DNA of 64,000 nt, from assembly GCF_016938855.1 (NCBI RefSeq), contig NZ_JAFHAP010000008.1:62280-126279 (forward strand), in the 5' to 3' direction. The stretch comes from Polycladomyces zharkentensis. Its GTDB lineage: Bacteria > Bacillota > Bacilli > Thermoactinomycetales > JIR-001. Position numbers and translations under genes: made by a program. Every line of letters starts with the position of its first letter. The stretch's first letter is position 1. The notes below the pieces were generated by a model, which made no database searches, had not been told where the DNA came from, and worked only from the letters and a program-made list of their open reading frames with translations. Of the stretch, positions 1 through 64,000 are shown one piece after another.

Positions 1-122
1 AACGGAGGCAGGACATGTTGAGCATTTCCTGGAGCAGAATTCGCAAAATTGGGCCGGATATGGTGATCGTTGACTCGGTCGGGGAACGAAACGGTTGGCA
101 TCACGGCGGCAAAGGGCGGTAA
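1..122 (+). CDS. YlmC/YmxH family PRC-barrel sporulation protein, 3' end only
   Basis: The frame beginning at base 3 is open from the window edge to a TAA at 120-122 and gives 39 residues. It contains SWSRIRKIGPDMVIVD, which matches the remembered C-terminus of the small YlmC/YmxH family (IPW..I.KIG.D.VIV). In B. subtilis ymxH lies directly upstream of the dipicolinate synthase genes, so position agrees with sequence. The family has a PRC-barrel-like fold and no settled biochemical role. The gene is cut by the window start, and its tail (RNGWHHGGKGR) is longer than in B. subtilis as I recall it. Confidence 0.7.
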   Translation, partial: RRQDMLSISWSRIRKIGPDMVIVDSVGERNGWHHGGKGR

Positions 123-232
123 CCGATTCTTTTACCCTGTCATATGATGGCATCATACAGCGGCGATTTCCTATTGGGAGGGTTCGGTTGGGGACGTCTC
201 GTGAACGCTCCAAGGGAAAGGGGTCTTGGAGG

Positions 233-1132
233 ATGCTGACAGGGAAACATGTCGCGTTCCTCGGCGGGGATGCCCGTCAGTTGGAAGTGATCAAAAGTTG
301 CATTGAACTGCATGCCACAGTGAGTTTGATCGGGTTCGACAACCTGCAAAAGCCGTTCAGTGAAGCGAACCACCGCGAATTGACCCATGAATTGCTCGAA
401 ACGGTGGACATTTTGGTGTTGCCGATCGTGGGAACGGATGAGAACGGTCAGGTGGACAGTGTTTTCACCTCCAAAAAATTGGTCCTGACGGAAAAGCACA
501 TACAATCCCTGCCCCGTCACGCCACCATCTATGCCGGCATGGCCAAACCGTACCTGCAGAATCTCTGTGCGGCTCATGGGATACGTCTGATCGAACTGCT
601 GAACCGGGACGATGTGGCCATCTACAACTCCATTCCGACGGTGGAAGGTGCACTGATGATGGCCATTCAAAACACTGATTTCACCATTCACGGTTCCGTG
701 TCGATGGTGTTGGGGCTGGGGCGTGTCGGATTGACACTGGCACGAACGTTGAGCGCGCTTGGCGCGAAAACCCGTGTGGGTGTTCGAAGGTCGGAACATG
801 TGGCTCGCGCGGTAGAAATGGGCTTGCAACCTTTTTACTTACATGATTTGGCGCGGCAGGTACATGATGTGGACTTATTGTTTAATACCGTTCCCTCCTT
901 GGTCGTGACGGCGCAAGTGATTGCGCGGATGCCGCACCATGCGGTCATCATCGACCTGGCGTCCAAACCCGGCGGCGTCGATTTCCGGTACGCGGATAAG
1001 AGGGGAATCAAAGCAATGCTGGCCCCCAGTCTGCCCGGCATCGTGGCTCCCAAGACGGCGGGTCGGATCCTGGCGCGGACGATGACCCGCCTGATGATGC
1101 AGGACATGGGGACGGAAGAGGTGAAAACATGA
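233..1132 (+). CDS. dpaA: Dipicolinate synthase subunit A
   Basis: This is the NAD(P)-binding subunit of dipicolinate synthase, which oxidises the dihydrodipicolinate-pathway intermediate to pyridine-2,6-dicarboxylate in the mother cell for export to the spore core. The 299-residue product begins MLTGKHVAFLGGDARQLEVI and carries a second Rossmann signature (VLGLGRVGLTLAR) near residue 190, followed by DLASKPGG and LPGIVAPKTAG, all characteristic of SpoVFA. An in-frame ATG at 95 would add 46 residues unlike the family and overlap the upstream gene. ATG 233 fits the usual length of about 297 and has AAAGGGG upstream. The stop overlaps the dpaB start by four bases, so the two are translationally coupled. 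Expression in the mother cell under sigma-K is known for the family; I see no convincing sigma-K promoter. Confidence 0.95.
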   Translation: MLTGKHVAFLGGDARQLEVIKSCIELHATVSLIGFDNLQKPFSEANHRELTHELLETVDILVLPIVGTDENGQVDSVFTSKKLVLTEKHIQSLPRHATIYAGMAKPYLQNLCAAHGIRLIELLNRDDVAIYNSIPTVEGALMMAIQNTDFTIHGSVSMVLGLGRVGLTLARTLSALGAKTRVGVRRSEHVARAVEMGLQPFYLHDLARQVHDVDLLFNTVPSLVVTAQVIARMPHHAVIIDLASKPGGVDFRYADKRGIKAMLAPSLPGIVAPKTAGRILARTMTRLMMQDMGTEEVKT

Positions 1133-1731
1133 ACCTGCAAGATAAAACGATTGGATTTGCATTGACCGGTTCTCACTGCACCCATGACGAAGTGTTGCCG
1201 CAGATGAAGCGACTCGTTCAATTGGGTGCCCGTGTCATCCCGATCATCTCTCATACGGTGGCCACGGTGGACAGCCGGTTTGGAACGGCGGAGGAATGGT
1301 TGTGCCGGATCAAGGAGATCACGCCGGAACCGATCATCTCCACCATACCGGAAGCGGAGCCGATCGGACCAAAAAAAATGTTGGATTGTCTCGTGATCGC
1401 ACCCTGCACGGGCAACTCGCTGGCGAGATTGGCCAATGCCTTGACGGATGGCCCCGTTTTGATGGCGGCCAAAGCCCAGATGCGCAATCATCGCCCCGTG
1501 GTGATTGCCATCTCCACCAATGATGCATTGGGCTTGAACGCTGCAAACCTGGCAAAATTGTTGGCTGCCAAAGATATCTATTTTGTCCCTTTTGGACAGG
1601 ACGCGCCCGAACAAAAACCCAAATCCATGGTGGCCAGGATGGAGTTGATCCCCGAAACCTGCGCAGCCGCGATGCAAGGTCGGCAATTACAACCCTTAAT
1701 AGTTGAAAAGTATCGCTACTTGACTTCATAA
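1129..1731 (+). CDS. dpaB: Dipicolinate synthase subunit B
   Basis: This is the flavoprotein-like subunit (SpoVFB) that partners DpaA. The product has 200 residues, the same as in B. subtilis. It opens with a phosphate-binding loop of the flavodoxin/UbiX-like fold (GFALTGSHCTHDEV, residues 9-22) and has VIAPCTGNSLARLANAL near residues 90-106, the region that contacts flavin in related proteins. Its ATG overlaps the dpaA stop (ATGA). The substrate comes from DapA two genes downstream, so this cluster links lysine-pathway flux to spore calcium dipicolinate. Confidence 0.95.
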   Translation: MNLQDKTIGFALTGSHCTHDEVLPQMKRLVQLGARVIPIISHTVATVDSRFGTAEEWLCRIKEITPEPIISTIPEAEPIGPKKMLDCLVIAPCTGNSLARLANALTDGPVLMAAKAQMRNHRPVVIAISTNDALGLNAANLAKLLAAKDIYFVPFGQDAPEQKPKSMVARMELIPETCAAAMQGRQLQPLIVEKYRYLTS

Positions 1732-1732
1732 T
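1703..1732 (+). promoter_or_regulatory. Candidate sigma-A promoter for asd
   Basis: TTGAAA (1703-1708) and CATAAT (1727-1732) are separated by 18 bases and overlap the end of dpaB. A separate vegetative promoter would make sense because asd, dapG and dapA are needed in growth while dpaAB are sporulation genes. The match is moderate and the call is inference. Confidence 0.35.
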
Positions 1733-1849
1733 AGTAAAGAGGCTTGTGAAGCAAACGAATGATACTGGTTTGCGACGCCAGCATATACAAGGGTTCGCCG
1801 CTTGTGGAACTGCATCGAGGCGAAACAGGAAACAGGGGAGGAGATGCCG

Positions 1850-2887
1850 ATGTCCGCACAAACGTATACGGTGGCCGTAGTCGGCGCAACGGGTGCGGTG
1901 GGAGAACAAATGATCAAAACCCTGGAGGAGAGAAACTTTCCTGTCGGGGAACTGAAACCGTTGGCCTCCGCGCGGTCGGCCGGAACCACCGTTCGTTTCC
2001 GCGGTCAGGAGATCGTCGTTCAGGAAGCCACTCCGGAAGCGTTTGAAGGAGTGGATATTGCTTTGTTCAGCGCAGGCGGCGGTGTCAGTAAAGAATTGGC
2101 GCCCGAGGCGGCCAAGCGCGGGGCGGTGGTCGTGGACAACTCGAGCGCTTTCCGCATGGAGCCGGATGTACCGTTGGTGGTGCCGGAGGTGAACCCGGAA
2201 GAAATCAAAAAGCACAAAGGGATCATCGCCAACCCGAACTGCTCCACGATTCAGATGGTGGTGGCGCTGAAGCCGTTGTACGACCGTTACGGAATCGAAC
2301 GGATCATCGTCTCCACCTATCAAGCCGTCTCCGGCTCCGGTGCCAAAGCGATGGCCGAGCTGGAGGCACAAACCCGCGCTTATGTGAACGGGGACGAAAT
2401 GCCGCTCAACGTGATGCCGGTTGCCAAGTTGGATAAGCATTATCCGATCGCGTTCAACGTGATCCCGCAATGCGACGTGGCGCAGGAGAACGGGTACACG
2501 TTTGAGGAAATGAAAATGGTCAACGAAACCCGCAAGATTTTCGGGGATGAGACGATCGGCGTGTCCGCCACGTGCGTGCGTGTGCCGGTATTGAGCGGCC
2601 ACAGTGAGTCCGTCTATGTGGAGTTGAAATCGGATTACGATCTGGACGAAGTGCGGGAGTTGTTGCAGAACGCACCGGGCGTGATCGTCCAAGACGACAT
2701 TTTCGAACAGATCTATCCGATGCCGGCGAACGTAGCGGGGCGGACAGAGGTGTTCGTTGGCCGCATCCGTCGGGATTTGACCAACCCCCGCGGACTCAAT
2801 CTGTGGGTAGTGGCGGACAACTTGTTGAAAGGCGCGGCAACCAACGCAGTACAGATCGCGGAAAAATGGATTGCATTTAAGGCATGA
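1850..2887 (+). CDS. asd: Aspartate-semialdehyde dehydrogenase
   Basis: The enzyme reduces aspartyl-4-phosphate to aspartate semialdehyde with NADPH, the branch point to lysine/diaminopimelate, threonine and methionine. The 345-residue protein has the nucleotide-binding GATGAVGEQM (residues 13-21 region), the catalytic Cys131 within ANPNCSTIQMV and the catalytic His251 within SGHSESVYVE. ATG 1850 is preferred over 1844 and 1802 because the ribosome site AGGGGAGGAG (1834-1843) is then correctly spaced and the N-terminus matches the family. The next gene dapG follows after 15 bases, so asd-dapG-dapA form an operon. Confidence 0.96.
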   Translation: MSAQTYTVAVVGATGAVGEQMIKTLEERNFPVGELKPLASARSAGTTVRFRGQEIVVQEATPEAFEGVDIALFSAGGGVSKELAPEAAKRGAVVVDNSSAFRMEPDVPLVVPEVNPEEIKKHKGIIANPNCSTIQMVVALKPLYDRYGIERIIVSTYQAVSGSGAKAMAELEAQTRAYVNGDEMPLNVMPVAKLDKHYPIAFNVIPQCDVAQENGYTFEEMKMVNETRKIFGDETIGVSATCVRVPVLSGHSESVYVELKSDYDLDEVRELLQNAPGVIVQDDIFEQIYPMPANVAGRTEVFVGRIRRDLTNPRGLNLWVVADNLLKGAATNAVQIAEKWIAFKA

Positions 2888-2902
2888 AGAAGGGATCGGT
2901 CA

Positions 2903-4141
2903 ATGAAGATTTTAGTACAAAAGTTTGGCGGCACTTCGTTGGCCACCTATGAGTTGCGCCAACGGGTGATTCATCATATTCGGAACGGGTTGAACGAAGG
3001 ATATCAACTGGTCGTGGTCGTGTCGGCGATGGGACGCAAGGGGGACCCCTACGCTACCGACACCTTGTTGGATCTGATCAATCAAAACGGGCGTTCTCTC
3101 CGAGCGAGAGAACGCGATTTATTGCTGAGTTGCGGAGAAATCATCTCCGCAACCACTTTGTCAAGCATGTTGCACCGGGAAGGAATCGATAATACGGTAC
3201 TGACCGGTGGGCAAGCAGGCATCATTACCAATCATCAGCATAACAACGCTCAAATCATCACGATCAATCCCAACCGCATCCGTCAAGAGCTGAACAAGGG
3301 AAAAGTGGTCATCGTCGCCGGTTTTCAAGGAAAAACCACCGACGGCGAAATCACCACGCTTGGTCGCGGCGGGAGCGATACGACGGCCACCGCTCTGGGT
3401 GTTGCGCTGGGAGCGGAATTGGTGGATATCTTCACCGACGTGGACGGAATCATGACGGCTGATCCGCGGATCGTGGAGGATGCGGTTCCGTTGGAAACCG
3501 TCACCTATACGGAGATGTGCAATTTGGCCTTTCAGGGAGCCAAGGTGATTCACCCCCGTGCGGTGGAAATCGCCATGCAAACCAATGTACCGATTCGCGT
3601 CCGTTCGACGATGACGGATAATCCGGGGACGCTGGTCACCAGTGCCTCGGAAGTGACGCGTCTGGCCGGGGAAGTGCAGGATCGTCTGATCACCGGCATC
3701 ACGCAAGTGCCCAATGTTACGCAGATCAAAGTAAAAGCCAAGGAAGGGCAATACGATTTTCAGCTCAAGGTGTTCAAGGCGATGGCCGAAAACGGCATCA
3801 GCGTCGATTTTATCAACGTCAACCCCAGCGGCGTTGCCTATACCGTGTTTGACGAATTGGCGGATCGGGCAGAAGAAATCCTCCGATCCATCGGTTTTGA
3901 ACCGGAATTGCACCGTCATTGTGCCAAGGTCTCCGCGGTGGGCGCAGGTATCGCCGGTGTGCCGGGTGCGATGGCCAAGATGGTGGAGGCGTTGACGGAA
4001 GAGGATATTCAAATATTGCAGTCCGCCGATTCGCATACTACCTTGTGGGTGTTGGTGCGCGGGGAGGATATGGTGAAGGCGGTTCGGGCGTTGCACCGTA
4101 AATTTGAGCTGCACAACATCCACTGTCAGACGGCGGAGTGA
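2903..4141 (+). CDS. dapG: Aspartate kinase I (diaminopimelate-sensitive type)
   Basis: Aspartokinase phosphorylates aspartate at the first step of the pathway. The 412-residue product starts MKILVQKFGGTSLA, with the KFGGTS kinase motif at residues 7-12, the ATP-site segment LGRGGSDTTA near 155-165 and FTDVDGIMTADPR near 180. The C-terminal 150 residues form the paired ACT regulatory domains. Its place between asd and dapA matches B. subtilis dapG, whose isozyme is feedback-inhibited by meso-diaminopimelate. That regulatory assignment comes from synteny and not from a visible residue. AAGAAGGGA precedes the ATG. Confidence 0.93.
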   Translation: MKILVQKFGGTSLATYELRQRVIHHIRNGLNEGYQLVVVVSAMGRKGDPYATDTLLDLINQNGRSLRARERDLLLSCGEIISATTLSSMLHREGIDNTVLTGGQAGIITNHQHNNAQIITINPNRIRQELNKGKVVIVAGFQGKTTDGEITTLGRGGSDTTATALGVALGAELVDIFTDVDGIMTADPRIVEDAVPLETVTYTEMCNLAFQGAKVIHPRAVEIAMQTNVPIRVRSTMTDNPGTLVTSASEVTRLAGEVQDRLITGITQVPNVTQIKVKAKEGQYDFQLKVFKAMAENGISVDFINVNPSGVAYTVFDELADRAEEILRSIGFEPELHRHCAKVSAVGAGIAGVPGAMAKMVEALTEEDIQILQSADSHTTLWVLVRGEDMVKAVRALHRKFELHNIHCQTAE

Positions 4142-4157
4142 ACGGGGAGGGAACATC

Positions 4158-5027
4158 GTGAAATTCGGTCGATTGCTGACAGCCATGATCACGCCGTTCA
4201 CCTCGGAAGGAACCATTGATTGGCCGAAGGTGTCGGCGTTGATCGATCATTTGATCGCCACAGGTACGGAGACGATCGTCGTCGCGGGAACAACGGGAGA
4301 ATCGCCCACCCTCTCCCACGACGAGAAATTGGAGCTTTTCCGCCGTACGGTTCAACATGTGGCCGGCCGGGTCAAAGTGATGGCCAGTACAGGCAGCAAC
4401 AACACGGCGGCTTCCGTCGCATTGACGCGAGAAGCCGAACAAACGGGCGTCGACGGTGTCATGTTGGTGGCGCCGTACTACAACAAACCGTCACAGGAGG
4501 GACTGTACCGACATTTCCGGACGGTGGCCGAGGCCACATCCCTTCCGGTCATGGTATACAACATTCCGGGTCGCACCGGGGTGAATATGACCGTGGAAAC
4601 CATGGCCCGCTTGGCTGAGATCGACAATATTGTCGCTTTCAAGGAGGCAAGCGGCAATGTCATCCAGGCCGGGAAACTGGTTGAACGCGTACCCGAAGGC
4701 GTAGCGGTGTACAGCGGGGATGACGCACTCACCTTGCCGACGTTGGCGGTGGGCGGCCACGGGATCGTCAGTGTGGCCAGTCATGTTGTCGGCTCCGGTA
4801 TGCAGAAAATGATGCAATCGTATTTTGCGGGCGATGTGCAGACCGCCGCCAAACTGCATGCACGGTATCTGCCGTTGTTTGAAGGTTTGTTTATGGCCCC
4901 CAATCCGGTGCCGGTCAAATATGCTCTGTCGCTCAAAGGATTGTGCGAACCGCACGTCCGGCTGCCGCTGGTTGAACTGGATGATGAACAAAAAGAAAAA
5001 GTGAAGGCATTGGTGGAGGCGTTGTAA
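4158..5027 (+). CDS. dapA: 4-hydroxy-tetrahydrodipicolinate synthase
   Basis: DapA condenses aspartate semialdehyde with pyruvate. The 289-residue TIM-barrel protein has Thr45-Thr46 in VAGTTGES, the catalytic Tyr134 in VMVYNIPGRTG and the Schiff-base Lys162 in AFKEASGN. The start is GTG 4158 after a strong GGGGAGGG (4144-4151); an upstream in-frame ATG at 4104 lies inside dapG and lacks a ribosome site. Its product feeds both diaminopimelate synthesis and the dipicolinate synthase encoded upstream. A rho-independent terminator follows directly. Confidence 0.96.
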   Translation: MKFGRLLTAMITPFTSEGTIDWPKVSALIDHLIATGTETIVVAGTTGESPTLSHDEKLELFRRTVQHVAGRVKVMASTGSNNTAASVALTREAEQTGVDGVMLVAPYYNKPSQEGLYRHFRTVAEATSLPVMVYNIPGRTGVNMTVETMARLAEIDNIVAFKEASGNVIQAGKLVERVPEGVAVYSGDDALTLPTLAVGGHGIVSVASHVVGSGMQKMMQSYFAGDVQTAAKLHARYLPLFEGLFMAPNPVPVKYALSLKGLCEPHVRLPLVELDDEQKEKVKALVEAL

Positions 5028-5052
5028 GTCGCCTGAGGAAATTCTTTGTTGA

Positions 5053-5078
5053 GGGGTCCGGAACCGGACCCCTTTCTG
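5053..5078 (+). terminator. Intrinsic terminator of the dap operon
   Basis: A perfect 9-bp stem (GGGGTCCGG / CCGGACCCC, 5053-5061 and 5064-5072) with a two-base centre is followed by TTTCTGCTTT, 25 bases after the dapA stop. Confidence 0.8.
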
Positions 5079-5079
5079 C

Positions 5080-5330
5080 TTTGACACTCCCCACGTCTCT
5101 GAAGACGTGGGATTTCCGGGTCGTTGTGTCTTCAGCCGTTTCCGCTTTGGACAACCCCCGGGTTCAGGAATGTGTCATCGTTCCGTGCAGTGCTACAGCA
5201 AGGCTGCATGTATCCGCATGGGCGGTGTACCTGCGACCAACGGAAGTGCCCGTGGTATTACCCATGCACGGGTTCCTCTGACACACTCTCATGGTTTCCG
5301 CAGATATCCTGATATGACGCACAAAATCCT
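5080..5330 (-). pseudogene. Degenerate TnpB (IS200/IS605-family) 3' relic with right-end hairpin
   Basis: On the minus strand the end of this stretch reads as a typical IS605-type right end: CCCACGTCTTCAGAGACGTGGG followed by GAGTGTCAA (window bases about 5082-5112). Just upstream on that strand, broken frames give RRYTAHADT and CGYMQPC, which resemble the terminal zinc-ribbon CGYTAHADxNAA of TnpB nucleases. Stops and frameshifts disrupt it, and no N-terminal RuvC core is recognisable. The piece is therefore read as the decayed 3' part of tnpB with the overlapping guide-RNA region. The left boundary (higher coordinates) is uncertain. Confidence 0.45.
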
Positions 5331-5533
5331 GCTGCCAGCAGGACGAGCACGGCTTGATGTTTCCAACATTTCGGGTTTGCCCTGACAATCCCGTGAAGGG
5401 GGATAACGGGCAAAGCAATCAAAATACCCAAGGTACTTCCTCTGGTCGCCGTGGGCTTTCGACCAACCAGTTTTGTCATCCGTCCGGTGAAAGAACGCTT
5501 TTTCCCCTTCAACAACGTGGTCGCCATACAGGG

Positions 5534-5848
5534 ATGTCGGGAGATATGGGACATGGGCATGTCGGATTCTATGAGGACGGTTATGATATCGAAGCAATTG
5601 GTTTTGAGAACGAAGAAGAAACTTGGGATGTATACTTCAATGATTTCATGTATGAAGGATTGTTTGGTTTAAGTCACCCAAGAGATAAAACGCTTGGTGT
5701 ACTCATATTCAAGGCCAAAAGTTACGATGATGCATGGGAGAAGTTCCATGAATGGGTCAAAAATGTATGGCTCCCATTCAAAGAGTCGGCTGAAGACACA
5801 TCCCGCAACAAGCCGAGCAGACCGGAGAGGGTTACCGTCGGGAAGTAA
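5534..5848 (+). CDS. Orphan AT-rich ORF, hypothetical protein, possibly 5'-truncated
   Basis: The frame encodes about 104 residues from ATG 5534. From GFYEDGYDIEAIGFENEEET onward it reads like a real acidic protein (YFNDFMYEGLFGLSH, KSYDDAWEKFHEWVKNVWLPF). I do not recognise the family. Its codons are much more AT-rich than those of neighbouring genes, which suggests recent transfer. The frame continues upstream to 5354 through sequence that looks non-coding, so the true start may have been lost when the neighbouring element inserted. No good ribosome site precedes ATG 5534. A terminator lies 35 bases downstream. Confidence 0.45.
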   Translation: MSGDMGHGHVGFYEDGYDIEAIGFENEEETWDVYFNDFMYEGLFGLSHPRDKTLGVLIFKAKSYDDAWEKFHEWVKNVWLPFKESAEDTSRNKPSRPERVTVGK

Positions 5849-5883
5849 TCATCGAAGTCCAGTGGCTGAATGTCATCATGTTG

Positions 5884-5906
5884 GTCCCCGATTTTCGGGG
5901 ACTTTT
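5884..5906 (+). terminator. Intrinsic terminator
   Basis: GTCCCCGA (5884-5891) pairs with TCGGGGAC (5895-5902) across a TTT loop, followed by TTTT. It closes the accessory patch and insulates rnjB. Confidence 0.7.
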
Positions 5907-5948
5907 GTCTGTTTGGCAAAAAGTCGACTCAAATTTTTCTTCCCTTTC

Positions 5949-5978
5949 TTGCCAGAGGGTTTTCCATTCGTGTATAAT
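5949..5978 (+). promoter_or_regulatory. Sigma-A promoter of rnjB
   Basis: TTGCCA (5949-5954) and TATAAT (5973-5978) lie 18 bases apart. The start would be near 5985, giving a leader of about 55 bases before the TTG start codon at 6039. Confidence 0.7.
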
Positions 5979-6038
5979 AACCTTAAGTGACTTGTGCGGT
6001 TTCGGGTGAGCTACAACTGAATACAGGAGGTTACGTTT

Positions 6039-7718
6039 TTGACTAAGCACAACCTACGAGGCAAACTGACGATTTTTGCACTCGGTGGGTTGGATGAAAT
6101 CGGGAAAAACATGTACGTGGTACAGTACGGGGATGATATCGTCGTCATCGATGCCGGACTGATGTTTCCTGAAGAAGACATGCTCGGGATCGATGTGGTG
6201 ATTCCGGATATCACGTACCTGTTGGAAAATCGTGAGAAAGTACGCGGGATCATCATTACACACGGACACGAGGATCATATTGGCGCATTGCCTTACATTC
6301 TGCGCTATCTGAACGTACCGGTTTTCGGAACCAAGTTGACTTTGGGCCTGATCGAACACAAATTGCGCGAAGCGCATCTGTTGAACGAGACGAAACGGGT
6401 ATTGATCAACAACCGCTCGGAGATCAAGCTTGGTTCGATGAAAGCGACGTTTTTCCGGACCAATCACAGCATTCCGGACTCGGTCGGTGTCTGCTTGGAA
6501 ACACCGGAAGGAATCGTGGTGCACACCGGTGATTTCAAGTTCGATATGACGCCGGTGAACGGCCAGACAGCAGACTTGCACAAGATGGCGGAGATCGGAA
6601 AACGAGGAGTGTTGTGTCTGCTGTCGGACAGTACCAATGCTGAACGTCCAGGATTTACCGGATCGGAAAAAAGCGTGGGCGAATCGATCGAAGAAGTGTT
6701 TCGGAAAGCGAAGCAACGAATTATCGTCGCTACATTCGCTTCCAATATCCACCGTATCCAGCAGGTTGTGGATGCGTGTTACAACAACGGTCGCAAACTG
6801 GCCGTCGTGGGTCGGAGCATGGTTAACGTCGTCAATATCGGCATGGAACTTGGTTATCTGCGGGTGCCATCCGATTTGCTGATCGATCCGGATGATATCG
6901 GCCGGTTGCCTGCCAATCGGGTGGCGGTGATCTCCACCGGAAGCCAGGGAGAGCCGATGTCCGCTCTGACACGCATGGCACATGCTTCCCACAGGAAAGT
7001 GGAAGTGCTTCCGGGGGATACCGTTATCATCGCAGCCACACCGATTCCGGGGAACGAGAAATTCGTCGCACGCACGGTAGACCAATTGTTCCGAATCGGA
7101 GCAGATGTGGTGTACAACGCCAATACGCCAAACGGGGTTCACGTGTCCGGTCACGGTCACCAAGAGGACCTGAAACTGATGCTCAATCTGATCCGTCCCA
7201 AGTACTTCATCCCGATTCATGGTGAGTACCGCATGTTGCGGGCTCACGCCCAACTCGCCGAATCCGTCGGAGTGAAACCGGAAAACATTTTTATCTGCGA
7301 TAATGGCGACACTGTCGAAATATCAAATGGAAAAGCGCGATACGGACCCAAGATTCCCACCGGCAACATTCTGATTGACGGCTTGGGGGTCGGAGATGTC
7401 GGCAATATTGTTTTAAGAGACCGCAAACTGTTGTCACAAGATGGAATTTTGGTGGTTGTAGTCACCCTCAGCAAAACCAACGGGGCCATCTTGTCCGGAC
7501 CCGATATCATCTCGCGCGGTTTTGTCTACGTGCGCGAATCGGAACAACTGATGGAAGAAGCCAACCGCATCGTCACGCAGACGATGGAGAAATGCGTCAA
7601 AGATCGCGTCAGCGAATGGGCTTCTCTGAAAACCAGCATTCGGGATAGCCTGAGTCGATTCCTGTACGAACGGACGCGGCGACGGCCGATGATTTTGCCG
7701 ATTATCATGGAAGTGTGA
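6039..7718 (+). CDS. rnjB: Ribonuclease J (rnjB locus)
   Basis: This is a metallo-beta-lactamase/beta-CASP ribonuclease with expected endonuclease and 5'-3' exonuclease activity in mRNA decay. The 559-residue protein has the metal motif His75-Gly-His77-Glu-Asp79-His80, the second metal site HTGDFKFD, the beta-CASP segment HVSGHG near residue 368 and the conserved C-terminal RRPMILPIIMEV. Translation starts at TTG 6039, eight bases after ACAGGAGG (6023-6030). The position between dapA and tepA is that of B. subtilis rnjB. As I recall it, B. subtilis RNase J2 has a degenerate HGHDENIG at the metal motif, whereas this protein keeps the complete active site and is therefore RNase J1-like chemically. 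Confidence 0.93.
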   Translation: MTKHNLRGKLTIFALGGLDEIGKNMYVVQYGDDIVVIDAGLMFPEEDMLGIDVVIPDITYLLENREKVRGIIITHGHEDHIGALPYILRYLNVPVFGTKLTLGLIEHKLREAHLLNETKRVLINNRSEIKLGSMKATFFRTNHSIPDSVGVCLETPEGIVVHTGDFKFDMTPVNGQTADLHKMAEIGKRGVLCLLSDSTNAERPGFTGSEKSVGESIEEVFRKAKQRIIVATFASNIHRIQQVVDACYNNGRKLAVVGRSMVNVVNIGMELGYLRVPSDLLIDPDDIGRLPANRVAVISTGSQGEPMSALTRMAHASHRKVEVLPGDTVIIAATPIPGNEKFVARTVDQLFRIGADVVYNANTPNGVHVSGHGHQEDLKLMLNLIRPKYFIPIHGEYRMLRAHAQLAESVGVKPENIFICDNGDTVEISNGKARYGPKIPTGNILIDGLGVGDVGNIVLRDRKLLSQDGILVVVVTLSKTNGAILSGPDIISRGFVYVRESEQLMEEANRIVTQTMEKCVKDRVSEWASLKTSIRDSLSRFLYERTRRRPMILPIIMEV

Positions 7719-7721
7719 TCT

Positions 7722-7768
7722 CGAGCCGAGAGTCCTTGTCTCACAAGGGCGCTCGGCTCGCTTCCTTT
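7722..7768 (+). terminator. Intrinsic terminator after rnjB
   Basis: CGAGCCGAG (7722-7730) pairs with CTCGGCTCG (7752-7760), with an inner CCTTGT/ACAAGG stem, followed by CTTCCTTTT. Confidence 0.75.
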
Positions 7769-7978
7769 TAGTGGATGTACATATAATGCGAATGTCCTTT
7801 CTTGGCATTCTTCATAACGTCATACTCGCTGACAGCCGGACAAAACGAGGCAGCAGCGTCTCTTCTTGGGATACCACCTCAGTGACCAAACCGTCAATTC
7901 TCTTTGGAGGACAGGAGCAGAGTCACAATGGTGAAGTTCGAAGAAAGAATCCCGCGCTGTTGCTTCTTCGGCGTTATC

Positions 7979-8611
7979 CTAATTGCTTATGGCAGGGGCT
8001 TTTTGGATGTAAGTTGGATCTTGGAGTTGCTCAAGCATAAACCGGGCTAGATCGGCACGAGAAAGTCTGGCTCTGATGATTCCGTGACCATAATAACCAA
8101 CCCGAACCTTGCCTGTACCCGGCTTATTGGTCAGAAACGGCACGCGCACCAGTGTCCAATCAAGCTCGGATGTGCGAATCGCGTCAGCCATGGTTACGAT
8201 TTCTTTATATGCCCCGCGCATGCCAAGCTTTATCAAGGTGACCAAGAGCTGAAACTTGAAATCAAACCGGTCATTCGGATCACCAGCGCTTGCTGTGGAT
8301 ACAGCTATGATCCGACGTACACCATGTTTTTTCATCGCCGAGAGGATCTGTTTCGTCCCGGTGCTTAGTGGGGTTCCTTTCACATTTCCTGTCGGTCCCA
8401 AAAGACTGATGACCGCTTCTGCCCCACATACGGTCTGCTCAATCGCCTCTATGTCCGTCAACGAACCTTGCACAATCGTTAATCGTTCGCTTTTGATGGC
8501 CAGTTTTGCCGGATTGCGAGCGAACGCCACAACTTCATATCCGGCTTCAAGAGCCTGTTTGACAAGAAGCTGTCCCGTTATGCCTGTTGACCCGAAAACA
8601 GCGATTCGCAT
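7979..8611 (-). CDS. NAD(P)-binding SDR/NmrA-like oxidoreductase
   Basis: The 210-residue protein begins MRIAVFGSTGITGQLLVKQA, an extended Rossmann GxxGxxG motif. It also has SLLGPTGNVKGTPLS and IIAVSTASAG, as in the atypical short-chain family of NmrA/BVR-B-like reductases. There is no clear YxxxK pair, and the substrate is unknown. The start at 8611 has GGAGGTG six bases upstream on the minus strand; the longer frame from 8644 runs through a palindromic operator and is rejected. It stands alone on the minus strand, away from the local operon direction, which suggests later insertion. Confidence 0.8.
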   Translation of the reverse strand: MRIAVFGSTGITGQLLVKQALEAGYEVVAFARNPAKLAIKSERLTIVQGSLTDIEAIEQTVCGAEAVISLLGPTGNVKGTPLSTGTKQILSAMKKHGVRRIIAVSTASAGDPNDRFDFKFQLLVTLIKLGMRGAYKEIVTMADAIRTSELDWTLVRVPFLTNKPGTGKVRVGYYGHGIIRARLSRADLARFMLEQLQDPTYIQKAPAISN

Positions 8612-8628
8612 CTTGTTCACCTCCACTG

Positions 8629-8645
8629 ATTGAGTGTAACTCAAT
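8629..8645. promoter_or_regulatory. Palindromic operator candidate upstream of the SDR gene
   Basis: ATTGAGT-GTA-ACTCAAT is a perfect 7-bp inverted repeat with a 3-base spacer, 18 bases upstream of the minus-strand start. Size and symmetry fit a MarR/TetR/HxlR-type repressor site, and no regulator gene is adjacent. Confidence 0.5.
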
Positions 8646-8999
8646 CTGATTCAGGCTTCCACAGGGTGCGGACCTCTGCCTCCAAGTGTATACTGGTGAC
8701 ATTTGTCGGAGGAAAGGCCACGGGCAAATGGTGGAGGGTCGAGGGACAGCTCACTTATGTGAAGTGTGCGGCAAACCCAATAACGTCGATTCGTCAGCGG
8801 ACGCCCATGGGACTGAAGACAATCAACCCTCAGGATTGTTGGCGAACACGGCCTCACTTCTCAACCGTCTACCCGAAAGAGTGGAAAGGTTCCCGGTTTC
8901 ACTGTAAGATGGAGAAGACATCGGAGTAGCGATGATGGAGAAACCGCCCGTCATTTCAATTGAAGGCGGTCGGAATTTGAAACATTGCAGGTGAGCAAG
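8646..8999. other. Intergenic region with no recognised gene
   Basis: An open frame at 8686-8907 would give 73 residues including CEVCGKPN, but it matches nothing I know and has no ribosome site. A weak CCGCC/GGCGG hairpin lies near 8942-8972. Nothing else is supported. Confidence 0.4.
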
Positions 9000-9299
9000 A
9001 TGAAATTGGAAATTACGCCGGAGGCACTGGATTGGTTTCGAAATGAACTGTCGCTGAACAAAGGGGATACGGTTCGGTTGCTGATACATTATCAGGAACA
9101 GGAAGCCCATTGTTTTGCAGGTACGGGTTTCTCCATGCGGTATTCATTGGAGAAACCGAGGAAGATCGGTTTATTGGCCGAGGTTGAGGGAATCACGTTT
9201 TTCATCGATGATGACGACCTGTTGTTCTACCCTGACGCTGATCGACTGCTGCTTCGGTATGACCGTGGAGAGGACAGGATTGTCTATCAAATGGACTAA
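9000..9299 (+). CDS. HesB/YneR-like iron-sulfur biogenesis fold protein
   Basis: The 99-residue product MKLEITPEALDWFRNELSL... followed by FSMRYSLEKP and EVEGITFFIDDDDLLFY matches the HesB-like group typified by B. subtilis YneR. This is the A-type cluster-carrier fold without the three conserved cysteines; only one Cys (near residue 38) is present. A role in Fe-S assembly is therefore not implied and the function is unknown. ATG 9000 follows GCAGGTGAG; five residues upstream in frame are discarded. A repeat element begins immediately after the stop codon. Confidence 0.8.
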   Translation: MKLEITPEALDWFRNELSLNKGDTVRLLIHYQEQEAHCFAGTGFSMRYSLEKPRKIGLLAEVEGITFFIDDDDLLFYPDADRLLLRYDRGEDRIVYQMD

Positions 9300-9519
9300 G
9301 GCGTGTCTGCACATCCGTAAAGGAGAAAATTTCCAGGCGAGCGACTTACCAAGTCCGGAAGAGCAAAGACCCGGAAAGCACAGGAACCGAATCACGGGCA
9401 ATTTCCGCTGAGCGACGTATTTTGCCCGTGTCCTGCGCTCACCGCGCAGCGATCATCGTTGAAGGGCGCAGGTGGAGCGAGGCGGGAAAGCGGTGCGATC
9501 CAAATTCACCAGACACGCC
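9300..9519 (+). repeat. Dispersed repeat family 1, copy 1 (MITE-like, structured)
   Basis: This 220-bp unit begins GGCGTGTCTG and ends CAGACACGCC, a perfect 10-bp terminal inverted repeat. It is clearly homologous along its whole length to 49728-49962, sharing for example GCAAAGACCCGGAAAGC and GGGCGCAGGTGGAGCGAG. Inside it, CACGGGCA (9393-9400) pairs with TGCCCGTG (9423-9430). It has no coding capacity. It could be a non-autonomous transposable element or a transcribed structured RNA/terminator; both copies start right after a gene's stop codon. Confidence 0.8.
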
Positions 9520-9642
9520 TCAGGCGGACTGAAGTGGGAGTTGGACCCTTGAACAAAGAAGGCGACTCCCTTTTTTCGTTTCTGTCCGATAACCAGTGTA
9601 GCCATTGCGCATACTAACGGAAAATAGCGAGGAGGATGCGTG

Positions 9643-10368
9643 ATGGAACAGGACCGGGAACAGACGACACCGGAAGCGGAACGGGCGGAGGAAATGAGAC
9701 GACGAAATGTGATGAACGCGATTCAGCAATTGGGGCAATCCAATGTGCCGCAAATCGAGTCCAACATTTATTGTTTGTCCGTGATCGGTCAGATTGAGGG
9801 GCATTTGGTACTTCCTTCGCAAAACAAGACAACCAAGTACGAACATATCATCCCGCAACTGGTGGCGGCCGAGCAAAATCCGCAAGTTGAGGGAATAATC
9901 ATCGTGTTGAATACGGTGGGAGGCGATGTGGAAGCAGGATTGGCGATCGCCGAAATGATTTCCACGATGAGCAAACCGACTGTGTCGTTGGTGCTGGGAG
10001 GCGGTCACAGTATCGGTGTCCCGATCGCCGTGTCGGCCGATGTCAGCTTCATCGCGGAAACGGCCACGATGACGATTCATCCCGTAAGGCTGACGGGTTT
10101 GGTCATCGGAGTGCCCCAGACATTTGAATATCTGGAAAAAATGCAAGAGCGAGTCATCCGGTTTGTCGCTCGTCATTCCAATATATCCGAGGAGCTGTTC
10201 CGGGATTTGATGTTTCGAACCGGGGAGTTGGCCAGGGATATCGGCACCAATGTAGTCGGTACCGACGCTGTGAAATTCGGCTTGATCGACCGGCTGGGCG
10301 GGTTGGGAGACGCCATGGCCGAGTTGAACCGGATGATCCGGTCGCGAAAGGAGCAACCTCTCCAATGA
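9643..10368 (+). CDS. tepA: ClpP-like translocation-enhancing protease TepA
   Basis: The 241-residue member of the ClpP/crotonase fold has a serine-protease-like Ser123 in [10 protein letters not shown] and His146 in TMTIHPVR, matching the ClpP Ser-His positions. It also has the oxyanion-side [10 protein letters not shown] at 90-99. B. subtilis TepA (YmfB) is reported to help degrade or clear peptides at the secretion machinery. ATG 9643 lies seven bases after GGAGG; the GTG at 9640 is too close. The stop overlaps the ylzJ start (ATGA). Confidence 0.9.
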
Positions 10369-10583
10369 TTCACTACTCCGTCATGCCGTTGGAACTGGTT
10401 TTTGAGGACCCTGAAAACCAACCCAAATACCATGAGACGTCTGTCAACGGTGTTCATATGTTGATCGAGTGGACCGGACCGTCGGAGGCGCGTATCGTAC
10501 GCCTGCTTTCTCCCAATCCGCAAGATTATTTAAACCCCAGGTTTCAACCGGGAAATCGCATTCCCCTGAAATGGGCCGACTGA
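10365..10583 (+). CDS. ylzJ: YlzJ-like small protein
   Basis: The 72-residue product [16 protein letters not shown]... ending [14 protein letters not shown] matches the YlzJ-like family, which is confined to spore-forming Firmicutes and has unknown function. It overlaps tepA by four bases and precedes spoIIIE, exactly as in B. subtilis. Confidence 0.85.
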
Positions 10584-10616
10584 TGGCGAAGGAGTGTCCG
10601 TTCATTTGTCGAAGCA

Positions 10617-10692
10617 AGAGAAGGGTGGCCTTTTTCCATCCGGTGATCTTCGCGCATGGCGAAGCGGGCGGAAAAGGATCACCCGACCCGGA
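10617..10692 (+). repeat. Hairpin element related to repeat family 2 (partial)
   Basis: GGGTGGCCTTTTTCC is followed at a distance by GGAAAAGGATCACCC, forming a long imperfect hairpin. The left arm AAGAGAAGGGTGGCC resembles the corresponding arm of the repeats at 18251 and 33711 (AAGAAAGGGTGGCC and AAGAGGGTGGCC on the appropriate strand). It fills the gap between ylzJ and spoIIIE and may terminate or attenuate transcription. Confidence 0.4.
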
Positions 10693-10787
10693 ATGACCGG
10701 AATAGGCGCAATTTTATGCCCTTTCCTGCTTGCGCTTCACTTCCGCTGGTATCATCAGCCTAAGGTACAGATGAAAAGGGGATTGGC

Positions 10788-13082
10788 ATGGCCAAAAGCA
10801 AAACCAAACGCAATGAACAGATTCAGCGGGCGATTCAATTTGAACTCTACGGGATTCTTATTCTTACGCTGTCGGTGGTGGCGATGGCCGGACTTGGAGC
10901 GGTGGGACGTTCGCTTACCTACGTTTGCCGGATGTTGATCGGCAACTGGAACTTTTTGATTCCTTCCGCTACAGCCGTGTTGGGCGTCTACGTGATGGTG
11001 AAGCGTCGCTGGCCGTCGGAATGGACACCGCGGTGGACCGGAACCGTTTTGTTTATGGTCGCCTTTCTGGTATTTAACCATATGAGCATGTTTGATCAAC
11101 TGCGCGAACATGGAAAAGAGGGGCCGATTCTGCTCACTACCTGGCAAGCGATTTTGGACGAAAGGAATTCGCGATTGCCGACGGATATCGGGGGTGGAAT
11201 GGTGGGCGCCCTGTTCTACGCATTATTCCACTATTTATTTGATGATTCGGGAACACCGTTGGCTTCTGTGGCGATGGCGGCGGCCGGTTTGCTTTTGATG
11301 ACGGGATTTTCCTTTGTCCAATTGCTGCGCCTGGGCAAATCACGATGGTTGCAACAATGGGCAAGGTGGAAACAGGGGTTGAACAACGTTTGGAGACGGG
11401 GGAAAACGGAGATAGCGAACAAAAAAGCCAAACGGGCCGAGCCGGAAGCAGTCATGAGGGAGAGCGAAGAGATTCCGGTGATTCATGATTTCACCGAAAA
11501 AGCCCATGAAACCACCGTGGCCGACACGGACGGACCGGAAACAGAAGCGGATACCCCTCCCAAGGATCAAACCACAACATCCACACGCAAAAAAGCCGAC
11601 AAAAACGAGTCGATCGTCGTCCAGTTGCAAACTGATGCGGGAATTTCGCCTGAATCGTACCAATTGCCCGCCTATTCGTTGTTGGGCAAACCAAAAAAGA
11701 CGGGGAAAGCGCGGGAACGGCAGGATATGACCGCCAACGCCAAAAAACTGGAAGCGACATTGGAAAGTTTCGGAGTCAAGGCCAAAGTGATGCAAATTCA
11801 CCGAGGACCGTCGGTGACACGGTATGAGGTGCAGCCGGACATCGGCGTCAAAGTGAGCCGAATCGTCAATTTGGCGGACGATTTGGCATTGGCGCTCGCG
11901 GCCAAGGATATTCGAATCGAGGCGCCCATCCCGGGAAAATCGGCGATCGGGATTGAGGTGCCCAACCGGGAAGTGGCCATCGTCAGCCTGCGTGAAGTAT
12001 TGGAAAGCGCGCAATATCACGAATCCACCTCCAAACTGAGCATTGCTCTGGGAAGGGACATCTCCGGGGAGCCGATCGTCGGCGACTTGGCCAAGATGCC
12101 GCATCTGTTGGTGGCCGGTGCAACCGGATCGGGCAAAAGTGTATGCATCAACGGGATGATCACCAGTCTGTTGTACAAGGCCAAACCAAACGAGGTCAAA
12201 ATGATGATGATCGATCCCAAAATGGTGGAACTAAACGTATACAACGGGATTCCCCATCTGTTGGCGCCGGTGGTGACCGATCCCCGCAAGGCGGCGATCG
12301 CACTGAAAAAAGTGGTTGCCGAGATGGAAAACCGATATGAGCTGTTCGCCAAATCCGGGGCGCGGGATATCGAACGGTTCAATCAGATGGTAATGGACAA
12401 AAAATTGGGAGATACCGCTCCATTGCCCTACATCGTCGTCATCGTGGACGAATTGGCTGATTTGATGATGGTGGCGCCCGCCGATGTGGAGGATGCCATC
12501 TGCCGTCTGGCGCAGATGGCGCGAGCCGCGGGCATTCATCTGATTTTGGCCACACAGCGCCCGTCCGTCGATGTCATCACCGGTGTCATCAAAGCCAATA
12601 TTCCCTCCCGGATCGCATTCGGCGTTTCATCCCAAGCCGATTCCCGCACCATCCTGGACATGGGGGGAGCGGAAAAGTTGTTGGGGCGCGGGGACATGCT
12701 GTACCTGCCGATGGGTGCCAACAAACCGATCCGCGTGCAAGGCGCATTGGTGACAGATCGGGAAGTGGAAGCGGTGGTTCAGTTCGTCAAAGAACAACAG
12801 CAGGCGCGGTACCTTGAGGCGATGATTCCGAAAGATCATGAGGTGACGGAACAGGAAGAAGTGGACGATGAGCTGTATCCGCAAGCGGTGCAAGTGGTGG
12901 TGGAAGCCAAGACCGCTTCGGTTTCCCTTCTCCAGCGCCGCTTGCGCATCGGCTATACACGGGCTGCACGCTTGATCGACATGATGGAAAGTCACGGCAT
13001 CGTCGGGCCGTATGAAGGCAGCAAACCGCGAGAGGTGCGGATGACACCGGAACAGTGGAAAGCGCAAAATCGTTCAGGTTGA
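10788..13082 (+). CDS. spoIIIE: FtsK/SpoIIIE DNA translocase
   Basis: This septum-located ATPase pumps chromosomal DNA into the forespore or clears trapped chromosomes. The 764-residue protein has hydrophobic membrane segments at about residues 20-42, 52-72, 82-100, 130-150 and 157-178, then a charged linker. The motor follows, with Walker [11 protein letters not shown] near residue 444, Walker [12 protein letters not shown] near 548, and RPSVDVITG. The C-terminal 60 residues are the winged-helix gamma domain ([19 protein letters not shown]) that reads polar DNA motifs. AAAAGGGG precedes the ATG. Position after tepA-ylzJ supports SpoIIIE rather than SftA. A terminator follows. Confidence 0.95.
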
Positions 13083-13158
13083 TACCGGGATTGTCTAAAA
13101 GTGGAAGAAAACAAAAGAGTAGAAAATTGAAGTCACCCATGGTATAACAATGAAGGAG

Positions 13159-13185
13159 CCACCCGGCGGCAATCCGGGTGGTTTT
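13159..13185 (+). terminator. Intrinsic terminator after spoIIIE
   Basis: CCACCCGG (13159-13166) pairs with CCGGGTGG (13174-13181), followed by TTTT. Confidence 0.75.
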
Positions 13186-13434
13186 CAGGGGAAGGTCGCA
13201 TCGCCTGACTGAAGTTCCCGTTTCGGATACATAAGACGACTTCTTCATTTTTCGGCGGTACGCCCTTCCCTGTCCATCCAGGACGGCTTGTAAGCGATTT
13301 CAATCTCCAAGCGGTTTCCTCAAGGGGGCGCATGTTTGGTGTGGTGATGGGTCAGTACTAATAGGGACGAAACCGCACTGCTTGGTTGGTTGTATGGTTT
13401 ACAAGCCCGATCATGGAAACAAGGAGGAGCAAGC
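13186..13434. other. Leader/intergenic region before the nucleoside transporter
   Basis: The region from spoIIIE to the BMP gene was searched for a purine riboswitch, and no conserved core could be aligned. A weak promoter (TTGGTG then TAATAG near 13335-13363) is possible. AAGGAGG at 13421-13427 is the ribosome site of the next gene. Confidence 0.4.
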
Positions 13435-14439
13435 ATGAAAAAGAAAGTCTGGATTTTCCTTTTGCTCAGCGCAGCATTGGCGTTGACAGCCGTTGGCTGC
13501 GCGCCGGGTAAAGCTCCGGGCGGCAAAGGGGGATTGTCTTCCGGGCTGGTGACAGACACCGGCGGTATCAACGACGAATCCTTCAACCAGACCGCTTGGG
13601 CCGGGATGGAGAAGGCCAAAAAGGAATTGGGCGCGGATATCCGTTACCTGGAATCCAAGCGGGATGAGGATTATGTTCCCAATCTGACCAAGTTCGCCCG
13701 GGAAGGACGCAGCATCACGTGGGGAATCGGGTTCAAGTTTGACAAGGCGATCCCGCAAGTGGCCAACCAGTTCCCCAATCAGAAGTTCGGCATTGTTGAC
13801 CACAACCTGGACGGAAAAATCCCGAAAAATGTGGTGGCCATTACCTTCAAGGAACACGAAGGTTCGTTCCTGATGGGTGTCATCGCCGGTTTGACGACCA
13901 AAACCAATAAGGTCGGATTCATCGGCGGCATCTCCTCGCCGTTGATCAAGAAGTTCGAAGCCGGTTATCGTGCAGGCGTCAAAGCCGTCAATCCGAAAGC
14001 AACCGTGCAGGTGGCCTACGCGGAATCTTTCTCGGATGCGGCCAAGGGTCGTTCCTTGGCAGCCAACATGTTTGACGGCGGTGTGGATGTCATCTACCAT
14101 GCGGCGGGGGCTACCGGAAAAGGCTTGTTTGACGAAGTAAAAACCCGCCCGAAGGGGAAATTCTGGGTGATCGGGGTTGACATGGATCAGTCCCGCCTGG
14201 CACCGGACCATACACTGAGTTCCATGGTGAAACGCGTCGATGTGGCAGTGTTCAACGAGATTCAAAACATCAAAGAGAACAAGTTTGATGGTGGTAAGGA
14301 AGTGCAGCTGGGCCTGAAGGAAAACGGAGTGGGCATTGCGCCAACCACCAGCAAGCATGTTCCAAAACAAGTGTTGGACAAGGTTGAGGAGTTCAAACAA
14401 AAAATCATCAAAGGTGAAATTCAGGTTCCCACCCAATAA
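13435..14439 (+). CDS. BMP-family nucleoside-binding lipoprotein
   Basis: The 334-residue precursor has a basic n-region MKKK, a hydrophobic stretch and a lipobox ending AVGC with lipid-attachment Cys22. The mature part carries LVTDTGGINDESFNQTAW, the hallmark of the PnrA/Med/BMP nucleoside-binding fold, and MDQSRLAPDH near the ligand hinge. It should deliver nucleosides to the ABC transporter encoded next, like B. subtilis NupN (YufN), which serves guanosine uptake. ATG 13435 follows AAGGAGG with correct spacing; upstream in-frame codons would bury the signal peptide. A hairpin-T-tract separates it from the ATPase gene. Confidence 0.9.
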   Translation: MKKKVWIFLLLSAALALTAVGCAPGKAPGGKGGLSSGLVTDTGGINDESFNQTAWAGMEKAKKELGADIRYLESKRDEDYVPNLTKFAREGRSITWGIGFKFDKAIPQVANQFPNQKFGIVDHNLDGKIPKNVVAITFKEHEGSFLMGVIAGLTTKTNKVGFIGGISSPLIKKFEAGYRAGVKAVNPKATVQVAYAESFSDAAKGRSLAANMFDGGVDVIYHAAGATGKGLFDEVKTRPKGKFWVIGVDMDQSRLAPDHTLSSMVKRVDVAVFNEIQNIKENKFDGGKEVQLGLKENGVGIAPTTSKHVPKQVLDKVEEFKQKIIKGEIQVPTQ

Positions 14440-14633
14440 CATCAATCGCCCTGGGGGTGGATGACTCAGCGATGACGGGACGCGTTTAGCCGGGAGATGT
14501 CCGCTTCCTGCGGGGGCGTGTTGGCCCGACCCGGAAAACGGTCCCGCCTTGCATATTGAACGGATTTTCCACTGTGATTCCCGTGGAGCGTATGTGGAGA
14601 AACAGCGGCAAAACTGTGGCTTTGCTGAAAGTC

Positions 14634-14657
14634 GGCTAGCGGTCGCTAGCCTTTTTT
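14634..14657 (+). terminator. Intergenic terminator/attenuator between binding protein and ATPase
   Basis: GGCTAGC (14634-14640), a four-base loop, GCTAGCC (14645-14651) and TTTTTT (14652-14657) make a compact intrinsic terminator 29 bases before the ATPase start. Partial read-through would give more binding protein than transporter, a common stoichiometry. The 14440-14633 stretch upstream shows no other clear signal. Confidence 0.7.
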
Positions 14658-14686
14658 ACCCTTGTGAGGAGGAAGGGGGAAGAAAG

Positions 14687-16210
14687 ATGAATGTTGTGGA
14701 GATGCGCGGCATTACCAAGCGCTTTCCGGGAATTGTGGCGAACGATCGTATCGATTTGACCGTGAAGCAGGGAGAGATACACGCGCTCTTGGGTGAAAAC
14801 GGGGCGGGCAAGTCAACGCTGATGAACATACTGTTCGGGCTGTATCAACCCGATGAAGGCGAAATTCTCATCAAGGGAAAGCCCGTCCGCATCACGGGTC
14901 CGACTGTGGCGAATGAACTGGGGATCGGTATGGTTCACCAACATTTCATGCTGGTGGAACCCTTCACCGTGACGGATAACATCATCCTGGGAGCCGAACC
15001 GACAAAAGGTGGCAGGGTGCAGCGACGTCTTGCGGAACAAAAAGTGAAGGAGCTGTCCGACCGTTATGGCTTGCGCGTCGATCCCAGAGCGAAGATCCGC
15101 GATATCTCCGTGGGGATGCAACAGCGTGTGGAAATTTTGAAAACATTGTATCGGGGTGCGGACATCCTGATTTTTGACGAACCGACAGCAGTGTTGGCAC
15201 CGCAGGAAATCGACGAGCTGATCGAGATCATGCGCCATCTCGTTCGAGAAGGAAAAACGATTATTTTCATTACGCACAAACTGAAGGAAATCATGCGCAT
15301 CTGCGATACGGTCACCGTGATTCGTCGCGGCAAGGTGATTCGTTCGTTGCCGGTCAAAGAAACGAACGAAAAGGAATTGGCTGCACTGATGGTGGGGCGT
15401 GAAGTTTCGTTCGACATTGACAAAGAACCGGCCCGCACCAAAGATCCGGTGCTGGAGATTGAGAACCTGACGGTGGAAGACGCTCGGGGGATCGAAGCGG
15501 TTCGCGGTCTTGATCTTACGGTACATGCGGGAGAAATCGTCGGGATCGCCGGTGTGGACGGAAATGGTCAAACCGAACTGATTGAAGCCATCACCGGATT
15601 GCGAAAGGTCCGCTCAGGATCGATCAAACTGAACGGGCGAAACATCACCAATGAGCGGCCCCGTCGGATTACGGAATCCGGTGTGGGACATATCCCGGAA
15701 GACCGGCACAAACGCGGTCTGGTGCTGGATTTCAACATGGGGGAAAACATGGTGTTGCAGACATACTATCAGTCCCCGTTCTCCAAAGGCATCACCCTGC
15801 AATACCCGGAGGTTTATCAGTATGCCCAACGGCTGATCGAGGAGTTCGACGTGCGAACCCCTGACGTTTACACGCCGGCACGGGCGCTTTCCGGCGGGAA
15901 CCAGCAAAAGGCGATCATCGCCCGTGAAGTGAATCGTGACCCTGATCTGCTGATTGCCGCTCAACCTACAAGGGGACTGGATGTGGGAGCAATCGAGTTC
16001 ATCCACCGCAAATTGGTGGAGCAGCGGGACAAGGGGAAAGCCGTCTTGCTGATTTCATTGGAGTTGGATGAAGTGTTGAAGTTAAGCGACCGGATTGCCG
16101 TCATCTATGAAGGGAAGATCGTCGGGTGGGTGGACCCGAAAACGGTCACCGAAGAACAATTGGGGCTTCTGATGGCAGGAAGCACCGCGGAAACGGGGGT
16201 GTCGGACTGA
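14687..16210 (+). CDS. Nucleoside ABC transporter, double ATP-binding subunit
   Basis: The 507-residue protein is a tandem ABC ATPase of the sugar/nucleoside class. The first domain has Walker A GENGAGKST (36-44), signature ISVGMQQRVEI and Walker B LIFDEPT. The second has the degenerate Walker A GVDGNGQTE and signature ALSGGNQQKAIIARE, as is normal for RbsA/NupO proteins, with LLIAAQPTRGLD as its Walker B region. B. subtilis NupO (510 residues) is the likely counterpart. ATG 14687 has AAGGGGG upstream; the in-frame ATG 46 codons earlier would read through the attenuator hairpin. Its stop overlaps the next start (TGATG). Confidence 0.92.
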   Translation: MNVVEMRGITKRFPGIVANDRIDLTVKQGEIHALLGENGAGKSTLMNILFGLYQPDEGEILIKGKPVRITGPTVANELGIGMVHQHFMLVEPFTVTDNIILGAEPTKGGRVQRRLAEQKVKELSDRYGLRVDPRAKIRDISVGMQQRVEILKTLYRGADILIFDEPTAVLAPQEIDELIEIMRHLVREGKTIIFITHKLKEIMRICDTVTVIRRGKVIRSLPVKETNEKELAALMVGREVSFDIDKEPARTKDPVLEIENLTVEDARGIEAVRGLDLTVHAGEIVGIAGVDGNGQTELIEAITGLRKVRSGSIKLNGRNITNERPRRITESGVGHIPEDRHKRGLVLDFNMGENMVLQTYYQSPFSKGITLQYPEVYQYAQRLIEEFDVRTPDVYTPARALSGGNQQKAIIAREVNRDPDLLIAAQPTRGLDVGAIEFIHRKLVEQRDKGKAVLLISLELDEVLKLSDRIAVIYEGKIVGWVDPKTVTEEQLGLLMAGSTAETGVSD

Positions 16211-17286
16211 TGAAAGTGATGTCCAAAATCAATCGCCAATCGTCGTTCTGGGTATCGCTGATCTCCGTGGTGCTGGGTTTGTTGGTCGGTGCCGTCGCCA
16301 TGACCGCGGCCGGCTACAGTCCGCTCCTGGCCTATGGTGCGTTGTTTCAAAGCGCGTTGTTCCAACCGTATGATTTGGGCGAGACGATCCGAACCATTTC
16401 TCCGCTGATTTTGACCGGACTGGCTGTGGCGCTGGCGTTTCGCACCGGTTTGTTCAACATCGGAGTGGAAGGCCAATTTATTATGGGTCAATTGGCGGCG
16501 GTGATCGTGGGCTTGAAGATGCAACTCCCGCCGGTGATCCACGCATTGGTGGCCATGATCGCAGGTGGATTGGCCGGGGCGCTGTGGGCTTTCCTTCCCG
16601 GATTGCTGAAGGCCAAGCGCGGCGTTCATGAAGTGATCACCACCATCATGTTGAACTTTATCGCGTTGTATTTGTCCAATGTGCTGGTGCGCACGTGGCT
16701 GACCAACGGTGCCGACTCCACCGACCGGATCGCCGACACGGCCTCGTTGCAATGGTCGACTCTTTCCGCCTTGTTCGGGGGAGCGCGCATTCATCTCGGC
16801 ATCCTGTTTGCGCTCTTGATGGCCTTTTTCATGTATTATCTGCTCTGGCGAACCAAGTGGGGCTTCGAACTGCGGGCCGTCGGTTTTAACCCGTACGCTT
16901 CCGAATATGCCGGTATGCGTGTGGATCGAAATATCATTTTCTCCATGATGATCAGCGGTTTCTTTGCCGGTTTGGCAGGTGCGGGAGAATTGTTGGGAAC
17001 GCAAGGATATCTGGCCATTCAAGGCGGGTTTACCGGAATCGGGTTCGACGGGATCGCCGTGGCCCTGTTGGGAGGCAACACACCGGTCGGCGTTGTCCTG
17101 TCAGCGGTGTTGTTCGGTGTGTTGACTTACGGAGGAAACAACATGCAGTATGCCGCTCAGGTTCCGTTTGAAGTGATTCGGATCGTGTTTGCGGCGATCA
17201 TCCTCTTCGTGGCGGCCAATGTGTCCGGGTGGTTACTGGGTTGGTTCCGTTCGCGGAAAAAAGGGAGGGTAGAATCGCATGCTTAA
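16210..17286 (+). CDS. Nucleoside ABC transporter permease 1
   Basis: The 358-residue integral membrane protein has about eight to ten hydrophobic helices and the family motif FRTGLFNIGVEGQFIMGQL, the loop that contacts the ATPase in BPD_transp_2 permeases (NupP/YufP type). ATG 16210 shares bases with the ATPase stop, and the downstream permease overlaps its end by eight bases, so the ATPase and permease genes are translationally coupled. Confidence 0.9.
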   Translation: MKVMSKINRQSSFWVSLISVVLGLLVGAVAMTAAGYSPLLAYGALFQSALFQPYDLGETIRTISPLILTGLAVALAFRTGLFNIGVEGQFIMGQLAAVIVGLKMQLPPVIHALVAMIAGGLAGALWAFLPGLLKAKRGVHEVITTIMLNFIALYLSNVLVRTWLTNGADSTDRIADTASLQWSTLSALFGGARIHLGILFALLMAFFMYYLLWRTKWGFELRAVGFNPYASEYAGMRVDRNIIFSMMISGFFAGLAGAGELLGTQGYLAIQGGFTGIGFDGIAVALLGGNTPVGVVLSAVLFGVLTYGGNNMQYAAQVPFEVIRIVFAAIILFVAANVSGWLLGWFRSRKKGRVESHA

Positions 17287-18214
17287 CACCTTGACCAGCA
17301 TTCTGCAAACGACGATCTTGTATTCAACACCGCTGATTTTGGCCGCGATGGGCGGGCTGTACTCGGAGCGTTCCGGTGTGGTAAACATCGCGTTGGAAGG
17401 GCTGATGACGATCGGAGCATTCACCGCCGCGGTGACGACGATTTTCACCGGAAATCCGTGGCTGGGGTTATTGGCGGCGATGGTGGCCGGTATATTGTTT
17501 GCCCTGCCGCATGCCGTGGCATCGATCACGTTTAAAGCGGATCAGGTGGTCAGCGGGGTGGCGATCAACTTCCTCGCGTTTGGTTTGTCTGTTTATTTAG
17601 TGAAACATTTGTACAACGGAGCGGCACAAACCCCTGTGGTGAAAGAAACATTGTCCCGCATGCCGATCCCCGGATTGAGCGACATTCCCGTGATCGGTTC
17701 CGCGTTGTTCAACGCGTTTCCCACGACGTACCTGGCTTTTGTCATCGTGGCTGCTTCCTATTTCATTCTCTACTACACACCTTTTGGAATGCGCCTGCGT
17801 GCGGTGGGAGAACATCCCAAAGCGGCGGAAACGGCCGGGGTTTCCGTGATCCGGATGCGGTACGTGGCCGTGATGATCAGTGGAGCATTGGCTGGTCTCG
17901 GCGGCGCGGGGTTGTCCATCGCCATCGGCAGTGAGTTTAACCAAGCGACAGTGGCGGGACAAGGTTTTATCGCGTTGGCTGCGTTGATTTTCGGCAAATG
18001 GCATCCGCTGGGCGCCTTTTTCGCCGCGCTTTTCTTCGGGTTTGCGGTGGCACTGGCGTTGATAGGGCAATTGTTCGGATGGACACAATATGTACCGAGC
18101 GAAGTGCTCAATATGTTGCCCTACGTGTTGACCATTCTCGCATTGGCCGGCTTCGTCGGAAGGGCGGAAGCCCCGGCGGCGATCGGGAAACCGTATGAAA
18201 AAGACAGTCGGTGA
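17279..18214 (+). CDS. Nucleoside ABC transporter permease 2
   Basis: The 311-residue permease pairs with the preceding one. It contains YSERSGVVNIALEGLM, the equivalent of the NIG(V/L)EG motif, and GMRLRAVGEHPKAAETAGV, the cytoplasmic loop conserved in NupQ/YufQ-like subunits. It is the last gene of the cluster and a strong terminator follows eight bases after the stop. Confidence 0.9.
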   Translation: MLNTLTSILQTTILYSTPLILAAMGGLYSERSGVVNIALEGLMTIGAFTAAVTTIFTGNPWLGLLAAMVAGILFALPHAVASITFKADQVVSGVAINFLAFGLSVYLVKHLYNGAAQTPVVKETLSRMPIPGLSDIPVIGSALFNAFPTTYLAFVIVAASYFILYYTPFGMRLRAVGEHPKAAETAGVSVIRMRYVAVMISGALAGLGGAGLSIAIGSEFNQATVAGQGFIALAALIFGKWHPLGAFFAALFFGFAVALALIGQLFGWTQYVPSEVLNMLPYVLTILALAGFVGRAEAPAAIGKPYEKDSR

Positions 18215-18221
18215 CAAAATC

Positions 18222-18250
18222 AACCCCGTCCCAAACAGGACGGGGTTGTT
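18222..18250 (+). terminator. Intrinsic terminator of the nucleoside transporter operon
   Basis: AACCCCGTCC (18222-18231) pairs with GGACGGGGTT (18238-18247), followed by GTTTGTTTG-type T-rich sequence. Confidence 0.8.
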
Positions 18251-18353
18251 TGTTGACAAAGTTTGCGGGCTCCAAATTCCCGTCTCAGCTCCATAGCGAC
18301 AGCAAGATCGCTCGACGGGAAATTCGGAACCGCTTTTCTAAGAAAGGGTGGCC
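18251..18353 (+). repeat. Dispersed repeat family 2, copy A
   Basis: The unit TTGACAAAGTTTGCGGGCTC then AATTCCCGTCTCAGCTC, a variable centre and GCTCGACGGGAAATTCGGA, ending in AAGAAAGGGTGGCCG, recurs inverted at 33711-33815 and in shorter form at 50001-50064. AATTCCCGTC (18275-18284) pairs with GACGGGAAATT (18314-18324). No coding potential is visible. It sits between two convergent genes. Confidence 0.7.
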
Positions 18354-18445
18354 GCTCCTCGAGCGACCTTTGAGCTGGCTCACCCAAGTGGTTCAATCAC
18401 CTTGTTCAACAGTCTCAATCCCGTTCAATTGGGAGGGTTTGTTTG

Positions 18446-19996
18446 TCAGCGTGAGCCGTCCAGACGGTGTTGCGTTTCCACCAACCGGATCAGCCACTGT
18501 TTCAAATCCACCACCCTTAGCGTACGCGGCAGGGGGAGAGAGGTGTCGCTCACCAGAATGGGAACGAGCAGTTCCTGGCTGCTGGCACCGCCGTGGCTGC
18601 CACGGTTGGGCAGGGATGAGGTGCCCCATTCGAATTCATATCCCGGAAGGGAGGTCAACATGACACAAGGTCCGCGTTGGGCGCCGATGCCCCCTTTCAC
18701 CAGTCGCAGGGCGTCGGGATATCGACCGAATTGAATCAGATGGCGCCGAGGGTCCAATCGAAGATCCAACACGCGAGGATCTCCTTCGAGGTGCCATGTT
18801 TGGCCGTAGGGATCACGCCATGGTCCCGCCGGACGGAAACGCAGTTGGTGAGCCCCGTGCCACACCAGGACATCTTGTCCGTTTTGCATGATCACCCAAT
18901 CGATTCCAGGCATGTGCCGGTATTGTTCGATCAACCGGTCCAACGAGACAGTTGCCCTCAAGGGGTGGACAACGGCCATCCGCTCGTTGGAGGCGATGGC
19001 CACGTCAGCGGTTCGTTCACGTGTGGAGACACCGTACGGCAGTAACCGATAGGAGGAAGCCAGTTGTTTTAAGTGAATCAGATGTTTGGCATCCTGTTTT
19101 CCTGCGACGACCCCGCTGTCTCCCACCAAGACGAATACATGATCCCGCAGAACCGAATCCCAGGACCCCAAGGACGTGATGAGCTCATGTAGCTCCCGGT
19201 CCAATTTCGCCACCGGTTCCCATCGATTCGGACCCAATTGATGTGCCGTTTTGTCTGTGTCCGGCAGATACACCATAATCAGGTCGGGATGGTTGGGATC
19301 GCGCAGCCAGCGGGATAACAATCGCAGTCCATCTTTGTTTCGATAGAGTGTGGGTGACAGGCTCGTCGTTTCGTCACCGTCGGTACGCGTAAGGGAAACA
19401 TAAGGTCCCAGTGCCAACCAAGCGGGTCCTCGGATGGTTTGCCCGGTGAACGGGATGGGGTGGGCAAACGGTCCGCGATACGCGGTCATGTTGATGGTAC
19501 CGGAAAGGTATCCTCTACGCAGAAGCGCTTCATGAATGGTCTCTGTCCGGGGATTGAGGTGGCGTTGATTGTAGTCCAGAAACCAGCGTGCGGTACGCAA
19601 GATCCCTTGCTGGCGCACGTGTGCAATCGTGTCGCCGTAGTTGATGACCCGCCCTTCCTGAGGATTGTACCATTGCAGAGCCGGAATGCGGTGCTGATCG
19701 GGATAGGTACCGGTGATCAGGGATTGGTCGATCACCACGCTCATCGTGGGAAACACGCTGACCATGTCTTTTTTGTATTGACCGTGCCGGATCAAACGCG
19801 ACAGGGACGGGAGACGTCCGAGGCGAATCCCTTTATCAATTTCTCTGGCTGTGAGCGAATCCGCCAGCAAAACCACGACGGTTCGTTTCGGACGTGATGA
19901 CCGTTCGGGCGAGGGTGCCGGGCCCGGGATCAATGTCGGAACAACGATGGCGACGATCATCAGCATGGCGAGTAGCCAAAGCGCTCGTTTGCTCAT
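18446..19996 (-). CDS. Membrane-anchored alkaline phosphatase superfamily (phosphodiesterase-type) protein
   Basis: The 516-residue product starts with an N-terminal membrane anchor (ALWLLAMLMIVAIVVPTL). It then has superfamily motifs in order: VVLLADSLTAREID at the first metal/nucleophile site, PTMSVVIDQSLITGTYPDQH, YLPDTDKTAHQLGP, VLVGDSGVV and GSHGGASSQELLVP. This layout is that of type I phosphodiesterase/nucleotide pyrophosphatase proteins. At the site usually reading SDHGM the protein has GDSGVV, replacing a metal-ligand His with Ser, so catalysis is uncertain. ATG 19996 is chosen for its ribosome-site-like AAAGGATGGGG and because it places the anchor first. It is a minus-strand insertion in the conserved gene order. 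Confidence 0.75.
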   Translation of the reverse strand: MSKRALWLLAMLMIVAIVVPTLIPGPAPSPERSSRPKRTVVVLLADSLTAREIDKGIRLGRLPSLSRLIRHGQYKKDMVSVFPTMSVVIDQSLITGTYPDQHRIPALQWYNPQEGRVINYGDTIAHVRQQGILRTARWFLDYNQRHLNPRTETIHEALLRRGYLSGTINMTAYRGPFAHPIPFTGQTIRGPAWLALGPYVSLTRTDGDETTSLSPTLYRNKDGLRLLSRWLRDPNHPDLIMVYLPDTDKTAHQLGPNRWEPVAKLDRELHELITSLGSWDSVLRDHVFVLVGDSGVVAGKQDAKHLIHLKQLASSYRLLPYGVSTRERTADVAIASNERMAVVHPLRATVSLDRLIEQYRHMPGIDWVIMQNGQDVLVWHGAHQLRFRPAGPWRDPYGQTWHLEGDPRVLDLRLDPRRHLIQFGRYPDALRLVKGGIGAQRGPCVMLTSLPGYEFEWGTSSLPNRGSHGGASSQELLVPILVSDTSLPLPRTLRVVDLKQWLIRLVETQHRLDGSR

Positions 19997-20191
19997 TTTC
20001 CCCCATCCTTTCTCTTCATCGTGTGGGTCCGTCATAGTATGACCCCATTCGGGGAGATTCGTTCATATCGTCAAGGATGGAATTTCTTTACCGCGGTCAT
20101 AATAAAGATAGCAACACCTAGAGGAGCGAATGTTTGTTACGCTATAATGAAAAAAGTGATTGTGTGAATCAGCAGAAGGAGAGGTGTGCGT

Positions 20192-21490
20192 GTGAGCTAC
20201 GCTCGATTTCAAACGGTTCCGGTTGGCAATTTGCGTGTTCATGTATGTGCAACGGATAAATTTAAAACCAACACCCTATCCGCGATGATCCAACAGGAAC
20301 TGTCACCGCAAATCGTTACGAAAACGGCGCTGTTGCCCCTAGTGTTGCAAAGGGGAACGGAAACCTACCCGACAACTTTGCAGTTGAAACAACGATTGGA
20401 AGAACTGTACGGTGCCAATCTGTTTGCCGATGTATACAAACGCGGGGAGCGTCATGTGCTGCAAGTGGGATTGGAGATCGCCAACGAACAATATTTGCGC
20501 GCTCCGGCTTCTCTGTTGGAAGAGGGAGTTGCTTTTCTCAGTGAGGTATTGACGCGTCCCGTCACGGAAAACGGCGGATTTAAGGAATCTTATGTGGCGG
20601 CGGAAAAAAAGAACCTCAAACAAAAAATCGAGAGCCTGAAGGACGACAAAATCCGCTATGCCGCCCAACGATGCATCGAAGAAATGTGCGCGGGGGAACC
20701 GTACAGTTTGTTCAACTACGGCAGGTCGGAGGATTTGGATCACATCGATGCCCAATCGTTGTATACATATTATCGCGATTTGATTCGCCTTCGTCCCATT
20801 GATCTGTTCTTTGTCGGCAATGTGTCGGTCGATGAGGTGGTTCGGCTGGTCGAGCGACATTTTCCGACTGATCAGGCGGAACGTGTACCCGTGGAAACGG
20901 GCGAGGTGCGGCATACCGTAAATGAGGTCAAGGAAGTGGTGGATCGTCTGGATGTCAAGCAGGGCAAGCTCAACCTGGGTTGCCGCACGCAGGTTTCCAT
21001 CCGCGATGACGATTACGTTGCGCTGATGATGTACAACGGCATTCTGGGCGGATTTCCGCATTCCAAGTTGTTTGTCAACGTGCGTGAAAAAGCGAGCTTG
21101 GCTTATTACGCATCCTCGCGGCTGGAGAGTCACAAGGGCATCATGACGATTCAGTCCGGGATCGAAATCGCCAACTATCAACGGGCGGTCGACATCATCC
21201 GGGAGCAGCTGGACGCGATGCGTCAAGGTGATATCAATGAAGTGGAATTGGAGCAAACCAAAGCCACGTTGATCAACCAATTGCGGGAACGGCAGGATCG
21301 CTCTTATGACTTGATCGACGCGGAATACCATTCGATTTTGAGCGGCAGGCCACGCCCGCTGGAACAATTGGTGGAAGAGCTGAAACAAGTCACCAAAGCG
21401 GATGTGCAACGCGTGGCGGAAAAAGTGCAGCTGGACACGATCTATTTCCTGCGCGACAAAGGGGAGGGAACGGCAGATGCAGCAAATTGA
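20192..21490 (+). CDS. ymfF: M16-family peptidase-like protein YmfF (inactive-type)
   Basis: The 432-residue M16 (insulinase/processing peptidase fold) protein lacks the HxxEH zinc motif at the expected place: the sequence there reads VLQRGTETYPTTLQLKQRLE. It is therefore the non-catalytic partner of YmfH. It retains the C-terminal half-fold features GGFPHSKLFVNVREKASLAYY. GTG 20192 is chosen because AAGGAGAGG ends seven bases before it. A TATAAT at 20143-20148 probably marks the promoter, though no good -35 is visible. It overlaps ymfH by 14 bases, consistent with a coupled heterodimer. Confidence 0.9.
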   Translation: MSYARFQTVPVGNLRVHVCATDKFKTNTLSAMIQQELSPQIVTKTALLPLVLQRGTETYPTTLQLKQRLEELYGANLFADVYKRGERHVLQVGLEIANEQYLRAPASLLEEGVAFLSEVLTRPVTENGGFKESYVAAEKKNLKQKIESLKDDKIRYAAQRCIEEMCAGEPYSLFNYGRSEDLDHIDAQSLYTYYRDLIRLRPIDLFFVGNVSVDEVVRLVERHFPTDQAERVPVETGEVRHTVNEVKEVVDRLDVKQGKLNLGCRTQVSIRDDDYVALMMYNGILGGFPHSKLFVNVREKASLAYYASSRLESHKGIMTIQSGIEIANYQRAVDIIREQLDAMRQGDINEVELEQTKATLINQLRERQDRSYDLIDAEYHSILSGRPRPLEQLVEELKQVTKADVQRVAEKVQLDTIYFLRDKGEGTADAAN

Positions 21491-22751
21491 ACATCCCCAA
21501 TTGAAAGAGACGCTCTATCATGAACAACTGCCCAACGGTCTGGAAGTGTATCTCTTGCCGAAGCCGGGCTTTTTCAAAACGTATGCCACTTTTACCACCC
21601 GATACGGGTCGATCGACAATCATTTCCAACCTCCGGGAGAAGAGGAGATCCGTGTTCCGGACGGGATCGCCCACTTTTTGGAGCACAAGATGTTCGAAGA
21701 AGAGGACGGAGACGTCTTTACCCGGTTTTCCAAACAGGGAGCCTCGGCCAATGCGTTTACCAGTTTTGACCGGACGGCGTATCTGTTTTCGGCCACCGAT
21801 CAGATCAAGGAGAATTTGATGACGCTGATCGATTTTGTGCAACGGCCGTATTTCACCGATCAGAATGTGGAGAAGGAAAAAGGGATCATCGCACAGGAAA
21901 TCCGCATGTACGACGATAATCCCGAATGGCGATCGTACTTCGGTCTGATCGAGGCGATGTACCAACGTCATCCGGTGCGGATCGACATCGCGGGAACGGT
22001 GGAGTCGATCGCCAAAATCGACAAAGAGACATTGTACAAGTGTTACGAGACGTTTTACCATCCCAGCAACATGGTGCTGTTTGTGGTCGGTTCGATCGAA
22101 CCCGACACCACCATGCAGTGGATTCGGGAGAATCAAGCCGCCAAACCGTTCGACAAGCAAGCCGAAATCAAGCGTTTCTATCCCGAGGAACCGGAGACGG
22201 TGGCTGAAAAGCGCAAGGAGATCCGGTTGACGGTCGGGATTCCCAAATGCCTGTTCGGTTTCAAGGAGAACCGGATCGGGTTGACAGGGGATGATTTCCT
22301 CAAACAGGAACTGGCGACCCAATTGGTTCTCGAAGCGCTGTTCGGTCCCGGTTCCGATCTCTATCAATCGCTGTATGACGATGGCTTGATCGACGACAAT
22401 TTTGGATTCGACTATACGTTGGAGCAAGGTTACGGCTTCTCCATTGTCGGCGGAGATACACCGGATCCGGACAAATTGACGCAACGGGTGGAGAACGAGT
22501 TGCCCCCACGCGTGCAAACCGGTATTCAACCGGATGCATTTGAACGAATCCGCAAGAAAAAAATCGGCCAATATCTCCGCTATCTCAACTCGCCGGAGTG
22601 GATCGCCAACCAGTTTACCCGGTATCGTTTTAACGGTGCGGATTTGTTCCGCCTCATTCCGCTGCTGGAAACGTTGACGCCGGAAGAAGTGAATGAACGG
22701 ATGCGTGAGCATATCAACTGGGACCGTTTTGCGATCTCGATCGTTCGTTAA
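21477..22751 (+). CDS. ymfH: M16-family zinc peptidase YmfH
   Basis: The 424-residue protease has the inverted zinc motif His66-Phe-Leu-Glu69-His70 with downstream glutamates (KMFEEEDGDVF), so it is the catalytic member of the YmfF-YmfH pair. These genes sit upstream of the ymfI-K and rodZ genes in Bacillales; the physiological substrate is not established in anything I can cite. ATG 21477 lies eight bases after GGGGAGGG and inside the end of ymfF. A small terminator-like hairpin follows. Confidence 0.92.
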   Translation: MQQIEHPQLKETLYHEQLPNGLEVYLLPKPGFFKTYATFTTRYGSIDNHFQPPGEEEIRVPDGIAHFLEHKMFEEEDGDVFTRFSKQGASANAFTSFDRTAYLFSATDQIKENLMTLIDFVQRPYFTDQNVEKEKGIIAQEIRMYDDNPEWRSYFGLIEAMYQRHPVRIDIAGTVESIAKIDKETLYKCYETFYHPSNMVLFVVGSIEPDTTMQWIRENQAAKPFDKQAEIKRFYPEEPETVAEKRKEIRLTVGIPKCLFGFKENRIGLTGDDFLKQELATQLVLEALFGPGSDLYQSLYDDGLIDDNFGFDYTLEQGYGFSIVGGDTPDPDKLTQRVENELPPRVQTGIQPDAFERIRKKKIGQYLRYLNSPEWIANQFTRYRFNGADLFRLIPLLETLTPEEVNERMREHINWDRFAISIVR

Positions 22752-22772
22752 TCCGTTCATTCCAACCATCAC

Positions 22773-22793
22773 GCGCCCGAATGGGCGCTTTTT
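22773..22793 (+). terminator. Short hairpin with T-tract between ymfH and ymfI
   Basis: GCGCCC-GAAT-GGGCGC-TTTTT lies 22 bases after the ymfH stop and just before the ymfI ribosome site; it may attenuate rather than fully stop transcription. Confidence 0.6.
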
Positions 22794-22810
22794 CTGTGGA
22801 GGGATGCAGG

Positions 22811-23566
22811 ATGCACGAAACGCCGTTGAAAGATCGGGTGGCCATCGTGACGGGAGCCAGTCGGGGGATCGGAGCAGCCATCGCCGAGCGTTTGGCTCAA
22901 GAAGGTGCATTCGTGGCGGTCGGTTATCGGGTCGAGGAAACCAAAGCGGAGGAAGTCGTGGAACGGTGCCGGCGTCATGGTGTTTACGCATATGCGTACC
23001 GGGCTGATGTGCGCTCCCGATCCGACGTGGAGGAGATGGTGAGACGGGTCAAGCGCGAATTGGGTCCGCCGCTGATTTTGGTACACAATGCAGGGGTGGC
23101 CGGAATCGGTTTGATTCAGGATGTGACGGACGATCAATACGCCACCGTGTTTGATACGCATATCAAGGGAGCGATTCATCTCATCCAGGCTTGTCTGCCC
23201 GACATGTTGTCCCGCCATTTCGGACGAATCGTGTTGCTTTCCTCGATTTGGGGGGAGTCTGGCGGTGCGGGGGAAGCCTTGTACTCGGCCGCCAAGGGTG
23301 CGGTCAACGGGATGGCTCGCGCATTGGCCAAAGAATTGGGACCTTCCGGAATCACGGTCAATGCAGTGGCTCCCGGCGCCATTGAGACGGATATGCTCCG
23401 GGCGCAACTGGCGGAGGAGGAACGTTCGGCCCTGGTTGGAGAAATTCCGGTGGGGCGTTTGGGACAACCGGCCGACGTTGCCGCCTTGACAGCTTTTCTT
23501 TGCAGAGAGGAAGCCGGTTATCTCACCGGACAAGTTCTGCATGTCAACGGGGGATGGTACCCGTAA
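22811..23566 (+). CDS. ymfI: Short-chain dehydrogenase YmfI (FabG-like)
   Basis: The 251-residue classical SDR has the cofactor motif TGASRGIG (14-21), HNAG (92-95), Ser145 region and catalytic Tyr158-x3-Lys162, ending in VLHVNGGWYP as in FabG-like ketoreductases. B. subtilis YmfI occupies the same locus and is annotated as an oxidoreductase of unknown substrate. ATG 22811 is chosen because GGAGGG precedes it by seven bases; ten residues upstream in frame are rejected. Confidence 0.9.
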   Translation: MHETPLKDRVAIVTGASRGIGAAIAERLAQEGAFVAVGYRVEETKAEEVVERCRRHGVYAYAYRADVRSRSDVEEMVRRVKRELGPPLILVHNAGVAGIGLIQDVTDDQYATVFDTHIKGAIHLIQACLPDMLSRHFGRIVLLSSIWGESGGAGEALYSAAKGAVNGMARALAKELGPSGITVNAVAPGAIETDMLRAQLAEEERSALVGEIPVGRLGQPADVAALTAFLCREEAGYLTGQVLHVNGGWYP

Positions 23567-23572
23567 TGCGGT

Positions 23573-23953
23573 TTAATCCGGCAACGGACCCATTCCCAGA
23601 AGGAAACGGACGGTTTCTTCCACTTCCACAGGACCGGCATTCACCAAGCGGAGACATCGGCATCCGGAAAGATCCGGGAAGTCGGCAACCGACAATGGTT
23701 CCAATGTCAAAACGAATCGTGCGGACGCCCACATTTCCCTTGAGAGCACTTCATCCGCGGACATGACGGTAATGGCGTAACGTTGGGACAAGGTCTGATA
23801 GGCATTCCAGCCATCGTGAGATAAGTGGGCGGGATAAAGGAGCAGGATTTCGTGAGGCTGAAGGTGCATGGAAAGGGGGAATCGACCCGAACCGGGCAGG
23901 AATCGTCGTCGAGTCCATTGGAGGAGAGAACGTCGTTGATGATCGATTGGCAC
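23573..23953 (-). CDS. Hypothetical protein between ymfI and ymfJ
   Basis: On the minus strand a frame of about 126 residues from GTG 23953 (an earlier GTG lies at 23962, and the open frame extends to 24031) has protein-like composition, such as PHEILLLYPAHLSHDGW and FLLGMGPLPD at the end. AAAAGGAT lies upstream at suitable spacing. I do not recognise a family. It is not part of the B. subtilis arrangement as I know it. It ends seven bases from the convergent ymfI stop. Confidence 0.5.
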   Translation of the reverse strand: MPIDHQRRSLLQWTRRRFLPGSGRFPLSMHLQPHEILLLYPAHLSHDGWNAYQTLSQRYAITVMSADEVLSREMWASARFVLTLEPLSVADFPDLSGCRCLRLVNAGPVEVEETVRFLLGMGPLPD

Positions 23954-24096
23954 GGTGATCACATCCTTTTTCTGAACGTTTTTTCCTATTTTATCCTTTG
24001 CGATTTGCCACTTTCTTATTCGCGGCTGCATAAAAAACGCCGGGAACGCTCATATTATGCGTAAACCCCAGAGGGATGACAAAGGAGGGAATCCCG

Positions 24097-24351
24097 GTGT
24101 CCATTTTGAGTGATTTTCAGGAATGGAAAAATTTCCTTTCCCAACGCGTGAATCAAGCAGAAAGCATGGGTATGAACCAAGAAACGATCAATGAGTTGGC
24201 TTACCAGATCGGCGATTATCTGGCTCAGGGGGTTGATCCCGAAAACCAACAGGAGAGATTGCTCAAGGATTTGTGGAGTGTGGCCGACGAAGAGGAACAG
24301 CGCACCCTTGCCGGATTAATGGTAAAAATGGTGAATGATGGCGAAAAATAA
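24097..24351 (+). CDS. ymfJ: DUF3243 family protein YmfJ
   Basis: The 84-residue protein SILSDFQEWKNFLSQRVNQA... followed by YLAQGVDPENQQERLLKDLW and MVKMVNDGEK matches YmfJ, a small helical family of Bacillales with unknown function. GTG 24097 is placed seven bases after AAAGGAGGG; the in-frame ATG at 24076 precedes the ribosome site. A terminator follows. Confidence 0.88.
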   Translation: MSILSDFQEWKNFLSQRVNQAESMGMNQETINELAYQIGDYLAQGVDPENQQERLLKDLWSVADEEEQRTLAGLMVKMVNDGEK

Positions 24352-24371
24352 AATAAAAGACTCAAGTATAT

Positions 24372-24403
24372 GAAACGCCCGGATTTTGTAGGGCGTTTCA
24401 TTT
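24372..24403 (+). terminator. Intrinsic terminator after ymfJ
   Basis: GAAACGCCC (24372-24380) pairs with GGGCGTTTC (24391-24399), then ATTTGTG. Confidence 0.7.
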
Positions 24404-24544
24404 GTGTTACAAAAGGATTTCTTTGTTAAAAAGGATACGCGAACGGTGAAACATGTGATATACTATTAAACAAATTTGGTAGTTCATCTGTTTGTGTTCT
24501 GTTTGTGTACAGATGCGTGAAGATTTCATGAAAGGTGTGCCGCG

Positions 24545-25309
24545 ATGAGTGACCACGACTGGTATCTCGAGTATCAAATACATAAAAACAGACCAGGGTT
24601 GCTGGGAGACATCGCTTCGTTGCTGGGGATGCTTTCCATTAACATCTTGACAATTAATGGTGTTGAAAACCAGCGCAGAGGGATGTTGCTCCGGACAGCA
24701 GACAGGGAAAAGATTCACGCTCTCAAACATATTCTGACCAAAGTGGACAACATCACGATAACGGCGCTTCGCCCTCCCACCCTGATGGATCGGATGGCGG
24801 TTCGTCACGGCCGCTACCTGGACCGTTGCCTGGAGGACAAGCGTACGTTTCGCTTCACACGCGACGAGCTGGGGTTGTTGGTGGATTTCATGGCTGAACT
24901 CTTCAAAAAGGAAGGTCATCAGCTCATCGGGGTTCGTGGCATGCCACGAGTAGGGAAAACGGAATCCATTGTCGCCTCCAGTGTGTGTGCCAACAAGCGC
25001 TGGATTTTTGTCTCCTCCACTTTGTTGAGGCAAACTGTCCGCAATCAGCTGGCCCACGACGAGATGACTTCCCAGAACGTGTACATCATCGACGGCATCG
25101 TTTCCACCATGCGTTCCACCGAGCGACATGCAATGTTGGTACGCGAAATCATCCGGATGCCGGCAACCAAAGTGATTGAACATCCGGATATTTTCGTGCG
25201 CGAAACGGAATACACACTGGATGATTTTGACTACATCATCGAGCTGCGCAATCACCCTGAAGAAGTCATCGACTATAAGGTGTTGGAGACGGACTACAGC
25301 AGCTTCTGA
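24545..25309 (+). CDS. ymfK: DUF3388 family protein YmfK with N-terminal ACT-like domain
   Basis: The 254-residue protein opens with an ACT-like ligand-binding region (LEYQIHKNRPGLLGDIASLLG, then INILTINGVE). The remainder is the DUF3388 region with a P-loop-like GMPRVGKTES near residue 133 and YIIDGIVSTMRSTERHAML. The combination suggests a ligand-sensing nucleotide-binding regulator, but the function is unknown. It is conserved immediately upstream of rodZ in Bacillales, as here. It has its own upstream region (24404-24544) containing a possible TATACT near 24459. Confidence 0.88.
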   Translation: MSDHDWYLEYQIHKNRPGLLGDIASLLGMLSINILTINGVENQRRGMLLRTADREKIHALKHILTKVDNITITALRPPTLMDRMAVRHGRYLDRCLEDKRTFRFTRDELGLLVDFMAELFKKEGHQLIGVRGMPRVGKTESIVASSVCANKRWIFVSSTLLRQTVRNQLAHDEMTSQNVYIIDGIVSTMRSTERHAMLVREIIRMPATKVIEHPDIFVRETEYTLDDFDYIIELRNHPEEVIDYKVLETDYSSF

Positions 25310-25344
25310 TAACCGTGAGTTCCAGGACAGGAGGTGCGGGATCC

Positions 25345-26484
25345 ATGTCGGGTATCGGCTTGCATTTTCGGCAGGCACGAGAGGCGATGGGTCTGAGTTT
25401 GCAAGAGGTGCAACAGAGAACCAAAATTCATGCCGAGTATTTGCGGGCGTTGGAGGATGAGCGGTTTGATCAGTTGCCGAGTCCCATCTACGTCCGGGCG
25501 TTCATCCGTACCTATGCCAACAGTCTCGGTTTGGACGCCCAAATGATGTTGAGCATGTACGAACAGGCAGTGAATGGAGGTATCACCGCCCCGACGGAAA
25601 ATACTGCACGGCGGGGACGGATCGGCGCACGTTCGGTCAGCCAACAGACGGGGCGTTTCCGTCGTCCGCGTACCGATCAGTTGGGGAACACCCAGCGAAT
25701 CCGACTGGGCAATACAGGTCCGATGAGGGGGATGTCCCCAAACAGCGGATTGCAGCAAACGGGACGGTATCAGCAAGTGACAGGTCCGCAACAAACCATC
25801 AACGCGGATTTGCAGTCCACCGGCCGCGTTCCGCGCGTTTCGCAAAATACCAGTCGGCTGAACACCGCCAATCTCCCCGTATTGCCGCCAAATTCGGAAA
25901 CAACTGGTGCCGCTCAACCCGAGGCGGGCAGCATCGTCCCCTCGCGCCGGGGAACCAATGCCAACCACGTTTCAAAAAAGGGAGGCGCGCCGAAATGGGT
26001 GGTCCGCGTTGCGGCAGTCGGAGCAATTCTGTTGATTTCTGCCGCGACATTGACTTTCGTTTTGAGCGACGACAACGAGCAGGCTTCGGACAATAACAAC
26101 TCTTCCTTCAGCAAACTGATTGACCAAGGCAATGGTACGGTCAATGCCAACCAGGCCGTTCAGCCGACACTGACCCGGGTGCAGACTGACACCAGCGATG
26201 AAAACTACGAAGGGGATGTGTACGAACTGAAAGGCGCAGACAAAATTGATATAGAAATCAAAGCATCCCAAGGTGAAACGCAGCTGATTTACGGCAACGA
26301 AGTGGGTCAGCGCGAAGCGGTTGTTTCCATGAGGACAGGAGACATCCAGCCCATCCAGAAAGACAAGTTCGTATGGTTCCGACTGTCCATTCCTTCTAAT
26401 GCCGAAATCAAAGTAAACGGCGTCGAAATTGACACGACTGCGCAAAACCTGGCCAAAAGTTACCAGATCGTATTGAAAAAATAG
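25345..26484 (+). CDS. RodZ-like HTH-TM-DUF4115 protein, paralog A
   Basis: The 379-residue protein has an N-terminal cytoplasmic helix-turn-helix (HTH_25) domain (LHFRQAREAMGLSLQEVQQR through RAFIRTYANSLGL, residues 5-70), a low-complexity Gln/Thr/Arg-rich linker (80-210), one transmembrane helix at about 215-236 (WVVRVAAVGAILLISAATLT) and a C-terminal DUF4115 beta domain ending VNGVEIDTTAQNLAKSYQI. RodZ organises MreB-dependent wall elongation. ATG 25345 follows CAGGAGGTG. It is the first of four tandem relatives directly after ymfK, the position of B. subtilis rodZ (ymfM). Confidence 0.85.
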   Translation: MSGIGLHFRQAREAMGLSLQEVQQRTKIHAEYLRALEDERFDQLPSPIYVRAFIRTYANSLGLDAQMMLSMYEQAVNGGITAPTENTARRGRIGARSVSQQTGRFRRPRTDQLGNTQRIRLGNTGPMRGMSPNSGLQQTGRYQQVTGPQQTINADLQSTGRVPRVSQNTSRLNTANLPVLPPNSETTGAAQPEAGSIVPSRRGTNANHVSKKGGAPKWVVRVAAVGAILLISAATLTFVLSDDNEQASDNNNSSFSKLIDQGNGTVNANQAVQPTLTRVQTDTSDENYEGDVYELKGADKIDIEIKASQGETQLIYGNEVGQREAVVSMRTGDIQPIQKDKFVWFRLSIPSNAEIKVNGVEIDTTAQNLAKSYQIVLKK

Positions 26485-26515
26485 CAGATGAAACATGGGG
26501 TGGGAGGTGGGCCGG

Positions 26516-27733
26516 ATGTCGGCCGAAGCAGGTCGCCGGCTCAAGCGAGCTAGGGAATCCAGAGGGTTGACTTTGGAAGATGTCGCGAGAATGACGGGCA
26601 TCGATCCGCAATATTTACAGGCGATCGAATCGGGGCAGTTGGGGGAATTGCCGAGTCCATACGTCCGTTCTTATTTGCGTTCATATGCCCAATGTGTTGG
26701 GGAGGATCCTCAGGCACTCCTTCGTTTGTACACGACCGGCAAAACAACTGCAGGGAATCTCTCCGCCAACGTACGCACCAGTATCCAAGATGCCCGCGCA
26801 GGCAGTATGAGAAGGGAAGGGCGCTACTCCTCGCGACGTCGCACCAGCAGCACGGAGACGGCAGCCTCATCAGAAGAAGCGTTGCTTCAGCGGGACAGAA
26901 GTTGGAACACCGGGAAGCACCGATCCCTGTCACGGGCAGAACAACCGGACTCTCACAGACGATCAGGAGCATATATCAGAACCCGATCGGCAGGCCGTGA
27001 ACTGGAATCCTCCCTTTCCCGTCAGCAGCGGGAAGAGGAAGCCGCTATTGTGGAGCGGACGGATGGACAAGCTTCCGCACCGCGAATCGAGGTTCCTGCT
27101 GACTGGCCTGATCCGGCCGAGTTGGGAATCCGGTCCGAAGAGCCGGATACGGGAGCGAATGAAGCAAAGCCGGTGCCCGCAGTGCAACCAGAAGAAGCGG
27201 AGTCGACCGGTTCCCGATTGTCGCGTAGATCCAAAAAACAATCTGCATCTCATCGTTCTTCTTTCAGCAAGTGGTATACCCGGTTTTTGATCGCGGGGGC
27301 TGTATTGTTCGTAATCGCCGCGATTGCGCTTGGCATCACGATCTATATGGACAACAACTCCGTGCCGGTGAAACCAAAATCATCCGCAAGCGCCAGTGAG
27401 GAAGGAACGTCGACATCGAAGCAGAAACCGATACTCAACCCCACGGTTACCAGTGCGGTTGACCCTGATCATTACGAGTTGGTCAATGCAAAGGAGATTC
27501 AACTCAACATTGTTGCCGTCGGTGATGCGACAGTCACCATCCGCAATCAGGAAATCGGGACTCCTATCAAACAGTGGCAATTGAAAAGCGGGGATCAACA
27601 ATCTTTCTCTTATTCGAATGATCTGTGGATCACAGTGGACATTCCGCGCAACGTAAAAATCACGGTTTTTGGACAGCCGGTCAATACCGATTATTCCAAT
27701 GAGAAAAAGATTGAGATAAAATTGATAAAGTAG
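26516..27733 (+). CDS. RodZ-like HTH-TM-DUF4115 protein, paralog B
   Basis: The 405-residue protein has the same architecture: HTH (RLKRARESRGLTLEDVARMT through YLRSYAQCVGEDP, residues 5-65), a long Arg/Ser/Glu-rich disordered linker, a TM helix at about 255-277 (FLIAGAVLFVIAAIALGI) and a DUF4115-like end (TIRNQEIGTPIKQWQLKSGD, then VTVFG-type strand). The linker differs completely from paralog A. The start ATG 26516 follows GGGAGGTG, 31 bases after gene A, so A and B are probably cotranscribed. A terminator follows. Confidence 0.83.
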   Translation: MSAEAGRRLKRARESRGLTLEDVARMTGIDPQYLQAIESGQLGELPSPYVRSYLRSYAQCVGEDPQALLRLYTTGKTTAGNLSANVRTSIQDARAGSMRREGRYSSRRRTSSTETAASSEEALLQRDRSWNTGKHRSLSRAEQPDSHRRSGAYIRTRSAGRELESSLSRQQREEEAAIVERTDGQASAPRIEVPADWPDPAELGIRSEEPDTGANEAKPVPAVQPEEAESTGSRLSRRSKKQSASHRSSFSKWYTRFLIAGAVLFVIAAIALGITIYMDNNSVPVKPKSSASASEEGTSTSKQKPILNPTVTSAVDPDHYELVNAKEIQLNIVAVGDATVTIRNQEIGTPIKQWQLKSGDQQSFSYSNDLWITVDIPRNVKITVFGQPVNTDYSNEKKIEIKLIK

Positions 27734-27746
27734 GAATCTCCATGAG

Positions 27747-27773
27747 GGCTCTCGGTGTTTCCGAGAGTCTTTT
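27747..27773 (+). terminator. Intrinsic terminator after RodZ-like paralog B
   Basis: GGCTCTCGG pairs with CCGAGAGTC (27747-27755 and 27761-27769, one G-T pair), followed by TTTT. Confidence 0.65.
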
Positions 27774-27830
27774 GGCTTCAACAACCGATGACGGCAAAAA
27801 AGTACGGGTGCGTTTTGGAGGTGGAGGAAG

Positions 27831-28877
27831 GTGTCGGCAGATATCGGCCGCCAATTGAAGGAAGCACGTGAATCGCTCGGTTTGACTTTGGAGGATATTC
27901 AGGAAAAGACCCGAATTTTAAAGGGTCACTTAATCGCGATTGAAAACGGTCAATTCGACAAATTGCCCAGTCCGTACTACGCACGTAAATATTTGCGGCA
28001 ATACGCCGAAGCCGTAGGTTTGGAACCCCAACACATCTTGCGCAGATTCCGTACCGATGAAATGACGCAGGAAAAATTGCTGGAATGGACGCAATCGATG
28101 CCCGCGGTCAACCCGGAGGAGCACGGACCGTCCCAGACAACGGGCAAATTCGCAACAGAGAGACTGGAACAAACTTCCGTACATAGACCCGGCACGACTA
28201 ACGGCCAAGTTTATCGGAATGATTCGCAGTCGGTACATAGCACACAACGTTTACCCGCATTGTTGTCCGATCCCGGGGCTAAAGAACAGGGGGCTCCACC
28301 GGCGGGGGAAAGCTCGACGGAATTGATGTCGTTGTCGCGTACCAACCCCCCGGTTTCCGTTCGTGGGCGTGGACGACGCAATGTGACGCGCAAAAGGAAA
28401 AAGAGCGCATCGCGCGGCAAACAGCGGATGTGGGTATGGGCATTGTCGGGTGTTTTGCTGGTTTCCATTACCGCCGGTGGCGTATATTCCTTCCTCAACA
28501 ATGATGAGGCGGATGCTGGTAAAGCAGCAACGGGCAAAAATCAGGTTACATTGTCCAATGCCGGAAAAGTGGACCCGAGTGCACAATTGACGCTGGTGGA
28601 CAAGAACGAAGACACGAACAAGTATGAACTGCGATCCCAAAAACAGCTTCATGTGATGTTTCAATCGATCGATGTATGTCGGGTGGTCATCGCCGAACAA
28701 CGGAACGGCACACCGATCAAGGATGTGACTTTGCGTCCGGGTGAAGAGTTTGAATACGAGGGGGCTCATGCGGAATTGTGGGTGCACTTGCAGTTCCCGC
28801 AAAACATCCGGATGCTGGTGAACGGAAAGCCGGTCGACCCCAGTTTCTACGTGCATATTGTGAAAAAGTTGACATAA
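27831..28877 (+). CDS. RodZ-like HTH-TM-DUF4115 protein, paralog C
   Basis: The 348-residue protein has the HTH domain (QLKEARESLGLTLEDIQEKT through YLRQYAEAVGLEP, residues 8-68), a linker, a basic juxtamembrane patch (RKRKKSASRGKQR), a TM helix at about 201-220 and a DUF4115 domain (EQRNGTPIKDVTLRPGEEFE, then FPQNIRMLVNGKPV). GTG 27831 is preceded by GGAGGTGGAGG. A lone Cys in VCRVVI is unusual for the extracytoplasmic domain. It lies between the terminator of B and the promoter of D, so it may be transcribed by read-through. Confidence 0.83.
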   Translation: MSADIGRQLKEARESLGLTLEDIQEKTRILKGHLIAIENGQFDKLPSPYYARKYLRQYAEAVGLEPQHILRRFRTDEMTQEKLLEWTQSMPAVNPEEHGPSQTTGKFATERLEQTSVHRPGTTNGQVYRNDSQSVHSTQRLPALLSDPGAKEQGAPPAGESSTELMSLSRTNPPVSVRGRGRRNVTRKRKKSASRGKQRMWVWALSGVLLVSITAGGVYSFLNNDEADAGKAATGKNQVTLSNAGKVDPSAQLTLVDKNEDTNKYELRSQKQLHVMFQSIDVCRVVIAEQRNGTPIKDVTLRPGEEFEYEGAHAELWVHLQFPQNIRMLVNGKPVDPSFYVHIVKKLT

Positions 28878-28895
28878 TCATCAATACCCGGTTTT

Positions 28896-28924
28896 TTGAC
28901 AGCGTTTGGGTGGTAGGTTATACT
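28896..28924 (+). promoter_or_regulatory. Strong sigma-A promoter for RodZ-like paralog D
   Basis: Perfect -35 TTGACA (28896-28901), 17-base spacer, -10 TATACT (28919-28924). The leader of about 50 bases contains ACCCCTTGGGGT, a small palindrome, before CAGGAGGG. Confidence 0.8.
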
Positions 28925-28979
28925 GGCGGAGACAGAGACCCCTTGGGGTGACGGCGAAGACAGGAGGGACAATGACCGC

Positions 28980-29831
28980 GTGTCCAAACCGCACAACGAG
29001 TGGAAAGAAGCCCGTGAGCGGAAGGGATTGACACTGGAGGACATACAGGAAAAAACCAAAATTCAGCTTCGGTATCTCCAAGCGATCGAAGACGGCGATT
29101 TCGGGAAACTGCCGAGCATGTTTTACGCCAAAACGTATATTCGGGCTTATGCCGCATGTATCGGTGTCAATCCGACCGCGTTGTTGCGCCAGTATGAAGA
29201 AGCAATGGGAGTTGACGGGGAAGTGGAAGATTCGTCTCGACAGGAAGAACGGGTGAGGCTCAGCCGTACCCAGCGGTATGCTGAACAAAAAGCAAAAGCA
29301 AAAAGAAAAAGGTTTGAGTGGAAACCGAAAGATTGGAAACCGAAAGCGTTGATGACCAAATGGCATGTGTGGGTGATTCTGGGCGTGCTGCTGTTGGCGA
29401 TTCCGTTGACGATCCTGTTTCTTCAGAGTGAAGACGGAAGCAATGCCACAACCGGGGGATTGCCCACAAACTCCATCGACAGCGTCAAGCGGCCTGACAC
29501 CGGCGGTTCTCAGGCCGTGGTACAGCTGGTGAAGCCGTCGGAGTCCAACTATTACGGGGATGTGTATCGCATTGAAAAAGCCTCTGAAGTGATCGTCACC
29601 ATCAAAGCGAAAAAAGCAACCAAATTCCGTGCACGAGGCGGAGGCCCGACCAAACCGGTCATGTCCCAGATGGTGTTGCAGGAAGGGGAAACCAAGGTGC
29701 TGAAACACCCCCATTGGATTTCCCTTAAAGTATGGATCCCCAAAAATGTGGTGATCGACGTCAACGGCTACACGGTTGACACGCAAGGTTTCAAAACGGA
29801 ACACACGTATCAATTTCAGCTGGCTCGCTGA
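28980..29831 (+). CDS. RodZ-like HTH-TM-DUF4115 protein, paralog D
   Basis: The 283-residue protein is the shortest of the four and the closest to canonical RodZ. It has HTH (EWKEARERKGLTLEDIQEKT through YIRAYAACIGVNP, residues 7-67), a strongly basic stretch (KAKAKRKRFEWKPKDWKPK), a TM helix at 129-149 (WVILGVLLLAIPLTILFL) and DUF4115 (MSQMVLQEGETKVLKH, then VIDVNGYTVD). It starts at GTG 28980 after CAGGAGGG; an ATG at 28972 is in a different, closed frame. It has its own strong promoter and terminator and lies before pgsA, the usual rodZ neighbour. Confidence 0.87.
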   Translation: MSKPHNEWKEARERKGLTLEDIQEKTKIQLRYLQAIEDGDFGKLPSMFYAKTYIRAYAACIGVNPTALLRQYEEAMGVDGEVEDSSRQEERVRLSRTQRYAEQKAKAKRKRFEWKPKDWKPKALMTKWHVWVILGVLLLAIPLTILFLQSEDGSNATTGGLPTNSIDSVKRPDTGGSQAVVQLVKPSESNYYGDVYRIEKASEVIVTIKAKKATKFRARGGGPTKPVMSQMVLQEGETKVLKHPHWISLKVWIPKNVVIDVNGYTVDTQGFKTEHTYQFQLAR

Positions 29832-29843
29832 GCGCCCGTCTTG

Positions 29844-29877
29844 GAGCAAAAGGGGATTTCCCCTTTTGCTCTTTTTT
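29844..29877 (+). terminator. Intrinsic terminator after the RodZ-like array
   Basis: A 12-bp perfect stem GAGCAAAAGGGG / CCCCTTTTGCTC with an ATTT loop, followed by TTTTTT (29872-29877). Confidence 0.9.
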
Positions 29878-29905
29878 GACAGCCTTGAATTTGATCGTTT
29901 ATACT
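29876..29905 (+). promoter_or_regulatory. Sigma-A promoter for pgsA-cinA
   Basis: TTGACA (29876-29881) overlaps the T-tract of the upstream terminator; TATACT (29900-29905) follows after 18 bases. The leader to pgsA is about 255 bases long. Confidence 0.7.
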
Positions 29906-29993
29906 TACGAAAGGATGAACGAGACGCTGGGGAGAACAAGGCAACCGATCACATTTTTCTTACAACTGACACCATCATGGAGGAACTCACTTC

Positions 29994-30041
29994 ATGGCGG
30001 AATCGTCGGAAACCGGTGATCCCACTTCGGTTTATCCGTAA
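29994..30041 (+). other. Possible short leader peptide upstream of pgsA
   Basis: ATG 29994, ten bases after GGAGG, opens a 15-residue frame MAESSETGDPTSVYP ending in TAA, inside the long pgsA leader. An overlapping frame from ATG 29977 runs 64 residues to the pgsA start but shows no family likeness. The remaining 29906-30167 sequence has no other evident signal. Confidence 0.25.
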
Positions 30042-30167
30042 TTGTTCCCGTGCGCGAACAAAAGTGACGTTGGATTTCCCGGAGATCGGCGATACTGCAT
30101 ACAAAGGAAGCTTTTCCCTTGATTACCCGTTTTTGCGATCTAGATCTCGCGGGGGAGGTTCACTGAC

Positions 30168-30752
30168 GTGAATTTGGCAAATAAAATTACCCTGGCGCGG
30201 ATATTTCTGGTTCCGGTTGTAATGATTTTTTTGCTGGTCCGGCTGAATTTGGGCGTGATTCGATTCGGCGGCGGGGAGATCACGATTAGTGAAATCATTG
30301 CAGCCGTTATTTTCATCTTGGCGGCGATTACCGACGGCTTGGACGGATATATCGCACGAAAAAAGAAACTGGTGACCAATTTGGGGAAATTTTTAGATCC
30401 GCTGGCGGACAAACTGCTGATTTCCGCGGCATTGATTTCCTTGGTGGAAATGCAGCGTTTGGAGGCATGGATCGCGATTGTCATCATCAGCCGGGAGTTT
30501 GCCGTCACGGGACTGCGGTTGGTGGCGGCGGCGGAAGGTCAGGTCATCGCGGCCAGTGTGCTGGGGAAATTGAAAACCATCGTGCAGATCGTTGCGATCG
30601 TGGTGTTGATCGTCAACAATTTCCCGTTTTCCACCATCGCGTTCCCTTTTGACGAGATTATCACCTGGGTGGCGGTGATCATCACCTTGCTGTCGGGAAT
30701 TGATTATTTCTCCAAAAACTATCAGGTGATTCGCTTCTCCAAAAGCCGTTGA
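30168..30752 (+). CDS. pgsA: CDP-diacylglycerol-glycerol-3-phosphate 3-phosphatidyltransferase
   Basis: PgsA makes phosphatidylglycerol phosphate, the committed step to phosphatidylglycerol and cardiolipin. The 194-residue membrane protein has the full CDP-alcohol phosphotransferase motif Asp59-Gly60-x2-Ala63-Arg64-x8-Gly73-x3-Asp77-x3-Asp81 and several hydrophobic helices. GTG 30168 has GGGGGAGG nine bases upstream. Placement between rodZ and cinA is the standard Bacillales order, and cinA follows after 23 bases. Confidence 0.95.
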   Translation: MNLANKITLARIFLVPVVMIFLLVRLNLGVIRFGGGEITISEIIAAVIFILAAITDGLDGYIARKKKLVTNLGKFLDPLADKLLISAALISLVEMQRLEAWIAIVIISREFAVTGLRLVAAAEGQVIAASVLGKLKTIVQIVAIVVLIVNNFPFSTIAFPFDEIITWVAVIITLLSGIDYFSKNYQVIRFSKSR

Positions 30753-30775
30753 CAAAAGAGAAAGGAAGAGGAGTA

Positions 30776-32017
30776 TTGCGCGCCGAAATCATCGCAGTGG
30801 GAACGGAGCTGTTGTTGGGACATACCCTGAATACACATGCCTCGTATTTGTCCCGGGAGTGTTCGGAGCTGGGGATCGGCGTTTATTACCATATCACTGT
30901 GGGAGACAATCGTGACCGGTTGAAAGAGGTGATCCGGACAGCGCGTGAGCGTTCGGACCTTGTGATCTTGACGGGCGGATTGGGTCCGACCGAAGACGAC
31001 CTCACCAAGGAAACGGTGGCGGAAGTGTTGGGAATTGAGCTGGTGGAACACCCGCCCACCAGACGCTGGATTGAGGACCTGTTTCGCCAAAGAGGGTTGC
31101 CTGTCCCAACCGGCAACTACAAACAAGCCCTCGTTTTTCCGCAAGGCACGGTTTTCCCCAATGATCGCGGTACTGCACCCGGGCTGGCCGTTTCGCATGA
31201 AGGGGTTACCTATGTGATGTTGCCGGGGCCGCCACATGAGTTGATCCCGATGTTTGAAACGCGGGTGAAACCGTTTTTGATCTCCCTGTTGCCTGAAAAA
31301 GAGGTGATCCATTCGCAGGTGCTCCGGTTTTTCGGCATCGGGGAGTCTCACTTGGAGGAGCGGATCAAGGATCTGATCGACGGGCAGACCAATCCGACCA
31401 TTGCCCCTTACGCGAAACGAGGGGAAGTCACCATTCGCCTCACCGCCAAAGCGTCAAGCGTACAGGAAGCGGAAGAACGGATCGCGCCCGTCCGGCAGGC
31501 GATATTGGACAGAGTGGGAGCGTATTGTTACAGTGAGCGGGACGAAACGTTGGAACAGGTGACGGTAAATCGGTTGCGCGACCGCGGTCAGACGCTGGCA
31601 TTGGCGGAAAGTTGCACGGGCGGGCTGGTGGCACAGATGATCACATCGGTTCCGGGGGCAAGCGAAGTGTTCAAAGGCGGTGTGGTCTGCTATACCAACG
31701 AAGCGAAAGAGCGGATGTTGCAGGTGCCGCGGCATATCATTGACGCGCACGGGGCGATCAGCATGGAAACGGCTTGCACCTTGGCGGAACAGGCTGCACG
31801 GCAAATGGACGCCGATTGGGGGCTGAGTGTAACGGGTGTCGCCGGCCCGTCACCCGCGGAGGAGAAACCGGTCGGGCTGATCTATGTCGGTCTTGCTGAG
31901 AAAGGACGTCCCACCCGTGCCTACCGTTTTACGTTCCGCGGAACCCGGGAGGAGATCCGGGTTCGTGCTGCCAAGCAGATGCTGTTTCTTCTTCAGGAAC
32001 GAATTAAAGAAAGGTGA
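30776..32017 (+). CDS. cinA: CinA competence/damage-inducible protein
   Basis: The 413-residue protein has an N-terminal molybdopterin-binding-like (COG1058) domain with VGTELLLGHTLNTHA and ILTGGLGPTEDDLTKE, plus a C-terminal CinA domain with ALAESCTGGLVAQMITSVPG and SVTGVAGPSPAEEKPVG. Family members hydrolyse ADP-ribose and/or deamidate NMN. TTG 30776 after AAGGAAGAGGAG is preferred because it gives the family N-terminus (RAEIIAVGTELL) and normal length; an upstream in-frame TTG at 30749 overlaps pgsA. A helicase gene intervenes before recA, unlike B. subtilis. Confidence 0.92.
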   Translation: MRAEIIAVGTELLLGHTLNTHASYLSRECSELGIGVYYHITVGDNRDRLKEVIRTARERSDLVILTGGLGPTEDDLTKETVAEVLGIELVEHPPTRRWIEDLFRQRGLPVPTGNYKQALVFPQGTVFPNDRGTAPGLAVSHEGVTYVMLPGPPHELIPMFETRVKPFLISLLPEKEVIHSQVLRFFGIGESHLEERIKDLIDGQTNPTIAPYAKRGEVTIRLTAKASSVQEAEERIAPVRQAILDRVGAYCYSERDETLEQVTVNRLRDRGQTLALAESCTGGLVAQMITSVPGASEVFKGGVVCYTNEAKERMLQVPRHIIDAHGAISMETACTLAEQAARQMDADWGLSVTGVAGPSPAEEKPVGLIYVGLAEKGRPTRAYRFTFRGTREEIRVRAAKQMLFLLQERIKER

Positions 32018-32026
32018 ACAGACAAC

Positions 32027-33610
32027 ATGAAGTCATTTGAACGATTTGATTTGGATCCCGCCATTCTCAAGGGGATCCGTGATATGGGATTTGAAGAACC
32101 CTCTCCGATTCAGGCCGCTTGTATCCCGGCTGTTTTACGGGGAGAAGACGTGATCGGACAAGCACAGACGGGAACGGGAAAGACGGCGGCGTTCGGGATT
32201 CCCGTATTGGAGCGGATCGACTCGCGACGTCGAGTGGTGCAAAGCCTGATTTTGGCGCCTACCCGCGAACTGGCCATACAAGTGTCCGAGGAATTGCGGA
32301 AAATCGGCCGACCGAAACGGGTTCGCACGTTGCCCATTTATGGGGGACAGCCGATCGGACGGCAGATCAAAGCGCTGCAGCAAGGCGTACACGTTGTGAT
32401 CGGAACACCGGGACGGGTGCTGGATCATTTGCGGCGCGGCACGTTGAGCCTGGAACATGTCGAAATCATGGTGTTGGATGAAGCGGACGAAATGCTGGAC
32501 ATGGGCTTTATCGACGACATCGAAGCGGTGATGGAATATTTGCCGCAGCACCGGCAGTTGCTTCTTTTCTCCGCCACCATGCCACCGGGTATTCGCAGCT
32601 TGTCGCAAAAATATATGCGCAAACCTCGCTATATCACGGTCAATCGGGGCGAAGTGACGGTGCCGGCGATTGAGCAAGCCTACTATCGCGTGCTGGAGAG
32701 CGCCAAGCTGGACGCGTTGTGCCGGATTCTGGACAGTGAGGATGTGGACCTGGCCATCATATTCTGCCGCACCAAAAAGAACGTCGATGAACTGGCCGAA
32801 AACCTGCAGGCCAGAGGCTATATGGCCGGCGGCCTTCATGGCGACCTGGCCCAATCCCAGCGTGACCGGGTGATGAGCGCTTTCCGCAAAGGGGAGATTG
32901 AATTACTGGTGGCCACTGATGTGGCCGCGCGCGGGATCGATGTCGGCAGTGTGTCCCATGTGATCAACTACGACATTCCGCAGGACGTGGAAAGTTACGT
33001 TCACCGCATCGGCCGGACGGGCCGCGCGGGCAGGACCGGTATGGCGTTGACGCTCGTTACGCCGCGGGAGATGAAGCAGTTGCGCGCCATCGAAGAGGAG
33101 ATCGGTCGGGGGCTGGAATCGCGCGAACTGCCCACCTTGGAAGAAGTGGCGCAAAAACAGCAGCGTGCCTGGATGGCCGAGGTGGAGGCCGTGATCGAAT
33201 CGGGTGAAGATCGTACATTGTTTGAGGAGCTGTACCGCAAGCTGGCAACGAGGCACGCTCCGGAGGCGATCGCCGTGGCCGCCTTGCAGCTGGCATTTGC
33301 CGATCGGTTCGCTACCGGTACCGATGCAGCCTACGACTTCGGTGAAACGGGTGCTTCACCGGGGATGGTGCGATTTTTCATCAATGTGGGCAAAAACGTC
33401 AACATGCGTCCGCAGGAACTGGTCAAAGTCATCTCGGAATATGCGGGCATTTCCAGTAAGGACGTGGGGCGGATCAACATCTACGATCGCTTCTCTTTTG
33501 TGGAAGTGCCGGAGGAAGCGGCGCCGTTCGTGTTTGAGGCGTTGCGCCAGTCCAAAATCAACGGCGCACGGGTCAACTTGGAACCGGCTCGTCCGCGTAA
33601 CCGTTCATAA
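32027..33610 (+). CDS. DEAD-box RNA helicase with DbpA-type RNA-binding domain
   Basis: The 527-residue ATP-dependent RNA helicase has the Q motif (GFEEPSPIQ), motif I AQTGTGKT, Ia PTRELA, Ib TPGR, II DEAD, III SAT, and motif VI HRIGRTGRAG. Residues about 445-520 form the DbpA RNA-binding domain (RFFINVGKNVNMRPQELVKV, then VEVPEEAAPFVFEALRQSKI). This layout is that of CshA/DeaD/DbpA cold-shock and ribosome-assembly helicases. AAAGGTG overlaps the cinA end, with nine bases between the genes, so it is probably cotranscribed with pgsA-cinA. Assignment to one named helicase is not possible by eye. Confidence 0.92.
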   Translation: MKSFERFDLDPAILKGIRDMGFEEPSPIQAACIPAVLRGEDVIGQAQTGTGKTAAFGIPVLERIDSRRRVVQSLILAPTRELAIQVSEELRKIGRPKRVRTLPIYGGQPIGRQIKALQQGVHVVIGTPGRVLDHLRRGTLSLEHVEIMVLDEADEMLDMGFIDDIEAVMEYLPQHRQLLLFSATMPPGIRSLSQKYMRKPRYITVNRGEVTVPAIEQAYYRVLESAKLDALCRILDSEDVDLAIIFCRTKKNVDELAENLQARGYMAGGLHGDLAQSQRDRVMSAFRKGEIELLVATDVAARGIDVGSVSHVINYDIPQDVESYVHRIGRTGRAGRTGMALTLVTPREMKQLRAIEEEIGRGLESRELPTLEEVAQKQQRAWMAEVEAVIESGEDRTLFEELYRKLATRHAPEAIAVAALQLAFADRFATGTDAAYDFGETGASPGMVRFFINVGKNVNMRPQELVKVISEYAGISSKDVGRINIYDRFSFVEVPEEAAPFVFEALRQSKINGARVNLEPARPRNRS

Positions 33611-33625
33611 CCCTGAAAAACAAAA

Positions 33626-33645
33626 CCCCGTCTCTGTGGACGGGG
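33626..33645 (+). terminator. Hairpin after the helicase gene
   Basis: CCCCGTC (33626-33632) pairs with GACGGGG (33639-33645); the following CGATTC is a poor T-tract, so termination strength is doubtful. Confidence 0.5.
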
Positions 33646-33710
33646 CGATTCAGGTACGCCGTTTTCCCTCTCACTCCTGTTTCTGCGCGCCAAGGACGCG
33701 CGTGGGAAAA

Positions 33711-33815
33711 CGGCCACCCTCTTTTGGGAGAGCGGGTCCGAATTTCCCGTCGAGCGACTCTGGCTGTTGCCACAGAGCGGAGACGGGAAATCGAAGCCCC
33801 GCGGAACTTTGTAAC
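33711..33815 (-). repeat. Dispersed repeat family 2, copy B (inverted)
   Basis: Read on the minus strand this matches copy A at 18251: ACAAAGTTCCGCGGGGCTTC, then ATTTCCCGTCTCCGCTC, a variable centre, and GCTCGACGGGAAATTCGGAC ending in GAGGGTGGCCG. The neighbouring 33658-33710 supplies a further paired arm (GCCGTTTTCCC with GGGAAAACGGC). It lies between convergent genes, as copy A does. Confidence 0.7.
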
Positions 33816-33844
33816 AAACCCCGTCACTTGCGACGGGGTTTGTT
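33813..33844. terminator. Bidirectional terminator between helicase and DUF59 genes
   Basis: AACAAACCCCGTC (33813-33825) and GACGGGGTTTGTT (33832-33844) form a 13-bp perfect stem overlapping the minus-strand stop codon. A/T-rich flanks on each side suit termination in both directions. Confidence 0.7.
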
Positions 33845-34154
33845 ACTGGATGCCCAGTGCGATTTTGGCGTACCGGGACATCCGGTCCTTTGTCCATGGC
33901 GGATTCCACACGATGTTGACCTCCACGTCCCGGACACCGTCCACTTTTTTGACCGCCTCCGTCACCTGGTCGTTGATCGTGCCGGCCAGCGGGCATCCCA
34001 TGGCGGTCAGCGTCATCGTGATTTTGACGTTGCCGTCATCGTCGATATCCACGCCGTATACGAGTCCAAGGTTGACGATGTCGATGCCCAGTTCGGGGTC
34101 TTCGACCTCACCCAGTCGTTCCATGATCTCCTCTTTCATCCGTTCTTTATCCAA
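33843..34154 (-). CDS. MIP18/DUF59 family metal-sulfur cluster assembly factor
   Basis: The 103-residue protein contains DPELGIDIVNLGLVYGVDI, MTLTAMGCPLAGTI with the conserved Cys and VNIVWNPPWTKDRMS, all diagnostic of the PaaD/SufT (DUF59) family that matures Fe-S proteins. It is single-domain, not fused to an ATPase. The start is taken at TTG 34154 after GGGAG; Met5 or Met10 would also fit the family. It is divergent from recA, with about 175 bases between the starts. Confidence 0.88.
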   Translation of the reverse strand: MDKERMKEEIMERLGEVEDPELGIDIVNLGLVYGVDIDDDGNVKITMTLTAMGCPLAGTINDQVTEAVKKVDGVRDVEVNIVWNPPWTKDRMSRYAKIALGIQ

Positions 34155-34236
34155 TGATCATCACTCCCGATCGTCGTAGTTGCTTTTTTCATTACTGTAC
34201 CACAACCGTGTATGCATCAAACCGGATTTGGAACGG

Positions 34237-34250
34237 CGAATAAATGTTCG
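34237..34250. promoter_or_regulatory. LexA (DinR) SOS box upstream of recA
   Basis: CGAATAAATGTTCG differs at one half-site base from the Bacillus SOS consensus CGAAC-N4-GTTCG. It lies directly upstream of the recA -35 box, as expected for damage induction. Confidence 0.85.
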
Positions 34251-34259
34251 CAAAATCTC

Positions 34260-34288
34260 TTGGCAAAGAATCCAAAACGATGTATGAT
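34260..34288 (+). promoter_or_regulatory. Sigma-A promoter of recA
   Basis: TTGGCA (34260-34265), 17-base spacer, TATGAT (34283-34288), ten bases downstream of the SOS box. Confidence 0.8.
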
Positions 34289-34328
34289 GAGGATACGAGG
34301 CGAAACGAGACAAGGAGTGATACGATAC

Positions 34329-35381
34329 ATGTCCGACCGTCGTCAAGCGTTGGAAATGGCACTGAGACAGATCGAAAAGCAGTTTGGAAAAGGCTCGATC
34401 ATGCGGATGGGGGAAGCGGCCGCGACCCAGGTGGAGACGATTTCCAGCGGATCGATCGCGTTGGATATCGCGTTGGGTGTGGGCGGATATCCCCGTGGCC
34501 GGATCATTGAAGTATACGGACCGGAGTCTTCGGGTAAAACGACCGTGGCACTTCATGCAATCGCCGAAGTACAGCGCGTCGGGGGCCAAGCCGCATTTAT
34601 CGACGCCGAGCATGCGTTGGACCCGGTGTATGCCCAAAAGCTGGGTGTCAACATTGATGAACTGTTGCTGTCCCAACCGGACACGGGAGAGCAGGCGTTG
34701 GAGATCGCCGAGGCACTGGTGAGAAGCGGAGCGATCGATATCATCGTCATCGACTCGGTGGCCGCGTTGGTTCCCAAAGCGGAAATTGAAGGGGAGATGG
34801 GGGACTCCCACGTCGGTTTGCAGGCCCGTCTGATGTCGCAGGCACTGCGGAAGCTGTCCGGTGCGATCAGCAAATCGAGGACGATCGCGATTTTCATCAA
34901 CCAAATCCGGGAAAAAGTGGGGGTCATGTTCGGCAACCCGGAAACCACTCCCGGCGGTCGGGCATTGAAATTCTACTCCAGCATCCGCCTGGAAGTGCGT
35001 CGTGCGGAGACGATCAAGCAAGGAAACGAGATGGTGGGCAGCCGAACCAAGATCAAAGTGGTGAAAAACAAGGTGGCCCCGCCGTTCAAGCAAGCCGACG
35101 TGGACATCATGTACGGCGAAGGGATCTCCAAAGAAGGCAGCATTCTGGACATCGCCACCGAGTTGGACATCATCAGCAAGAGCGGCGCTTGGTATTCGTT
35201 TGAGGGTGAACGTCTGGGACAGGGACGGGAAAACGCGAAACAATTCCTCAAAGAAAACGCGGAGTTGTGCGCGAGGATCGAAGCCAGCATCCGTGCCCAC
35301 TTCGGCTTGGCCGAACCGAAAAAACCCGAAGCTGCCCAGGAGTCCGGAGATCAAGCCGAGCAACTGGAACTCGAAGCCTGA
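34329..35381 (+). CDS. recA: Recombinase RecA
   Basis: RecA forms filaments on single-stranded DNA, promotes strand exchange and triggers LexA cleavage. The 350-residue protein has Walker A GPESSGKT (64-71), [15 protein letters not shown] as Walker B and loop region, [22 protein letters not shown] and an acidic C-terminal tail. ATG 34329 after AAGGAGTG gives the family N-terminus; upstream in-frame codons run through the promoter. The SOS box and promoter above make it DNA-damage inducible. recX follows after 40 bases without a terminator. Confidence 0.98.
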
Positions 35382-35421
35382 CCGTGTCGTGGTCTGACCT
35401 TCTGCAAAGGCGGGAAGAGAC

Positions 35422-36072
35422 ATGAAACAGGAGCCGGGCACCATTGTTCGGATTGAGCGGCAACCGGGCACAACGGCCCGATACCGTGTGTATATCGAGG
35501 GTTGCGAGCCGGTTTTCGTGCATGAGGACGTTTTGGTCAAGATGCGGTTGACCAAGGGACGTCGGGTGAACCCGGTTGAGATCGATGCGGTTTTGGAAGA
35601 GGAAGAACAAAACAAAGTGTGGCAGGCCGCACTCAAGTATTTGCAATACAAACCGCGAACAGCTTGGGAAGTGGAGCGTTATCTCCATGGAAAGGGGTTT
35701 GCTGCCCCGCATGTGCGGGCGGTGATGGACAAGCTCCATCGTTACGGTTATGTCGACGACCGCCGGTTTGCCGCCGCCTGGGTGGAACAACGACGCGGAA
35801 ATGGTCGCGGCCGTTTGCTGTTGCGAAAAGAATTGGAGCAAAAGGGGATTGCCGCCGAGATCATCGACGAGGTGTTGGCGGAGGTTCCCGAAGAAGCGGA
35901 TCGGGAGCTGGCGAGATCGCTGGCGGAAAAACGATATGAGCGGCTCCGCCGGTATCCGTGGCCGACCGTGGAACGACGGTTGGGCCATTATTTGTTGCGC
36001 AGGGGTTTTCCGCAATCACTCGTCCGCTCCATCCTGCAAAGCTATCGCGAACGTCATCGGGATTCATTGTGA
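35422..36072 (+). CDS. recX: Regulatory protein RecX
   Basis: RecX binds RecA filaments and modulates their activity. The 216-residue helical-repeat protein has typical segments AALKYLQYKPRTAWEVERYL, KLHRYGYVDDRRFAAAWVE and LARSLAEKRYERLRRYPWPT. In B. subtilis recX lies elsewhere on the chromosome, whereas here it directly follows recA and precedes the SbcD-like gene by 16 bases. This implies one SOS-controlled repair transcript. Confidence 0.9.
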   Translation: MKQEPGTIVRIERQPGTTARYRVYIEGCEPVFVHEDVLVKMRLTKGRRVNPVEIDAVLEEEEQNKVWQAALKYLQYKPRTAWEVERYLHGKGFAAPHVRAVMDKLHRYGYVDDRRFAAAWVEQRRGNGRGRLLLRKELEQKGIAAEIIDEVLAEVPEEADRELARSLAEKRYERLRRYPWPTVERRLGHYLLRRGFPQSLVRSILQSYRERHRDSL

Positions 36073-36088
36073 GAGGGGATGAGATCGG

Positions 36089-37081
36089 ATGCGGCTGTTG
36101 TATTTGACCGACACGCATATCAGGGGTACATCACCCCGCAGCCGCACGGACGACTTTCCGGCAGCCATGCGTCGCAAGCTGGAAGAAGTGATCCGGCTGG
36201 CACATGACCGCCAAGTGGATGCAGTCTTGCACGGCGGTGACTTTTTTGACCGTCCCGATCTTTCCCCGGCGGTCGTTCGTGAATTTGCCTCCTTGTTGCG
36301 CCGGTTGAAGGTGCCGCTGTATACAATCGCTGGTAATCACGACATTTACGGGCATAACCCCGATACGGTCGATCGATCGATGCTGGGGCTGTTGGATGCT
36401 TTCGGCGTTATCCGCCTGCTTCGCCCGAGGGAAACGGTCAAGCTGGAAAGAGACGGCGTCACCGTTCAGCTCAGCGGCCAACCGTTTCACCACGAGCTGG
36501 ACAAGCGGGACCCTGGATTGGATTATGCGGTGAACAACGTGACAGGTGCCGATTTTTGCGTACATATGGTTCACGGCATGGCGGTGGACCGCCACCTGCC
36601 CGAAGGCGTACCGCATACGTTATTGGATCATCTGTGGTTTGAATCGGTGGACGTCCTGCTCACCGGGCACTATCATGCAGGGTTTCCCGTTCAACGTCGT
36701 GAGGGACGCTTGATTGTGAATCCCGGTGCCTTGGCTCGCATCAACAACCATCCTTCAGAGATGCGACGTCAACCACAAGTCGCTTTGCTCACGTTTGCCG
36801 GATCGGTACAGGTGGAACTCATCCCCTTGCAATGTGCGGCCAAGGGAACGGATGTGCTGGACCGTTCTTATCTGGAACAAGCCGCCTACCGGGAGGAGAA
36901 ATTGGCAGCCTTTGTCCGGCAGGTACGTGCCGCCGGTGAATTTCAGGGGATCGACGTGATCGACATCATTGAGGAAATCGCCCGTTTGGAAGGAATTGAA
37001 CCGGATGTCAAACACGAGGCGATGCGACGCATCGCCGTCGTGCAGGAGCGGTTGGGGACGGAAGGGGGACGGGAGCGTTGA
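36089..37081 (+). CDS. SbcD/Mre11-like metallophosphoesterase
   Basis: The 330-residue calcineurin-like nuclease has the phosphodiesterase motifs in order: Asp8-x-His10 (YLTDTH), Gly-Gly-Asp51 (HGGDFFDRPD), Gly-Asn83-His84-Asp85 (AGNHDIYGH), a histidine in HMVHG near residue 154 and GHYHAG near 194. This is the SbcD/Mre11 arrangement. It lacks the length of a full SbcD (about 390) at its C-terminus, where the ATPase-contacting region usually lies, but residues 250-320 are helical and charged. Its stop overlaps the TTG start of the ATPase gene, strongly suggesting an SbcCD-like nuclease complex. Confidence 0.85.
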   Translation: MRLLYLTDTHIRGTSPRSRTDDFPAAMRRKLEEVIRLAHDRQVDAVLHGGDFFDRPDLSPAVVREFASLLRRLKVPLYTIAGNHDIYGHNPDTVDRSMLGLLDAFGVIRLLRPRETVKLERDGVTVQLSGQPFHHELDKRDPGLDYAVNNVTGADFCVHMVHGMAVDRHLPEGVPHTLLDHLWFESVDVLLTGHYHAGFPVQRREGRLIVNPGALARINNHPSEMRRQPQVALLTFAGSVQVELIPLQCAAKGTDVLDRSYLEQAAYREEKLAAFVRQVRAAGEFQGIDVIDIIEEIARLEGIEPDVKHEAMRRIAVVQERLGTEGGRER

Positions 37082-38565
37082 AGCGGCTGAAGCGTCTGTA
37101 CATCGAAAATTTCCAGTCGCACGAGCGGACGGAAATTCAATTTGCCGATGGACTCAATGTGCTGATCGGTCCGTCGGACAGCGGGAAGAGTGCCATCTTG
37201 CGCGCGTTGCGCTGGGTCTTGTTCAATCAGCCGCGAGGGACGGATTATATTCGAATCGGAGCGGACAAATGCCGTGTCGTCCTGACGATGTCCGACGGAA
37301 CGGAAATCGTCCGGGAACGTTCAGCTTCCGTCAACCGTTACATCATCCGGACCCCGGACGGACAGGAACGGGTATTTGAAGGATTCGGCAGCGGTGTGCC
37401 GCAGGAAGTGCTGGATGCCCACAACATGCATCCGGTCCGGTTGGACAAGGACTGGGAACTGTCCGCCCAATTCGGCAGTCAATTGGAAAGTCCGTTTTTG
37501 TTGGCCGAGACGGGCAGTATACGCGCCAAATCCATCGGGCGGATCAGCGGTGCCCACATCATGGACATCGCCTTGCGTGATACGATGCGGGACCGGCAAT
37601 CGCTGGCTTCCGAGATGAAACACGTGGAGCAGGAAGCGACACGCCTGACGGAAGCGTTGAAGCCGTACGAAGACCTTCCCCGACTGGGACGGGAATTGGA
37701 GGAGTCGGAATCGCTTTATCAGGCGGCTGTGCAAATGGAGGAGCGTCTGTCCCGTCTCAAGGCTCTGCTGCAAAAATGGCGGGATTGCCGGGAGCAAATC
37801 GCGACCCAGCGAAACATTCTCCAACGGTTGCGACAGTTGCCGGAGGCGGAGGCGAAGATTTCCTCCCTGCAGGCGGACGGTCAACGTCTGATATTGTTGC
37901 GCCGCCGTCTGGAGGAGTATCGAAAGGGGCAACGGGAGCAGCGAGCATGCCGCCATACGCTCACAATGACCGAGAAGCTGGTGGAGGCAGCGACAGCCCT
38001 CGACAACTTGGAACACCGTCGCGCGCGTCTGCAAACGCTGAGACGGTTGCACGCGTTGTATCATACCTGTAAAAATGAGCAAGCGCGATATCAACTGCGT
38101 CTCCGTCTGACCGACGGTGTCGATCTGGTGGCGGCAGTCGTCTCCCGGCTGGATACCAAACGGGTGATTCACGACCGCATGTTGCGCCTGAAGCCGCGTC
38201 TGCACCGTCTTCGCCAGGAACGCGAGCGCATCGCTCGGACGTTGGAACGAACACGAACCCTGGCTGAAGCGATGCGGGCCGTGACTGCCGCCGAGGAAGC
38301 GTATGGGCGGTGGAGCGTTCTGACGCAGTCCGCACAACGGCTCGGCGATTGCCGCAAGCGGCTGGAGGATGGGCGGAAGTACCTGAAGGCCAATGCCGAG
38401 GCGATCGAAGCCAACACCTCGCAAATGTTGCGTCTGTTTCAACAGCTTGGCCGCTGTCCGACTTGCGGTTCCCCCGTCGACGGTTCCGTGCTTCAACACA
38501 TTTTGGCCGAAGTGCGAGGAGGGGTTTCCCATGCAGCAGTTGGAAGAGAAAATCAAAGAGATTAA
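37078..38565 (+). CDS. SbcC/Rad50-like ATPase, N-terminal half with zinc hook
   Basis: The 495-residue protein starts LKRLYIENFQSHERTEIQFA with Walker A GPSDSGKSA (31-39), as in SMC/SbcC heads. Residues about 170-450 are charged, heptad-like coiled coil. Near the C-terminus lies Cys460-Pro-Thr-Cys463, a zinc-hook CxxC. No signature motif or Walker B is present, so it cannot form a complete head alone. Both missing parts are in the ORF two genes downstream. TTG 37078 overlaps the phosphoesterase stop. Its last 35 bases overlap the next ORF, which has its own ribosome site. Confidence 0.85.
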   Translation: MKRLKRLYIENFQSHERTEIQFADGLNVLIGPSDSGKSAILRALRWVLFNQPRGTDYIRIGADKCRVVLTMSDGTEIVRERSASVNRYIIRTPDGQERVFEGFGSGVPQEVLDAHNMHPVRLDKDWELSAQFGSQLESPFLLAETGSIRAKSIGRISGAHIMDIALRDTMRDRQSLASEMKHVEQEATRLTEALKPYEDLPRLGRELEESESLYQAAVQMEERLSRLKALLQKWRDCREQIATQRNILQRLRQLPEAEAKISSLQADGQRLILLRRRLEEYRKGQREQRACRHTLTMTEKLVEAATALDNLEHRRARLQTLRRLHALYHTCKNEQARYQLRLRLTDGVDLVAAVVSRLDTKRVIHDRMLRLKPRLHRLRQERERIARTLERTRTLAEAMRAVTAAEEAYGRWSVLTQSAQRLGDCRKRLEDGRKYLKANAEAIEANTSQMLRLFQQLGRCPTCGSPVDGSVLQHILAEVRGGVSHAAVGRENQRD

Positions 38566-38782
38566 AACCGCCCTGGAAAAAGCGAAAGATCTTCGCTATA
38601 AAGCGGAAGCCCGCTTGGAGCAACTGGAGAAGCAAGAGGAGGAAATCCTGCAGGAATTGCAGGAGCTGGGAGTGGAACCTTCCCGTTTGGAAGAGGAGAT
38701 TGCCCGTTTGGAAGAGGAGATCGAACGCCACTTGCAGGAAGCATGGGAGAAACTGCCCCAGGGGCTGATTCAGGGATCATGA
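38531..38782 (+). CDS. Small coiled-coil protein between the two SbcC-like halves
   Basis: The 83-residue product is almost entirely heptad-repeat coiled coil rich in Glu, Lys and Leu (AEARLEQLEKQEEEILQELQ, then RLEEEIARLEEEIERHL). ATG 38531 is preceded by GAGGAGGGG (38516-38524). It overlaps the N-half gene by 35 bases and the C-half gene by four (ATGA), so all three are translationally coupled. It may bridge or extend the coiled-coil arm between the hook and the second head half. I know no named family for it. Confidence 0.75.
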   Translation: MQQLEEKIKEIKTALEKAKDLRYKAEARLEQLEKQEEEILQELQELGVEPSRLEEEIARLEEEIERHLQEAWEKLPQGLIQGS

Positions 38783-39456
38783 CCCGTTCCGAAAAGTTGG
38801 CGCGTTTGCGGGAGGCAATCGCAGCCGCACGCGCCGAATGGTTGAAACGCGAAGCCAAGCGGGAGGAGCTGGATCGGCTCCGCCAACAGGCGCAAGCCCG
38901 GTTGGAAGAGTTGAACAAGCAACTGGATCTGTTCGACAAGGTGCGCGTTTTGTTGCAAACCTCTTCCGAATATGCACGGGAGCAGGCCAAACAACAGATG
39001 GAGAGTCTGGTCACCAATGCATTGCAATATGTGTTTGGTTCTGCTTTTCGCTTTGAAATCGAATTGTCCGAACACGGAGGAAAACCGGCTGCCGAATTTT
39101 ACGTCGTCACCGAATGGGATGGCCGTACCATCCGTACCAAGCCGCAAGACGCCCGCGGCGGCGGCGTGGTGGACATCACTTCCCTGGCATTGCGCGTAGC
39201 CATGATTGAAACGTTCCGGCCACGTCTGGACGGACCGTTGATTCTGGATGAACCCGGCAAGCATGTGAGTGCCGAATATGTGATGCCGATGGTGGAGTTT
39301 TTGAAGTCCGCGGGCGAAATGTTTGATCGACAGATCATTTTGGTCACGCATAACCCCCATTTGATTGAAGGAGCAGACCAAGCCTTCCATGTTCGCCTCC
39401 AATCCGGGAAAACGGAAGTTATTCCCATCTCCCGCCTTGACAATGGTACAGGCTAA
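38779..39456 (+). CDS. SbcC/Rad50-like ATPase, C-terminal half
   Basis: The 225-residue protein has a coiled-coil start (residues 1-75), then the head lobe: a signature-like segment ARGGGVVDITSLALRVAM (126-143), Walker B LILDEP (154-159, Glu158), and a switch His in LVTHNPHLIEGAD (His191). It has no Walker A, making it the exact complement of the ORF at 37078. The canonical LSGGE-type signature is replaced by RGGGVVD. ATG 38779 overlaps the upstream stop. It ends the operon that began at recA. Confidence 0.83.
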   Translation: MTRSEKLARLREAIAAARAEWLKREAKREELDRLRQQAQARLEELNKQLDLFDKVRVLLQTSSEYAREQAKQQMESLVTNALQYVFGSAFRFEIELSEHGGKPAAEFYVVTEWDGRTIRTKPQDARGGGVVDITSLALRVAMIETFRPRLDGPLILDEPGKHVSAEYVMPMVEFLKSAGEMFDRQIILVTHNPHLIEGADQAFHVRLQSGKTEVIPISRLDNGTG

Positions 39457-39699
39457 ATAATACAATTGATATGCATCTTTGTTTTTTAAATCCTTTCTTC
39501 GATTTTCTCCCGAATGAGAGGATTTTCTCGGTCAAACAGCAACAAAGATGTAACGGCTTTTCCAAGCAATGAAAAGAAAATGATGGAATGTGGCTTTTAG
39601 CTGGAATCCGATCCGCCCGGTTGAGGCGAAACCGAAACAGGCGTCACGGACGCCGCGCAATCCGTTTGACCTCTTGCTGAGCCGAACGAATGTCGCTGG
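39457..39699. other. Intergenic region upstream of rny
   Basis: This 243-base stretch starts AT-rich and becomes GC-rich. I see no gene and no convincing promoter, although rny must be transcribed from here or by read-through from the recA operon. Confidence 0.4.
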
Positions 39700-39728
39700 A
39701 AGACCGAAGTCCATCGGTCTTGTTTTTT
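39700..39728 (+). terminator. Terminator/attenuator immediately upstream of the rny ribosome site
   Basis: AAGACCGA (39700-39707) pairs with TCGGTCTT (39714-39721) and is followed by G and six T residues. It lies only 12 bases before AAGGAGGTGG of rny. Confidence 0.7.
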
Positions 39729-39761
39729 AGGCGGGAACAGAAGGAGGTGGATTGCGAAAAG

Positions 39762-41312
39762 ATGCTCGACCTGAACGTGGCAGGCTTGTTGTTTCTGTTC
39801 CTTTTTGCGTTGTTGATCGGTACCGGGATTGGTTACTGGCTACGCAAATCAACGGCCGAAGCCCGAATTGGCAGCGCGGAAAAAGAGGCCGATCATATAC
39901 TCGAAACAGCTCGCAAAGAGGCTGAAGCAATTAAACGCGAAAAACTGGTGGAAGCGCGGGATGAAGTCCACCGGATGCGAACGGAAGCGGAACGCGAAAT
40001 TCGCGAACAGCGGAATGAACTGCAACGTTTCGAGCGGCGTCTCATGCAGAAGGAAGAGACGCTCGATCGCAAACAGGAAGCGCTGGAAAAGCGCGAGGAA
40101 GCCATCGGTAAGAAAGAACAGGAAATCGAGAAACGCCATCGGGAAACCGAAGCGCTCTACCAAAAACAACTCCAGGAACTGGAGCGCATTTCCGGTTTAA
40201 CCACTGAGGAAGCGAAGCAAATCATCTTCCAGCGCGTGGAAAACGAGATGCGTCACGAAACCGCCCAAATGATCAAAGAGATGGAACAACAGGCGAAAGA
40301 AGAGGCGGAAAAGCGGGCGCGCAACATCATATCGCTGGCGATCCAGCGTTGTGCCGCTGATCACGTGGCCGAGTCGACCGTCTCGGTGGTCACACTGCCC
40401 AATGACGAAATGAAGGGCCGGATCATCGGACGTGAAGGCCGGAACATCCGTACCTTGGAAACGTTGACAGGGATTGATCTGATCATTGACGACACCCCTG
40501 AAGCGGTGATATTGTCCGGGTTTGATCCGATTCGGCGCGAAGTGGCGAGAGTGGCACTGGAGAAACTGGTCGCCGACGGCCGGATTCATCCGGCCCGGAT
40601 CGAGGAAATGGTGGAAAAAGCCCGGCGTGAGGTGGATGAGCGCATTCGGGAATACGGTGAGCAAGCGACTTTTGAAACGGGCGTTCACGGGTTGCACCCG
40701 GATTTGATCAAAATACTGGGTCGGTTGAAGTTTCGGACCAGCTATGGCCAAAATGTGCTGAAACACTCGATGGAAGTGGCTCATTTGGCAGGCCTTTTGG
40801 CTGCCGAGTTGGGAGAAGACGTCGTCCTTGCCAAGCGGGCGGGGCTGTTGCATGATATCGGGAAGGCGATCGACCACGAAGTGGAAGGGTCTCATGTTGA
40901 AATCGGGATCGAATTGGCCAAAAAGTATAATGAGCACCCTGCGGTGATCAACGGCATCGCTTCCCATCACGGTGACGTGGAAGCGACCAGCGTGATCGCG
41001 GTGTTGGTCGGAGCGGCGGATGCTTTGTCTGCAGCACGTCCCGGTGCCCGACGCGAGACGCTTGAAGCCTACATCAAACGGTTGGAGAAGCTGGAGGAAA
41101 TCTGCGATTCGTTTGATGGGGTGGAGAAATCGTACGCGATTCAAGCCGGACGAGAAGTGCGTATCATCGTTCGACCAGAAGAGGTATCGGATTCGGAGGC
41201 GGTTGTATTGGCCCGTCAAATAACCAAAGAGATCGAAAACCGGTTGGATTATCCGGGACATATTAAAGTAACGGTGATTCGGGAAACACGGGCCGTAGAG
41301 TATGCAAAATAA
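39762..41312 (+). CDS. rny: Ribonuclease Y
   Basis: RNase Y is the membrane-bound endoribonuclease that initiates mRNA decay in Bacillales. The 516-residue protein has an N-terminal membrane helix ([20 protein letters not shown]), a long coiled coil (residues 25-190), a KH domain with [19 protein letters not shown], and an HD domain with [15 protein letters not shown]. The C-terminus [17 protein letters not shown] is identical in style to B. subtilis. ATG 39762 places the helix correctly, although AAGGAGG is 14-15 bases away. Its location with RNase J in the same window is typical. Confidence 0.96.
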
Positions 41313-41342
41313 AAGTGGCATTTTTTGCCGCTTTCTTTTTTT
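41312..41342 (+). terminator. Intrinsic terminator overlapping the rny stop
   Basis: AAAGTGGCA (41312-41320) pairs with TGCCGCTTT (41326-41334, one G-T), followed by a T-rich run into the ymdB ribosome site; probably partial, since ymdB starts 19 bases later. Confidence 0.65.
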
Positions 41343-41360
41343 CTATACGGAGGCAGGAAC

Positions 41361-42158
41361 ATGCGTGTGTTGATGATCGGCGACATTGTCGGCTCATTGG
41401 GAAGAACGGCGATTCAAACCCATCTGGACCGGTTGAGGCGGGCGTACAAACCGGACGTGACCGTGGCCAACGGCGAGAACGCGGCGGGAGGACGGGGGAT
41501 TACCCGTGACATTGTCCGGTCGCTGTTGAAACAGGGTATCGATTGCATCACGTTGGGCAATCATGCCTGGGATCGAAGGGAGATCTTCGATTTTATCGAC
41601 GGGGAACCGAGATTGGTTCGTCCGGCCAATTATCCGGAAGGTACACCCGGACAAGGGTATGCCGTCATTCCCGTCGGCAAAGAATCGCTTACCGTCATCA
41701 ACCTGATGGGCCGGACCTTTATGCCTCCTGTGGAGTGCCCGTTCCGTACCGCCGACGCACTGCTCGCCAAACTGAGCGGGAAAACCCATATCGTTGTCGA
41801 TTTCCACGCAGAAACCACCTCGGAAAAACAAGCGATGGGATGGTATCTGGATGGGCGGGTGTCGGCGGTGATCGGAACGCACACACATGTGCAGACGGCG
41901 GATGAACGCATTCTGCCGGGAGGAACTGCCTATCTGAGCGATGTGGGCATGACCGGGGCGTATGACGGTGTTCTGGGAATGTCTCGTCATTTGGTGTTGA
42001 AAAAATTCCTCACGCAATTGCCCGTGCGGCTGGAAGTGGAAAAAACGGGTCGGATGCAGGTGAATGCCGTTATCATCGATCTGGACCGAACCAATGGAAA
42101 AGCGCACAATATCCGGCGTGTCCGCATTGATGACGACCAACCGTTGCTGGATGGATGA
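41361..42158 (+). CDS. ymdB: YmdB metallophosphoesterase (2',3'-cyclic nucleotide phosphodiesterase)
   Basis: The 265-residue binuclear metal enzyme has Asp8, Glu39-Asn40 (VANGENAAGG), Asn67-His68 (TLGNHAW), a His near 150 in VDFHAETTSEK and His175/His177 in GTHTHVQT, the full YmdB ligand set. In B. subtilis YmdB hydrolyses cyclic nucleotides and influences biofilm versus motility decisions and the RNase Y partner pathway. ATG 41361 follows GGAGG. Order rny-ymdB-spoVS is conserved. Confidence 0.95.
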   Translation: MRVLMIGDIVGSLGRTAIQTHLDRLRRAYKPDVTVANGENAAGGRGITRDIVRSLLKQGIDCITLGNHAWDRREIFDFIDGEPRLVRPANYPEGTPGQGYAVIPVGKESLTVINLMGRTFMPPVECPFRTADALLAKLSGKTHIVVDFHAETTSEKQAMGWYLDGRVSAVIGTHTHVQTADERILPGGTAYLSDVGMTGAYDGVLGMSRHLVLKKFLTQLPVRLEVEKTGRMQVNAVIIDLDRTNGKAHNIRRVRIDDDQPLLDG

Positions 42159-42206
42159 AGCAGCCAGATATTGGGTTTTCAATTTTTTGAATCTTTATTT
42201 GGGCTA

Positions 42207-42235
42207 GGAGGAATTTATCCGGAACTGGCGAATAT
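42207..42235 (+). promoter_or_regulatory. Sigma-H promoter of spoVS
   Basis: GGAGGAATT (42207-42215) and GGCGAATAT (42227-42235), 11 bases apart, match the Bacillus sigma-H consensus RnAGGAwww-N11/12-RnnGAATww at every defined position. spoVS is a known sigma-H gene in B. subtilis. Confidence 0.85.
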
Positions 42236-42278
42236 ATATAGCAATGGACTCACTCAAACCATCGAGGAGGTACCGAAC

Positions 42279-42539
42279 ATGGAAGTATTAAAAGTTTCAG
42301 CAAAGTCCAGTCCGAATTCTGTCGCTGGTGCACTCGCGGGAGTCCTGCGTGAACGTGGGGCGGCCGAAATTCAGGCGATTGGAGCCGGTGCACTCAACCA
42401 AGCTGTGAAAGCCGTAGCTATCGCACGAGGGTTTGTGGCACCGAGCGGAATCGATCTGATCTGCATTCCCGCATTTACCGACATTATCATCGATGGGGAA
42501 GAGCGAACAGCGATTAAGTTGATCGTAGAACCCCGTTGA
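42279..42539 (+). CDS. spoVS: Stage V sporulation protein S
   Basis: The 86-residue Alba-like nucleic-acid-binding protein MEVLKVSAKSSPNSVAGALA... ending with FTDIIIDGEERTAIKLIVEP is nearly invariant in spore formers. It affects septation and coat completion by an unknown mechanism. ATG 42279 follows GAGGAGG; a longer frame from 42171 runs through the sigma-H promoter and is rejected. A terminator follows. Confidence 0.97.
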   Translation: MEVLKVSAKSSPNSVAGALAGVLRERGAAEIQAIGAGALNQAVKAVAIARGFVAPSGIDLICIPAFTDIIIDGEERTAIKLIVEPR

Positions 42540-42563
42540 CACGGGATCCACATAAGTGAAAGG

Positions 42564-42600
42564 AAACCTGTTTATCTTCGTATAGACAGGTTTTTCTTTC
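42564..42600 (+). terminator. Intrinsic terminator after spoVS
   Basis: AAACCTGT (42564-42571) pairs with ACAGGTTT (42586-42593), followed by TTCTTTC. Confidence 0.75.
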
Positions 42601-42616
42601 GAAGAGGGGAATCACC

Positions 42617-43564
42617 ATGTTTTGGATCGACGGACATTGCGATGTGTTATATAAAATGTGGAAATCCGGGGGCCAACTTTCCTTTTATGCCCCCGATTCT
42701 TCATTGGACGTCACATTCTGTTCCGCACAGCGGTCTCGCCTGTTGATGCAGGTGTTTGCCATTTGGGTGCCGGAGGAGGTGCCGCGTCACCATACTTGGC
42801 ATGTGGCGCTGAAGCAGGTGGATCTGTTTTATGAGCGCATCGTGGGCGACGGTGCTCGTACGTTTGTCATCACGGAAAGTTCCCAGCTGGATCAACTTGG
42901 GGAAGGGAAGCTGGGTGCTTTTTTATTGTTGGAAGGAGCGGATGCCCTGCAGGGAGAACTTGCTTACCTGCGAACGTTGTATCGTTTGGGTGTGCGGCAA
43001 GTGGGTTTGACCTGGAATCACGCCAACGAAGTGGCCGATGGAATCGAGGAACCGCGCGGCGGCGGGTTGACCCGATTCGGTCGGCAGCTAATGAAGGAAA
43101 TGGCCAGATTGGGTATGATTGTAGATGTATCCCATTTGTCGGTCAGAGGATTTTGGGATGTGATGGAACATACGGACGTACCTGTTGTCGCGTCCCATTC
43201 CAACTGCTATGCCGTTTGCCCGCATCCGCGTAATCTGAGTGACGATCAAATCCGGGCATTGATCGAACGCGGCGGATTGATTGGCATCACATTCGTACCC
43301 AAATTCGTCCATCTGCCGGAGAAGGAGGTATGTTGGGATCATTTGTTCCGGCATATCGACCATATCTGTCATTTGGGCGGAGCGGGGTCAATCGCGTTCG
43401 GATCGGATTTCGACGGAACAGAGGAGAAAATTCCCGGTTTGGCGCATGCGGGAGATTTTGCGCATCTTGCTGAAAAGCTGATGAAACGGTATCCGGAGGA
43501 GTGGGTCCGAAAGTGGACAGGTGAAAATTGGTTGGCATTTTACCGCACATACCTGAGAAATTGA
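42617..43564 (+). CDS. Membrane dipeptidase family (peptidase M19)
   Basis: The 315-residue amidohydrolase-fold zinc enzyme has the metal ligands DGHCD (5-9), the bridging Glu in LLLEGADAL, His in IVDVSHLSVRGF, His in VASHSN and the substrate Asp in GSDFDGTEE. M19 enzymes cleave dipeptides, including D-amino-acid-containing ones; the locus does not reveal the specific substrate. It stands alone between two terminators or gaps, and the 245 bases after it hold no obvious element beyond the korA ribosome site. Confidence 0.9.
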   Translation: MFWIDGHCDVLYKMWKSGGQLSFYAPDSSLDVTFCSAQRSRLLMQVFAIWVPEEVPRHHTWHVALKQVDLFYERIVGDGARTFVITESSQLDQLGEGKLGAFLLLEGADALQGELAYLRTLYRLGVRQVGLTWNHANEVADGIEEPRGGGLTRFGRQLMKEMARLGMIVDVSHLSVRGFWDVMEHTDVPVVASHSNCYAVCPHPRNLSDDQIRALIERGGLIGITFVPKFVHLPEKEVCWDHLFRHIDHICHLGGAGSIAFGSDFDGTEEKIPGLAHAGDFAHLAEKLMKRYPEEWVRKWTGENWLAFYRTYLRN

Positions 43565-43809
43565 GTGGTTATGAATAATCGCCAGAAAATCAGCTGACGG
43601 GGGGCGCAAGAGGAAAAATCCACCCGAAAAACGGCGGATAAGATAGGAATTCGTCGGATGAGCAGTTGCTTTTTATTTTACAAGGGAATAGAATTGATTA
43701 ATGATGAACCGTTACCGTTCTTTCTGGTACAGAAAAGGACAAAGGTACGGTATCTTTCACCATTTTTTGTTTTTCAGATAGTCGCAGGGCATCTAAAGGA
43801 GATGAGTTC

Positions 43810-45570
43810 ATGGTCAAGCAGCTTTCGTGGAAGGTGGGCGGACAACAGGGAGAAGGGATTGACAGTACAGGCGAGATATTTGCCACCGCGTTGAACCGGA
43901 TGGGCTATTACCTGTACGGATATCGTCACTTTTCCTCTCGGATCAAGGGAGGGCACTCCAATACCAAGATTCGCATCAGTATCCGCCCGATCCGCGCCAT
44001 TTCCGACGAGCTGGATATTTTGGTCGCTTTTGATCAGGAAACCATTGATCTGAACGCGTACGAGCTTCATGAAGGCGGCGTGATTTTGGCGGATGCCAAA
44101 TTCAATCCGCAAATCCCGGAAGGGGTACCTGCGCGGCTGTTTACGGTTCCGTTTACCAAAATCGCGGAAGAAGTGGGCTTGGCCCAGATGAAAAACATGG
44201 TCGCCGTAGGCGCTTCCAGTGCGCTTCTGGGATTGCCGGTGAATGCGTTCAAAAGTGTCATCGAGGAGAGGTTTTCCCGGAAAGGCCAGACGGTCGTGGA
44301 CAAAAACATGGACGCGATCGAACGGGGAGCCCGATTTATCATAGAGCAGACGGGAGGACCTCTGCCGGAGCTGCAACTGGAAAAATCGGACGGAAAAAAA
44401 CGTTTGTACATGATCGGTAACGATGCGATCGCGTTGGGCGCCATTGCTGCCGGTTGTCGGATCATGGCAGCTTACCCGATTACACCGTCGTCAGAAATCA
44501 TGGAATATCTCATCAAAAAACTGCCGGAATTCGGCGGGACGGTTGTGCAAACCGAAGATGAAATCGCTGCCATTTCCATGGTGATCGGTGCCAATTACGG
44601 CGGCGTTCGTGCGATGACGGCCTCTGCAGGCCCGGGCTTGTCCCTGATGACGGAAGCGATCGGTTTGGCAGGCATGACCGAAACCCCTGCTGTCATTGTC
44701 AACACGCAGCGCGGGGGTCCCAGCACGGGTTTGCCGACCAAACAGGAGCAAAGCGATATTCTGGCGATGCTCTACAGCACGCACGGGGAAATTCCGAAAA
44801 TCGTGATTGCGCCGAGCACGGCGGAAGAATGCTTCTATGATACGATTCAGGCGTTCAACTTGGCGGAAAAATATCAATGCCCGGTCATCATTTTGTCTGA
44901 CTTGGCTCTGTCGCTTGGGAAGCAAACCGTAGAACCGCTGGACTACAACCGGATTCAAATCGACCGCGGGCAACTGTTGCCGCCGGAAACGGAATTGCCG
45001 GCATTGGAAGACTCGCAGTTGTTCAAACGCTATCAATTCACGGAAAGCGGCGTGTCTCCGCGGGTATTGCCGGGTACCAAACATGGTCTGCATCACGTGA
45101 CAGGCGTGGAACACGACGAAACGGGTCGTCCGTCGGAAAACCCGGTCAACCGCAAAAAAATGATGGAAAAACGGCTCAAAAAGCTGGCGAACGGCATCGA
45201 GTTCGAAAACCCGATCATTGCCGACGCACCGCATGAGGAGCCGGATTTGTTACTTGTCGGATTGTGCTCCACTCGCGGCACCATCCACGAAGCGATGGAG
45301 CGGCTGGAAAAGGACGGCATCAAGGTGAACCACGTTCACATTCGTCAAGTGTTGCCGTTCCCGTCCGACGTTGTCCGGCCGTACATGGAGCGTGCAAAAA
45401 AAGTCGTCGTGGTGGAAAACAACGCGACCGGACAACTGTCCGCGTTGTTGAAACTGTATGTCGGCATGGCCGAGAAAATCGTTCATCTCGGCAAATACGA
45501 TGGCAACCCGTTCCTGCCCTCGGAAATCTACAACCAATGCAAGGAGCTGATGGTCCATGGCCACATTTAA
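43810..45570 (+). CDS. korA: 2-oxoacid:acceptor (ferredoxin) oxidoreductase, fused gamma-alpha subunit
   Basis: The 586-residue protein joins an N-terminal gamma domain (GGQQGEGIDSTGEIFATALN, residues 10-180) to an alpha/pyrimidine-binding domain (GNDAIALGAIAAGCRIMAAY, YPITPSSEIMEYL) and a C-terminal domain II. With the beta subunit downstream it should oxidatively decarboxylate a 2-oxoacid, most likely 2-oxoglutarate, to the acyl-CoA with ferredoxin. The 2-oxoglutarate preference is inferred from the KorA-like type, not proved. AAAGGAG precedes the ATG. It overlaps korB by 14 bases. Confidence 0.9.
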   Translation: MVKQLSWKVGGQQGEGIDSTGEIFATALNRMGYYLYGYRHFSSRIKGGHSNTKIRISIRPIRAISDELDILVAFDQETIDLNAYELHEGGVILADAKFNPQIPEGVPARLFTVPFTKIAEEVGLAQMKNMVAVGASSALLGLPVNAFKSVIEERFSRKGQTVVDKNMDAIERGARFIIEQTGGPLPELQLEKSDGKKRLYMIGNDAIALGAIAAGCRIMAAYPITPSSEIMEYLIKKLPEFGGTVVQTEDEIAAISMVIGANYGGVRAMTASAGPGLSLMTEAIGLAGMTETPAVIVNTQRGGPSTGLPTKQEQSDILAMLYSTHGEIPKIVIAPSTAEECFYDTIQAFNLAEKYQCPVIILSDLALSLGKQTVEPLDYNRIQIDRGQLLPPETELPALEDSQLFKRYQFTESGVSPRVLPGTKHGLHHVTGVEHDETGRPSENPVNRKKMMEKRLKKLANGIEFENPIIADAPHEEPDLLLVGLCSTRGTIHEAMERLEKDGIKVNHVHIRQVLPFPSDVVRPYMERAKKVVVVENNATGQLSALLKLYVGMAEKIVHLGKYDGNPFLPSEIYNQCKELMVHGHI

Positions 45571-46423
45571 AGATTTCCGCAACAAAGTGAAACCAAACTG
45601 GTGCCCGGGTTGCGGAGACTTCTCCGTATTGGCCGCCATGCAGCGTGCATTTGCCAATTTGGGGCTGGAACCGGAAGACGTGGCCATCGTGTCGGGAATC
45701 GGTTGTTCCGGACGGATTTCGGGATATGTCAACGCATACGGCTTCCACGGCATTCACGGACGTGCCCTGCCGATCGCACAGGGACTCAAACTGGCCAACC
45801 GTGAGCTTACCGTGGTGGCTGCCGGCGGTGACGGAGACGGATTCGCGATCGGGATGGGGCATACCATTCACGCCATTCGGCGCAACGTTGACATCACGTA
45901 CATTGTGATGGATAACCAAGTGTACGGCTTGACCAAAGGACAAACATCTCCGCGAAGCGAGATGGGCTTTAAAACGAAGAGCACGCCGAAAGGCTCCATC
46001 GAGGCACCGCTCGCACCGATGGAAATGGCTCTCACGGCAGGGGCCGGCTTTGTGGCGCAGGCGGTGTCCAGCGACCTGAAACAGTTGACGCACATCATCG
46101 AAGAGGGGATCAAACACAAGGGCTTCTCCCTCATCAACGTCTACAGCCCGTGCGTCACCTACAACAAGGTGAACACCTACGACTGGTTCAAAGAGCATCT
46201 GGTGAACTTGGAAAAAGATGAATCATATGATCCGTCGGACCGGCAGGCAGCGATGCAAAAGCTGATGGAGCACAACGGACTGGTCACCGGAATCATTTAT
46301 CAGAACAAGGATTGCAAATCGTATGAGGACCTGATTCCGGGCTTCCGTGAAACGGCGTTGTGCAAGCAAGACCTGAAAATTACCCAAGAACAGTTTGACA
46401 AGTTGGTCGCTGAGTTCGCATAA
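45557..46423 (+). CDS. korB: 2-oxoacid:ferredoxin oxidoreductase beta subunit
   Basis: The 288-residue thiamine-diphosphate subunit has the cluster/TPP-associated CPGCGDF (16-22), SGIGCSGR, and the TPP-metal motif GGDGDGFAIG with the terminal asparagine in VMDNQVYG. Two-subunit enzymes of this type in Bacillales link the citric acid cycle to ferredoxin reduction. The start lies within korA, so stoichiometric expression is likely. A strong terminator follows. Confidence 0.92.
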   Translation: MATFKDFRNKVKPNWCPGCGDFSVLAAMQRAFANLGLEPEDVAIVSGIGCSGRISGYVNAYGFHGIHGRALPIAQGLKLANRELTVVAAGGDGDGFAIGMGHTIHAIRRNVDITYIVMDNQVYGLTKGQTSPRSEMGFKTKSTPKGSIEAPLAPMEMALTAGAGFVAQAVSSDLKQLTHIIEEGIKHKGFSLINVYSPCVTYNKVNTYDWFKEHLVNLEKDESYDPSDRQAAMQKLMEHNGLVTGIIYQNKDCKSYEDLIPGFRETALCKQDLKITQEQFDKLVAEFA

Positions 46424-46435
46424 AGGGCCTGACTC

Positions 46436-46467
46436 AAGCCGCTTTCCCAAAGGGAAGCGGCTTTTTT
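46436..46467 (+). terminator. Intrinsic terminator of korAB
   Basis: AAGCCGCTTTCCC pairs with GGGAAGCGGCTT (46436-46448 and 46452-46463, one bulged base), followed by TTTT. Confidence 0.85.
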
Positions 46468-46594
46468 CATCAAAAACGGGTAAAGTGCAATTGCCGGTGA
46501 AAAGCTGTACGCGGGCATGTCTGACAGTGGCGAGAATCGGGGAGCTTTTTCCCCGGGAAGTGACTTCACCACAGTTAAAAAGGATGTGATAAGT

Positions 46595-47335
46595 GTGCGG
46601 TGGACGGTATTGGGTTACCAATCTCCCTATCCGGGAGCAGGGGGAGCGACACCGGGGTATTTGCTGGAATCAGGGGAGAGGCGCATATTGATCGATTGCG
46701 GAAGCGGTGTGTTGTCCCAATTGGATCGGTATTGCCGACCATATGAACTGGATGCGGTCGTGTTGTCCCATTTGCATCATGACCACATCGCCGACTTTTT
46801 CGTGCTGCAGTACGCGATCCGATTGGCGAGACAAATGGGGCGCCGCACGAGTCCGCTCACCGTGTATGCACCGGGAGTCCCGGAAAAATGGGGCCGTCTC
46901 CTGACATATCATGATGCAATTGATTGGCGTCCCATCGAGAAACATCGGGAAACGTCTGTGGGAAGCGTGCGTTTGTCGTTTCACCGGACGGACCACCCCA
47001 TTCCCTGTTATGCGGTGTTGGCCGACAACGGGAGAAGCCGGATTCTGTATGGTGCGGATGCGGGTCCGCGAACAGATTGGGGCCGAATGGCACAATCCCC
47101 TGATCTGTTTGTATGCGAAGCAACCTATTTGAAACGAAATGTCCCTCCACATCCGAGCGGTCATCTCTCGGCGGAGCAAGCAGCTGTGGCGGCCGAACGA
47201 ATCGGCGCCAAACGGTTGCTCTTGACACATTTGTTTCCGGAATACGCTCCGGAAGAGGTGAAGCGTGAAGCGCATCCGCATTTTTCGGGTACACTGTACG
47301 TAGCCGGGATCGGTTTTTCAATTCGGTTGGGGTAA
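46595..47335 (+). CDS. Metallo-beta-lactamase fold hydrolase, YhfI-like
   Basis: The 246-residue protein has the zinc motif His59-x-His61-x-Asp63-His64 (LSHLHHDHIAD), GADAGPRTDW and CEATYLKRN, the pattern of RNase Z-like/YhfI phosphodiesterases. Substrate unknown. GTG 46595 is preferred: AAAAGGATG lies upstream and the N-terminus then matches the family (RWTVLGYQSPYPG, then ATPGYLL). The upstream in-frame 26 residues read across non-coding sequence. A short hairpin AATGTCC/GGACATT follows the stop. Confidence 0.85.
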   Translation: MRWTVLGYQSPYPGAGGATPGYLLESGERRILIDCGSGVLSQLDRYCRPYELDAVVLSHLHHDHIADFFVLQYAIRLARQMGRRTSPLTVYAPGVPEKWGRLLTYHDAIDWRPIEKHRETSVGSVRLSFHRTDHPIPCYAVLADNGRSRILYGADAGPRTDWGRMAQSPDLFVCEATYLKRNVPPHPSGHLSAEQAAVAAERIGAKRLLLTHLFPEYAPEEVKREAHPHFSGTLYVAGIGFSIRLG

Positions 47336-47444
47336 TGTCCGTTTACAATGGACATTTCCCATTCCCGAACTTTGGATAATGGTGTATAATCATCGTGAAA
47401 TCATAGTATCGCTGTCATTTTATGATGGGGAAGGAGTGTCCATT

Positions 47445-48485
47445 GTGGGCGGAACAATGCGCGCCTTGGTGAAACATCATGCCGGATTCGGCGCAGAGTT
47501 GCGGGAGGTGCCGATTCCGGATTATGGTCCCGATGAGGTGCTGATTCGCGTCAAGGCGACGAGCCTTTGCGGAACCGATGTTCATATCTATTTGTACGAC
47601 GATTGGGCCAAAAGCCGGGTGAAACCGCCGTATGTTTTCGGTCACGAGTTTTCGGGAGAAGTGATGGCCGTCGGGGATCAGGTGACTTCCTTTCAGGTGG
47701 GGGATCACGTGTCGGCGGAAACCCATATCGTGTGTTACGAATGTCCGCAGTGCCGGCGGGGCGAATATCACGTCTGCCAAAACACACAGATTATCGGTGT
47801 GGATCGGCAGGGTTGCTTTGCCGAATACGTGGTGATGCCGGCGAAAAACTTGTGGAAAAACAGCAAAAGCCTGCCGTTTGAAGTGGCCACGTTGATGGAG
47901 CCGATGGGCAACGCCGTACACACGGTGCTTTCCGGCCCGATTGCCGGCAAGACGGTGGCGGTGATCGGTTGCGGTCCGATCGGGTTGATGGCCATTTCGG
48001 TGGCACGGGCGAGTGGGGCATCCAAAGTGCTGGCACTGGACGTGAACGAATATCGTTTGGATATGGCCGTGCAGATGGGAGCGACCCATATTGTACATGC
48101 ACGAAATGAAGACCCGGTCAAAAAAGTATTGTCGCTGACAGGGGATCAGGGAGTGGACGTCGTATTGGAAATGTCGGGTCATCCCGTTGCCATCCAACAG
48201 GGGCTCAAGATGTTGACCATGGGTGGGCGAATCTCGATGTTGGGTCTCCCGACGCGTCCGGTGGAGTTGGATATCACCAACGACATCGTGTTCAAGGGGA
48301 TTCAGATCCATGGCATTACCGGCCGGAAAATGTTTGAGACTTGGGAGCAGACGGCAGGATTGCTCGAGTCTGAACAAGTGATCCTGGAGCCGTTGATTAC
48401 CCACAAGTTCCCGCTGGAAGAGTTTGAGCAAGCATTTGAACTGATGATGAGCGGCAAATCCGGCAAAGTGATTTTGTTGCCCTGA
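47445..48485 (+). CDS. tdh: L-threonine 3-dehydrogenase
   Basis: Tdh oxidises threonine to 2-amino-3-ketobutyrate with NAD. The 346-residue medium-chain dehydrogenase has the catalytic-zinc Cys in TSLCGTDVHIY, the GHEFSG motif, structural-zinc cysteines CYECPQCRRGEYHVC, the NAD motif VIGCGPIGLMA and GITGRKMFETW specific to Tdh. GTG 47445, seven bases after GGAAGGAGTG, gives the usual length; Met at 47457 is a less well-spaced alternative. A TATAAT near 47383 may be its -10 element. kbl follows. Confidence 0.95.
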   Translation: MGGTMRALVKHHAGFGAELREVPIPDYGPDEVLIRVKATSLCGTDVHIYLYDDWAKSRVKPPYVFGHEFSGEVMAVGDQVTSFQVGDHVSAETHIVCYECPQCRRGEYHVCQNTQIIGVDRQGCFAEYVVMPAKNLWKNSKSLPFEVATLMEPMGNAVHTVLSGPIAGKTVAVIGCGPIGLMAISVARASGASKVLALDVNEYRLDMAVQMGATHIVHARNEDPVKKVLSLTGDQGVDVVLEMSGHPVAIQQGLKMLTMGGRISMLGLPTRPVELDITNDIVFKGIQIHGITGRKMFETWEQTAGLLESEQVILEPLITHKFPLEEFEQAFELMMSGKSGKVILLP

Positions 48486-48551
48486 GCAGGGTTTACAGTC
48501 TGCTTTTTCTGTTTTGGAGATGTGGATATCATGAATCGAGGAGGGGACCTC

Positions 48552-49727
48552 GTGAAAGGGTTTGAACACCTGGAGCAGGAAATCGACCAATGGAAGAAAG
48601 AAGGAGTATTTCGTCCGCTGACGGAGCTGGAGTCGGATCAGGGTTCCAGGGTGATCATCCGCGGAAAAGAAGTGATTCAGCTCTCTTCCAACAACTATCT
48701 CGGTCTGACCACGCACCCCCGTCTGAAACAGGCGGCACTGGAAGGGGTGGAACGCTACGGTGCTGGAACCGGTTCGGTTCGGACCATCGCCGGCACTTTT
48801 TCCATGCACGAAAACTTTGAGAAGCGGCTGGCCGAATTCAAACATACGGAAGCGGCATTGGTGTTTCAATCCGGCTTTACGGCCAACGTCGGGGTGATTT
48901 CGTCCATCCTGACGGAAGAAGACGTGGTGATCAGTGATGCGCTCAACCATGCCAGCATCATCGACGGCATCCGTCTGACCAAGGCACAGCGAAGGATTTA
49001 TCGTCACGCCGATTTGGATGATCTGGAAGCGGCGCTGAAGGAAACGCAGTCAGCCCGCAAGCGGCTGATTGTCACCGACGGGGTTTTCAGCATGGATGGT
49101 GATATCGCACCGCTCCCGGACATCGTTGAGCTGGCCGAGAAGTATGATGCGTTGGTCATGGTGGACGATGCGCACGCCAGCGGTGTGTTGGGCAAAAACG
49201 GTCGCGGAACGGTGGACCATTTCGGTCTGCACGGACGGGTTCATATCCAAGTGGGTACGCTGTCCAAAGCGATCGGGGTGTTGGGCGGATATGTGGCCGG
49301 TCCGAAAGTATTGCGAGACTACCTCATTCACCGGGCGCGCCCGTTCCTGTTCAGCACCTCCCATCCGCCGGCCGTCACCGCGGCTTGTCAGGCGGCGTTG
49401 GATGTTCTGCTGGAAGAACCGGAATTGATCGACCGACTGTGGGATAACACCCGTTTCTTCAAACAAGGGTTGGAATCGCTTGGCTTCAACACCGGCAAGA
49501 GCGAGACTCCGATCACACCGGTCATCGTCGGTGAAGGGGCAAAGGCGATGGCGTTGTCTGACGCGTTATTTGAAGAGGGCGTCTACGCTCAGGGCATTGC
49601 TTATCCGACCGTCCCCAAAGGCGAGGCACGCGTTCGGACGATCGTGACCGCACAACATACCAAAGAAGAGCTGGAACAAGCGTTGCATGCATTTGAAAAA
49701 GCGGGCAAAAAACTGGGGATTATCTAG
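48552..49727 (+). CDS. kbl: 2-amino-3-ketobutyrate coenzyme A ligase (glycine C-acetyltransferase)
   Basis: Kbl converts 2-amino-3-ketobutyrate and CoA to glycine and acetyl-CoA, completing threonine breakdown begun by Tdh. The 391-residue alpha-oxoamine synthase has [31 protein letters not shown] and the PLP lysine in [16 protein letters not shown] 48552 after GAGGAGGGG gives the family N-terminus and length; ten residues upstream in frame are dropped. A repeat element begins at the base after its stop codon. Confidence 0.95.
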
Positions 49728-49962
49728 GGCGCGTCTGGTAAATCCGTAAGGGAGCAAATATTTTTCCCAAGTGAGAGACTGACCAAGCCCTGTCAAGCAA
49801 AGACCCGGAAAGCGCAGGAATGAAGTCGCGGGCAACTTCCTCTCAGCGAAGCGTACTGTGCCCGCGTCCTGTGCTCCGGTGTAGCGCCCATGACTTGCTT
49901 CCCTTGCAGGGCGCAGGTGGAGCGAGCCGGGAAAGCATTAGACAGTATTCACCAGACACGCT
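49728..49962 (+). repeat. Dispersed repeat family 1, copy 2 (MITE-like, structured)
   Basis: This 235-bp unit begins GGCGCGTCTGGT and ends CCAGACACGCTC and is homologous end to end with 9300-9519. The inner hairpin here is CGCGGGCA (49828-49835) with TGCCCGCG (49860-49867); relative to copy 1 one pair has changed from A-T to G-C on both sides. There is no coding frame of note. Confidence 0.8.
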
Positions 49963-50000
49963 CCAGAGGTTTCGTGAATGGGATACCGTTCATCCCTTGG

Positions 50001-50064
50001 TCAGCATTTCCCGTCAAGTGCCGAGCTGAGGCAGGGAAAGCGGAACCCGCTGTGTTTGTCAACA
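50001..50064 (-). repeat. Dispersed repeat family 2, copy C (partial, inverted)
   Basis: Read on the minus strand: TTGACAAACACAGCGGGTTC, then CTTTCCCTGCCTCAGCTC, then GACGGGAAATGC. This corresponds to the left two-thirds of copy A at 18251, with a shortened centre. It sits between repeat family 1 copy 2 and a terminator. Confidence 0.55.
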
Positions 50065-50069
50065 GCTTC

Positions 50070-50106
50070 AGCGCCTTCCGATTGATTCACGGAAGGCGCT
50101 TTTTTT
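50070..50106 (+). terminator. Intrinsic terminator upstream of the class II aldolase-like gene
   Basis: AGCGCCTTCCG (50070-50080) pairs with CGGAAGGCGCT (50090-50100), followed by a run of T to 50106. Confidence 0.85.
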
Positions 50107-50168
50107 ACACATGAAAATACCCTTGGTTGGAAACGATAACAGAAAATACCATACAGGGGTGTGAGAGC

Positions 50169-51257
50169 ATGAAGGCATTTTGCATGGTGGGAGATTGGCG
50201 AAAAACCCCCTCAATGGAACGGTTTGCGGATGGACTTCGCCGCGTGATGACGGCCAACGGCTATGCATATATTGTAGAACCACGGTCGGATGTGCAATTG
50301 GTGTTCAACTTCGTTGATCCGCTCCAGCCGCGTCATTTTCATCGGGAAGGCAAGGGCACGTTCGTGGTGACGGTCGTGGAGAACGATCAACCGGCATCCG
50401 ACATTCTCAAAGCGGGCTACCCGATCTTGGTTCGCTCACTGGGCAACATGATGATTTACTCGGATGTCTCCGGTGCAAAACCGCAAACGTATTTCATCAC
50501 GCTGGAACAAGGATGTTATCCCGTAAGAGCGGATGATGACGAGGAACGCTTTTACCAACGCGTATTTGAACGTTTGCGCCCACTGGCGACGGCCAGGTTG
50601 GTGATCGACAACCGGTTTGATCCGGATTTGCCGGAAGAATTGTGGGAAGGGGATCAGTTGACGCAGGGGATCAATCGGGCCGGAAAATGGTTGGACAGCA
50701 TGAACCTGCTTCCCACACCGTTTCCGCTCGAAGAATTGGTGTCTCCCCGTGAGCTGCGACACATCAAACGTTTGTACGGTATTGGCGGTCTCAGCTACGG
50801 CAACCTCAGCGCGCGAAAGGATCAAAACCGGTTCTGGATGAGTGCCAGCGGGGTCAACAAAGCCAATCTGGAGCGGGTGGGACAAGATATCCTGCTCATC
50901 AAAGGGTATGATGACAAAAACCAAGCAATGGAGATCAGTGTGCCGCCCCATGTAAAACCGCGCAGAGCGTCCGTGGATGCGATCGAACATTGGATGATTT
51001 ATACGGAACATCCTCAAGTCGGGGCGATCGTGCACGTTCACGCATGGATGGACGGCGTTCCCTCTACCGAAATCAACTACCCTTGCGGAACGCTGGAGCT
51101 GGCCGAGGCGGTGGCGGAACACATCCGTCGGGCGGAAGATCCTTCCCGGGCGGTGGTGGGGCTGAAAAATCACGGATTAACAATCACGGGAAGGGATTTG
51201 GAAGATATTTTCGAAAGGATCGACGGGAAGATCATTCCGCAGGTGCCGATGTCGTGA
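50169..51257 (+). CDS. Class II aldolase/adducin-domain protein with extra N-terminal domain
   Basis: The C-terminal 170 residues (about 190-362) form a class II aldolase/adducin domain: GGLSYGNLSAR, ASGVNKANL, zinc-ligand VHVHAWMDG and GLKNHGLTITG. The N-terminal about 185 residues (MKAFCMVGDWRKTPSMERFA, then RSDVQLVFNFVDP) are not part of that fold and I do not recognise them. Aldolase-fold enzymes act on sugar phosphates, but no substrate can be named here. ATG 50169 follows AGGGGTGTGAG. Downstream SDR and lipid kinase genes follow with gaps of 13 and 8 bases, forming a three-gene operon. Confidence 0.8.
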   Translation: MKAFCMVGDWRKTPSMERFADGLRRVMTANGYAYIVEPRSDVQLVFNFVDPLQPRHFHREGKGTFVVTVVENDQPASDILKAGYPILVRSLGNMMIYSDVSGAKPQTYFITLEQGCYPVRADDDEERFYQRVFERLRPLATARLVIDNRFDPDLPEELWEGDQLTQGINRAGKWLDSMNLLPTPFPLEELVSPRELRHIKRLYGIGGLSYGNLSARKDQNRFWMSASGVNKANLERVGQDILLIKGYDDKNQAMEISVPPHVKPRRASVDAIEHWMIYTEHPQVGAIVHVHAWMDGVPSTEINYPCGTLELAEAVAEHIRRAEDPSRAVVGLKNHGLTITGRDLEDIFERIDGKIIPQVPMS

Positions 51258-51270
51258 GGAGGAGATGATC

Positions 51271-52080
51271 ATGAGCGGGCGAATCGTGTTGGTCACGGGA
51301 GCCGCCGGCGGCATCGGGCGGGAAATCGTCCACCGATTGGCGGCACGGGGTGACCGAACGTTGTTGGTGGGAAGAAATGAAGCGTCATTGCAAACGTTGG
51401 CACGGGAGGTGCCGGGCGGAGAGGCAATGGTGTGCGATGTGACGAAGCGGAATCAGGTTGAGCGGCTCGTTGAGGATGTCATCACCCGATACGGCAGGTT
51501 GGACGTCTTGATCAACAATGCGGGTTACGGATGCTTCGGCGGCGCATTGGAGGTACCCATTGAAGACTACGCGGGTATGATGGAAGCAAACTATCTGGGA
51601 GCGGTTCACATGAGCTTGGCTTTCCTGCCCCACATGTTGCAAAGGGGTGCCGGGCGCATCGTCAACATCGCCTCCATCGCAGGATTGACGGGTGTTCCCA
51701 ATCTGGCGGGATATTGTGCATCCAAGTTTGCGCTGCTCGGGTTTTCAGAATCGCTTCAAATGGAATTTGCCCCGCGGATTCAAGTGGGTGTGCTTTGTCC
51801 GGGACCCGTGGATACGCCGTTTTTCCGAGGCGCGTCTCCGTCCCGGTATTTTCCCGCCCCGATCGCCCGCCGGACATTGCCGCCATCCGTGGTGGCCGAG
51901 CACGCGCTTCGGTTGATCGATCGCCCCCGGATCAAAGTGATCCCCCGGACGCTGGACATGGCCATCCGTCTGCGCCGCTGGTTTCCCCGGATGGCCATAC
52001 GCGTGACGGGATACTTGTACGATACGCTCCGGAAACAAAAATCCGCATCCGCCGTCTCCCCCCTCGCCGGGAAGGAGTGA
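51271..52080 (+). CDS. Short-chain dehydrogenase/reductase
   Basis: The 269-residue classical SDR has TGAAGGIG near residue 10, INNAGYG, Ser in NIASIAG and the catalytic pair in YCASK. The C-terminal 40 residues are longer and basic (RLRRWFPRMAIRVTGYLYDT), typical of membrane-associated SDRs that act on lipids or ketones. The substrate is unknown. ATG 51271 after GAGGAGGAG is preferred to ATG 51265, which lies too close to it. Position between an aldolase-like gene and a lipid kinase is consistent with lipid or precursor metabolism but does not prove it. Confidence 0.85.
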   Translation: MSGRIVLVTGAAGGIGREIVHRLAARGDRTLLVGRNEASLQTLAREVPGGEAMVCDVTKRNQVERLVEDVITRYGRLDVLINNAGYGCFGGALEVPIEDYAGMMEANYLGAVHMSLAFLPHMLQRGAGRIVNIASIAGLTGVPNLAGYCASKFALLGFSESLQMEFAPRIQVGVLCPGPVDTPFFRGASPSRYFPAPIARRTLPPSVVAEHALRLIDRPRIKVIPRTLDMAIRLRRWFPRMAIRVTGYLYDTLRKQKSASAVSPLAGKE

Positions 52081-52088
52081 AGCCTGAC

Positions 52089-52958
52089 GTGTACATCATG
52101 ATCGTCAACCCCGTCTCGGGCAACGGGAGAGGACGGAAAGTATGGGAACGTGTAAGCCGGTTGCTGAAGAAGGAAGGACTCCCGTACCGTGTGTACTTTA
52201 CCACCGGTCGTGGTCACGCAACCGTGTTGTCCCGCCAGGCGGTGGAATCTCCTCAGGTGAAAGCGGTCGTGGCCATCGGCGGCGACGGAACGGTTCATGA
52301 GGTTGGCAACGCTTTGGTAGATACAAATGTCCCGCTCGGCTATCTTCCGGCCGGTTCGGGAAATGACTTTGCCGTCGCCCATCGCATTCCCCTCGATCCG
52401 TTGAAAGCGTGGGAGCGTGTATTGCACGGCAGGAGCCGTGCGGTGGACACGGCCCGGATCGGGGAACGCTTCATGATCGGTTTCATGGGGATCGGTTTTG
52501 ATGCCGCGGTGGCCAAACGGGTGAACGATTCCCGCTGGAAACGTTTCGGGAAGTTTGTCTATGCGGGCGGTGTGTTGAGAGAATGGGCGCGTTTTCAACC
52601 GGTAAATGTGCGGATCACGATGGATGGCACTTTATATGATCTGGATCGTGTGTGGTTGATTGCGGCGGCCCACATTCCCAATTATGCAGGTGGAATGCAG
52701 ATTTGCCCAGGTGCGGAAGATGATGACGGTCGGTTGGACATCTGTTGTGTAAGGGATGTCACCCGTCGCGACTTTTTGCGCCTGTTTCCCTCGGTCTATC
52801 GGGGAACCCACGTGGACCAGCCGTTTATTGTGTTTCGACGCGCCAAACAGTTCACGGTCTCCTCTGAAATCCCCCTGCTGGTCCACGCAGATGGTGAGGT
52901 CATTGGCCAAACCCCGATTGCGGTAACTGTGTTGCCACAGTCGTTGAAGGTACTGTAG
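52089..52958 (+). CDS. Diacylglycerol kinase-family lipid kinase
   Basis: The 289-residue protein of the DagK/YegS/sphingosine-kinase family has VNPVSGNGRGRK at the N-terminus, the nucleotide motif IGGDGTVHEVGNAL, LPAGSGNDFA and the C-terminal HADGEVIG. These enzymes phosphorylate diacylglycerol or related lipids with ATP. GTG 52089 lies about 11 bases after AAGGAGTG; ATG 52098 is an alternative. It is the last gene of the three-gene operon. Confidence 0.9.
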   Translation: MYIMIVNPVSGNGRGRKVWERVSRLLKKEGLPYRVYFTTGRGHATVLSRQAVESPQVKAVVAIGGDGTVHEVGNALVDTNVPLGYLPAGSGNDFAVAHRIPLDPLKAWERVLHGRSRAVDTARIGERFMIGFMGIGFDAAVAKRVNDSRWKRFGKFVYAGGVLREWARFQPVNVRITMDGTLYDLDRVWLIAAAHIPNYAGGMQICPGAEDDDGRLDICCVRDVTRRDFLRLFPSVYRGTHVDQPFIVFRRAKQFTVSSEIPLLVHADGEVIGQTPIAVTVLPQSLKVL

Positions 52959-53283
52959 ATGTACGATTTTTCGGCCGATATGGGGGAAGCAGGGCCCAAA
53001 CGGTTCCCTTGCGCACCCGGCGAAAAGTGAAGCAACGTTGCCGCCGCCGGTGGGTCGAGAGTTGGTGGTCCAAACGTTGCTGACGTTTTGGATGCGTACG
53101 CCATCTCGGCCCCAAAAGCATCCGTCTTCGCGGTTGAACGGATTCACGTTTGTGACGGTACTCCCTCACTTTCGCGATTGACCGGATTTTCCGTTTTCCT
53201 TGCCCGTGATGACATGCCCCTTTGGATTGTGATGAAAGGGAGTGCTTCCAGTTTCAGCCGTGTGAAGCTCACCAACAACCGAT
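52959..53283. other. Long intergenic region before miaB
   Basis: I see no supportable gene. The stretch contains the paired segments CAACGTTGC and AAACGTTGC near 53034 and 53076 and short palindromes. No known riboswitch could be aligned. Confidence 0.4.
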
Positions 53284-53308
53284 GCCCCTGCGGGGCGTTT
53301 TTCTTTTC
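53284..53308 (+). terminator. Intrinsic terminator upstream of miaB
   Basis: GCCCC-TGC-GGGGC followed by GTTTTTCTTTT. Confidence 0.65.
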
Positions 53309-53324
53309 CACATTTCTCCCTGCA

Positions 53325-53353
53325 TTGCAGGGGTTTGCCGGTTCGGGTATAAT
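53325..53353 (+). promoter_or_regulatory. Sigma-A promoter of miaB
   Basis: TTGCAG (53325-53330) and TATAAT (53348-53353) with a 17-base spacer. In the leader, CACCT-GTAGAA-AGGTG could form a small hairpin that covers the ribosome site. Confidence 0.55.
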
Positions 53354-53407
53354 AAATAAATTGCAAAGGTATGTCATTTCCACCTGTAGAAAGGTGTTGA
53401 ATAAATC

Positions 53408-54886
53408 ATGACCCAAAAAGTGAAGGATTGGGAACGTTACTTCGTTCCGCCGGATCTGAAGGCGGCGAAAAAACGCGGCAAACAGGACGTGGAAGTGCTT
53501 CAGTTTGGTGAGATACCGGAAGATATGCGCCGGATCGGCGAAGGGAAATATTATCTGATCCGCACTTACGGCTGTCAAATGAACGTACATGACAGCGAGA
53601 CGATCGCGGGTATCCTGGAAATGATGGGATATCGTCCCACAGAGTCGGAAGAGCAGGCTTCCGTCATTTTGCTCAATACCTGTGCCATCCGTGAAAATGC
53701 GGAAGACAAAGTCTTCGGCGAGATCGGCCGGCTGAAACCGCTGAAGATGGAAAATCCCGATCTGATATTGGGGATGTGCGGATGCATGTCCCAGGAAGAA
53801 GGTGTCGTTAACCGTATTTTGCGTCAGCATCCCTATGTGGATCTGATTTTCGGGACGCACAATATTCACCGCCTGCCCTTCTTGTTGAAGGAAGCGCTTT
53901 TCAGCAAGGAGATGGTGGTGGAAGTTTGGTCCAAAGAAGGGGATATCGTCGAAAACCTGCCCAAGGTGCGGGAAGACGGTCTCAAGGCCTGGGTCAACAT
54001 CATGTACGGTTGCGACAAGTTCTGTACGTACTGTATCGTACCCTACACGCGCGGAAAGGAACGCAGCCGCCGGCCGGAGGACGTATTGGCCGAGATTCGG
54101 GAACTGGCACGGAAAGGGTATCAGGAAGTCACCCTGCTGGGCCAGAATGTCAACGCGTACGGAAAGGACTTCAAAGATCGTCATTACACGTTTGCCCACC
54201 TGATGGACGACGTGCGCAAGATCGGCATTCCGCGCGTTCGTTTCACGACCAGCCATCCGCGTGATTTCGATGATCACCTGATCGAGGTGCTGGCCAAAGG
54301 AGGCAACTTGGTGGAACACATCCATCTGCCGGTGCAGTCGGGCAGTACGGAGATCCTGAAGATGATGGCGCGGAAATACACCCGGGAACAATATCTGGAG
54401 CTGGTTCGCAAAATCAAGGCGGCCATTCCGAACGTGTCGTTGACGACCGACATTATCGTCGGTTTTCCCGGTGAGACAGACGAACAGTTCGAAGAAACGC
54501 TGTCGCTGGTGCGTGAGGTGGAATTCGATTCGGCGTTTACGTTCATCTACTCTCCCCGGGAAGGAACCCCGGCAGCCAAGATGAAAGACGATGTCCCGCC
54601 GGAAGTGAAGAAAGAGCGCCTGATGCGGCTCAACCGGTTGCAGGACGAGATCAGCCGCAGAAAAAACGAAGCGCTCCGCGGCAAAGTGGTTGAGGTGCTG
54701 GTCGAAGGGGAAAGCAAAAAAGATCCCAATGTGCTGTCGGGACGGACCCGTTCCAACAAGTTGGTCAACTTCACCGGTCCGAAACACCTGATCGGTCGGT
54801 TTGCCCATGTTCGGATCGATGAGCCGAAAACGCACACGCTGAAAGGAGTATGGGTGGAAGAAACCTATGCCCAGGTGGGGATGTGA
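53408..54886 (+). CDS. miaB: tRNA-2-methylthio-N6-isopentenyladenosine synthase MiaB
   Basis: MiaB is a radical-SAM methylthiotransferase that adds a methylthio group to i6A37 of tRNAs. The 492-residue protein has the N-terminal cluster cysteines ([22 protein letters not shown]), the radical-SAM Cys202-x3-Cys206-x2-Cys209 ([10 protein letters not shown]) and a C-terminal TRAM domain ([10 protein letters not shown] to [10 protein letters not shown]). It carries the 50-60 residue N-terminal extension common in Bacillales. ricA follows after a single base, as in B. subtilis. Confidence 0.96.
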
Positions 54887-54887
54887 C

Positions 54888-55319
54888 ATGAATCGCATCT
54901 TGAACGACGTCCATCCCGTGTTGCAAACGGCGGCCGAGCTGGGTCGCCGTTTGCGGCAGACAGAAGAGGTCAGCCGGTTTCGACAAGCGGAGAAACAAAT
55001 CCAAAACAGCGCCCGTGTCAATGGTCTGATTGCAGAGATCAAAAGAAAACAAAAAGAATTGGTTCATGCCAAGCACTATCAAAAAACAGAATATGTACGC
55101 CGGCTTGAACAAGAATTGAAAGCCTTGCAGGAAGAGATGGAAAATTTGCCGATTGTCCGGGAATACCAACAGAGCCAAGTGGAAGTGAACGACCTCCTGC
55201 AAACGATTCAGCAAGTGTTGGCCGATGCGGTCTCCCGCAAGATCGACGTGGAAGTGGGCGGGGATGTTTCCCGGAGTGGGTGTGGCAGCGGAGGCCCATG
55301 CGGATGCAAAGGCCATTGA
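54888..55319 (+). CDS. ricA: RicA (YmcA), RicAFT complex subunit
   Basis: The 143-residue helical protein of the YlbF/YmcA family (EVSRFRQAEKQIQNSARVNG, then YQQSQVEVNDLLQTIQQVLA) belongs to the RicA-RicF-RicT complex, which carries Fe-S clusters and directs RNase Y maturation of polycistronic mRNAs and affects sporulation and competence. The tail SGCGSGGPCGC offers three cysteines for cluster binding. It is encoded in the same window as its partner RNase Y. ATG 54888 follows AGGTGGGG. A terminator follows. Confidence 0.9.
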   Translation: MNRILNDVHPVLQTAAELGRRLRQTEEVSRFRQAEKQIQNSARVNGLIAEIKRKQKELVHAKHYQKTEYVRRLEQELKALQEEMENLPIVREYQQSQVEVNDLLQTIQQVLADAVSRKIDVEVGGDVSRSGCGSGGPCGCKGH

Positions 55320-55329
55320 ACGGCAATTC

Positions 55330-55357
55330 CCCACGGATTTTTCCGTGGGCTTTTTTT
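55330..55357 (+). terminator. Intrinsic terminator after ricA
   Basis: CCCACGGA (55330-55337) pairs with TCCGTGGG (55342-55349), then C and seven T residues. Confidence 0.9.
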
Positions 55358-55420
55358 GCACCCTAGACTCCTGCCCTGCATACACATGGTACTGAACGAT
55401 TGTTTGGAGGAGGGAGCGAC

Positions 55421-55996
55421 ATGGCAAAAACAGACAGAGACGTGCAATATCGCCAAATCATCACCAAAGCGATTTGCGGCAGGGGTCGTAAGTTCTCCCA
55501 GGCAACGCACACCATCCACCCACCGGACAATATCTCCAACATTTTGGGTGCTTGGATTATCAATCATTCATATGAAGCGCACCGTGTGGGTGAGGTTGTC
55601 GAGGTCATGGGAAACTACGACATCAACATCTGGTATGCCACCAAAGGCAATACCAAAACGGATGTGGCCAAGGAAACGGTACGGTATGTTGATCAGGTGC
55701 CGCTTAGCTTCTACGACCGGAATCTGCGGGAAGATACGATCAGCGTGAATGCGGTTTCCACGCAATCTCCCAACTGCATCGAGGCAACGATCGCCTCCAG
55801 CGGCGATGCCGTCCTGGTAAGGGTGGAACGGGAGTTTCTCGTAGAAGTGACGGGGGAAACCAAAATTTGCGTCGCCTGCTATCCACACGATTATGAGGAC
55901 CTGGACGACAAAGCGTATGAGCCGTCCTCGTTGGAAGCGGATGTGCAGGACTTTGACGATTTGGATCCCGATTTGGTCATCGACGATCTCGATTGA
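55421..55996 (+). CDS. cotE: Outer spore coat morphogenetic protein CotE
   Basis: CotE builds the platform for the outer coat on the mother-cell side. The 191-residue protein has RQIITKAICGRGRKFSQATH, NHSYEA and a very acidic C-terminal tail (about 35 residues, DYEDLDDKAYEPSSLEADVQ...) as in B. subtilis CotE (181 residues). ATG 55421 follows GGAGGAGGG. The motif CATACACA at about 55378-55385 is one base from the sigma-E -10 consensus, but no good -35 accompanies it. A long G-C terminator follows. Confidence 0.96.
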   Translation: MAKTDRDVQYRQIITKAICGRGRKFSQATHTIHPPDNISNILGAWIINHSYEAHRVGEVVEVMGNYDINIWYATKGNTKTDVAKETVRYVDQVPLSFYDRNLREDTISVNAVSTQSPNCIEATIASSGDAVLVRVEREFLVEVTGETKICVACYPHDYEDLDDKAYEPSSLEADVQDFDDLDPDLVIDDLD

Positions 55997-56034
55997 ACCG
56001 ATCTGGAGGGGGAAGATCCCCTCATTGTTGTTGA

Positions 56035-56057
56035 GGGGGGCATTTGCCCCCCTTTTT
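56035..56057 (+). terminator. Intrinsic terminator after cotE
   Basis: GGGGGGC-ATTT-GCCCCCC (56035-56052) followed by TTTTT. Confidence 0.9.
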
Positions 56058-56138
56058 GTTTATTCGCTAACCTGCCACCCAGGTGCTTCATACCATATCA
56101 GTGTATGTGATGTTGGAAAAAGTGAAAGGGGAAAGGCG

Positions 56139-57545
56139 ATGAGCTCCCTCACTCTTCCATGTAAACAATGGGATGATAAACAGTGGATTCGGAGTGAAGC
56201 GATTTCCGCAGAACGGGTTCTTTCCCCATCGATTCGATTGGAACTTTCGAATGCACCGGCTGAGTTTTCCGAATCGATGTTGGTACTCAATGACGAGGTC
56301 GTAGTGGAACGCATCCGCAAAAGGGAAATCAAAGCAGGGGCTTTGAAGCTGCATGGCATCTCCTTCGCCACTGCCCAAATGCGGCTGCTCAGGCAATACA
56401 TTGTGGTCGCTTTCCAGACGGAAACACTGTTGGTGTATCGATCCAAAGGCAGCTCGGTTTGGCTGGCACAGGGTAAAAAGCCCCAACGTGTTGCGTATGA
56501 ACGTGTGCCCCTGAAAGAAAAAAATCGGGAAGTCAATCGGGTTCAGCAGCTGGCCGTGCGTTCGTTGTATGCGCTGGGATTGGATTACGGTGTCGTCAAA
56601 GTGGGGACGCTGCCGGGCAGAAAATTCGTTGTGGTGGATGTGATTCCCAATCCGAGATTAAACACCGACATGGAGAATGTGTTGGTTCATGCGATTTACC
56701 GATATGCCAAACAATTGGGAGAAACCGCGGTCAAGCCCGAATCCGTCACGTTGGGAGCAGATCCGGAGTTTATCATGAAACATGCCAATGGGCAACTGGC
56801 GTTGGCGTCCCAATATTTCCCCCGTTTTGGCCGGGTGGGATGCGATGAGATCTGGCATGGGCAGAATCGCGCCAACAAACCCTTGGTGGAGATTCGCCCA
56901 CAACCCACGCCCGAGCCGCGCAAACTGGTGGTGCGGATTTACCAGGGATTGATCATGGCTGCCAAAAGAGTGAAGGCGGGGAATGTCGTGTGGCTGGCCG
57001 GTGGGATGCCATGTTCCGGTTATCCGTTGGGCGGTCATATCCATTTCAGCGGCATTTTGCTCAATTTCAAACTGCTCAGGGCGTTGGACAACTATTTGGC
57101 GTTGCCGTTGGTGTTGGCGGAGGACCCCAATGGTGTCAAACGACGGCCGAAATATGGTTATCTGGGGGATTTCCGTCATCAGTTCCACGGTGGTTTCGAA
57201 TACCGGACATTGCCCAGCTGGCTGATTTCACCCACAGTGACAAAAGGGGTAATCGCGGCTGCGCAACTGATTGCTTCCCGCTATCCCTATCTGGAGTTGG
57301 AACCGCTCAAAAGATTGTCCGTGCAACGGGCATATTATCAGGGGATCAAAACCGACATCCAACCGCTGGTGGAAACATTGTGGGAGGATTTGCGCGGGTT
57401 GAATGAATACCAAGGTTATGCGGAATTTCTGGATCCTTTTTACGAGTATCTGTTGTCCGGCCAAACCTGGGATGAACAAAAAGACATTCGCAAGGTATGG
57501 AAAGTCCCTCCCTACCAGCCCTCCCCCCGGAAGACCGCCCAGTGA
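56139..57545 (+). CDS. Putative amidoligase (phiEco32-like, glutamine-synthetase fold)
   Basis: The 468-residue protein has the signature segments of the COOH-NH2 ligase (amidoligase) group: LGADPEFIM near residue 205, LVEIRPQPTPEP, GGHIHFSG near 297 and FEYRTLPSWLISP near 353, all remembered from putative amidoligase-domain proteins of Bacillales. These would use ATP to form an amide or peptide bond. The first about 190 residues (SSLTLPCKQWDDKQWIRSEA...) are not in the core fold and may bind substrate. ATG 56139 follows AAAGGGGAAAGG; the open frame extends upstream across the cotE terminator and is discarded. Its place after cotE suggests a spore-envelope substrate, which is inference. Confidence 0.75.
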   Translation: MSSLTLPCKQWDDKQWIRSEAISAERVLSPSIRLELSNAPAEFSESMLVLNDEVVVERIRKREIKAGALKLHGISFATAQMRLLRQYIVVAFQTETLLVYRSKGSSVWLAQGKKPQRVAYERVPLKEKNREVNRVQQLAVRSLYALGLDYGVVKVGTLPGRKFVVVDVIPNPRLNTDMENVLVHAIYRYAKQLGETAVKPESVTLGADPEFIMKHANGQLALASQYFPRFGRVGCDEIWHGQNRANKPLVEIRPQPTPEPRKLVVRIYQGLIMAAKRVKAGNVVWLAGGMPCSGYPLGGHIHFSGILLNFKLLRALDNYLALPLVLAEDPNGVKRRPKYGYLGDFRHQFHGGFEYRTLPSWLISPTVTKGVIAAAQLIASRYPYLELEPLKRLSVQRAYYQGIKTDIQPLVETLWEDLRGLNEYQGYAEFLDPFYEYLLSGQTWDEQKDIRKVWKVPPYQPSPRKTAQ

Positions 57546-57790
57546 CTTGAATGGGTTGGCTCCGTCGACCAGGGTTTCAAAAGCGAGTTGTTCTGTTTCT
57601 GGCTCAAATTCTCGGGGCAACTGAGGAGAATGTTCGGCCATCCATGTATTGCCAATGATCCGTCTCCAGCATTTTCTTCAGCCATTCTGATGTGTCTCCG
57701 GGAGTCAAGGTGGGACAGCGGGAACGATTCGATCCCACATCGCCCGGCATAGCGCGAAGTTGATCATTCTTTCCTTGAAAGAGAAAAGAC
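57546..57790. other. Intergenic region with possible decayed minus-strand frames
   Basis: On the minus strand two short overlapping frames (57792-57604, ending WLKKMLETDHWQYMDGRTFS..., and one with MAEHSPQLPREFEPETEQLA from 57641) look faintly protein-like but have no family likeness, ribosome site or common frame. They may be a relic. No intact gene is supported. Confidence 0.35.
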
Positions 57791-57813
57791 AAAAAGCCAC
57801 TCTTTCAAGTGGC
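57791..57813 (-). terminator. Terminator of the minus-strand MBL gene
   Basis: On the minus strand GCCACT-TGAAAG-AGTGGC is followed by TTTTTGTCTTTT. A similar GCCACTCT/AGAGTGGC hairpin occurs at 59481-59501 at the end of the transposase relic. Confidence 0.7.
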
Positions 57814-57896
57814 CCATGCTGCTGACAAACTAGAAGATCAACAGCCACAAGACTTGTCTATTTACAGACGATTACCGATTTCGTTTCCAAGCTGGT

Positions 57897-58643
57897 TTAT
57901 TCAATATGGATTGACTGCTTCGGTTCCAACATCTCCAGAATCACATTCTGTTGCCGGGCCGATTTCATCAAGCGATCAACCAAATCAGGCGTTTCATTGT
58001 ATACCGGCGGGTTGTGGAAGGTTCCGTAATGGATGGGAACAATTTTTTTGGCCCGTAAAACCAACGCTGCGGAAACGGCCTGCTCAGGGGTCATACAAAT
58101 CGGCTGACCGCTCGGGGTCAATTCCTCTTCTTCGACTATCGCCCCGTTAACAGGAAGAAAGGCAATATCGAAGGGACCGTGTTGTTCCGCGATCTTCCAC
58201 CAGTAACCGTGCCATAAGGTATCTCCACAATGTATGATCTTCCTTCCTTCAGCCTCCACAACCCAACCGACTTGTGGGTCGCCAAGGCCGTCCACCGAAG
58301 AAATCGCCTTGATCCGCAGAGAACCCAGGGTAATAGTATCCTCTGGCCGGACTCCCTTCCCATTCCGGAGAGAGGTTTTCTCCGTCTTTTCCAGGGAATA
58401 GGCGGGAACGTACACTGGTACTTCCGCACCGTATGTAGAAACGATCGCCTCAGCGTCATAATGATCCGAATGAAGATGAGTTACCAGCACCGCATTGGCA
58501 CGTCCGAAATCACTTAATGGATACAACCGTTCCCGCGGACGTCCGAAAAAGGACTCATTGACGTGAAACATTGGGTCAATTGCCACAGCCGTGCCTTCCC
58601 ATTCCACCAATAATCCGGCCCAGTTAAGGCGTTGAATGTTCAT
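57897..58643 (-). CDS. Metallo-beta-lactamase fold hydrolase (UlaG-like)
   Basis: The 248-residue protein begins MNIQRLNWAGLLVEWEGTAV, followed by the metal motif VTHLHSDHYDAEA, IIHCGDTLWHG and VPIHYGTFHNPP, the arrangement of UlaG/UPF0173-like MBL hydrolases. Substrate unknown. The start has AAGGAGG nine bases upstream on the minus strand. Two inverted repeats lie in its upstream region, suggesting specific control. Confidence 0.85.
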   Translation of the reverse strand: MNIQRLNWAGLLVEWEGTAVAIDPMFHVNESFFGRPRERLYPLSDFGRANAVLVTHLHSDHYDAEAIVSTYGAEVPVYVPAYSLEKTEKTSLRNGKGVRPEDTITLGSLRIKAISSVDGLGDPQVGWVVEAEGRKIIHCGDTLWHGYWWKIAEQHGPFDIAFLPVNGAIVEEEELTPSGQPICMTPEQAVSAALVLRAKKIVPIHYGTFHNPPVYNETPDLVDRLMKSARQQNVILEMLEPKQSIHIE

Positions 58644-58978
58644 GTGGTCTGCCTCCTTAGCGATGGATTCTCCGAAACTCCCTAACCGACAGAATCGGTT
58701 GCTCAGGATAAAAGAAAAATGTCACCCGTCTGATAACACAATGTGTTAATTTTATGGTAAATCGGATTTGATAATCAGTAAAACCGAATGTTTTGATTAT
58801 AACAATCTCTTTTTCCGATGGAAGGGGAAATCTCGTCATTCTCAGCCTGTAGTAAGGAACGGGAATCCCCACTCTTGGACCTATGTTAACAGCCTCATTT
58901 TTTGGTCGAAATCAGAAGTTAACATCAAGGGAAAAGGACGGAATGGTATGTTTCAAACCCACTCCCATCGGCAAGGGC
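58644..58978. other. Upstream region of the MBL gene and boundary of the transposase relic
   Basis: The region is AT-rich compared with its surroundings. It holds two inverted repeats: AACCGA/TCGGTT at about 58684-58700, and the palindrome listed separately at 58734. No gene is supported. Confidence 0.4.
58734..58748. promoter_or_regulatory. Palindromic operator candidate
   Basis: TAACACA-A-TGTGTTA is a perfect 7-bp inverted repeat with a one-base centre, about 90 bases upstream of the minus-strand MBL start; typical of a repressor dimer site. Confidence 0.45.
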
Positions 58979-59505
58979 GCTGAACGCTGGGTACCTGACG
59001 AGTCCGATTTGCCATGCCTTGAAAGAGCAAGGGATCTTTGCCGTCATCGCCCACCGCGAGTGCAAGTCCGATCCGCAAACATGCCGGGATTGCCCGTTTT
59101 TATCCCGGTGCACGCGTTCGAAGAACCATGTGAAAACCATCGCCTGTCACGATTGGGAAGATACCAAGGAGTGGGTTCGTCAAAACCGGTTAAGCGAGCG
59201 GGGAAAAGCGCTCAACAAGCGAAGAAAAGAGATGATCGAGCGTAGTTCGCGGTTGCGAAGGAACTGCACGAACTTCGCTACGCATGGATGAGGGGGCGTG
59301 CCAGAGTAACAGAGCAATGCCTCCTTACTGCCGTGTGCCAAAACATCAAGAAAATGGCCATGCTCCTCTGGAGGAGGAGCATGGGTCTCGAAGGCGGGCC
59401 CTTCTCCGTGATCTCTGTCCAAATTTCTCTGTTTTCTTCTGATCCTTATACAAAACCCATTTGTTTTTCGCTGGGTTTGAGCCACTCTTTTTCAGAGTGG
59501 CCCCA
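58979..59505 (+). pseudogene. IS1182-family transposase relic
   Basis: Frames joined across lesions give LNAGYLTSPICHALKEQGIF, then AHRECKSDPQTCRDCPFLSR, SKNHVKTIACHDWEDTKEWV, RLSERGKALNKRRKEMIERS and, after a one-base deletion near 59252 that shifts the frame, ELHELRYAWM-like and QCLLTAVCQNIKKMAMLLW. This is the C-terminal half of an IS1182-type DDE transposase (Cys-x2-Cys-type insertion before the catalytic Glu). An internal deletion also seems to join the IFAVIAHR and REYKSDP segments. The N-terminal half is missing. Confidence 0.8.
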
Positions 59506-59533
59506 TTCTTCGTTTTTGATTGCCGCCCGACGA

Positions 59534-62185
59534 TCAGCTTTTCTCATCCAATATCTCCACATAACCTTTCGTGCCGTCAACACGGACATATTGGCCATCT
59601 TTCAATATTTTTGTTGCATTCTCCACACCGACAACGGCGGGGATTCCGTACTCCCTTGCCACAACGGAACCGTGGGTCATCATCCCTCCGACCTCTGTCA
59701 CGAGCGCTTTTGCGGAATGAAAGAGAGGGGTCCAGCCCGGATCGGTATAGGGGGCGACCAAAATATCCCCTTTGTTCAGTGATCCTTCTTCCAGTCTGCG
59801 AACCACTTTGACATACCCTTCCGCAACGCCCGCAGATACGGGAATGCCGACCAAAGCGCCTAGAGGTGCCTGCTCGTTGCTGATTTCGGCAGTAAATACT
59901 TCTCCACTGCTTGTGATGACAAGGGGAGGGGTGAGCTTCCGGTACCTCTCTTCCAATGCCTTCCGGGAATGAATCAATTCCCTGACATCACCGTTGAAGC
60001 GGTTCTCCAGCAAGGCGACCAGTTCATCCAATGTCAAATAGAAGACATCTTCTTTCTTTTCAAGGATTCCTTTTTCAAACAGAGTGTTCGCTTCTTCCAA
60101 AATGGCTTCTCTGTAAATGTCAAAATAGCGGATCATGATATACTTGGGCAGTTCACGGATTCCCACCGTATTTCGGTAGAGGGTGATAAGGCGGGATAAT
60201 TTTTTTGCTTTTCTTGTGCCGCCGGGTGTTGCTTTGACCCGTTTCAATAAGGATTGAATCGCCTCATTCGCTTCTTGCTCTCCCTGTTTGAATTTTTCCC
60301 GGTGTTCATTCGGGGCATTGCTTCTCATATGACTGAGAATGGATGGGACGAGCATGGTGGGCGCTTCTTTGTAGCGAACCCGAGTGATATCAATTTCCCC
60401 CGGGGCCCGCATCCCGAACCTTTCCATAAACCGGTCCAGTGCGGCTTTAAATGCATCTCCGCCTTCCACTTTGCTTAAGCCTTCATAAAACATTCGGTCT
60501 TCCGCCCGTTCCAGATATTCCACTACTTCAGGATAGTTTCTGGCCGTGTCGGCCAGATCCCCGATCATCAGCCCCATTTCACTTGTCACATTGCCCGGAG
60601 GGGATTTGTAAACCGATGCGCTCAATTCTTCACCCAGCCATTTTTTTACTTTTCGTTTTATGATCGGTAATGTAATGAACCCTGTATATACGTAGGCCAT
60701 TGGAGCAACCAGTGAGAAAAACCCGCGCTTGGCATGTTTTTGTATGAACTGAATCCACTGTGCTCCGGACCGTTGAAACACCTCCTGTCTAAAGCGGGAC
60801 AAGTCCTGCTCATAGGTGGAGGTAGCCCTCTGAACGGCCAGATGCGGATTTTCAAAATACATGATTTTGATCAACCGGGGAATCACTTTGCCATAAAATG
60901 CAAGCAGCTGTTTCACTGCGCGGAAAACCTGTCTCTTCACCCCCCGTTTGGGTGCTCTCTTTTGAAACTCTTCGCTTAAAACAACCTTCTTCAGCGCCAA
61001 CACATTATCGTCCGTCACAGAGCTTTTGAGAAGCTTACGCTGTACGAACTTCAAATACATGAAACTGGAACAATCCCAGAAGAGCCTGCCACCCGCTTCA
61101 ACAAACGGAGATGAATCATCTTTAAACGGATCGAGCGCTTTCCAGACGGAGATCCCGAGCGGTTTCATATAGTCTGTCATCATTTGACTGTGGCCAATTG
61201 AAAGATATACATGGTAATTGTCATCATCAGCAGCCGGAACCGGGTACAGAGAAGTGATGGGACGGCTTTGCAGGATATAGATGCGGTCACCTTCCAGACA
61301 CCACTCGATATCTTGTTCCGCACCGTAATGTTTTTCGATCCTGCGCCCCAGTTCCGCCAGCTCCAAGATCTTCTGATCCGGAAGCGCTTGTTGTTGTTGA
61401 AGTTCCGGCGGAAGTTCCCTGATTTCCGTTCCACCCCGGGAAACAGGGAAGATGCCTTTCTCCTTTTTCGCGATTTGTTTCTGGATAATCTGCTGGTCAC
61501 GTACTTTATACAAATCGGCCGTCACAATGCCGGAAACAAGTGCCTCTCCAAGTCCAAACCCGGCATCAATGGAAACCGTGCGCCGATGTCCTGTAACCGG
61601 GTCTGCCGTAAACATGATGCCGGACACATCAGGAAATACCATCCGTTGCACCACGACAGACAAGGATATGGACCGATGATCGAATCCGTTATTGATACGG
61701 TATACGATCGCCCGATCTGTGAAGAGGGATGCCCAGCATTTTTTGACTGCTTCAATGAGTTGTTCAGCCCCCTTCACATTCAGGTAGGTTTCCTGTTGAC
61801 CAGCGAAAGAAGCGGTTGGTAAGTCCTCGGCTGTTGCACTGGAGCGGACAGCGTAAGCATGATCTTCACCCAGTTTCGACCACGCCTTGATGATTGCTGA
61901 TTTTATTCGATCAGAAAGCGGGATCGTAAGCAAGTGATGACGAATTCTCTGTCCCAATGAGCGGATCTCGTCGAGTTGTTCCGGTTTCAACTGATTCATC
62001 AGGTTGAACCATTCATCCATCTTATCACTTGCTTCGATGAAATGGCGGTAAGCCGATGTCGTGATGCAAAATCCAGGAGGAACGGGGAATCCCGCTTTTG
62101 TCATCTCTCCCAGATTTGCTCCTTTCCCGCCGACCATAGGCAAGCTGTGGCGATCGATCTCATCGAAATACTGAACATATTTCAT
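59534..62185 (-). CDS. Rifampicin phosphotransferase-like PEP-utilising enzyme
   Basis: The 883-residue protein has three domains: an ATP-grasp PEP/pyruvate-binding domain (LPMVGGKGANLGEMTKAGFP, YAVRSSATAEDLPTASFAGQ), a long central region (about 330-770), and a C-terminal swivelling His domain. The phospho-carrier His838 lies in GGMMTHGSVVAREYGIPAVV. True PEP synthases have TCHAAI there, whereas THGxVVAREYGIPAVVG is typical of rifampicin phosphotransferases such as the Listeria enzyme, so rifamycin inactivation is the favoured role. Family length is about 870. Start has GGAAGTGAAAGG upstream. Flanking IS relic and exporter genes fit an accessory resistance segment. Confidence 0.8.
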   Translation of the reverse strand: MKYVQYFDEIDRHSLPMVGGKGANLGEMTKAGFPVPPGFCITTSAYRHFIEASDKMDEWFNLMNQLKPEQLDEIRSLGQRIRHHLLTIPLSDRIKSAIIKAWSKLGEDHAYAVRSSATAEDLPTASFAGQQETYLNVKGAEQLIEAVKKCWASLFTDRAIVYRINNGFDHRSISLSVVVQRMVFPDVSGIMFTADPVTGHRRTVSIDAGFGLGEALVSGIVTADLYKVRDQQIIQKQIAKKEKGIFPVSRGGTEIRELPPELQQQQALPDQKILELAELGRRIEKHYGAEQDIEWCLEGDRIYILQSRPITSLYPVPAADDDNYHVYLSIGHSQMMTDYMKPLGISVWKALDPFKDDSSPFVEAGGRLFWDCSSFMYLKFVQRKLLKSSVTDDNVLALKKVVLSEEFQKRAPKRGVKRQVFRAVKQLLAFYGKVIPRLIKIMYFENPHLAVQRATSTYEQDLSRFRQEVFQRSGAQWIQFIQKHAKRGFFSLVAPMAYVYTGFITLPIIKRKVKKWLGEELSASVYKSPPGNVTSEMGLMIGDLADTARNYPEVVEYLERAEDRMFYEGLSKVEGGDAFKAALDRFMERFGMRAPGEIDITRVRYKEAPTMLVPSILSHMRSNAPNEHREKFKQGEQEANEAIQSLLKRVKATPGGTRKAKKLSRLITLYRNTVGIRELPKYIMIRYFDIYREAILEEANTLFEKGILEKKEDVFYLTLDELVALLENRFNGDVRELIHSRKALEERYRKLTPPLVITSSGEVFTAEISNEQAPLGALVGIPVSAGVAEGYVKVVRRLEEGSLNKGDILVAPYTDPGWTPLFHSAKALVTEVGGMMTHGSVVAREYGIPAVVGVENATKILKDGQYVRVDGTKGYVEILDEKS

Positions 62186-62249
62186 GACCTTTCACTTCCT
62201 TTTCAAACAAGTAGGGACCAAAGCTCCACGACTTCACGCGCTGTTCGAT

Positions 62250-62264
62250 ACGGACACAATCCGT
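62250..62264. promoter_or_regulatory. Inverted repeat in the rph-like upstream region
   Basis: ACGGA-CACAA-TCCGT, 65-79 bases upstream of the minus-strand start, could be a regulator site. I could not find the known rifamycin-associated element by eye. Confidence 0.3.
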
Positions 62265-62357
62265 GACACTGAAGTAGAGGGAGGTGCCCAGTCGGGCACC
62301 ATCATGAGTGCCAGCAGGGAATGAACAGGATCGTTTTTCGGAACGCCATCTGCCTCG

Positions 62358-63161
62358 TCACAATGACAAATCTCGCCGGCGGAAAACCATCGTCGCAATG
62401 AGGAACAGCACCATCGCGGTAAAGCCCAAACCTGCCGCTATCCACAAAATGTCTTCTTCTCCCCGTGCGAGACGTGCCGGTTCATACAGGCTGAACAACG
62501 TCCAGTTCCGGAGCCAATCCAGTTTTTCACCCAGTTTACCGGCAAAGTCCATCGCATAGAACAGGATGGTCACTGTTGCCGACCAGGATACCGCCTTCTT
62601 TTCATCGTCAAACAGGCACGAAAACAGGAAGCTGTATGCGCCGATCACAGAAAAAAACAGGAAACAGACCAGATTCAGTTCCATGTAGTCTGACCGATTC
62701 AAGGCGGGTTGATCCAGCAGCCAGGTATCTCCCGCGATCCCGCCGAGAAAGGTGAACAGGTTGATCAGCCCGAGCCCCGTGATGAAAAATGCGACTTGCG
62801 TCAGGATGAGCCGTGACCGGGACAACGGCGTTGACAGCAGAAATGCCATGGACCCCCGGTCGACATGCCGAGCCACCAGCCGGGTCGGGATCACCACGCT
62901 GTACACCATCAGCAGGATCAGATACAGGAAGGAGTGGTACTCAACAGCGATAAAATCGTTCAAACGCTGTACACCGGCCTCAATTCCCAACACTTTCATC
63001 ATCTCTTCCGGCATTTTCTTCAGCAATTCATTCATGTCTCCGGGATTCAAGCTGGGATAGATGGAAACAATCATCAGCACATAAAGAAACGACCCGATCG
63101 CCATCGCTGCCAATGTCTTGCCGTGCAACCGCCACATTGCCCGGTACAGCGCAAGGTTCAT
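62358..63161 (-). CDS. ABC-2 type transporter permease
   Basis: The 267-residue membrane protein has six predicted helices (TLAAMAIGSFLYVLMIVSIY, SFLYLILLMVYSVVIP, FFITGLGLINLFTFLGG, LNLVCFLFFSVIGAYSFLF, AVSWSATVTILFYAM, WIAAGLGFTAMVLFLIATMV) and DRGSMAFLLSTPLSRSRLIL, the pattern of ABC-2 exporters of drugs or antibiotics. It overlaps the ATPase gene by four bases. The carried substrate is unknown. A hairpin GGTGCCC/GGGCACC near 62282-62299 lies downstream on the minus strand. Confidence 0.88.
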   Translation of the reverse strand: MNLALYRAMWRLHGKTLAAMAIGSFLYVLMIVSIYPSLNPGDMNELLKKMPEEMMKVLGIEAGVQRLNDFIAVEYHSFLYLILLMVYSVVIPTRLVARHVDRGSMAFLLSTPLSRSRLILTQVAFFITGLGLINLFTFLGGIAGDTWLLDQPALNRSDYMELNLVCFLFFSVIGAYSFLFSCLFDDEKKAVSWSATVTILFYAMDFAGKLGEKLDWLRNWTLFSLYEPARLARGEEDILWIAAGLGFTAMVLFLIATMVFRRRDLSL

Positions 63162-64000
63162 CGTTCGTTCGCCTCCCGTCGTTCATAGTAGTGCATAAAG
63201 ATTTCTTCGAGATCCATCTCTCTGTGTTCCAAATGGCGCACATCCACATCGCCCAGAGCGCGGATCAGGGGATTCAGATCACCTTGTACCTCGATTTCAA
63301 CCGTGGTTGCTCCCCGGCGGACCACACTGAGCCCGGCCTGAATCAATCGGTCGATGTCCGATTTTCTTCCCAGCGTCACAACAAACGCTTTCCGCTGCTC
63401 ACTGCGCAATTCCTGGACGGATTTCACAGCGATCAGCCGTCCTTTCCGGATGATGCCGACCCGGTCTGCCGTGCGCTCGATCTCCGGAAACTGATGAGAG
63501 GACATGAAAATCGTTTTTCCTCGCTTTTTTTCTTCCAGAATCAATTCCACAAACCCCCGTTGCATCAGGGGATCCAAACCGGAGGTGGGTTCGTCCAGGA
63601 TCAAAATCTCCGGATCATGCATGAATGCGGCCACAATGGCCAGTTTTTGTTTCATTCCCTTGGACATTTTTCGGATCGGGACTCGGGGGTCCAGTTCCAG
63701 TCGCTCCAGCAGCTCATTCCTTCTGTCATCCTTCTGTCCACGGAGTCCCGCCATCAAATCCAAGAAACCGGTACCGTCCAGTCCTTCAAACATGGCGATC
63801 TCCCCCGGGAGATAACCGGTGACTTTTTGAATCTTGTCCGATTCATTCCAGCAGTCCATGCCCCCGATCTCCGCTTTGCCCTCATCCTGTCTCATAAAAC
63901 CCATCAAGTGACGAATCGTAGTGGATTTTCCCGCACCGTTTGGTCCGAGATAACCGAATACTTCACCCCGATTCACTTCAAGGGTGAGATCAAAAATTCC
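63158..64000 (-). CDS. ABC transporter ATP-binding protein (5' end outside window)
   Basis: The 280 visible residues include GIFDLTLEVNRGEVFGYLGP at the window edge, Walker A LGPNGAGKST, signature KMSKGMKQKLAI, Walker B ILILDEPTSGLD and the H-loop in SSHQFPEIERTA. The frame runs off the window at 64000. About 15 more N-terminal residues are expected before GIFDLTL; the internal GTG 63976 is not the true start. With the overlapping permease it forms a two-gene exporter. Confidence 0.92.
   Translation of the reverse strand, partial: GIFDLTLEVNRGEVFGYLGPNGAGKSTTIRHLMGFMRQDEGKAEIGGMDCWNESDKIQKVTGYLPGEIAMFEGLDGTGFLDLMAGLRGQKDDRRNELLERLELDPRVPIRKMSKGMKQKLAIVAAFMHDPEILILDEPTSGLDPLMQRGFVELILEEKKRGKTIFMSSHQFPEIERTADRVGIIRKGRLIAVKSVQELRSEQRKAFVVTLGRKSDIDRLIQAGLSVVRRGATTVEIEVQGDLNPLIRALGDVDVRHLEHREMDLEEIFMHYYERREANER

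Follow-up and report, generated by a model that had tools for sequence, protein, structure and literature searches.

The pneumococcal repeat RUP (with IS630-Spn1), Correia/NEMIS and ERIC are short non-coding repeats that are located mostly between genes (PMC2229807). The MITE that we describe here from Polycladomyces is similar to these repeats in that its ends match those of an IS, TA is found at its termini and its transcripts can be folded (PMC2229807). It differs from them in that it is matched to an IS5-family transposase and in that MITEs with other ends contain the same interior; such sharing of an interior across end types is not reported for RUP, Correia/NEMIS or ERIC in the available text of PMC2229807. 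IS of the IS5 family (NF033580) are like the MITE with regard to ends of 14-19 bp and TA-flanked insertion, but the MITE has no transposase and beyond the ends its interior is unmatched. QMITE2 and other prokaryotic MITEs have terminal repeats, direct repeats and a folded core in common with the Polycladomyces MITE (PMC10969869), and the available part of the review that describes them contains neither a covariation test nor a core common to unrelated ends (PMC10969869). Our searches of the open-access PMC literature found no description of a covarying interior common to MITEs with unrelated ends. MITEs as such are known; a covarying interior in MITEs with unrelated ends is new as far as our literature searches go. 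The reading that we favor, with a probability of roughly 0.6, is that the repeats studied here are IS5-mobilised MITE copies with an ancient core that is kept as a DNA fold and is shared across MITE types.

Two MITE copies with IS5-type ends

The stretch of DNA analyzed (64,000 nucleotides of Polycladomyces zharkentensis; hereafter the window) contains two copies of the repeat, with termini and stems as described in the initial annotation and with best limits that comprise the element plus its TA target (Table 1). The genome of the window is referred to as G000, and two further genomes of Polycladomyces as G001 and G002. A blastn search with copy 1 yielded 41 matches in G000 and many more in G001 and G002, and an nhmmer profile applied to fetched DNA found at least 49, 26 and 22 places with scores > 60 in G000, G001 and G002, respectively, i.e., a copy number far beyond chance. 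With a length of approx. 240 bp, no transposase frame and 41 matches in its own genome, the repeat is short, transposase-free and multicopy, as MITEs are. Open reading frames of 30 aa or more overlap both elements; those located wholly inside an element are no longer than 38 aa.

Table 1. Location of the two MITE copies and of associated features in the window
Feature	Position	Strand	Remarks
MITE copy 1 (subfamily 4)	9297..9522	+	TA target to degraded TA; nhmmer 9297-9521, model 2-244
Copy 1 left terminal repeat TAAGGCGTGTCTG	9297..9309	+	Bases 1-3 form the upstream gene's stop codon
Copy 1 conserved folded core	9327..9491	+	Covariance model R1, 99.4 bits, E 6.6e-27; left out of the R1 build
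Copy 1 right terminal repeat	9504..9522	-	ATTCACCAGACACGCCTCA on +; matches IS end ATTCACCAGACACGCCCTA
Terminator-like hairpin GGGAGT...ACTCCC and T run, 3' of copy 1	9537..9576	+	Sequence reading
MITE copy 2 (subfamily 3)	49725..49965	+	nhmmer 49725-49964, model 2-244
Copy 2 left terminal repeat TAGGGCGCGTCTGGT	49725..49739	+	Bases 1-3 form the upstream gene's stop codon
Copy 2 conserved folded core	49761..49936	+	R1, 162.6 bits, E 2.3e-45; included in the R1 build alignment A3
Copy 2 right terminal repeat	49947..49965	-	ATTCACCAGACACGCTCCA on +; matches IS end
Terminator-like hairpin GCGCCTTCCG...CGGAAGGCGC and T run, approx. 105 nt past copy 2	50071..50106	+	Sequence reading

The consensus element reads TAGGGCGTGTCTGG...CCAGACACRCYCTA (termini also given as TAGGGCGTGTCTGG...CCAGACACGCCCTA) and is bounded by TA on both sides. 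Among 60 near-complete copies, TA was present at the left end in 33 and at the right end in 30, and most of the other ends were one transition away from it. A 936-bp IS in genome G010 is bounded by 19-bp ends (TAGGGCGTGTCTGGTGAAT) and contains two overlapping frames, which represent DUF4096 and DDE_Tnp_1 and which belong to the NCBIfam IS5 family transposase (NF033580; 138 and 162 bits, as compared to a cut-off of 110). The right end of the MITE (ATTCACCAGACACRCYCTA) agrees with the end of this IS; the ends that the two have in common are 14-19 bp long, and their interiors do not match. In G000, the IS end sits no more than approx. 20 nt from the end of several contigs, which break off inside the element, as is expected of a longer, highly repeated IS at which the assembly stopped. 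One G000 contig end extends approx. 76 nt into an IS related to the G010 IS, and contig C8 (L191) starts with an IS5 transposase fragment (88% identity). A reading frame located beside this fragment is presumably TnpB-like, of the IS605 type.

The window repeats are MITE copies that insert at TA and carry IS5-type ends, and a G010-type IS5 element, which we take to be of the IS427 subgroup, probably moves the MITE, judging from the shared ends. The suggestion, already present in the initial annotation, that the repeats might be a MITE is borne out by the IS-derived ends, the TA target, an element-free orthologous site (see below) and a complete IS that has these ends. The same annotation had named one outcome that would speak against selection on RNA shape, i.e., ends matching a known IS around an interior of deleted transposase sequence; an IS match was indeed found for the ends, but the interior is not a deletion derivative of transposase sequence. 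An IS630 or Tc1-mariner origin, as suggested by the TA target, was rejected, as the DDE_3 transposase domain PF13358 was represented by one fragment in G001 and was not found in G000 (present in one of the three genomes of the genus).

Insertion sites and the link to stop codons

The one clean element-free site was observed opposite G000 C10:112378, where the orthologous G001 site lacks the element exactly, to within approx. 2 bp. This is a cleaner case than the window copies, for which insertion polymorphism is only partial. The site of copy 2 is occupied at the same place and in the same orientation in G002 and is empty in G001; only the left one of the two junctions is exact, and the gene ends with TAA in G001 and with TAG in G000. 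The copy 1 site is occupied in G002 by a different, oppositely oriented element, and only a short remnant is present there in G001.

The initial annotation had placed the start of both copies immediately after a stop codon. While the association with stop codons holds, the copies overlap the stops (TAA at 9297-9299 and TAG at 49725-49727), because the target TA lies within a TAA or TAG stop that is completed by the first base of the element. The element ends that face the 3' end of a gene comprise 60 left ends, of which 15 were located at or inside the stop codon, and 41 right ends, of which 8 were; a few lay as far as 21 bases into the called frame (gene calls were made with a simple codon-usage script). 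Where neighbouring genes run in the same direction, 43 elements were found in sense and 23 in antisense orientation.

An RNA of the 3'-UTR or terminator-like kind that is under selection at its present location, as had been proposed, would be in keeping with the observation that each window copy has a stop codon before it and a terminator-like hairpin after it. We nevertheless consider this explanation hardly credible, as stop overlap is found at both ends of the element and follows from the TA target, as the occupancy of the two sites differs among genomes (an inverted different element or a remnant at the copy 1 site, no element at the copy 2 site in G001) and as the stems decay (see below). 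Since a crude scan detected a terminator-like hairpin within 130 nt downstream at only 3 of 24 loci outside the genus, a general position upstream of terminators is not claimed.

Comparisons among orthologous sites also showed that L009 (G000 C21:18475), L114 (G002 C35:127870) and L149 (G001 C1:443470) represent one element copy at an orthologous site. The L149 copy is inverted in G001 with identical junctions (shared rare states 10-14; rank 1 of 39 and of 43), i.e., this site represents an in-place inversion between the terminal repeats. Overall, orientation was opposed at 4 of 21 orthologous sites occupied among G000, G001 and G002. At many other occupied sites the occupants were not mutual closest relatives (for example, window copy 1 and its G002 counterpart have 0 shared rare states), as if orthologous sites had been re-occupied or converted.

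Neutral decay of resident copies

The initial annotation had pointed to two stems as signs of selection on RNA shape. A two-sided change is indeed present in the inner stem (CACGGGCA/TGCCCGTG in copy 1 and CGCGGGCA/TGCCCGCG in copy 2). At the facing position cited for the outer stem, however, copy 2 has a G-U pair and copy 1 an A-C mismatch, so that one of the two cited changes breaks a pair. In 69 copies (score ≥ 150, near full length), 88.1% of stem cells were paired as compared to 87.3% after shuffling.

We further used a strand test, in which RNA is taken to tolerate C to T changes in a G-C pair (yielding a wobble) and not G to A changes, while neutral DNA treats both equally. In the 100 of 151 places used for this test (score ≥ 150, near full length), stem transitions that kept or broke pairing numbered 15:17, 75:88 and 226:218 at variant frequencies of up to 2, 5 and 10%, respectively. 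In an SRP RNA control of 30 relatives (median divergence 0.23, as compared to 0.25 for the repeats), the kept:broken counts were 18:2 at 10% and 39:4 at 30%. As wobble-keeping and pair-breaking changes are equally frequent in the repeats (226:218 vs. 18:2 for SRP), selection on the RNA shape of resident copies is unsupported, and a strict model of selection on RNA in every copy, which fails the wobble strand test, was rejected. Resident Polycladomyces copies decay neutrally, with stems that are unprotected after insertion.

When variants of up to 30% were included for the 100 copies, 389 changes kept and 302 broke pairing (P = 0.001). In addition, the fold of subfamily 3 as compared to subfamily 2 showed 9 kept and 1 broken changes on the + strand vs. 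3 kept and 9 broken on the - strand. As the subfamily changes and the all-frequency counts favor + strand pairing, source copies may differ from dead ones; these leanings towards + strand wobble, which reflect few independent events, are a hint of RNA in source copies.

Subfamilies were obtained by Ward clustering on shared variants (average-linkage clustering yielded none that were useful). Subfamily 1 (including G000 C5:71396) is young, with 13 of its 14 members in G000 and blastn identities of mostly 92-97%, and represents a recent burst in the window's species; both window copies fall outside it. Two G001 elements of approx. 40 bp (L058 and L059) consist of little besides both terminal repeats.

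Age, spread and covariation of the core

The palindromic core of the element (approx. 178 nt) was also found, without Polycladomyces-type ends, in G035, which represents another family of the same order. When the Polycladomyces consensus fold was placed on the G035 core, two-sided changes kept pairing in 8 cases and broke it in 1, and there were 12 one-sided breaks. A covariance model (R1) built from 18 Polycladomyces and 2 G035 cores (alignment A3) was used to search 398 genomes drawn evenly from the class, and matches at E ≤ 0.01 were obtained in 49 genomes (including 4 that were R1's own sources) and in 21 of 146 genera. The matches listed span positions 1-178, usually with several per genome; at most 6 candidates were scored per genome, so that copy numbers are lower bounds, and R1 E-values are rough. 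The core is older than the genus Polycladomyces. One match was found in an Acidobacteria MAG when genome contigs were scanned for relatives, while plasmid and phage searches for relatives found none. No Rfam 15 match was obtained for the copy 1 region (E ≤ 1), the window (gathering scores) or 18 loci (E ≤ 0.1), and identity with HEARO or another Rfam RNA was rejected on this basis. Near-identical core copies in tandem, 364 and 299 bp apart, were observed at L237 and L249, respectively.

To assess covariation we used two alignments. In A4 (37 rows), which was fitted to the R1 structure, paired cells amounted to 87.4% vs. 66.0% after shuffling, with 417 vs. 132 two-sided changes and a score of 0.503 vs. 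0.161. In A5 (21 rows), a MAFFT alignment made without structure from which the structure was then predicted, two-sided kept changes were present at 22 of the 30 predicted pairs; paired cells amounted to 89.3% vs. 72.5% after shuffling, and the score was 0.474 vs. 0.177 (0.08-0.13 for slid versions). One pair of the long-range helix AGYCC/GGRCG, for example, is C-G in 8 and U-A in another 8 of the 21 rows. Conserved unpaired motifs (AGCGGA, GGAGCGGACAGT and CTTCCTTGCAGG) are also present. Pairing is weaker outside the central arm (approx. 72% for A4 helices 4 and 9), which implies that part of the structural model is wrong. The covariance-model check that had been recommended confirms covariation for the family as a whole.

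It could be argued that the element is an ordinary MITE only, with a fold that is a by-product of palindromic ends and with matches in other genera that are due to chance or convergence. Resident copies do decay neutrally and MITEs commonly fold (PMC2229807). This explanation is very improbable in our view, though, since matches cover the model from position 1 to 178 and occur in 49 of 398 genomes, mostly with several copies each, since unpaired sequence is shared as well, and since covariation exceeds that of both shuffled and slid controls.

Strand symmetry of the conserved fold

The cells of A5 comprise 541 Watson-Crick, 21 G·U and 20 A·C combinations, as compared to 2122, 424 and 22, respectively, for SRP. 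For the non-genus rows of A4, with the structure predicted per strand, G·U:A·C ratios were 30:20 and 44:33, and fold energies for the two strands were -104.3 and -104.1. Single-sequence MFE was lower on the + strand in 21 of 44 loci. Among the properties of structured non-coding RNAs, significant covariation was observed (in A5 and A4), while strand preference and Rfam 15 membership were not. As the core lacks the SRP-like G·U excess expected of a functional RNA, these data point to folded DNA. The fold has been maintained through Watson-Crick changes on both sides of a pair that show no preference for a strand, and what is conserved is most likely a DNA fold. This may be a cruciform or, if the DNA is single-stranded in the course of replication, a tree of hairpins.

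If the core were instead a structured RNA carried as MITE cargo, either a regulator or a component of a ribonucleoprotein, with mostly dead residents and a few functional source copies, this would account for strong covariation together with conserved unpaired motifs, for subfamily-level changes that preserve + strand pairing including wobble, and for the orientation of the elements (43 sense vs. 23 antisense). We regard such a cargo as unlikely given that G·U is not in excess over A·C, unlike in SRP, that rare variants have no wobble-preserving bias, that both strands fold with equal energy and that there are many copies per genome.

Several end types around one core

In addition to the Polycladomyces end type (TAGGGCGTGTCTGG, TA target), the core was found between several other kinds of termini. 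TGWAGACAAA...CTTTGTC ends occur in G309 (4 copies fetched), G262 (5 copies) and G081 (6 copies), and copies of this type lie between direct repeats that each include a complete hairpin. Direct-repeat scores were 23-28 for L256, L263, L266, L268, L269 and L270, as compared to a maximum of 11 in 44 mismatched flank pairs; the duplicated hairpin was recognized by eye in 4 of 4 G309 and 5 of 5 G262 copies and by score in 2 of 6 G081 copies. The G309 and G262 copies are thus inserted at hairpins, which are terminator hairpins. GCYGTAGTG...CACTACRGC ends are found in G238, which has an additional palindromic module of approx. 250 nt upstream, and in G333. CTAGAAGCGTTGTGA...TCACAACGCTTCTAG ends are found in G017 and G012 (with a perfect 15-bp repeat in L261), and CCAGGGCTGTTGATTA...TAATCAACACGCCTGG ends in G023. 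The ends in G238, G262, G333 and G023 are by-eye readings, and those of G238 were missed by the inverted-repeat finder. None of the other end types (TGWAGACAAA, GCYGTAGTG, GAAGCGTTGTGA and CCAGGGCTGTTGATTA) could be linked to a transposase. As shown by the R1 matches and these termini, the core is carried, outside the genus and in other families of the class, by MITEs with at least four unrelated types of terminal repeats.

IS1182-family elements (IS1272/TnSha1) are reported to target hairpins and terminators (PMC4923244) and thus resemble the G309 and G262 copies in their location at terminator hairpins. IS1272 reportedly deletes part of the hairpin without duplication, though (PMC4923244), whereas the G309 and G262 copies are flanked by duplicated hairpins. 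Hairpin targeting of the IS1182 kind would fit the G309/G262 end type.

Covariation could also arise without selection, if hairpin-templated correction (template switching in quasi-palindromes) at replication copies mutations from arm to arm. The covariation is Watson-Crick and strand-symmetric and recent mutations are still unpaired, as such correction would predict; the conserved unpaired motifs AGCGGA, GGAGCGGACAGT and CTTCCTTGCAGG and the presence of one core within several end types are left unexplained by it, and we consider it as doubtful as an RNA cargo.

Possible role of the DNA fold

Under the favored reading of a core kept as a DNA fold, the core, when extruded or single-stranded, would fold as DNA and would then bring the two short ends of the element side by side or, alternatively, bind a host DNA-structure protein. 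Either interaction would raise transposition by whichever transposase owns the ends; after insertion, the stems of a copy are unprotected and decay, as observed for Polycladomyces. To this mechanism, in which the fold juxtaposes short ends or binds a host DNA-structure protein, we give slightly less than an even chance. One core could serve several transposon types because the fold would aid any transposase that owns the ends. More tentatively, the core may represent a transposase-independent "fold module", i.e., an ancient, class-wide DNA structure that is present in unrelated MITEs and boosts their mobility by holding the ends or through a host protein that reads its shape.

MITE interiors are usually regarded as leftover or filler sequence. 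Here, one MITE interior shows conservation by paired changes across 21 sampled genera, is present within at least five kinds of ends and has the signature of folded DNA and not of RNA. Covariation by itself is no proof of RNA, and counting G·U against A·C cells provides a cheap additional test. If the favored reading is true, DNA shape can, independently of the transposase, contribute to the success of a MITE.

Follow-up and report, generated by a model that had tools for sequence, protein, structure and literature searches.

A Rad50/SbcC-type ATPase encoded by three separate genes next to recA in Polycladomyces zharkentensis and other Bacillota

Mre11-Rad50 complexes are among the most conserved DNA repair machines. 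In canonical Rad50, the two arm strands pair with each other and hence must match, and, to our knowledge, the Rad50 ATPase has been treated as necessarily a single chain with such matching strands. The system described here, which consists of the genes D, A, B and C (Table 1), shares with bacterial SbcCD and with archaeal and eukaryotic Mre11-Rad50 the nuclease motifs, the head folds, the Walker A and Walker B motifs and the H-loop, the CPxC hook, and the adjacency of the nuclease and ATPase genes. However, the ATPase here comprises three chains, the hook lies near a C-terminus, GGGV replaces SGGE, the arm strands are unequal and include a 47-residue module, and the nuclease D falls below the SbcD family cut-off. 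In the P. furiosus Rad50 head structures 1f2u and 9a9j, separate N and C chains form one head, and chains A and B of these structures match, respectively, A and C of our locus; thus, a two-chain head is physically possible. The two-chain form in these structures is a laboratory construct, whereas the split reported here is genomic. In the open-licence literature, we found no report of SbcC or Rad50 in split form, in line with an earlier note on this DNA, the author of which knew of no account of such an arrangement.

Mre11/Rad50 fusions, in which the nuclease is joined to the ATPase, have been reported in plasmids and phages, and in those of Bacillus phage 0305phi8-36 and Anaerostipes, one NTPase segment was not observed (Yoshida et al. 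2011, PMC3175470). In the loci analysed here (L204, plasmids), the missing segment is a separate downstream gene; neither this form nor the three-part chromosomal one appears in the passages of that paper considered here, and loci in which B and C come after fused D+A offer an explanation for the fusions lacking a segment. The products of A, B and C match three separate phage protein families, PHROGs 16465, 18563 and 15167, the annotations of which go no further than exonuclease, unknown and ATPase, respectively. With regard to regulation, the sbcD-sbcC operon of S. aureus is controlled by LexA (PMC11442139), so that SOS linkage alone is not new. The S. aureus operon encodes a canonical SbcC and has its own promoter outside the recA cluster, and LexA control appears to be common to both systems.

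In the 64,000-nucleotide stretch of the P. zharkentensis genome that we analysed (hereafter, the window), D, A, B and C are flanked by recX and rny, with rny located 3' of C. The open reading frames overlap by 4 (D/A), 35 (A/B) and 4 (B/C) bases; A starts with TTG, and the ATG of B is preceded by a ribosome site, gaggagggg. The frames and motifs confirm what the earlier note had read in this region, namely, three coupled ORFs carrying, respectively, Walker A, a coil and a CPTC hook, an 83-residue coil, and a signature motif with Walker B and an H-loop, joined by overlaps of 4-35 bases and with a ribosome site belonging to the second ORF. The four genes are probably co-transcribed with recA.

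Table 1. Features of the D-A-B-C locus and its flanks, in window positions
Feature	Position	Strand	Basis
LexA (SOS) box CGAATAAATGTTCG	34237..34250	+	one mismatch to CGAAC-N4-GTTCG
Promoter-like TTGGCA-17-TATGAT directly 3' of LexA box	34260..34288	+	consensus match only
recA	34329..35381	+	conserved neighbour of D-A-B-C
recX	35422..36072	+	ORF and conserved neighbourhood
D, SbcD/Mre11-type metallophosphoesterase, 330 aa	36089..37081	+	Metallophos and phrog_100 matches
A, N-terminal half of Rad50/SbcC ATPase with arm and zinc hook, 495 aa	37078..38565	+	AAA_23, phrog_16465 and fold match
Walker A GPSDSGKS, A31-38	37168..37191	+	G31, G36, K37 invariant in 76 sequences
Arm of A, 47-residue repeat units	37573..38418	+	hydrophobicity autocorrelation and quantised length
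CPTC zinc hook, Cys460/Cys463 near A C-terminus	38455..38466	+	C460, P461, C463 in 98% of 153 sequences
B, two-helix coil subunit, 83 aa	38531..38782	+	phrog_18563
C, C-terminal half of Rad50/SbcC ATPase, 225 aa	38779..39456	+	phrog_15167 and fold match
Altered ABC signature RGGGVVD, C126-132	39154..39174	+	G127-G129 99%, D132 97% of 172 homologues
Walker B PLILDE, C153-158	39235..39252	+	D157, E158 100% of 172 homologues
H-loop His191 of C	39349..39351	+	100% of 172 homologues
Terminator-like hairpin 5' of rny	39700..39721	+	consensus match only

The protein D matches Metallophos (E 5e-13) and the SbcD-like phrog_100 (E 1.5e-17), with a score of 38.4 bits against the NCBIfam sbcd profile TIGR00619, for which the curated cut-off is 77.65. 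The metal-binding Asp, His and Asn residues of Mre11-type nucleases are all present (D8, H10, D51, N83, H84, H162, H194 and H196; 96-100% of 161 homologues), and D is predicted to be an active nuclease. A matches AAA_23 (E 3.6e-17) and phrog_16465 (E 6e-72); its profile retrieves Rad50 N-halves, and in a structure comparison, residues 2-188 align to the Rad50 N half 9a9j_A (Z 13.0). Residues 412-479 of A match the P. furiosus Rad50 hook structures 1l8d and 6zff, and A thus carries the CxxC zinc hook of SbcCD and Mre11-Rad50. The CPxC motif is found in 114 of the 115 A proteins longer than 400 aa, at 5-32 aa from the C-terminus; within the order, this distance is 17-89 aa.

The complementary half of the head is found in C, which matches phrog_15167 with E 3e-68; B matches phrog_18563 with E 8e-8, and there is no curated cut-off behind any of the PHROG matches of A, B and C. 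The structure model of C (pLDDT 93.8) superimposes on the Rad50 C half 1f2u_B (Z 15.0, 143 residues, rmsd 2.4), and residues 42-218 map to 9a9j_B. In the profile search with C, Rad50 C-halves are the top matches (E 2e-13); the best Foldseek match is the C-half of an SMC head. The hallmarks of a Rad50-fold ABC head, that is, Walker A, Walker B and the H-loop, are accordingly all present, but across two chains, A and C, and the ATPase is not a single polypeptide given that A, B and C are separate genes. The RGGGVVD motif aligns at the position where Rad50 has SGGE, and the signature serine is replaced by glycine in 99% of the 172 C proteins, so that SGG(E/Q) is missing. The alteration noticed previously in this strain is real but is not a local oddity; rather, it is a family-wide trait. 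The glycine may mean that ATP-driven head engagement differs in this family. The smallest protein, B, has two conserved prolines (P50 in 100% and P76 in 95% of 162 homologues) and is the one under the strongest purifying selection, with dN/dS between congeners of about 0.02, compared with 0.04 for C, 0.06-0.08 for D and 0.13-0.16 for A.

The arm of A has a periodic organization. Averaged over 76 proteins, the hydrophobicity of A shows autocorrelation of 0.71 at lag 47 and 0.65 at lag 94, and none of 2000 heptad shuffles matched the 47-residue autocorrelation. Independently of this, the spacing between the N-lobe and the hook takes discrete lengths of 262-263, 306-312, 356-358 and 451 residues, with successive classes differing by steps of 47, 47 and 94. 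The lengths of B and C remain constant while the arm of A varies from 263 to 451 residues, and the coil of B and C together amounts to about 140 residues (for C, helix 3-86 of the model minus the portion within the lobe). By length, then, there are no two matching antiparallel arm strands within one chain, and because the arm of A is quantised whereas B and C are constant, a canonical coil with equal arms is excluded. The proposal that the division falls at the apex of the hook holds in that the split is at the hook, but it lies just past the apex, and what lies on either side does not correspond to the equal halves of a canonical arm. We regard it as an evenly balanced proposition that the arm of A is a rod of 47-residue modules which gains and loses whole units and much of which is unmatched by B and C, being completed either by A-A arm pairing up to the terminal hook or by several copies of B along the repeats. 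A meander, in which each 47-residue helix reverses direction, is disfavoured relative to the rod because the gain of a single antiparallel unit would flip the direction of the hook; AF2 models the geometry of the arm with low confidence (pTM 0.38). In distant phages with an A of 306-364 residues, the terminal hook is retained, and no B is detectable beside A and C.

The split system is widespread. A further 39 genomes of the order have separate D, A, B and C genes, located before rny and, nearly always, between recX and rny; one of these is a low-completeness MAG in which A is additionally interrupted. Two genomes of family f2 in the same order lack the split system, and in the order member G003, which is without it, recX adjoins rny, leaving an empty site. 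Within the order, the spacing between A and B varies from -197 to +80 bases, which argues against a programmed frameshift joining A and B. When named genomes were scanned with C, 173 relatives emerged, and among the best 80 of these, 70 adjoin recA and/or rny, with gene order and separate genes kept in most of the 80 loci. The recA- or rny-linked loci come from alkaliphilic Bacillaceae, Tissierellia, Peptoniphilus, Thermosediminibacter, Natroniella, Halanaerobiia and others. In phages and plasmids, either the order is A-B-C-D or B and C come after fused D+A, the fusion being found in some plasmids and one phage; a viral scan with a plasmid-type C (A3) yielded no relatives. In family f69 of the Bacillota (G099, G387 and G329), D, A and C form a single protein of 690-700 aa without arm or hook, which argues that the three are one unit. 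Neither A-B nor B-C fusions nor a single-chain A-B-C form were found among the loci surveyed. In a tree of D, A and C, the recA-linked forms make up one clade and the mobile forms another, under a midpoint root that does not give the direction of transfer. The split is old and maintained.

The earlier note had also suggested a damage-induced nuclease separate from, and existing beside, the ordinary SbcCD. This part is not supported: no canonical SbcC or SbcD scores above the cut-off in the genome that contains the window (profiles TIGR00618, TIGR00619 and PF13558), although the NCBIfam sbcc cut-off (TIGR00618), for which the D-A-B-C locus gives no match, was exceeded by only 1 of 14 control genomes, which, as the tally implies, was not that of B. 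subtilis. The SbcC-profile match in this genome is a 1233-residue frame with 19 bits, probably SMC, and a second SbcD-profile match (C2:117976, 30.9 bits) is probably YhaO-like. Within the order, no split carrier has SbcD above the cut-off, whereas G008 of family f2 has one. Across 398 evenly sampled Bacillota genomes, 65 have C and 164 have canonical SbcD, and the two co-occur in only 2 genomes compared with 26.8 expected (Fisher p 3e-14, a value inflated by shared ancestry, which the test ignores). One of these two genomes, G407, has the phage-type order A-B-C-D. Both types of carrier, split and SbcD, occur within families f33, f41, f43, f45 and f131. Given this mutual avoidance and the lack of canonical SbcCD in the window genome, the split system looks like a replacement of SbcCD.

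The linkage to the SOS response, noted at the outset from an SOS box ahead of the operon, recurs in relatives: a LexA-like box with 9 of 10 matches lies 5' of recA in 71 of the 105 loci checked, at 87-102 nt from recA in the members of the order that were listed. Across the whole window, LexA-like boxes are not enriched. The box lies at the putative promoter, as would be expected of a member of the LexA regulon and, judging by the sequence, D-A-B-C may be induced in the SOS response through LexA control, with transcription continuing from recA as far as C.

Taken together, we consider it highly probable that D, A, B and C make up a heteromeric, SOS-linked, Mre11-Rad50-type DNA-end-processing complex in which three polypeptides take the place of the Rad50/SbcC chain and which stands in for SbcCD. 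In such a complex, the assembly and stoichiometry of which are predicted, the N-lobe of A and the C-lobe of C would form one ABC ATPase head, and two A+C heads would dimerise around ATP on a dimer of the D nuclease. The zinc hook on the long modular arm of A would join two arms or two complexes, and B, a conserved subunit of the arm, would act alongside C. After DNA damage, the complex would open hairpins and blocked ends. The D+A and D+A+C fusions are what is expected for one functional unit.

The trivial alternative, that a single sbcC gene recently decayed through frameshifts in this strain or was broken by an assembly error, deserves virtually no credence. Small indels could give 4-base overlaps, and A is interrupted in the isolated draft relatives G041 and L114, but the identical three-part split recurs in some 160 loci from Bacillota and phages, the A-to-B spacing varies, the genes are under strong purifying selection, and no single-chain A-B-C was found. 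That the split evolved and is not a recent frameshift, as originally proposed, is thus upheld by the 39 further carriers in the order and the low dN/dS, and the suggested search of relatives for the three-part form showed it to be conserved. It is highly improbable, too, that A and C do not share a head, with C being an independent RecF/SMC-like ATPase partner and A binding another subunit. Such a reading could draw on the top Foldseek match of C to SMC; however, A has no Walker B and C has no Walker A, Rad50 is the top match of the C sequence profile, the gene linkage is nearly constant, and D, A and C are fused in the f69 genomes.

An altogether different kind of alternative accepts the same complex but assigns it another job, as a phage-derived recombination or replication nuclease resembling T4 gp46/47 or as a defence nuclease, rather than a general replacement of SbcCD. 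The A-B-C-D order in phages and phage-like plasmids is compatible with such a role, as is the weak similarity of A and C to SMC-like ATPases of defence systems, for example, LmuB. We nevertheless find it unlikely: the PADLOC matches extend mostly over generic ATPase parts, the chromosomal form is a single clade fixed by recA and rny in several classes, unlike mobile defence islands, and it is mutually exclusive with SbcD.

The probable replacement of SbcCD by a complex with a three-chain ATPase bears on the ways in which Mre11-Rad50 machines can be assembled. The split form is present in about one-sixth of the surveyed Bacillota genomes, nearly always without SbcCD, which suggests that continuity of the chain through the hook is dispensable. 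If the arm of A is indeed a modular rod, its length is free to change in evolution while the opposite strand stays as it is. With the quantised arm, the role of arm length, a long-open question, becomes directly testable through 47-residue units, and the armless D+A+C fusion of family f69 is a natural test of arm function. In the heteromeric form, the head halves, the arm and the hook can be mixed and mutated separately.

Among homologues of A, the subunit that carries the Walker A half of the Rad50/SbcC ATPase, the arm and the zinc hook, arm lengths are quantised in units of 47 residues. At three loci, each from a single draft genome (L140, Caloramator australicus; L114, Halalkalibacter akibai; L073, genome G041), the hook is absent from A or A is interrupted; these are either natural knock-outs or assembly errors. 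In G003, a single-contig genome of Thermoactinomycetales (family f2), the split system is absent, and no SbcD was found above the cut-off.

Features of the split system and its fused forms
Feature	Location	Coordinates	Strand
Arm of A, strict 47-residue repeat	window	37573-38418	+
AP2-domain ORF	L082, phage vB_BboS-125	4119-4691	
D+A fusion with B and C 3' of it	L204, 218,948-bp phage contig	2632-6669	
D+A+C single-chain protein, family f69	L214, L215, L216 (genomes G099, G387, G329)		

A distant phage version, on five viral contigs (L209-L213), is usually located 3' of a RecA-like gene and retains D, the SbcD/Mre11-type nuclease, and C, the Walker B half of the ATPase; its A is short (306-364 aa) with a terminal CxxC, and the 83-aa coil subunit B is not detectable on these contigs. 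Phage vB_BboS-125 has, between A and B, an ORF with an AP2 domain that may encode a homing endonuclease.

In family f69, a chain of 690-700 aa combines D with A's N-lobe and C's C-lobe, and lacks the arm, the hook and B; this protein is an all-in-one Mre11-Rad50 without arms. RecA is not adjacent to the gene in either of the two genomes checked.

By its length, the phage carrying the D+A fusion may be Bacillus phage 0305phi8-36. The 2011 study of Mre11/Rad50 fusion proteins (Yoshida et al., PMC3175470) describes an NTPase segment as missing; the separate B and C downstream of the fusion would explain the absence described there.
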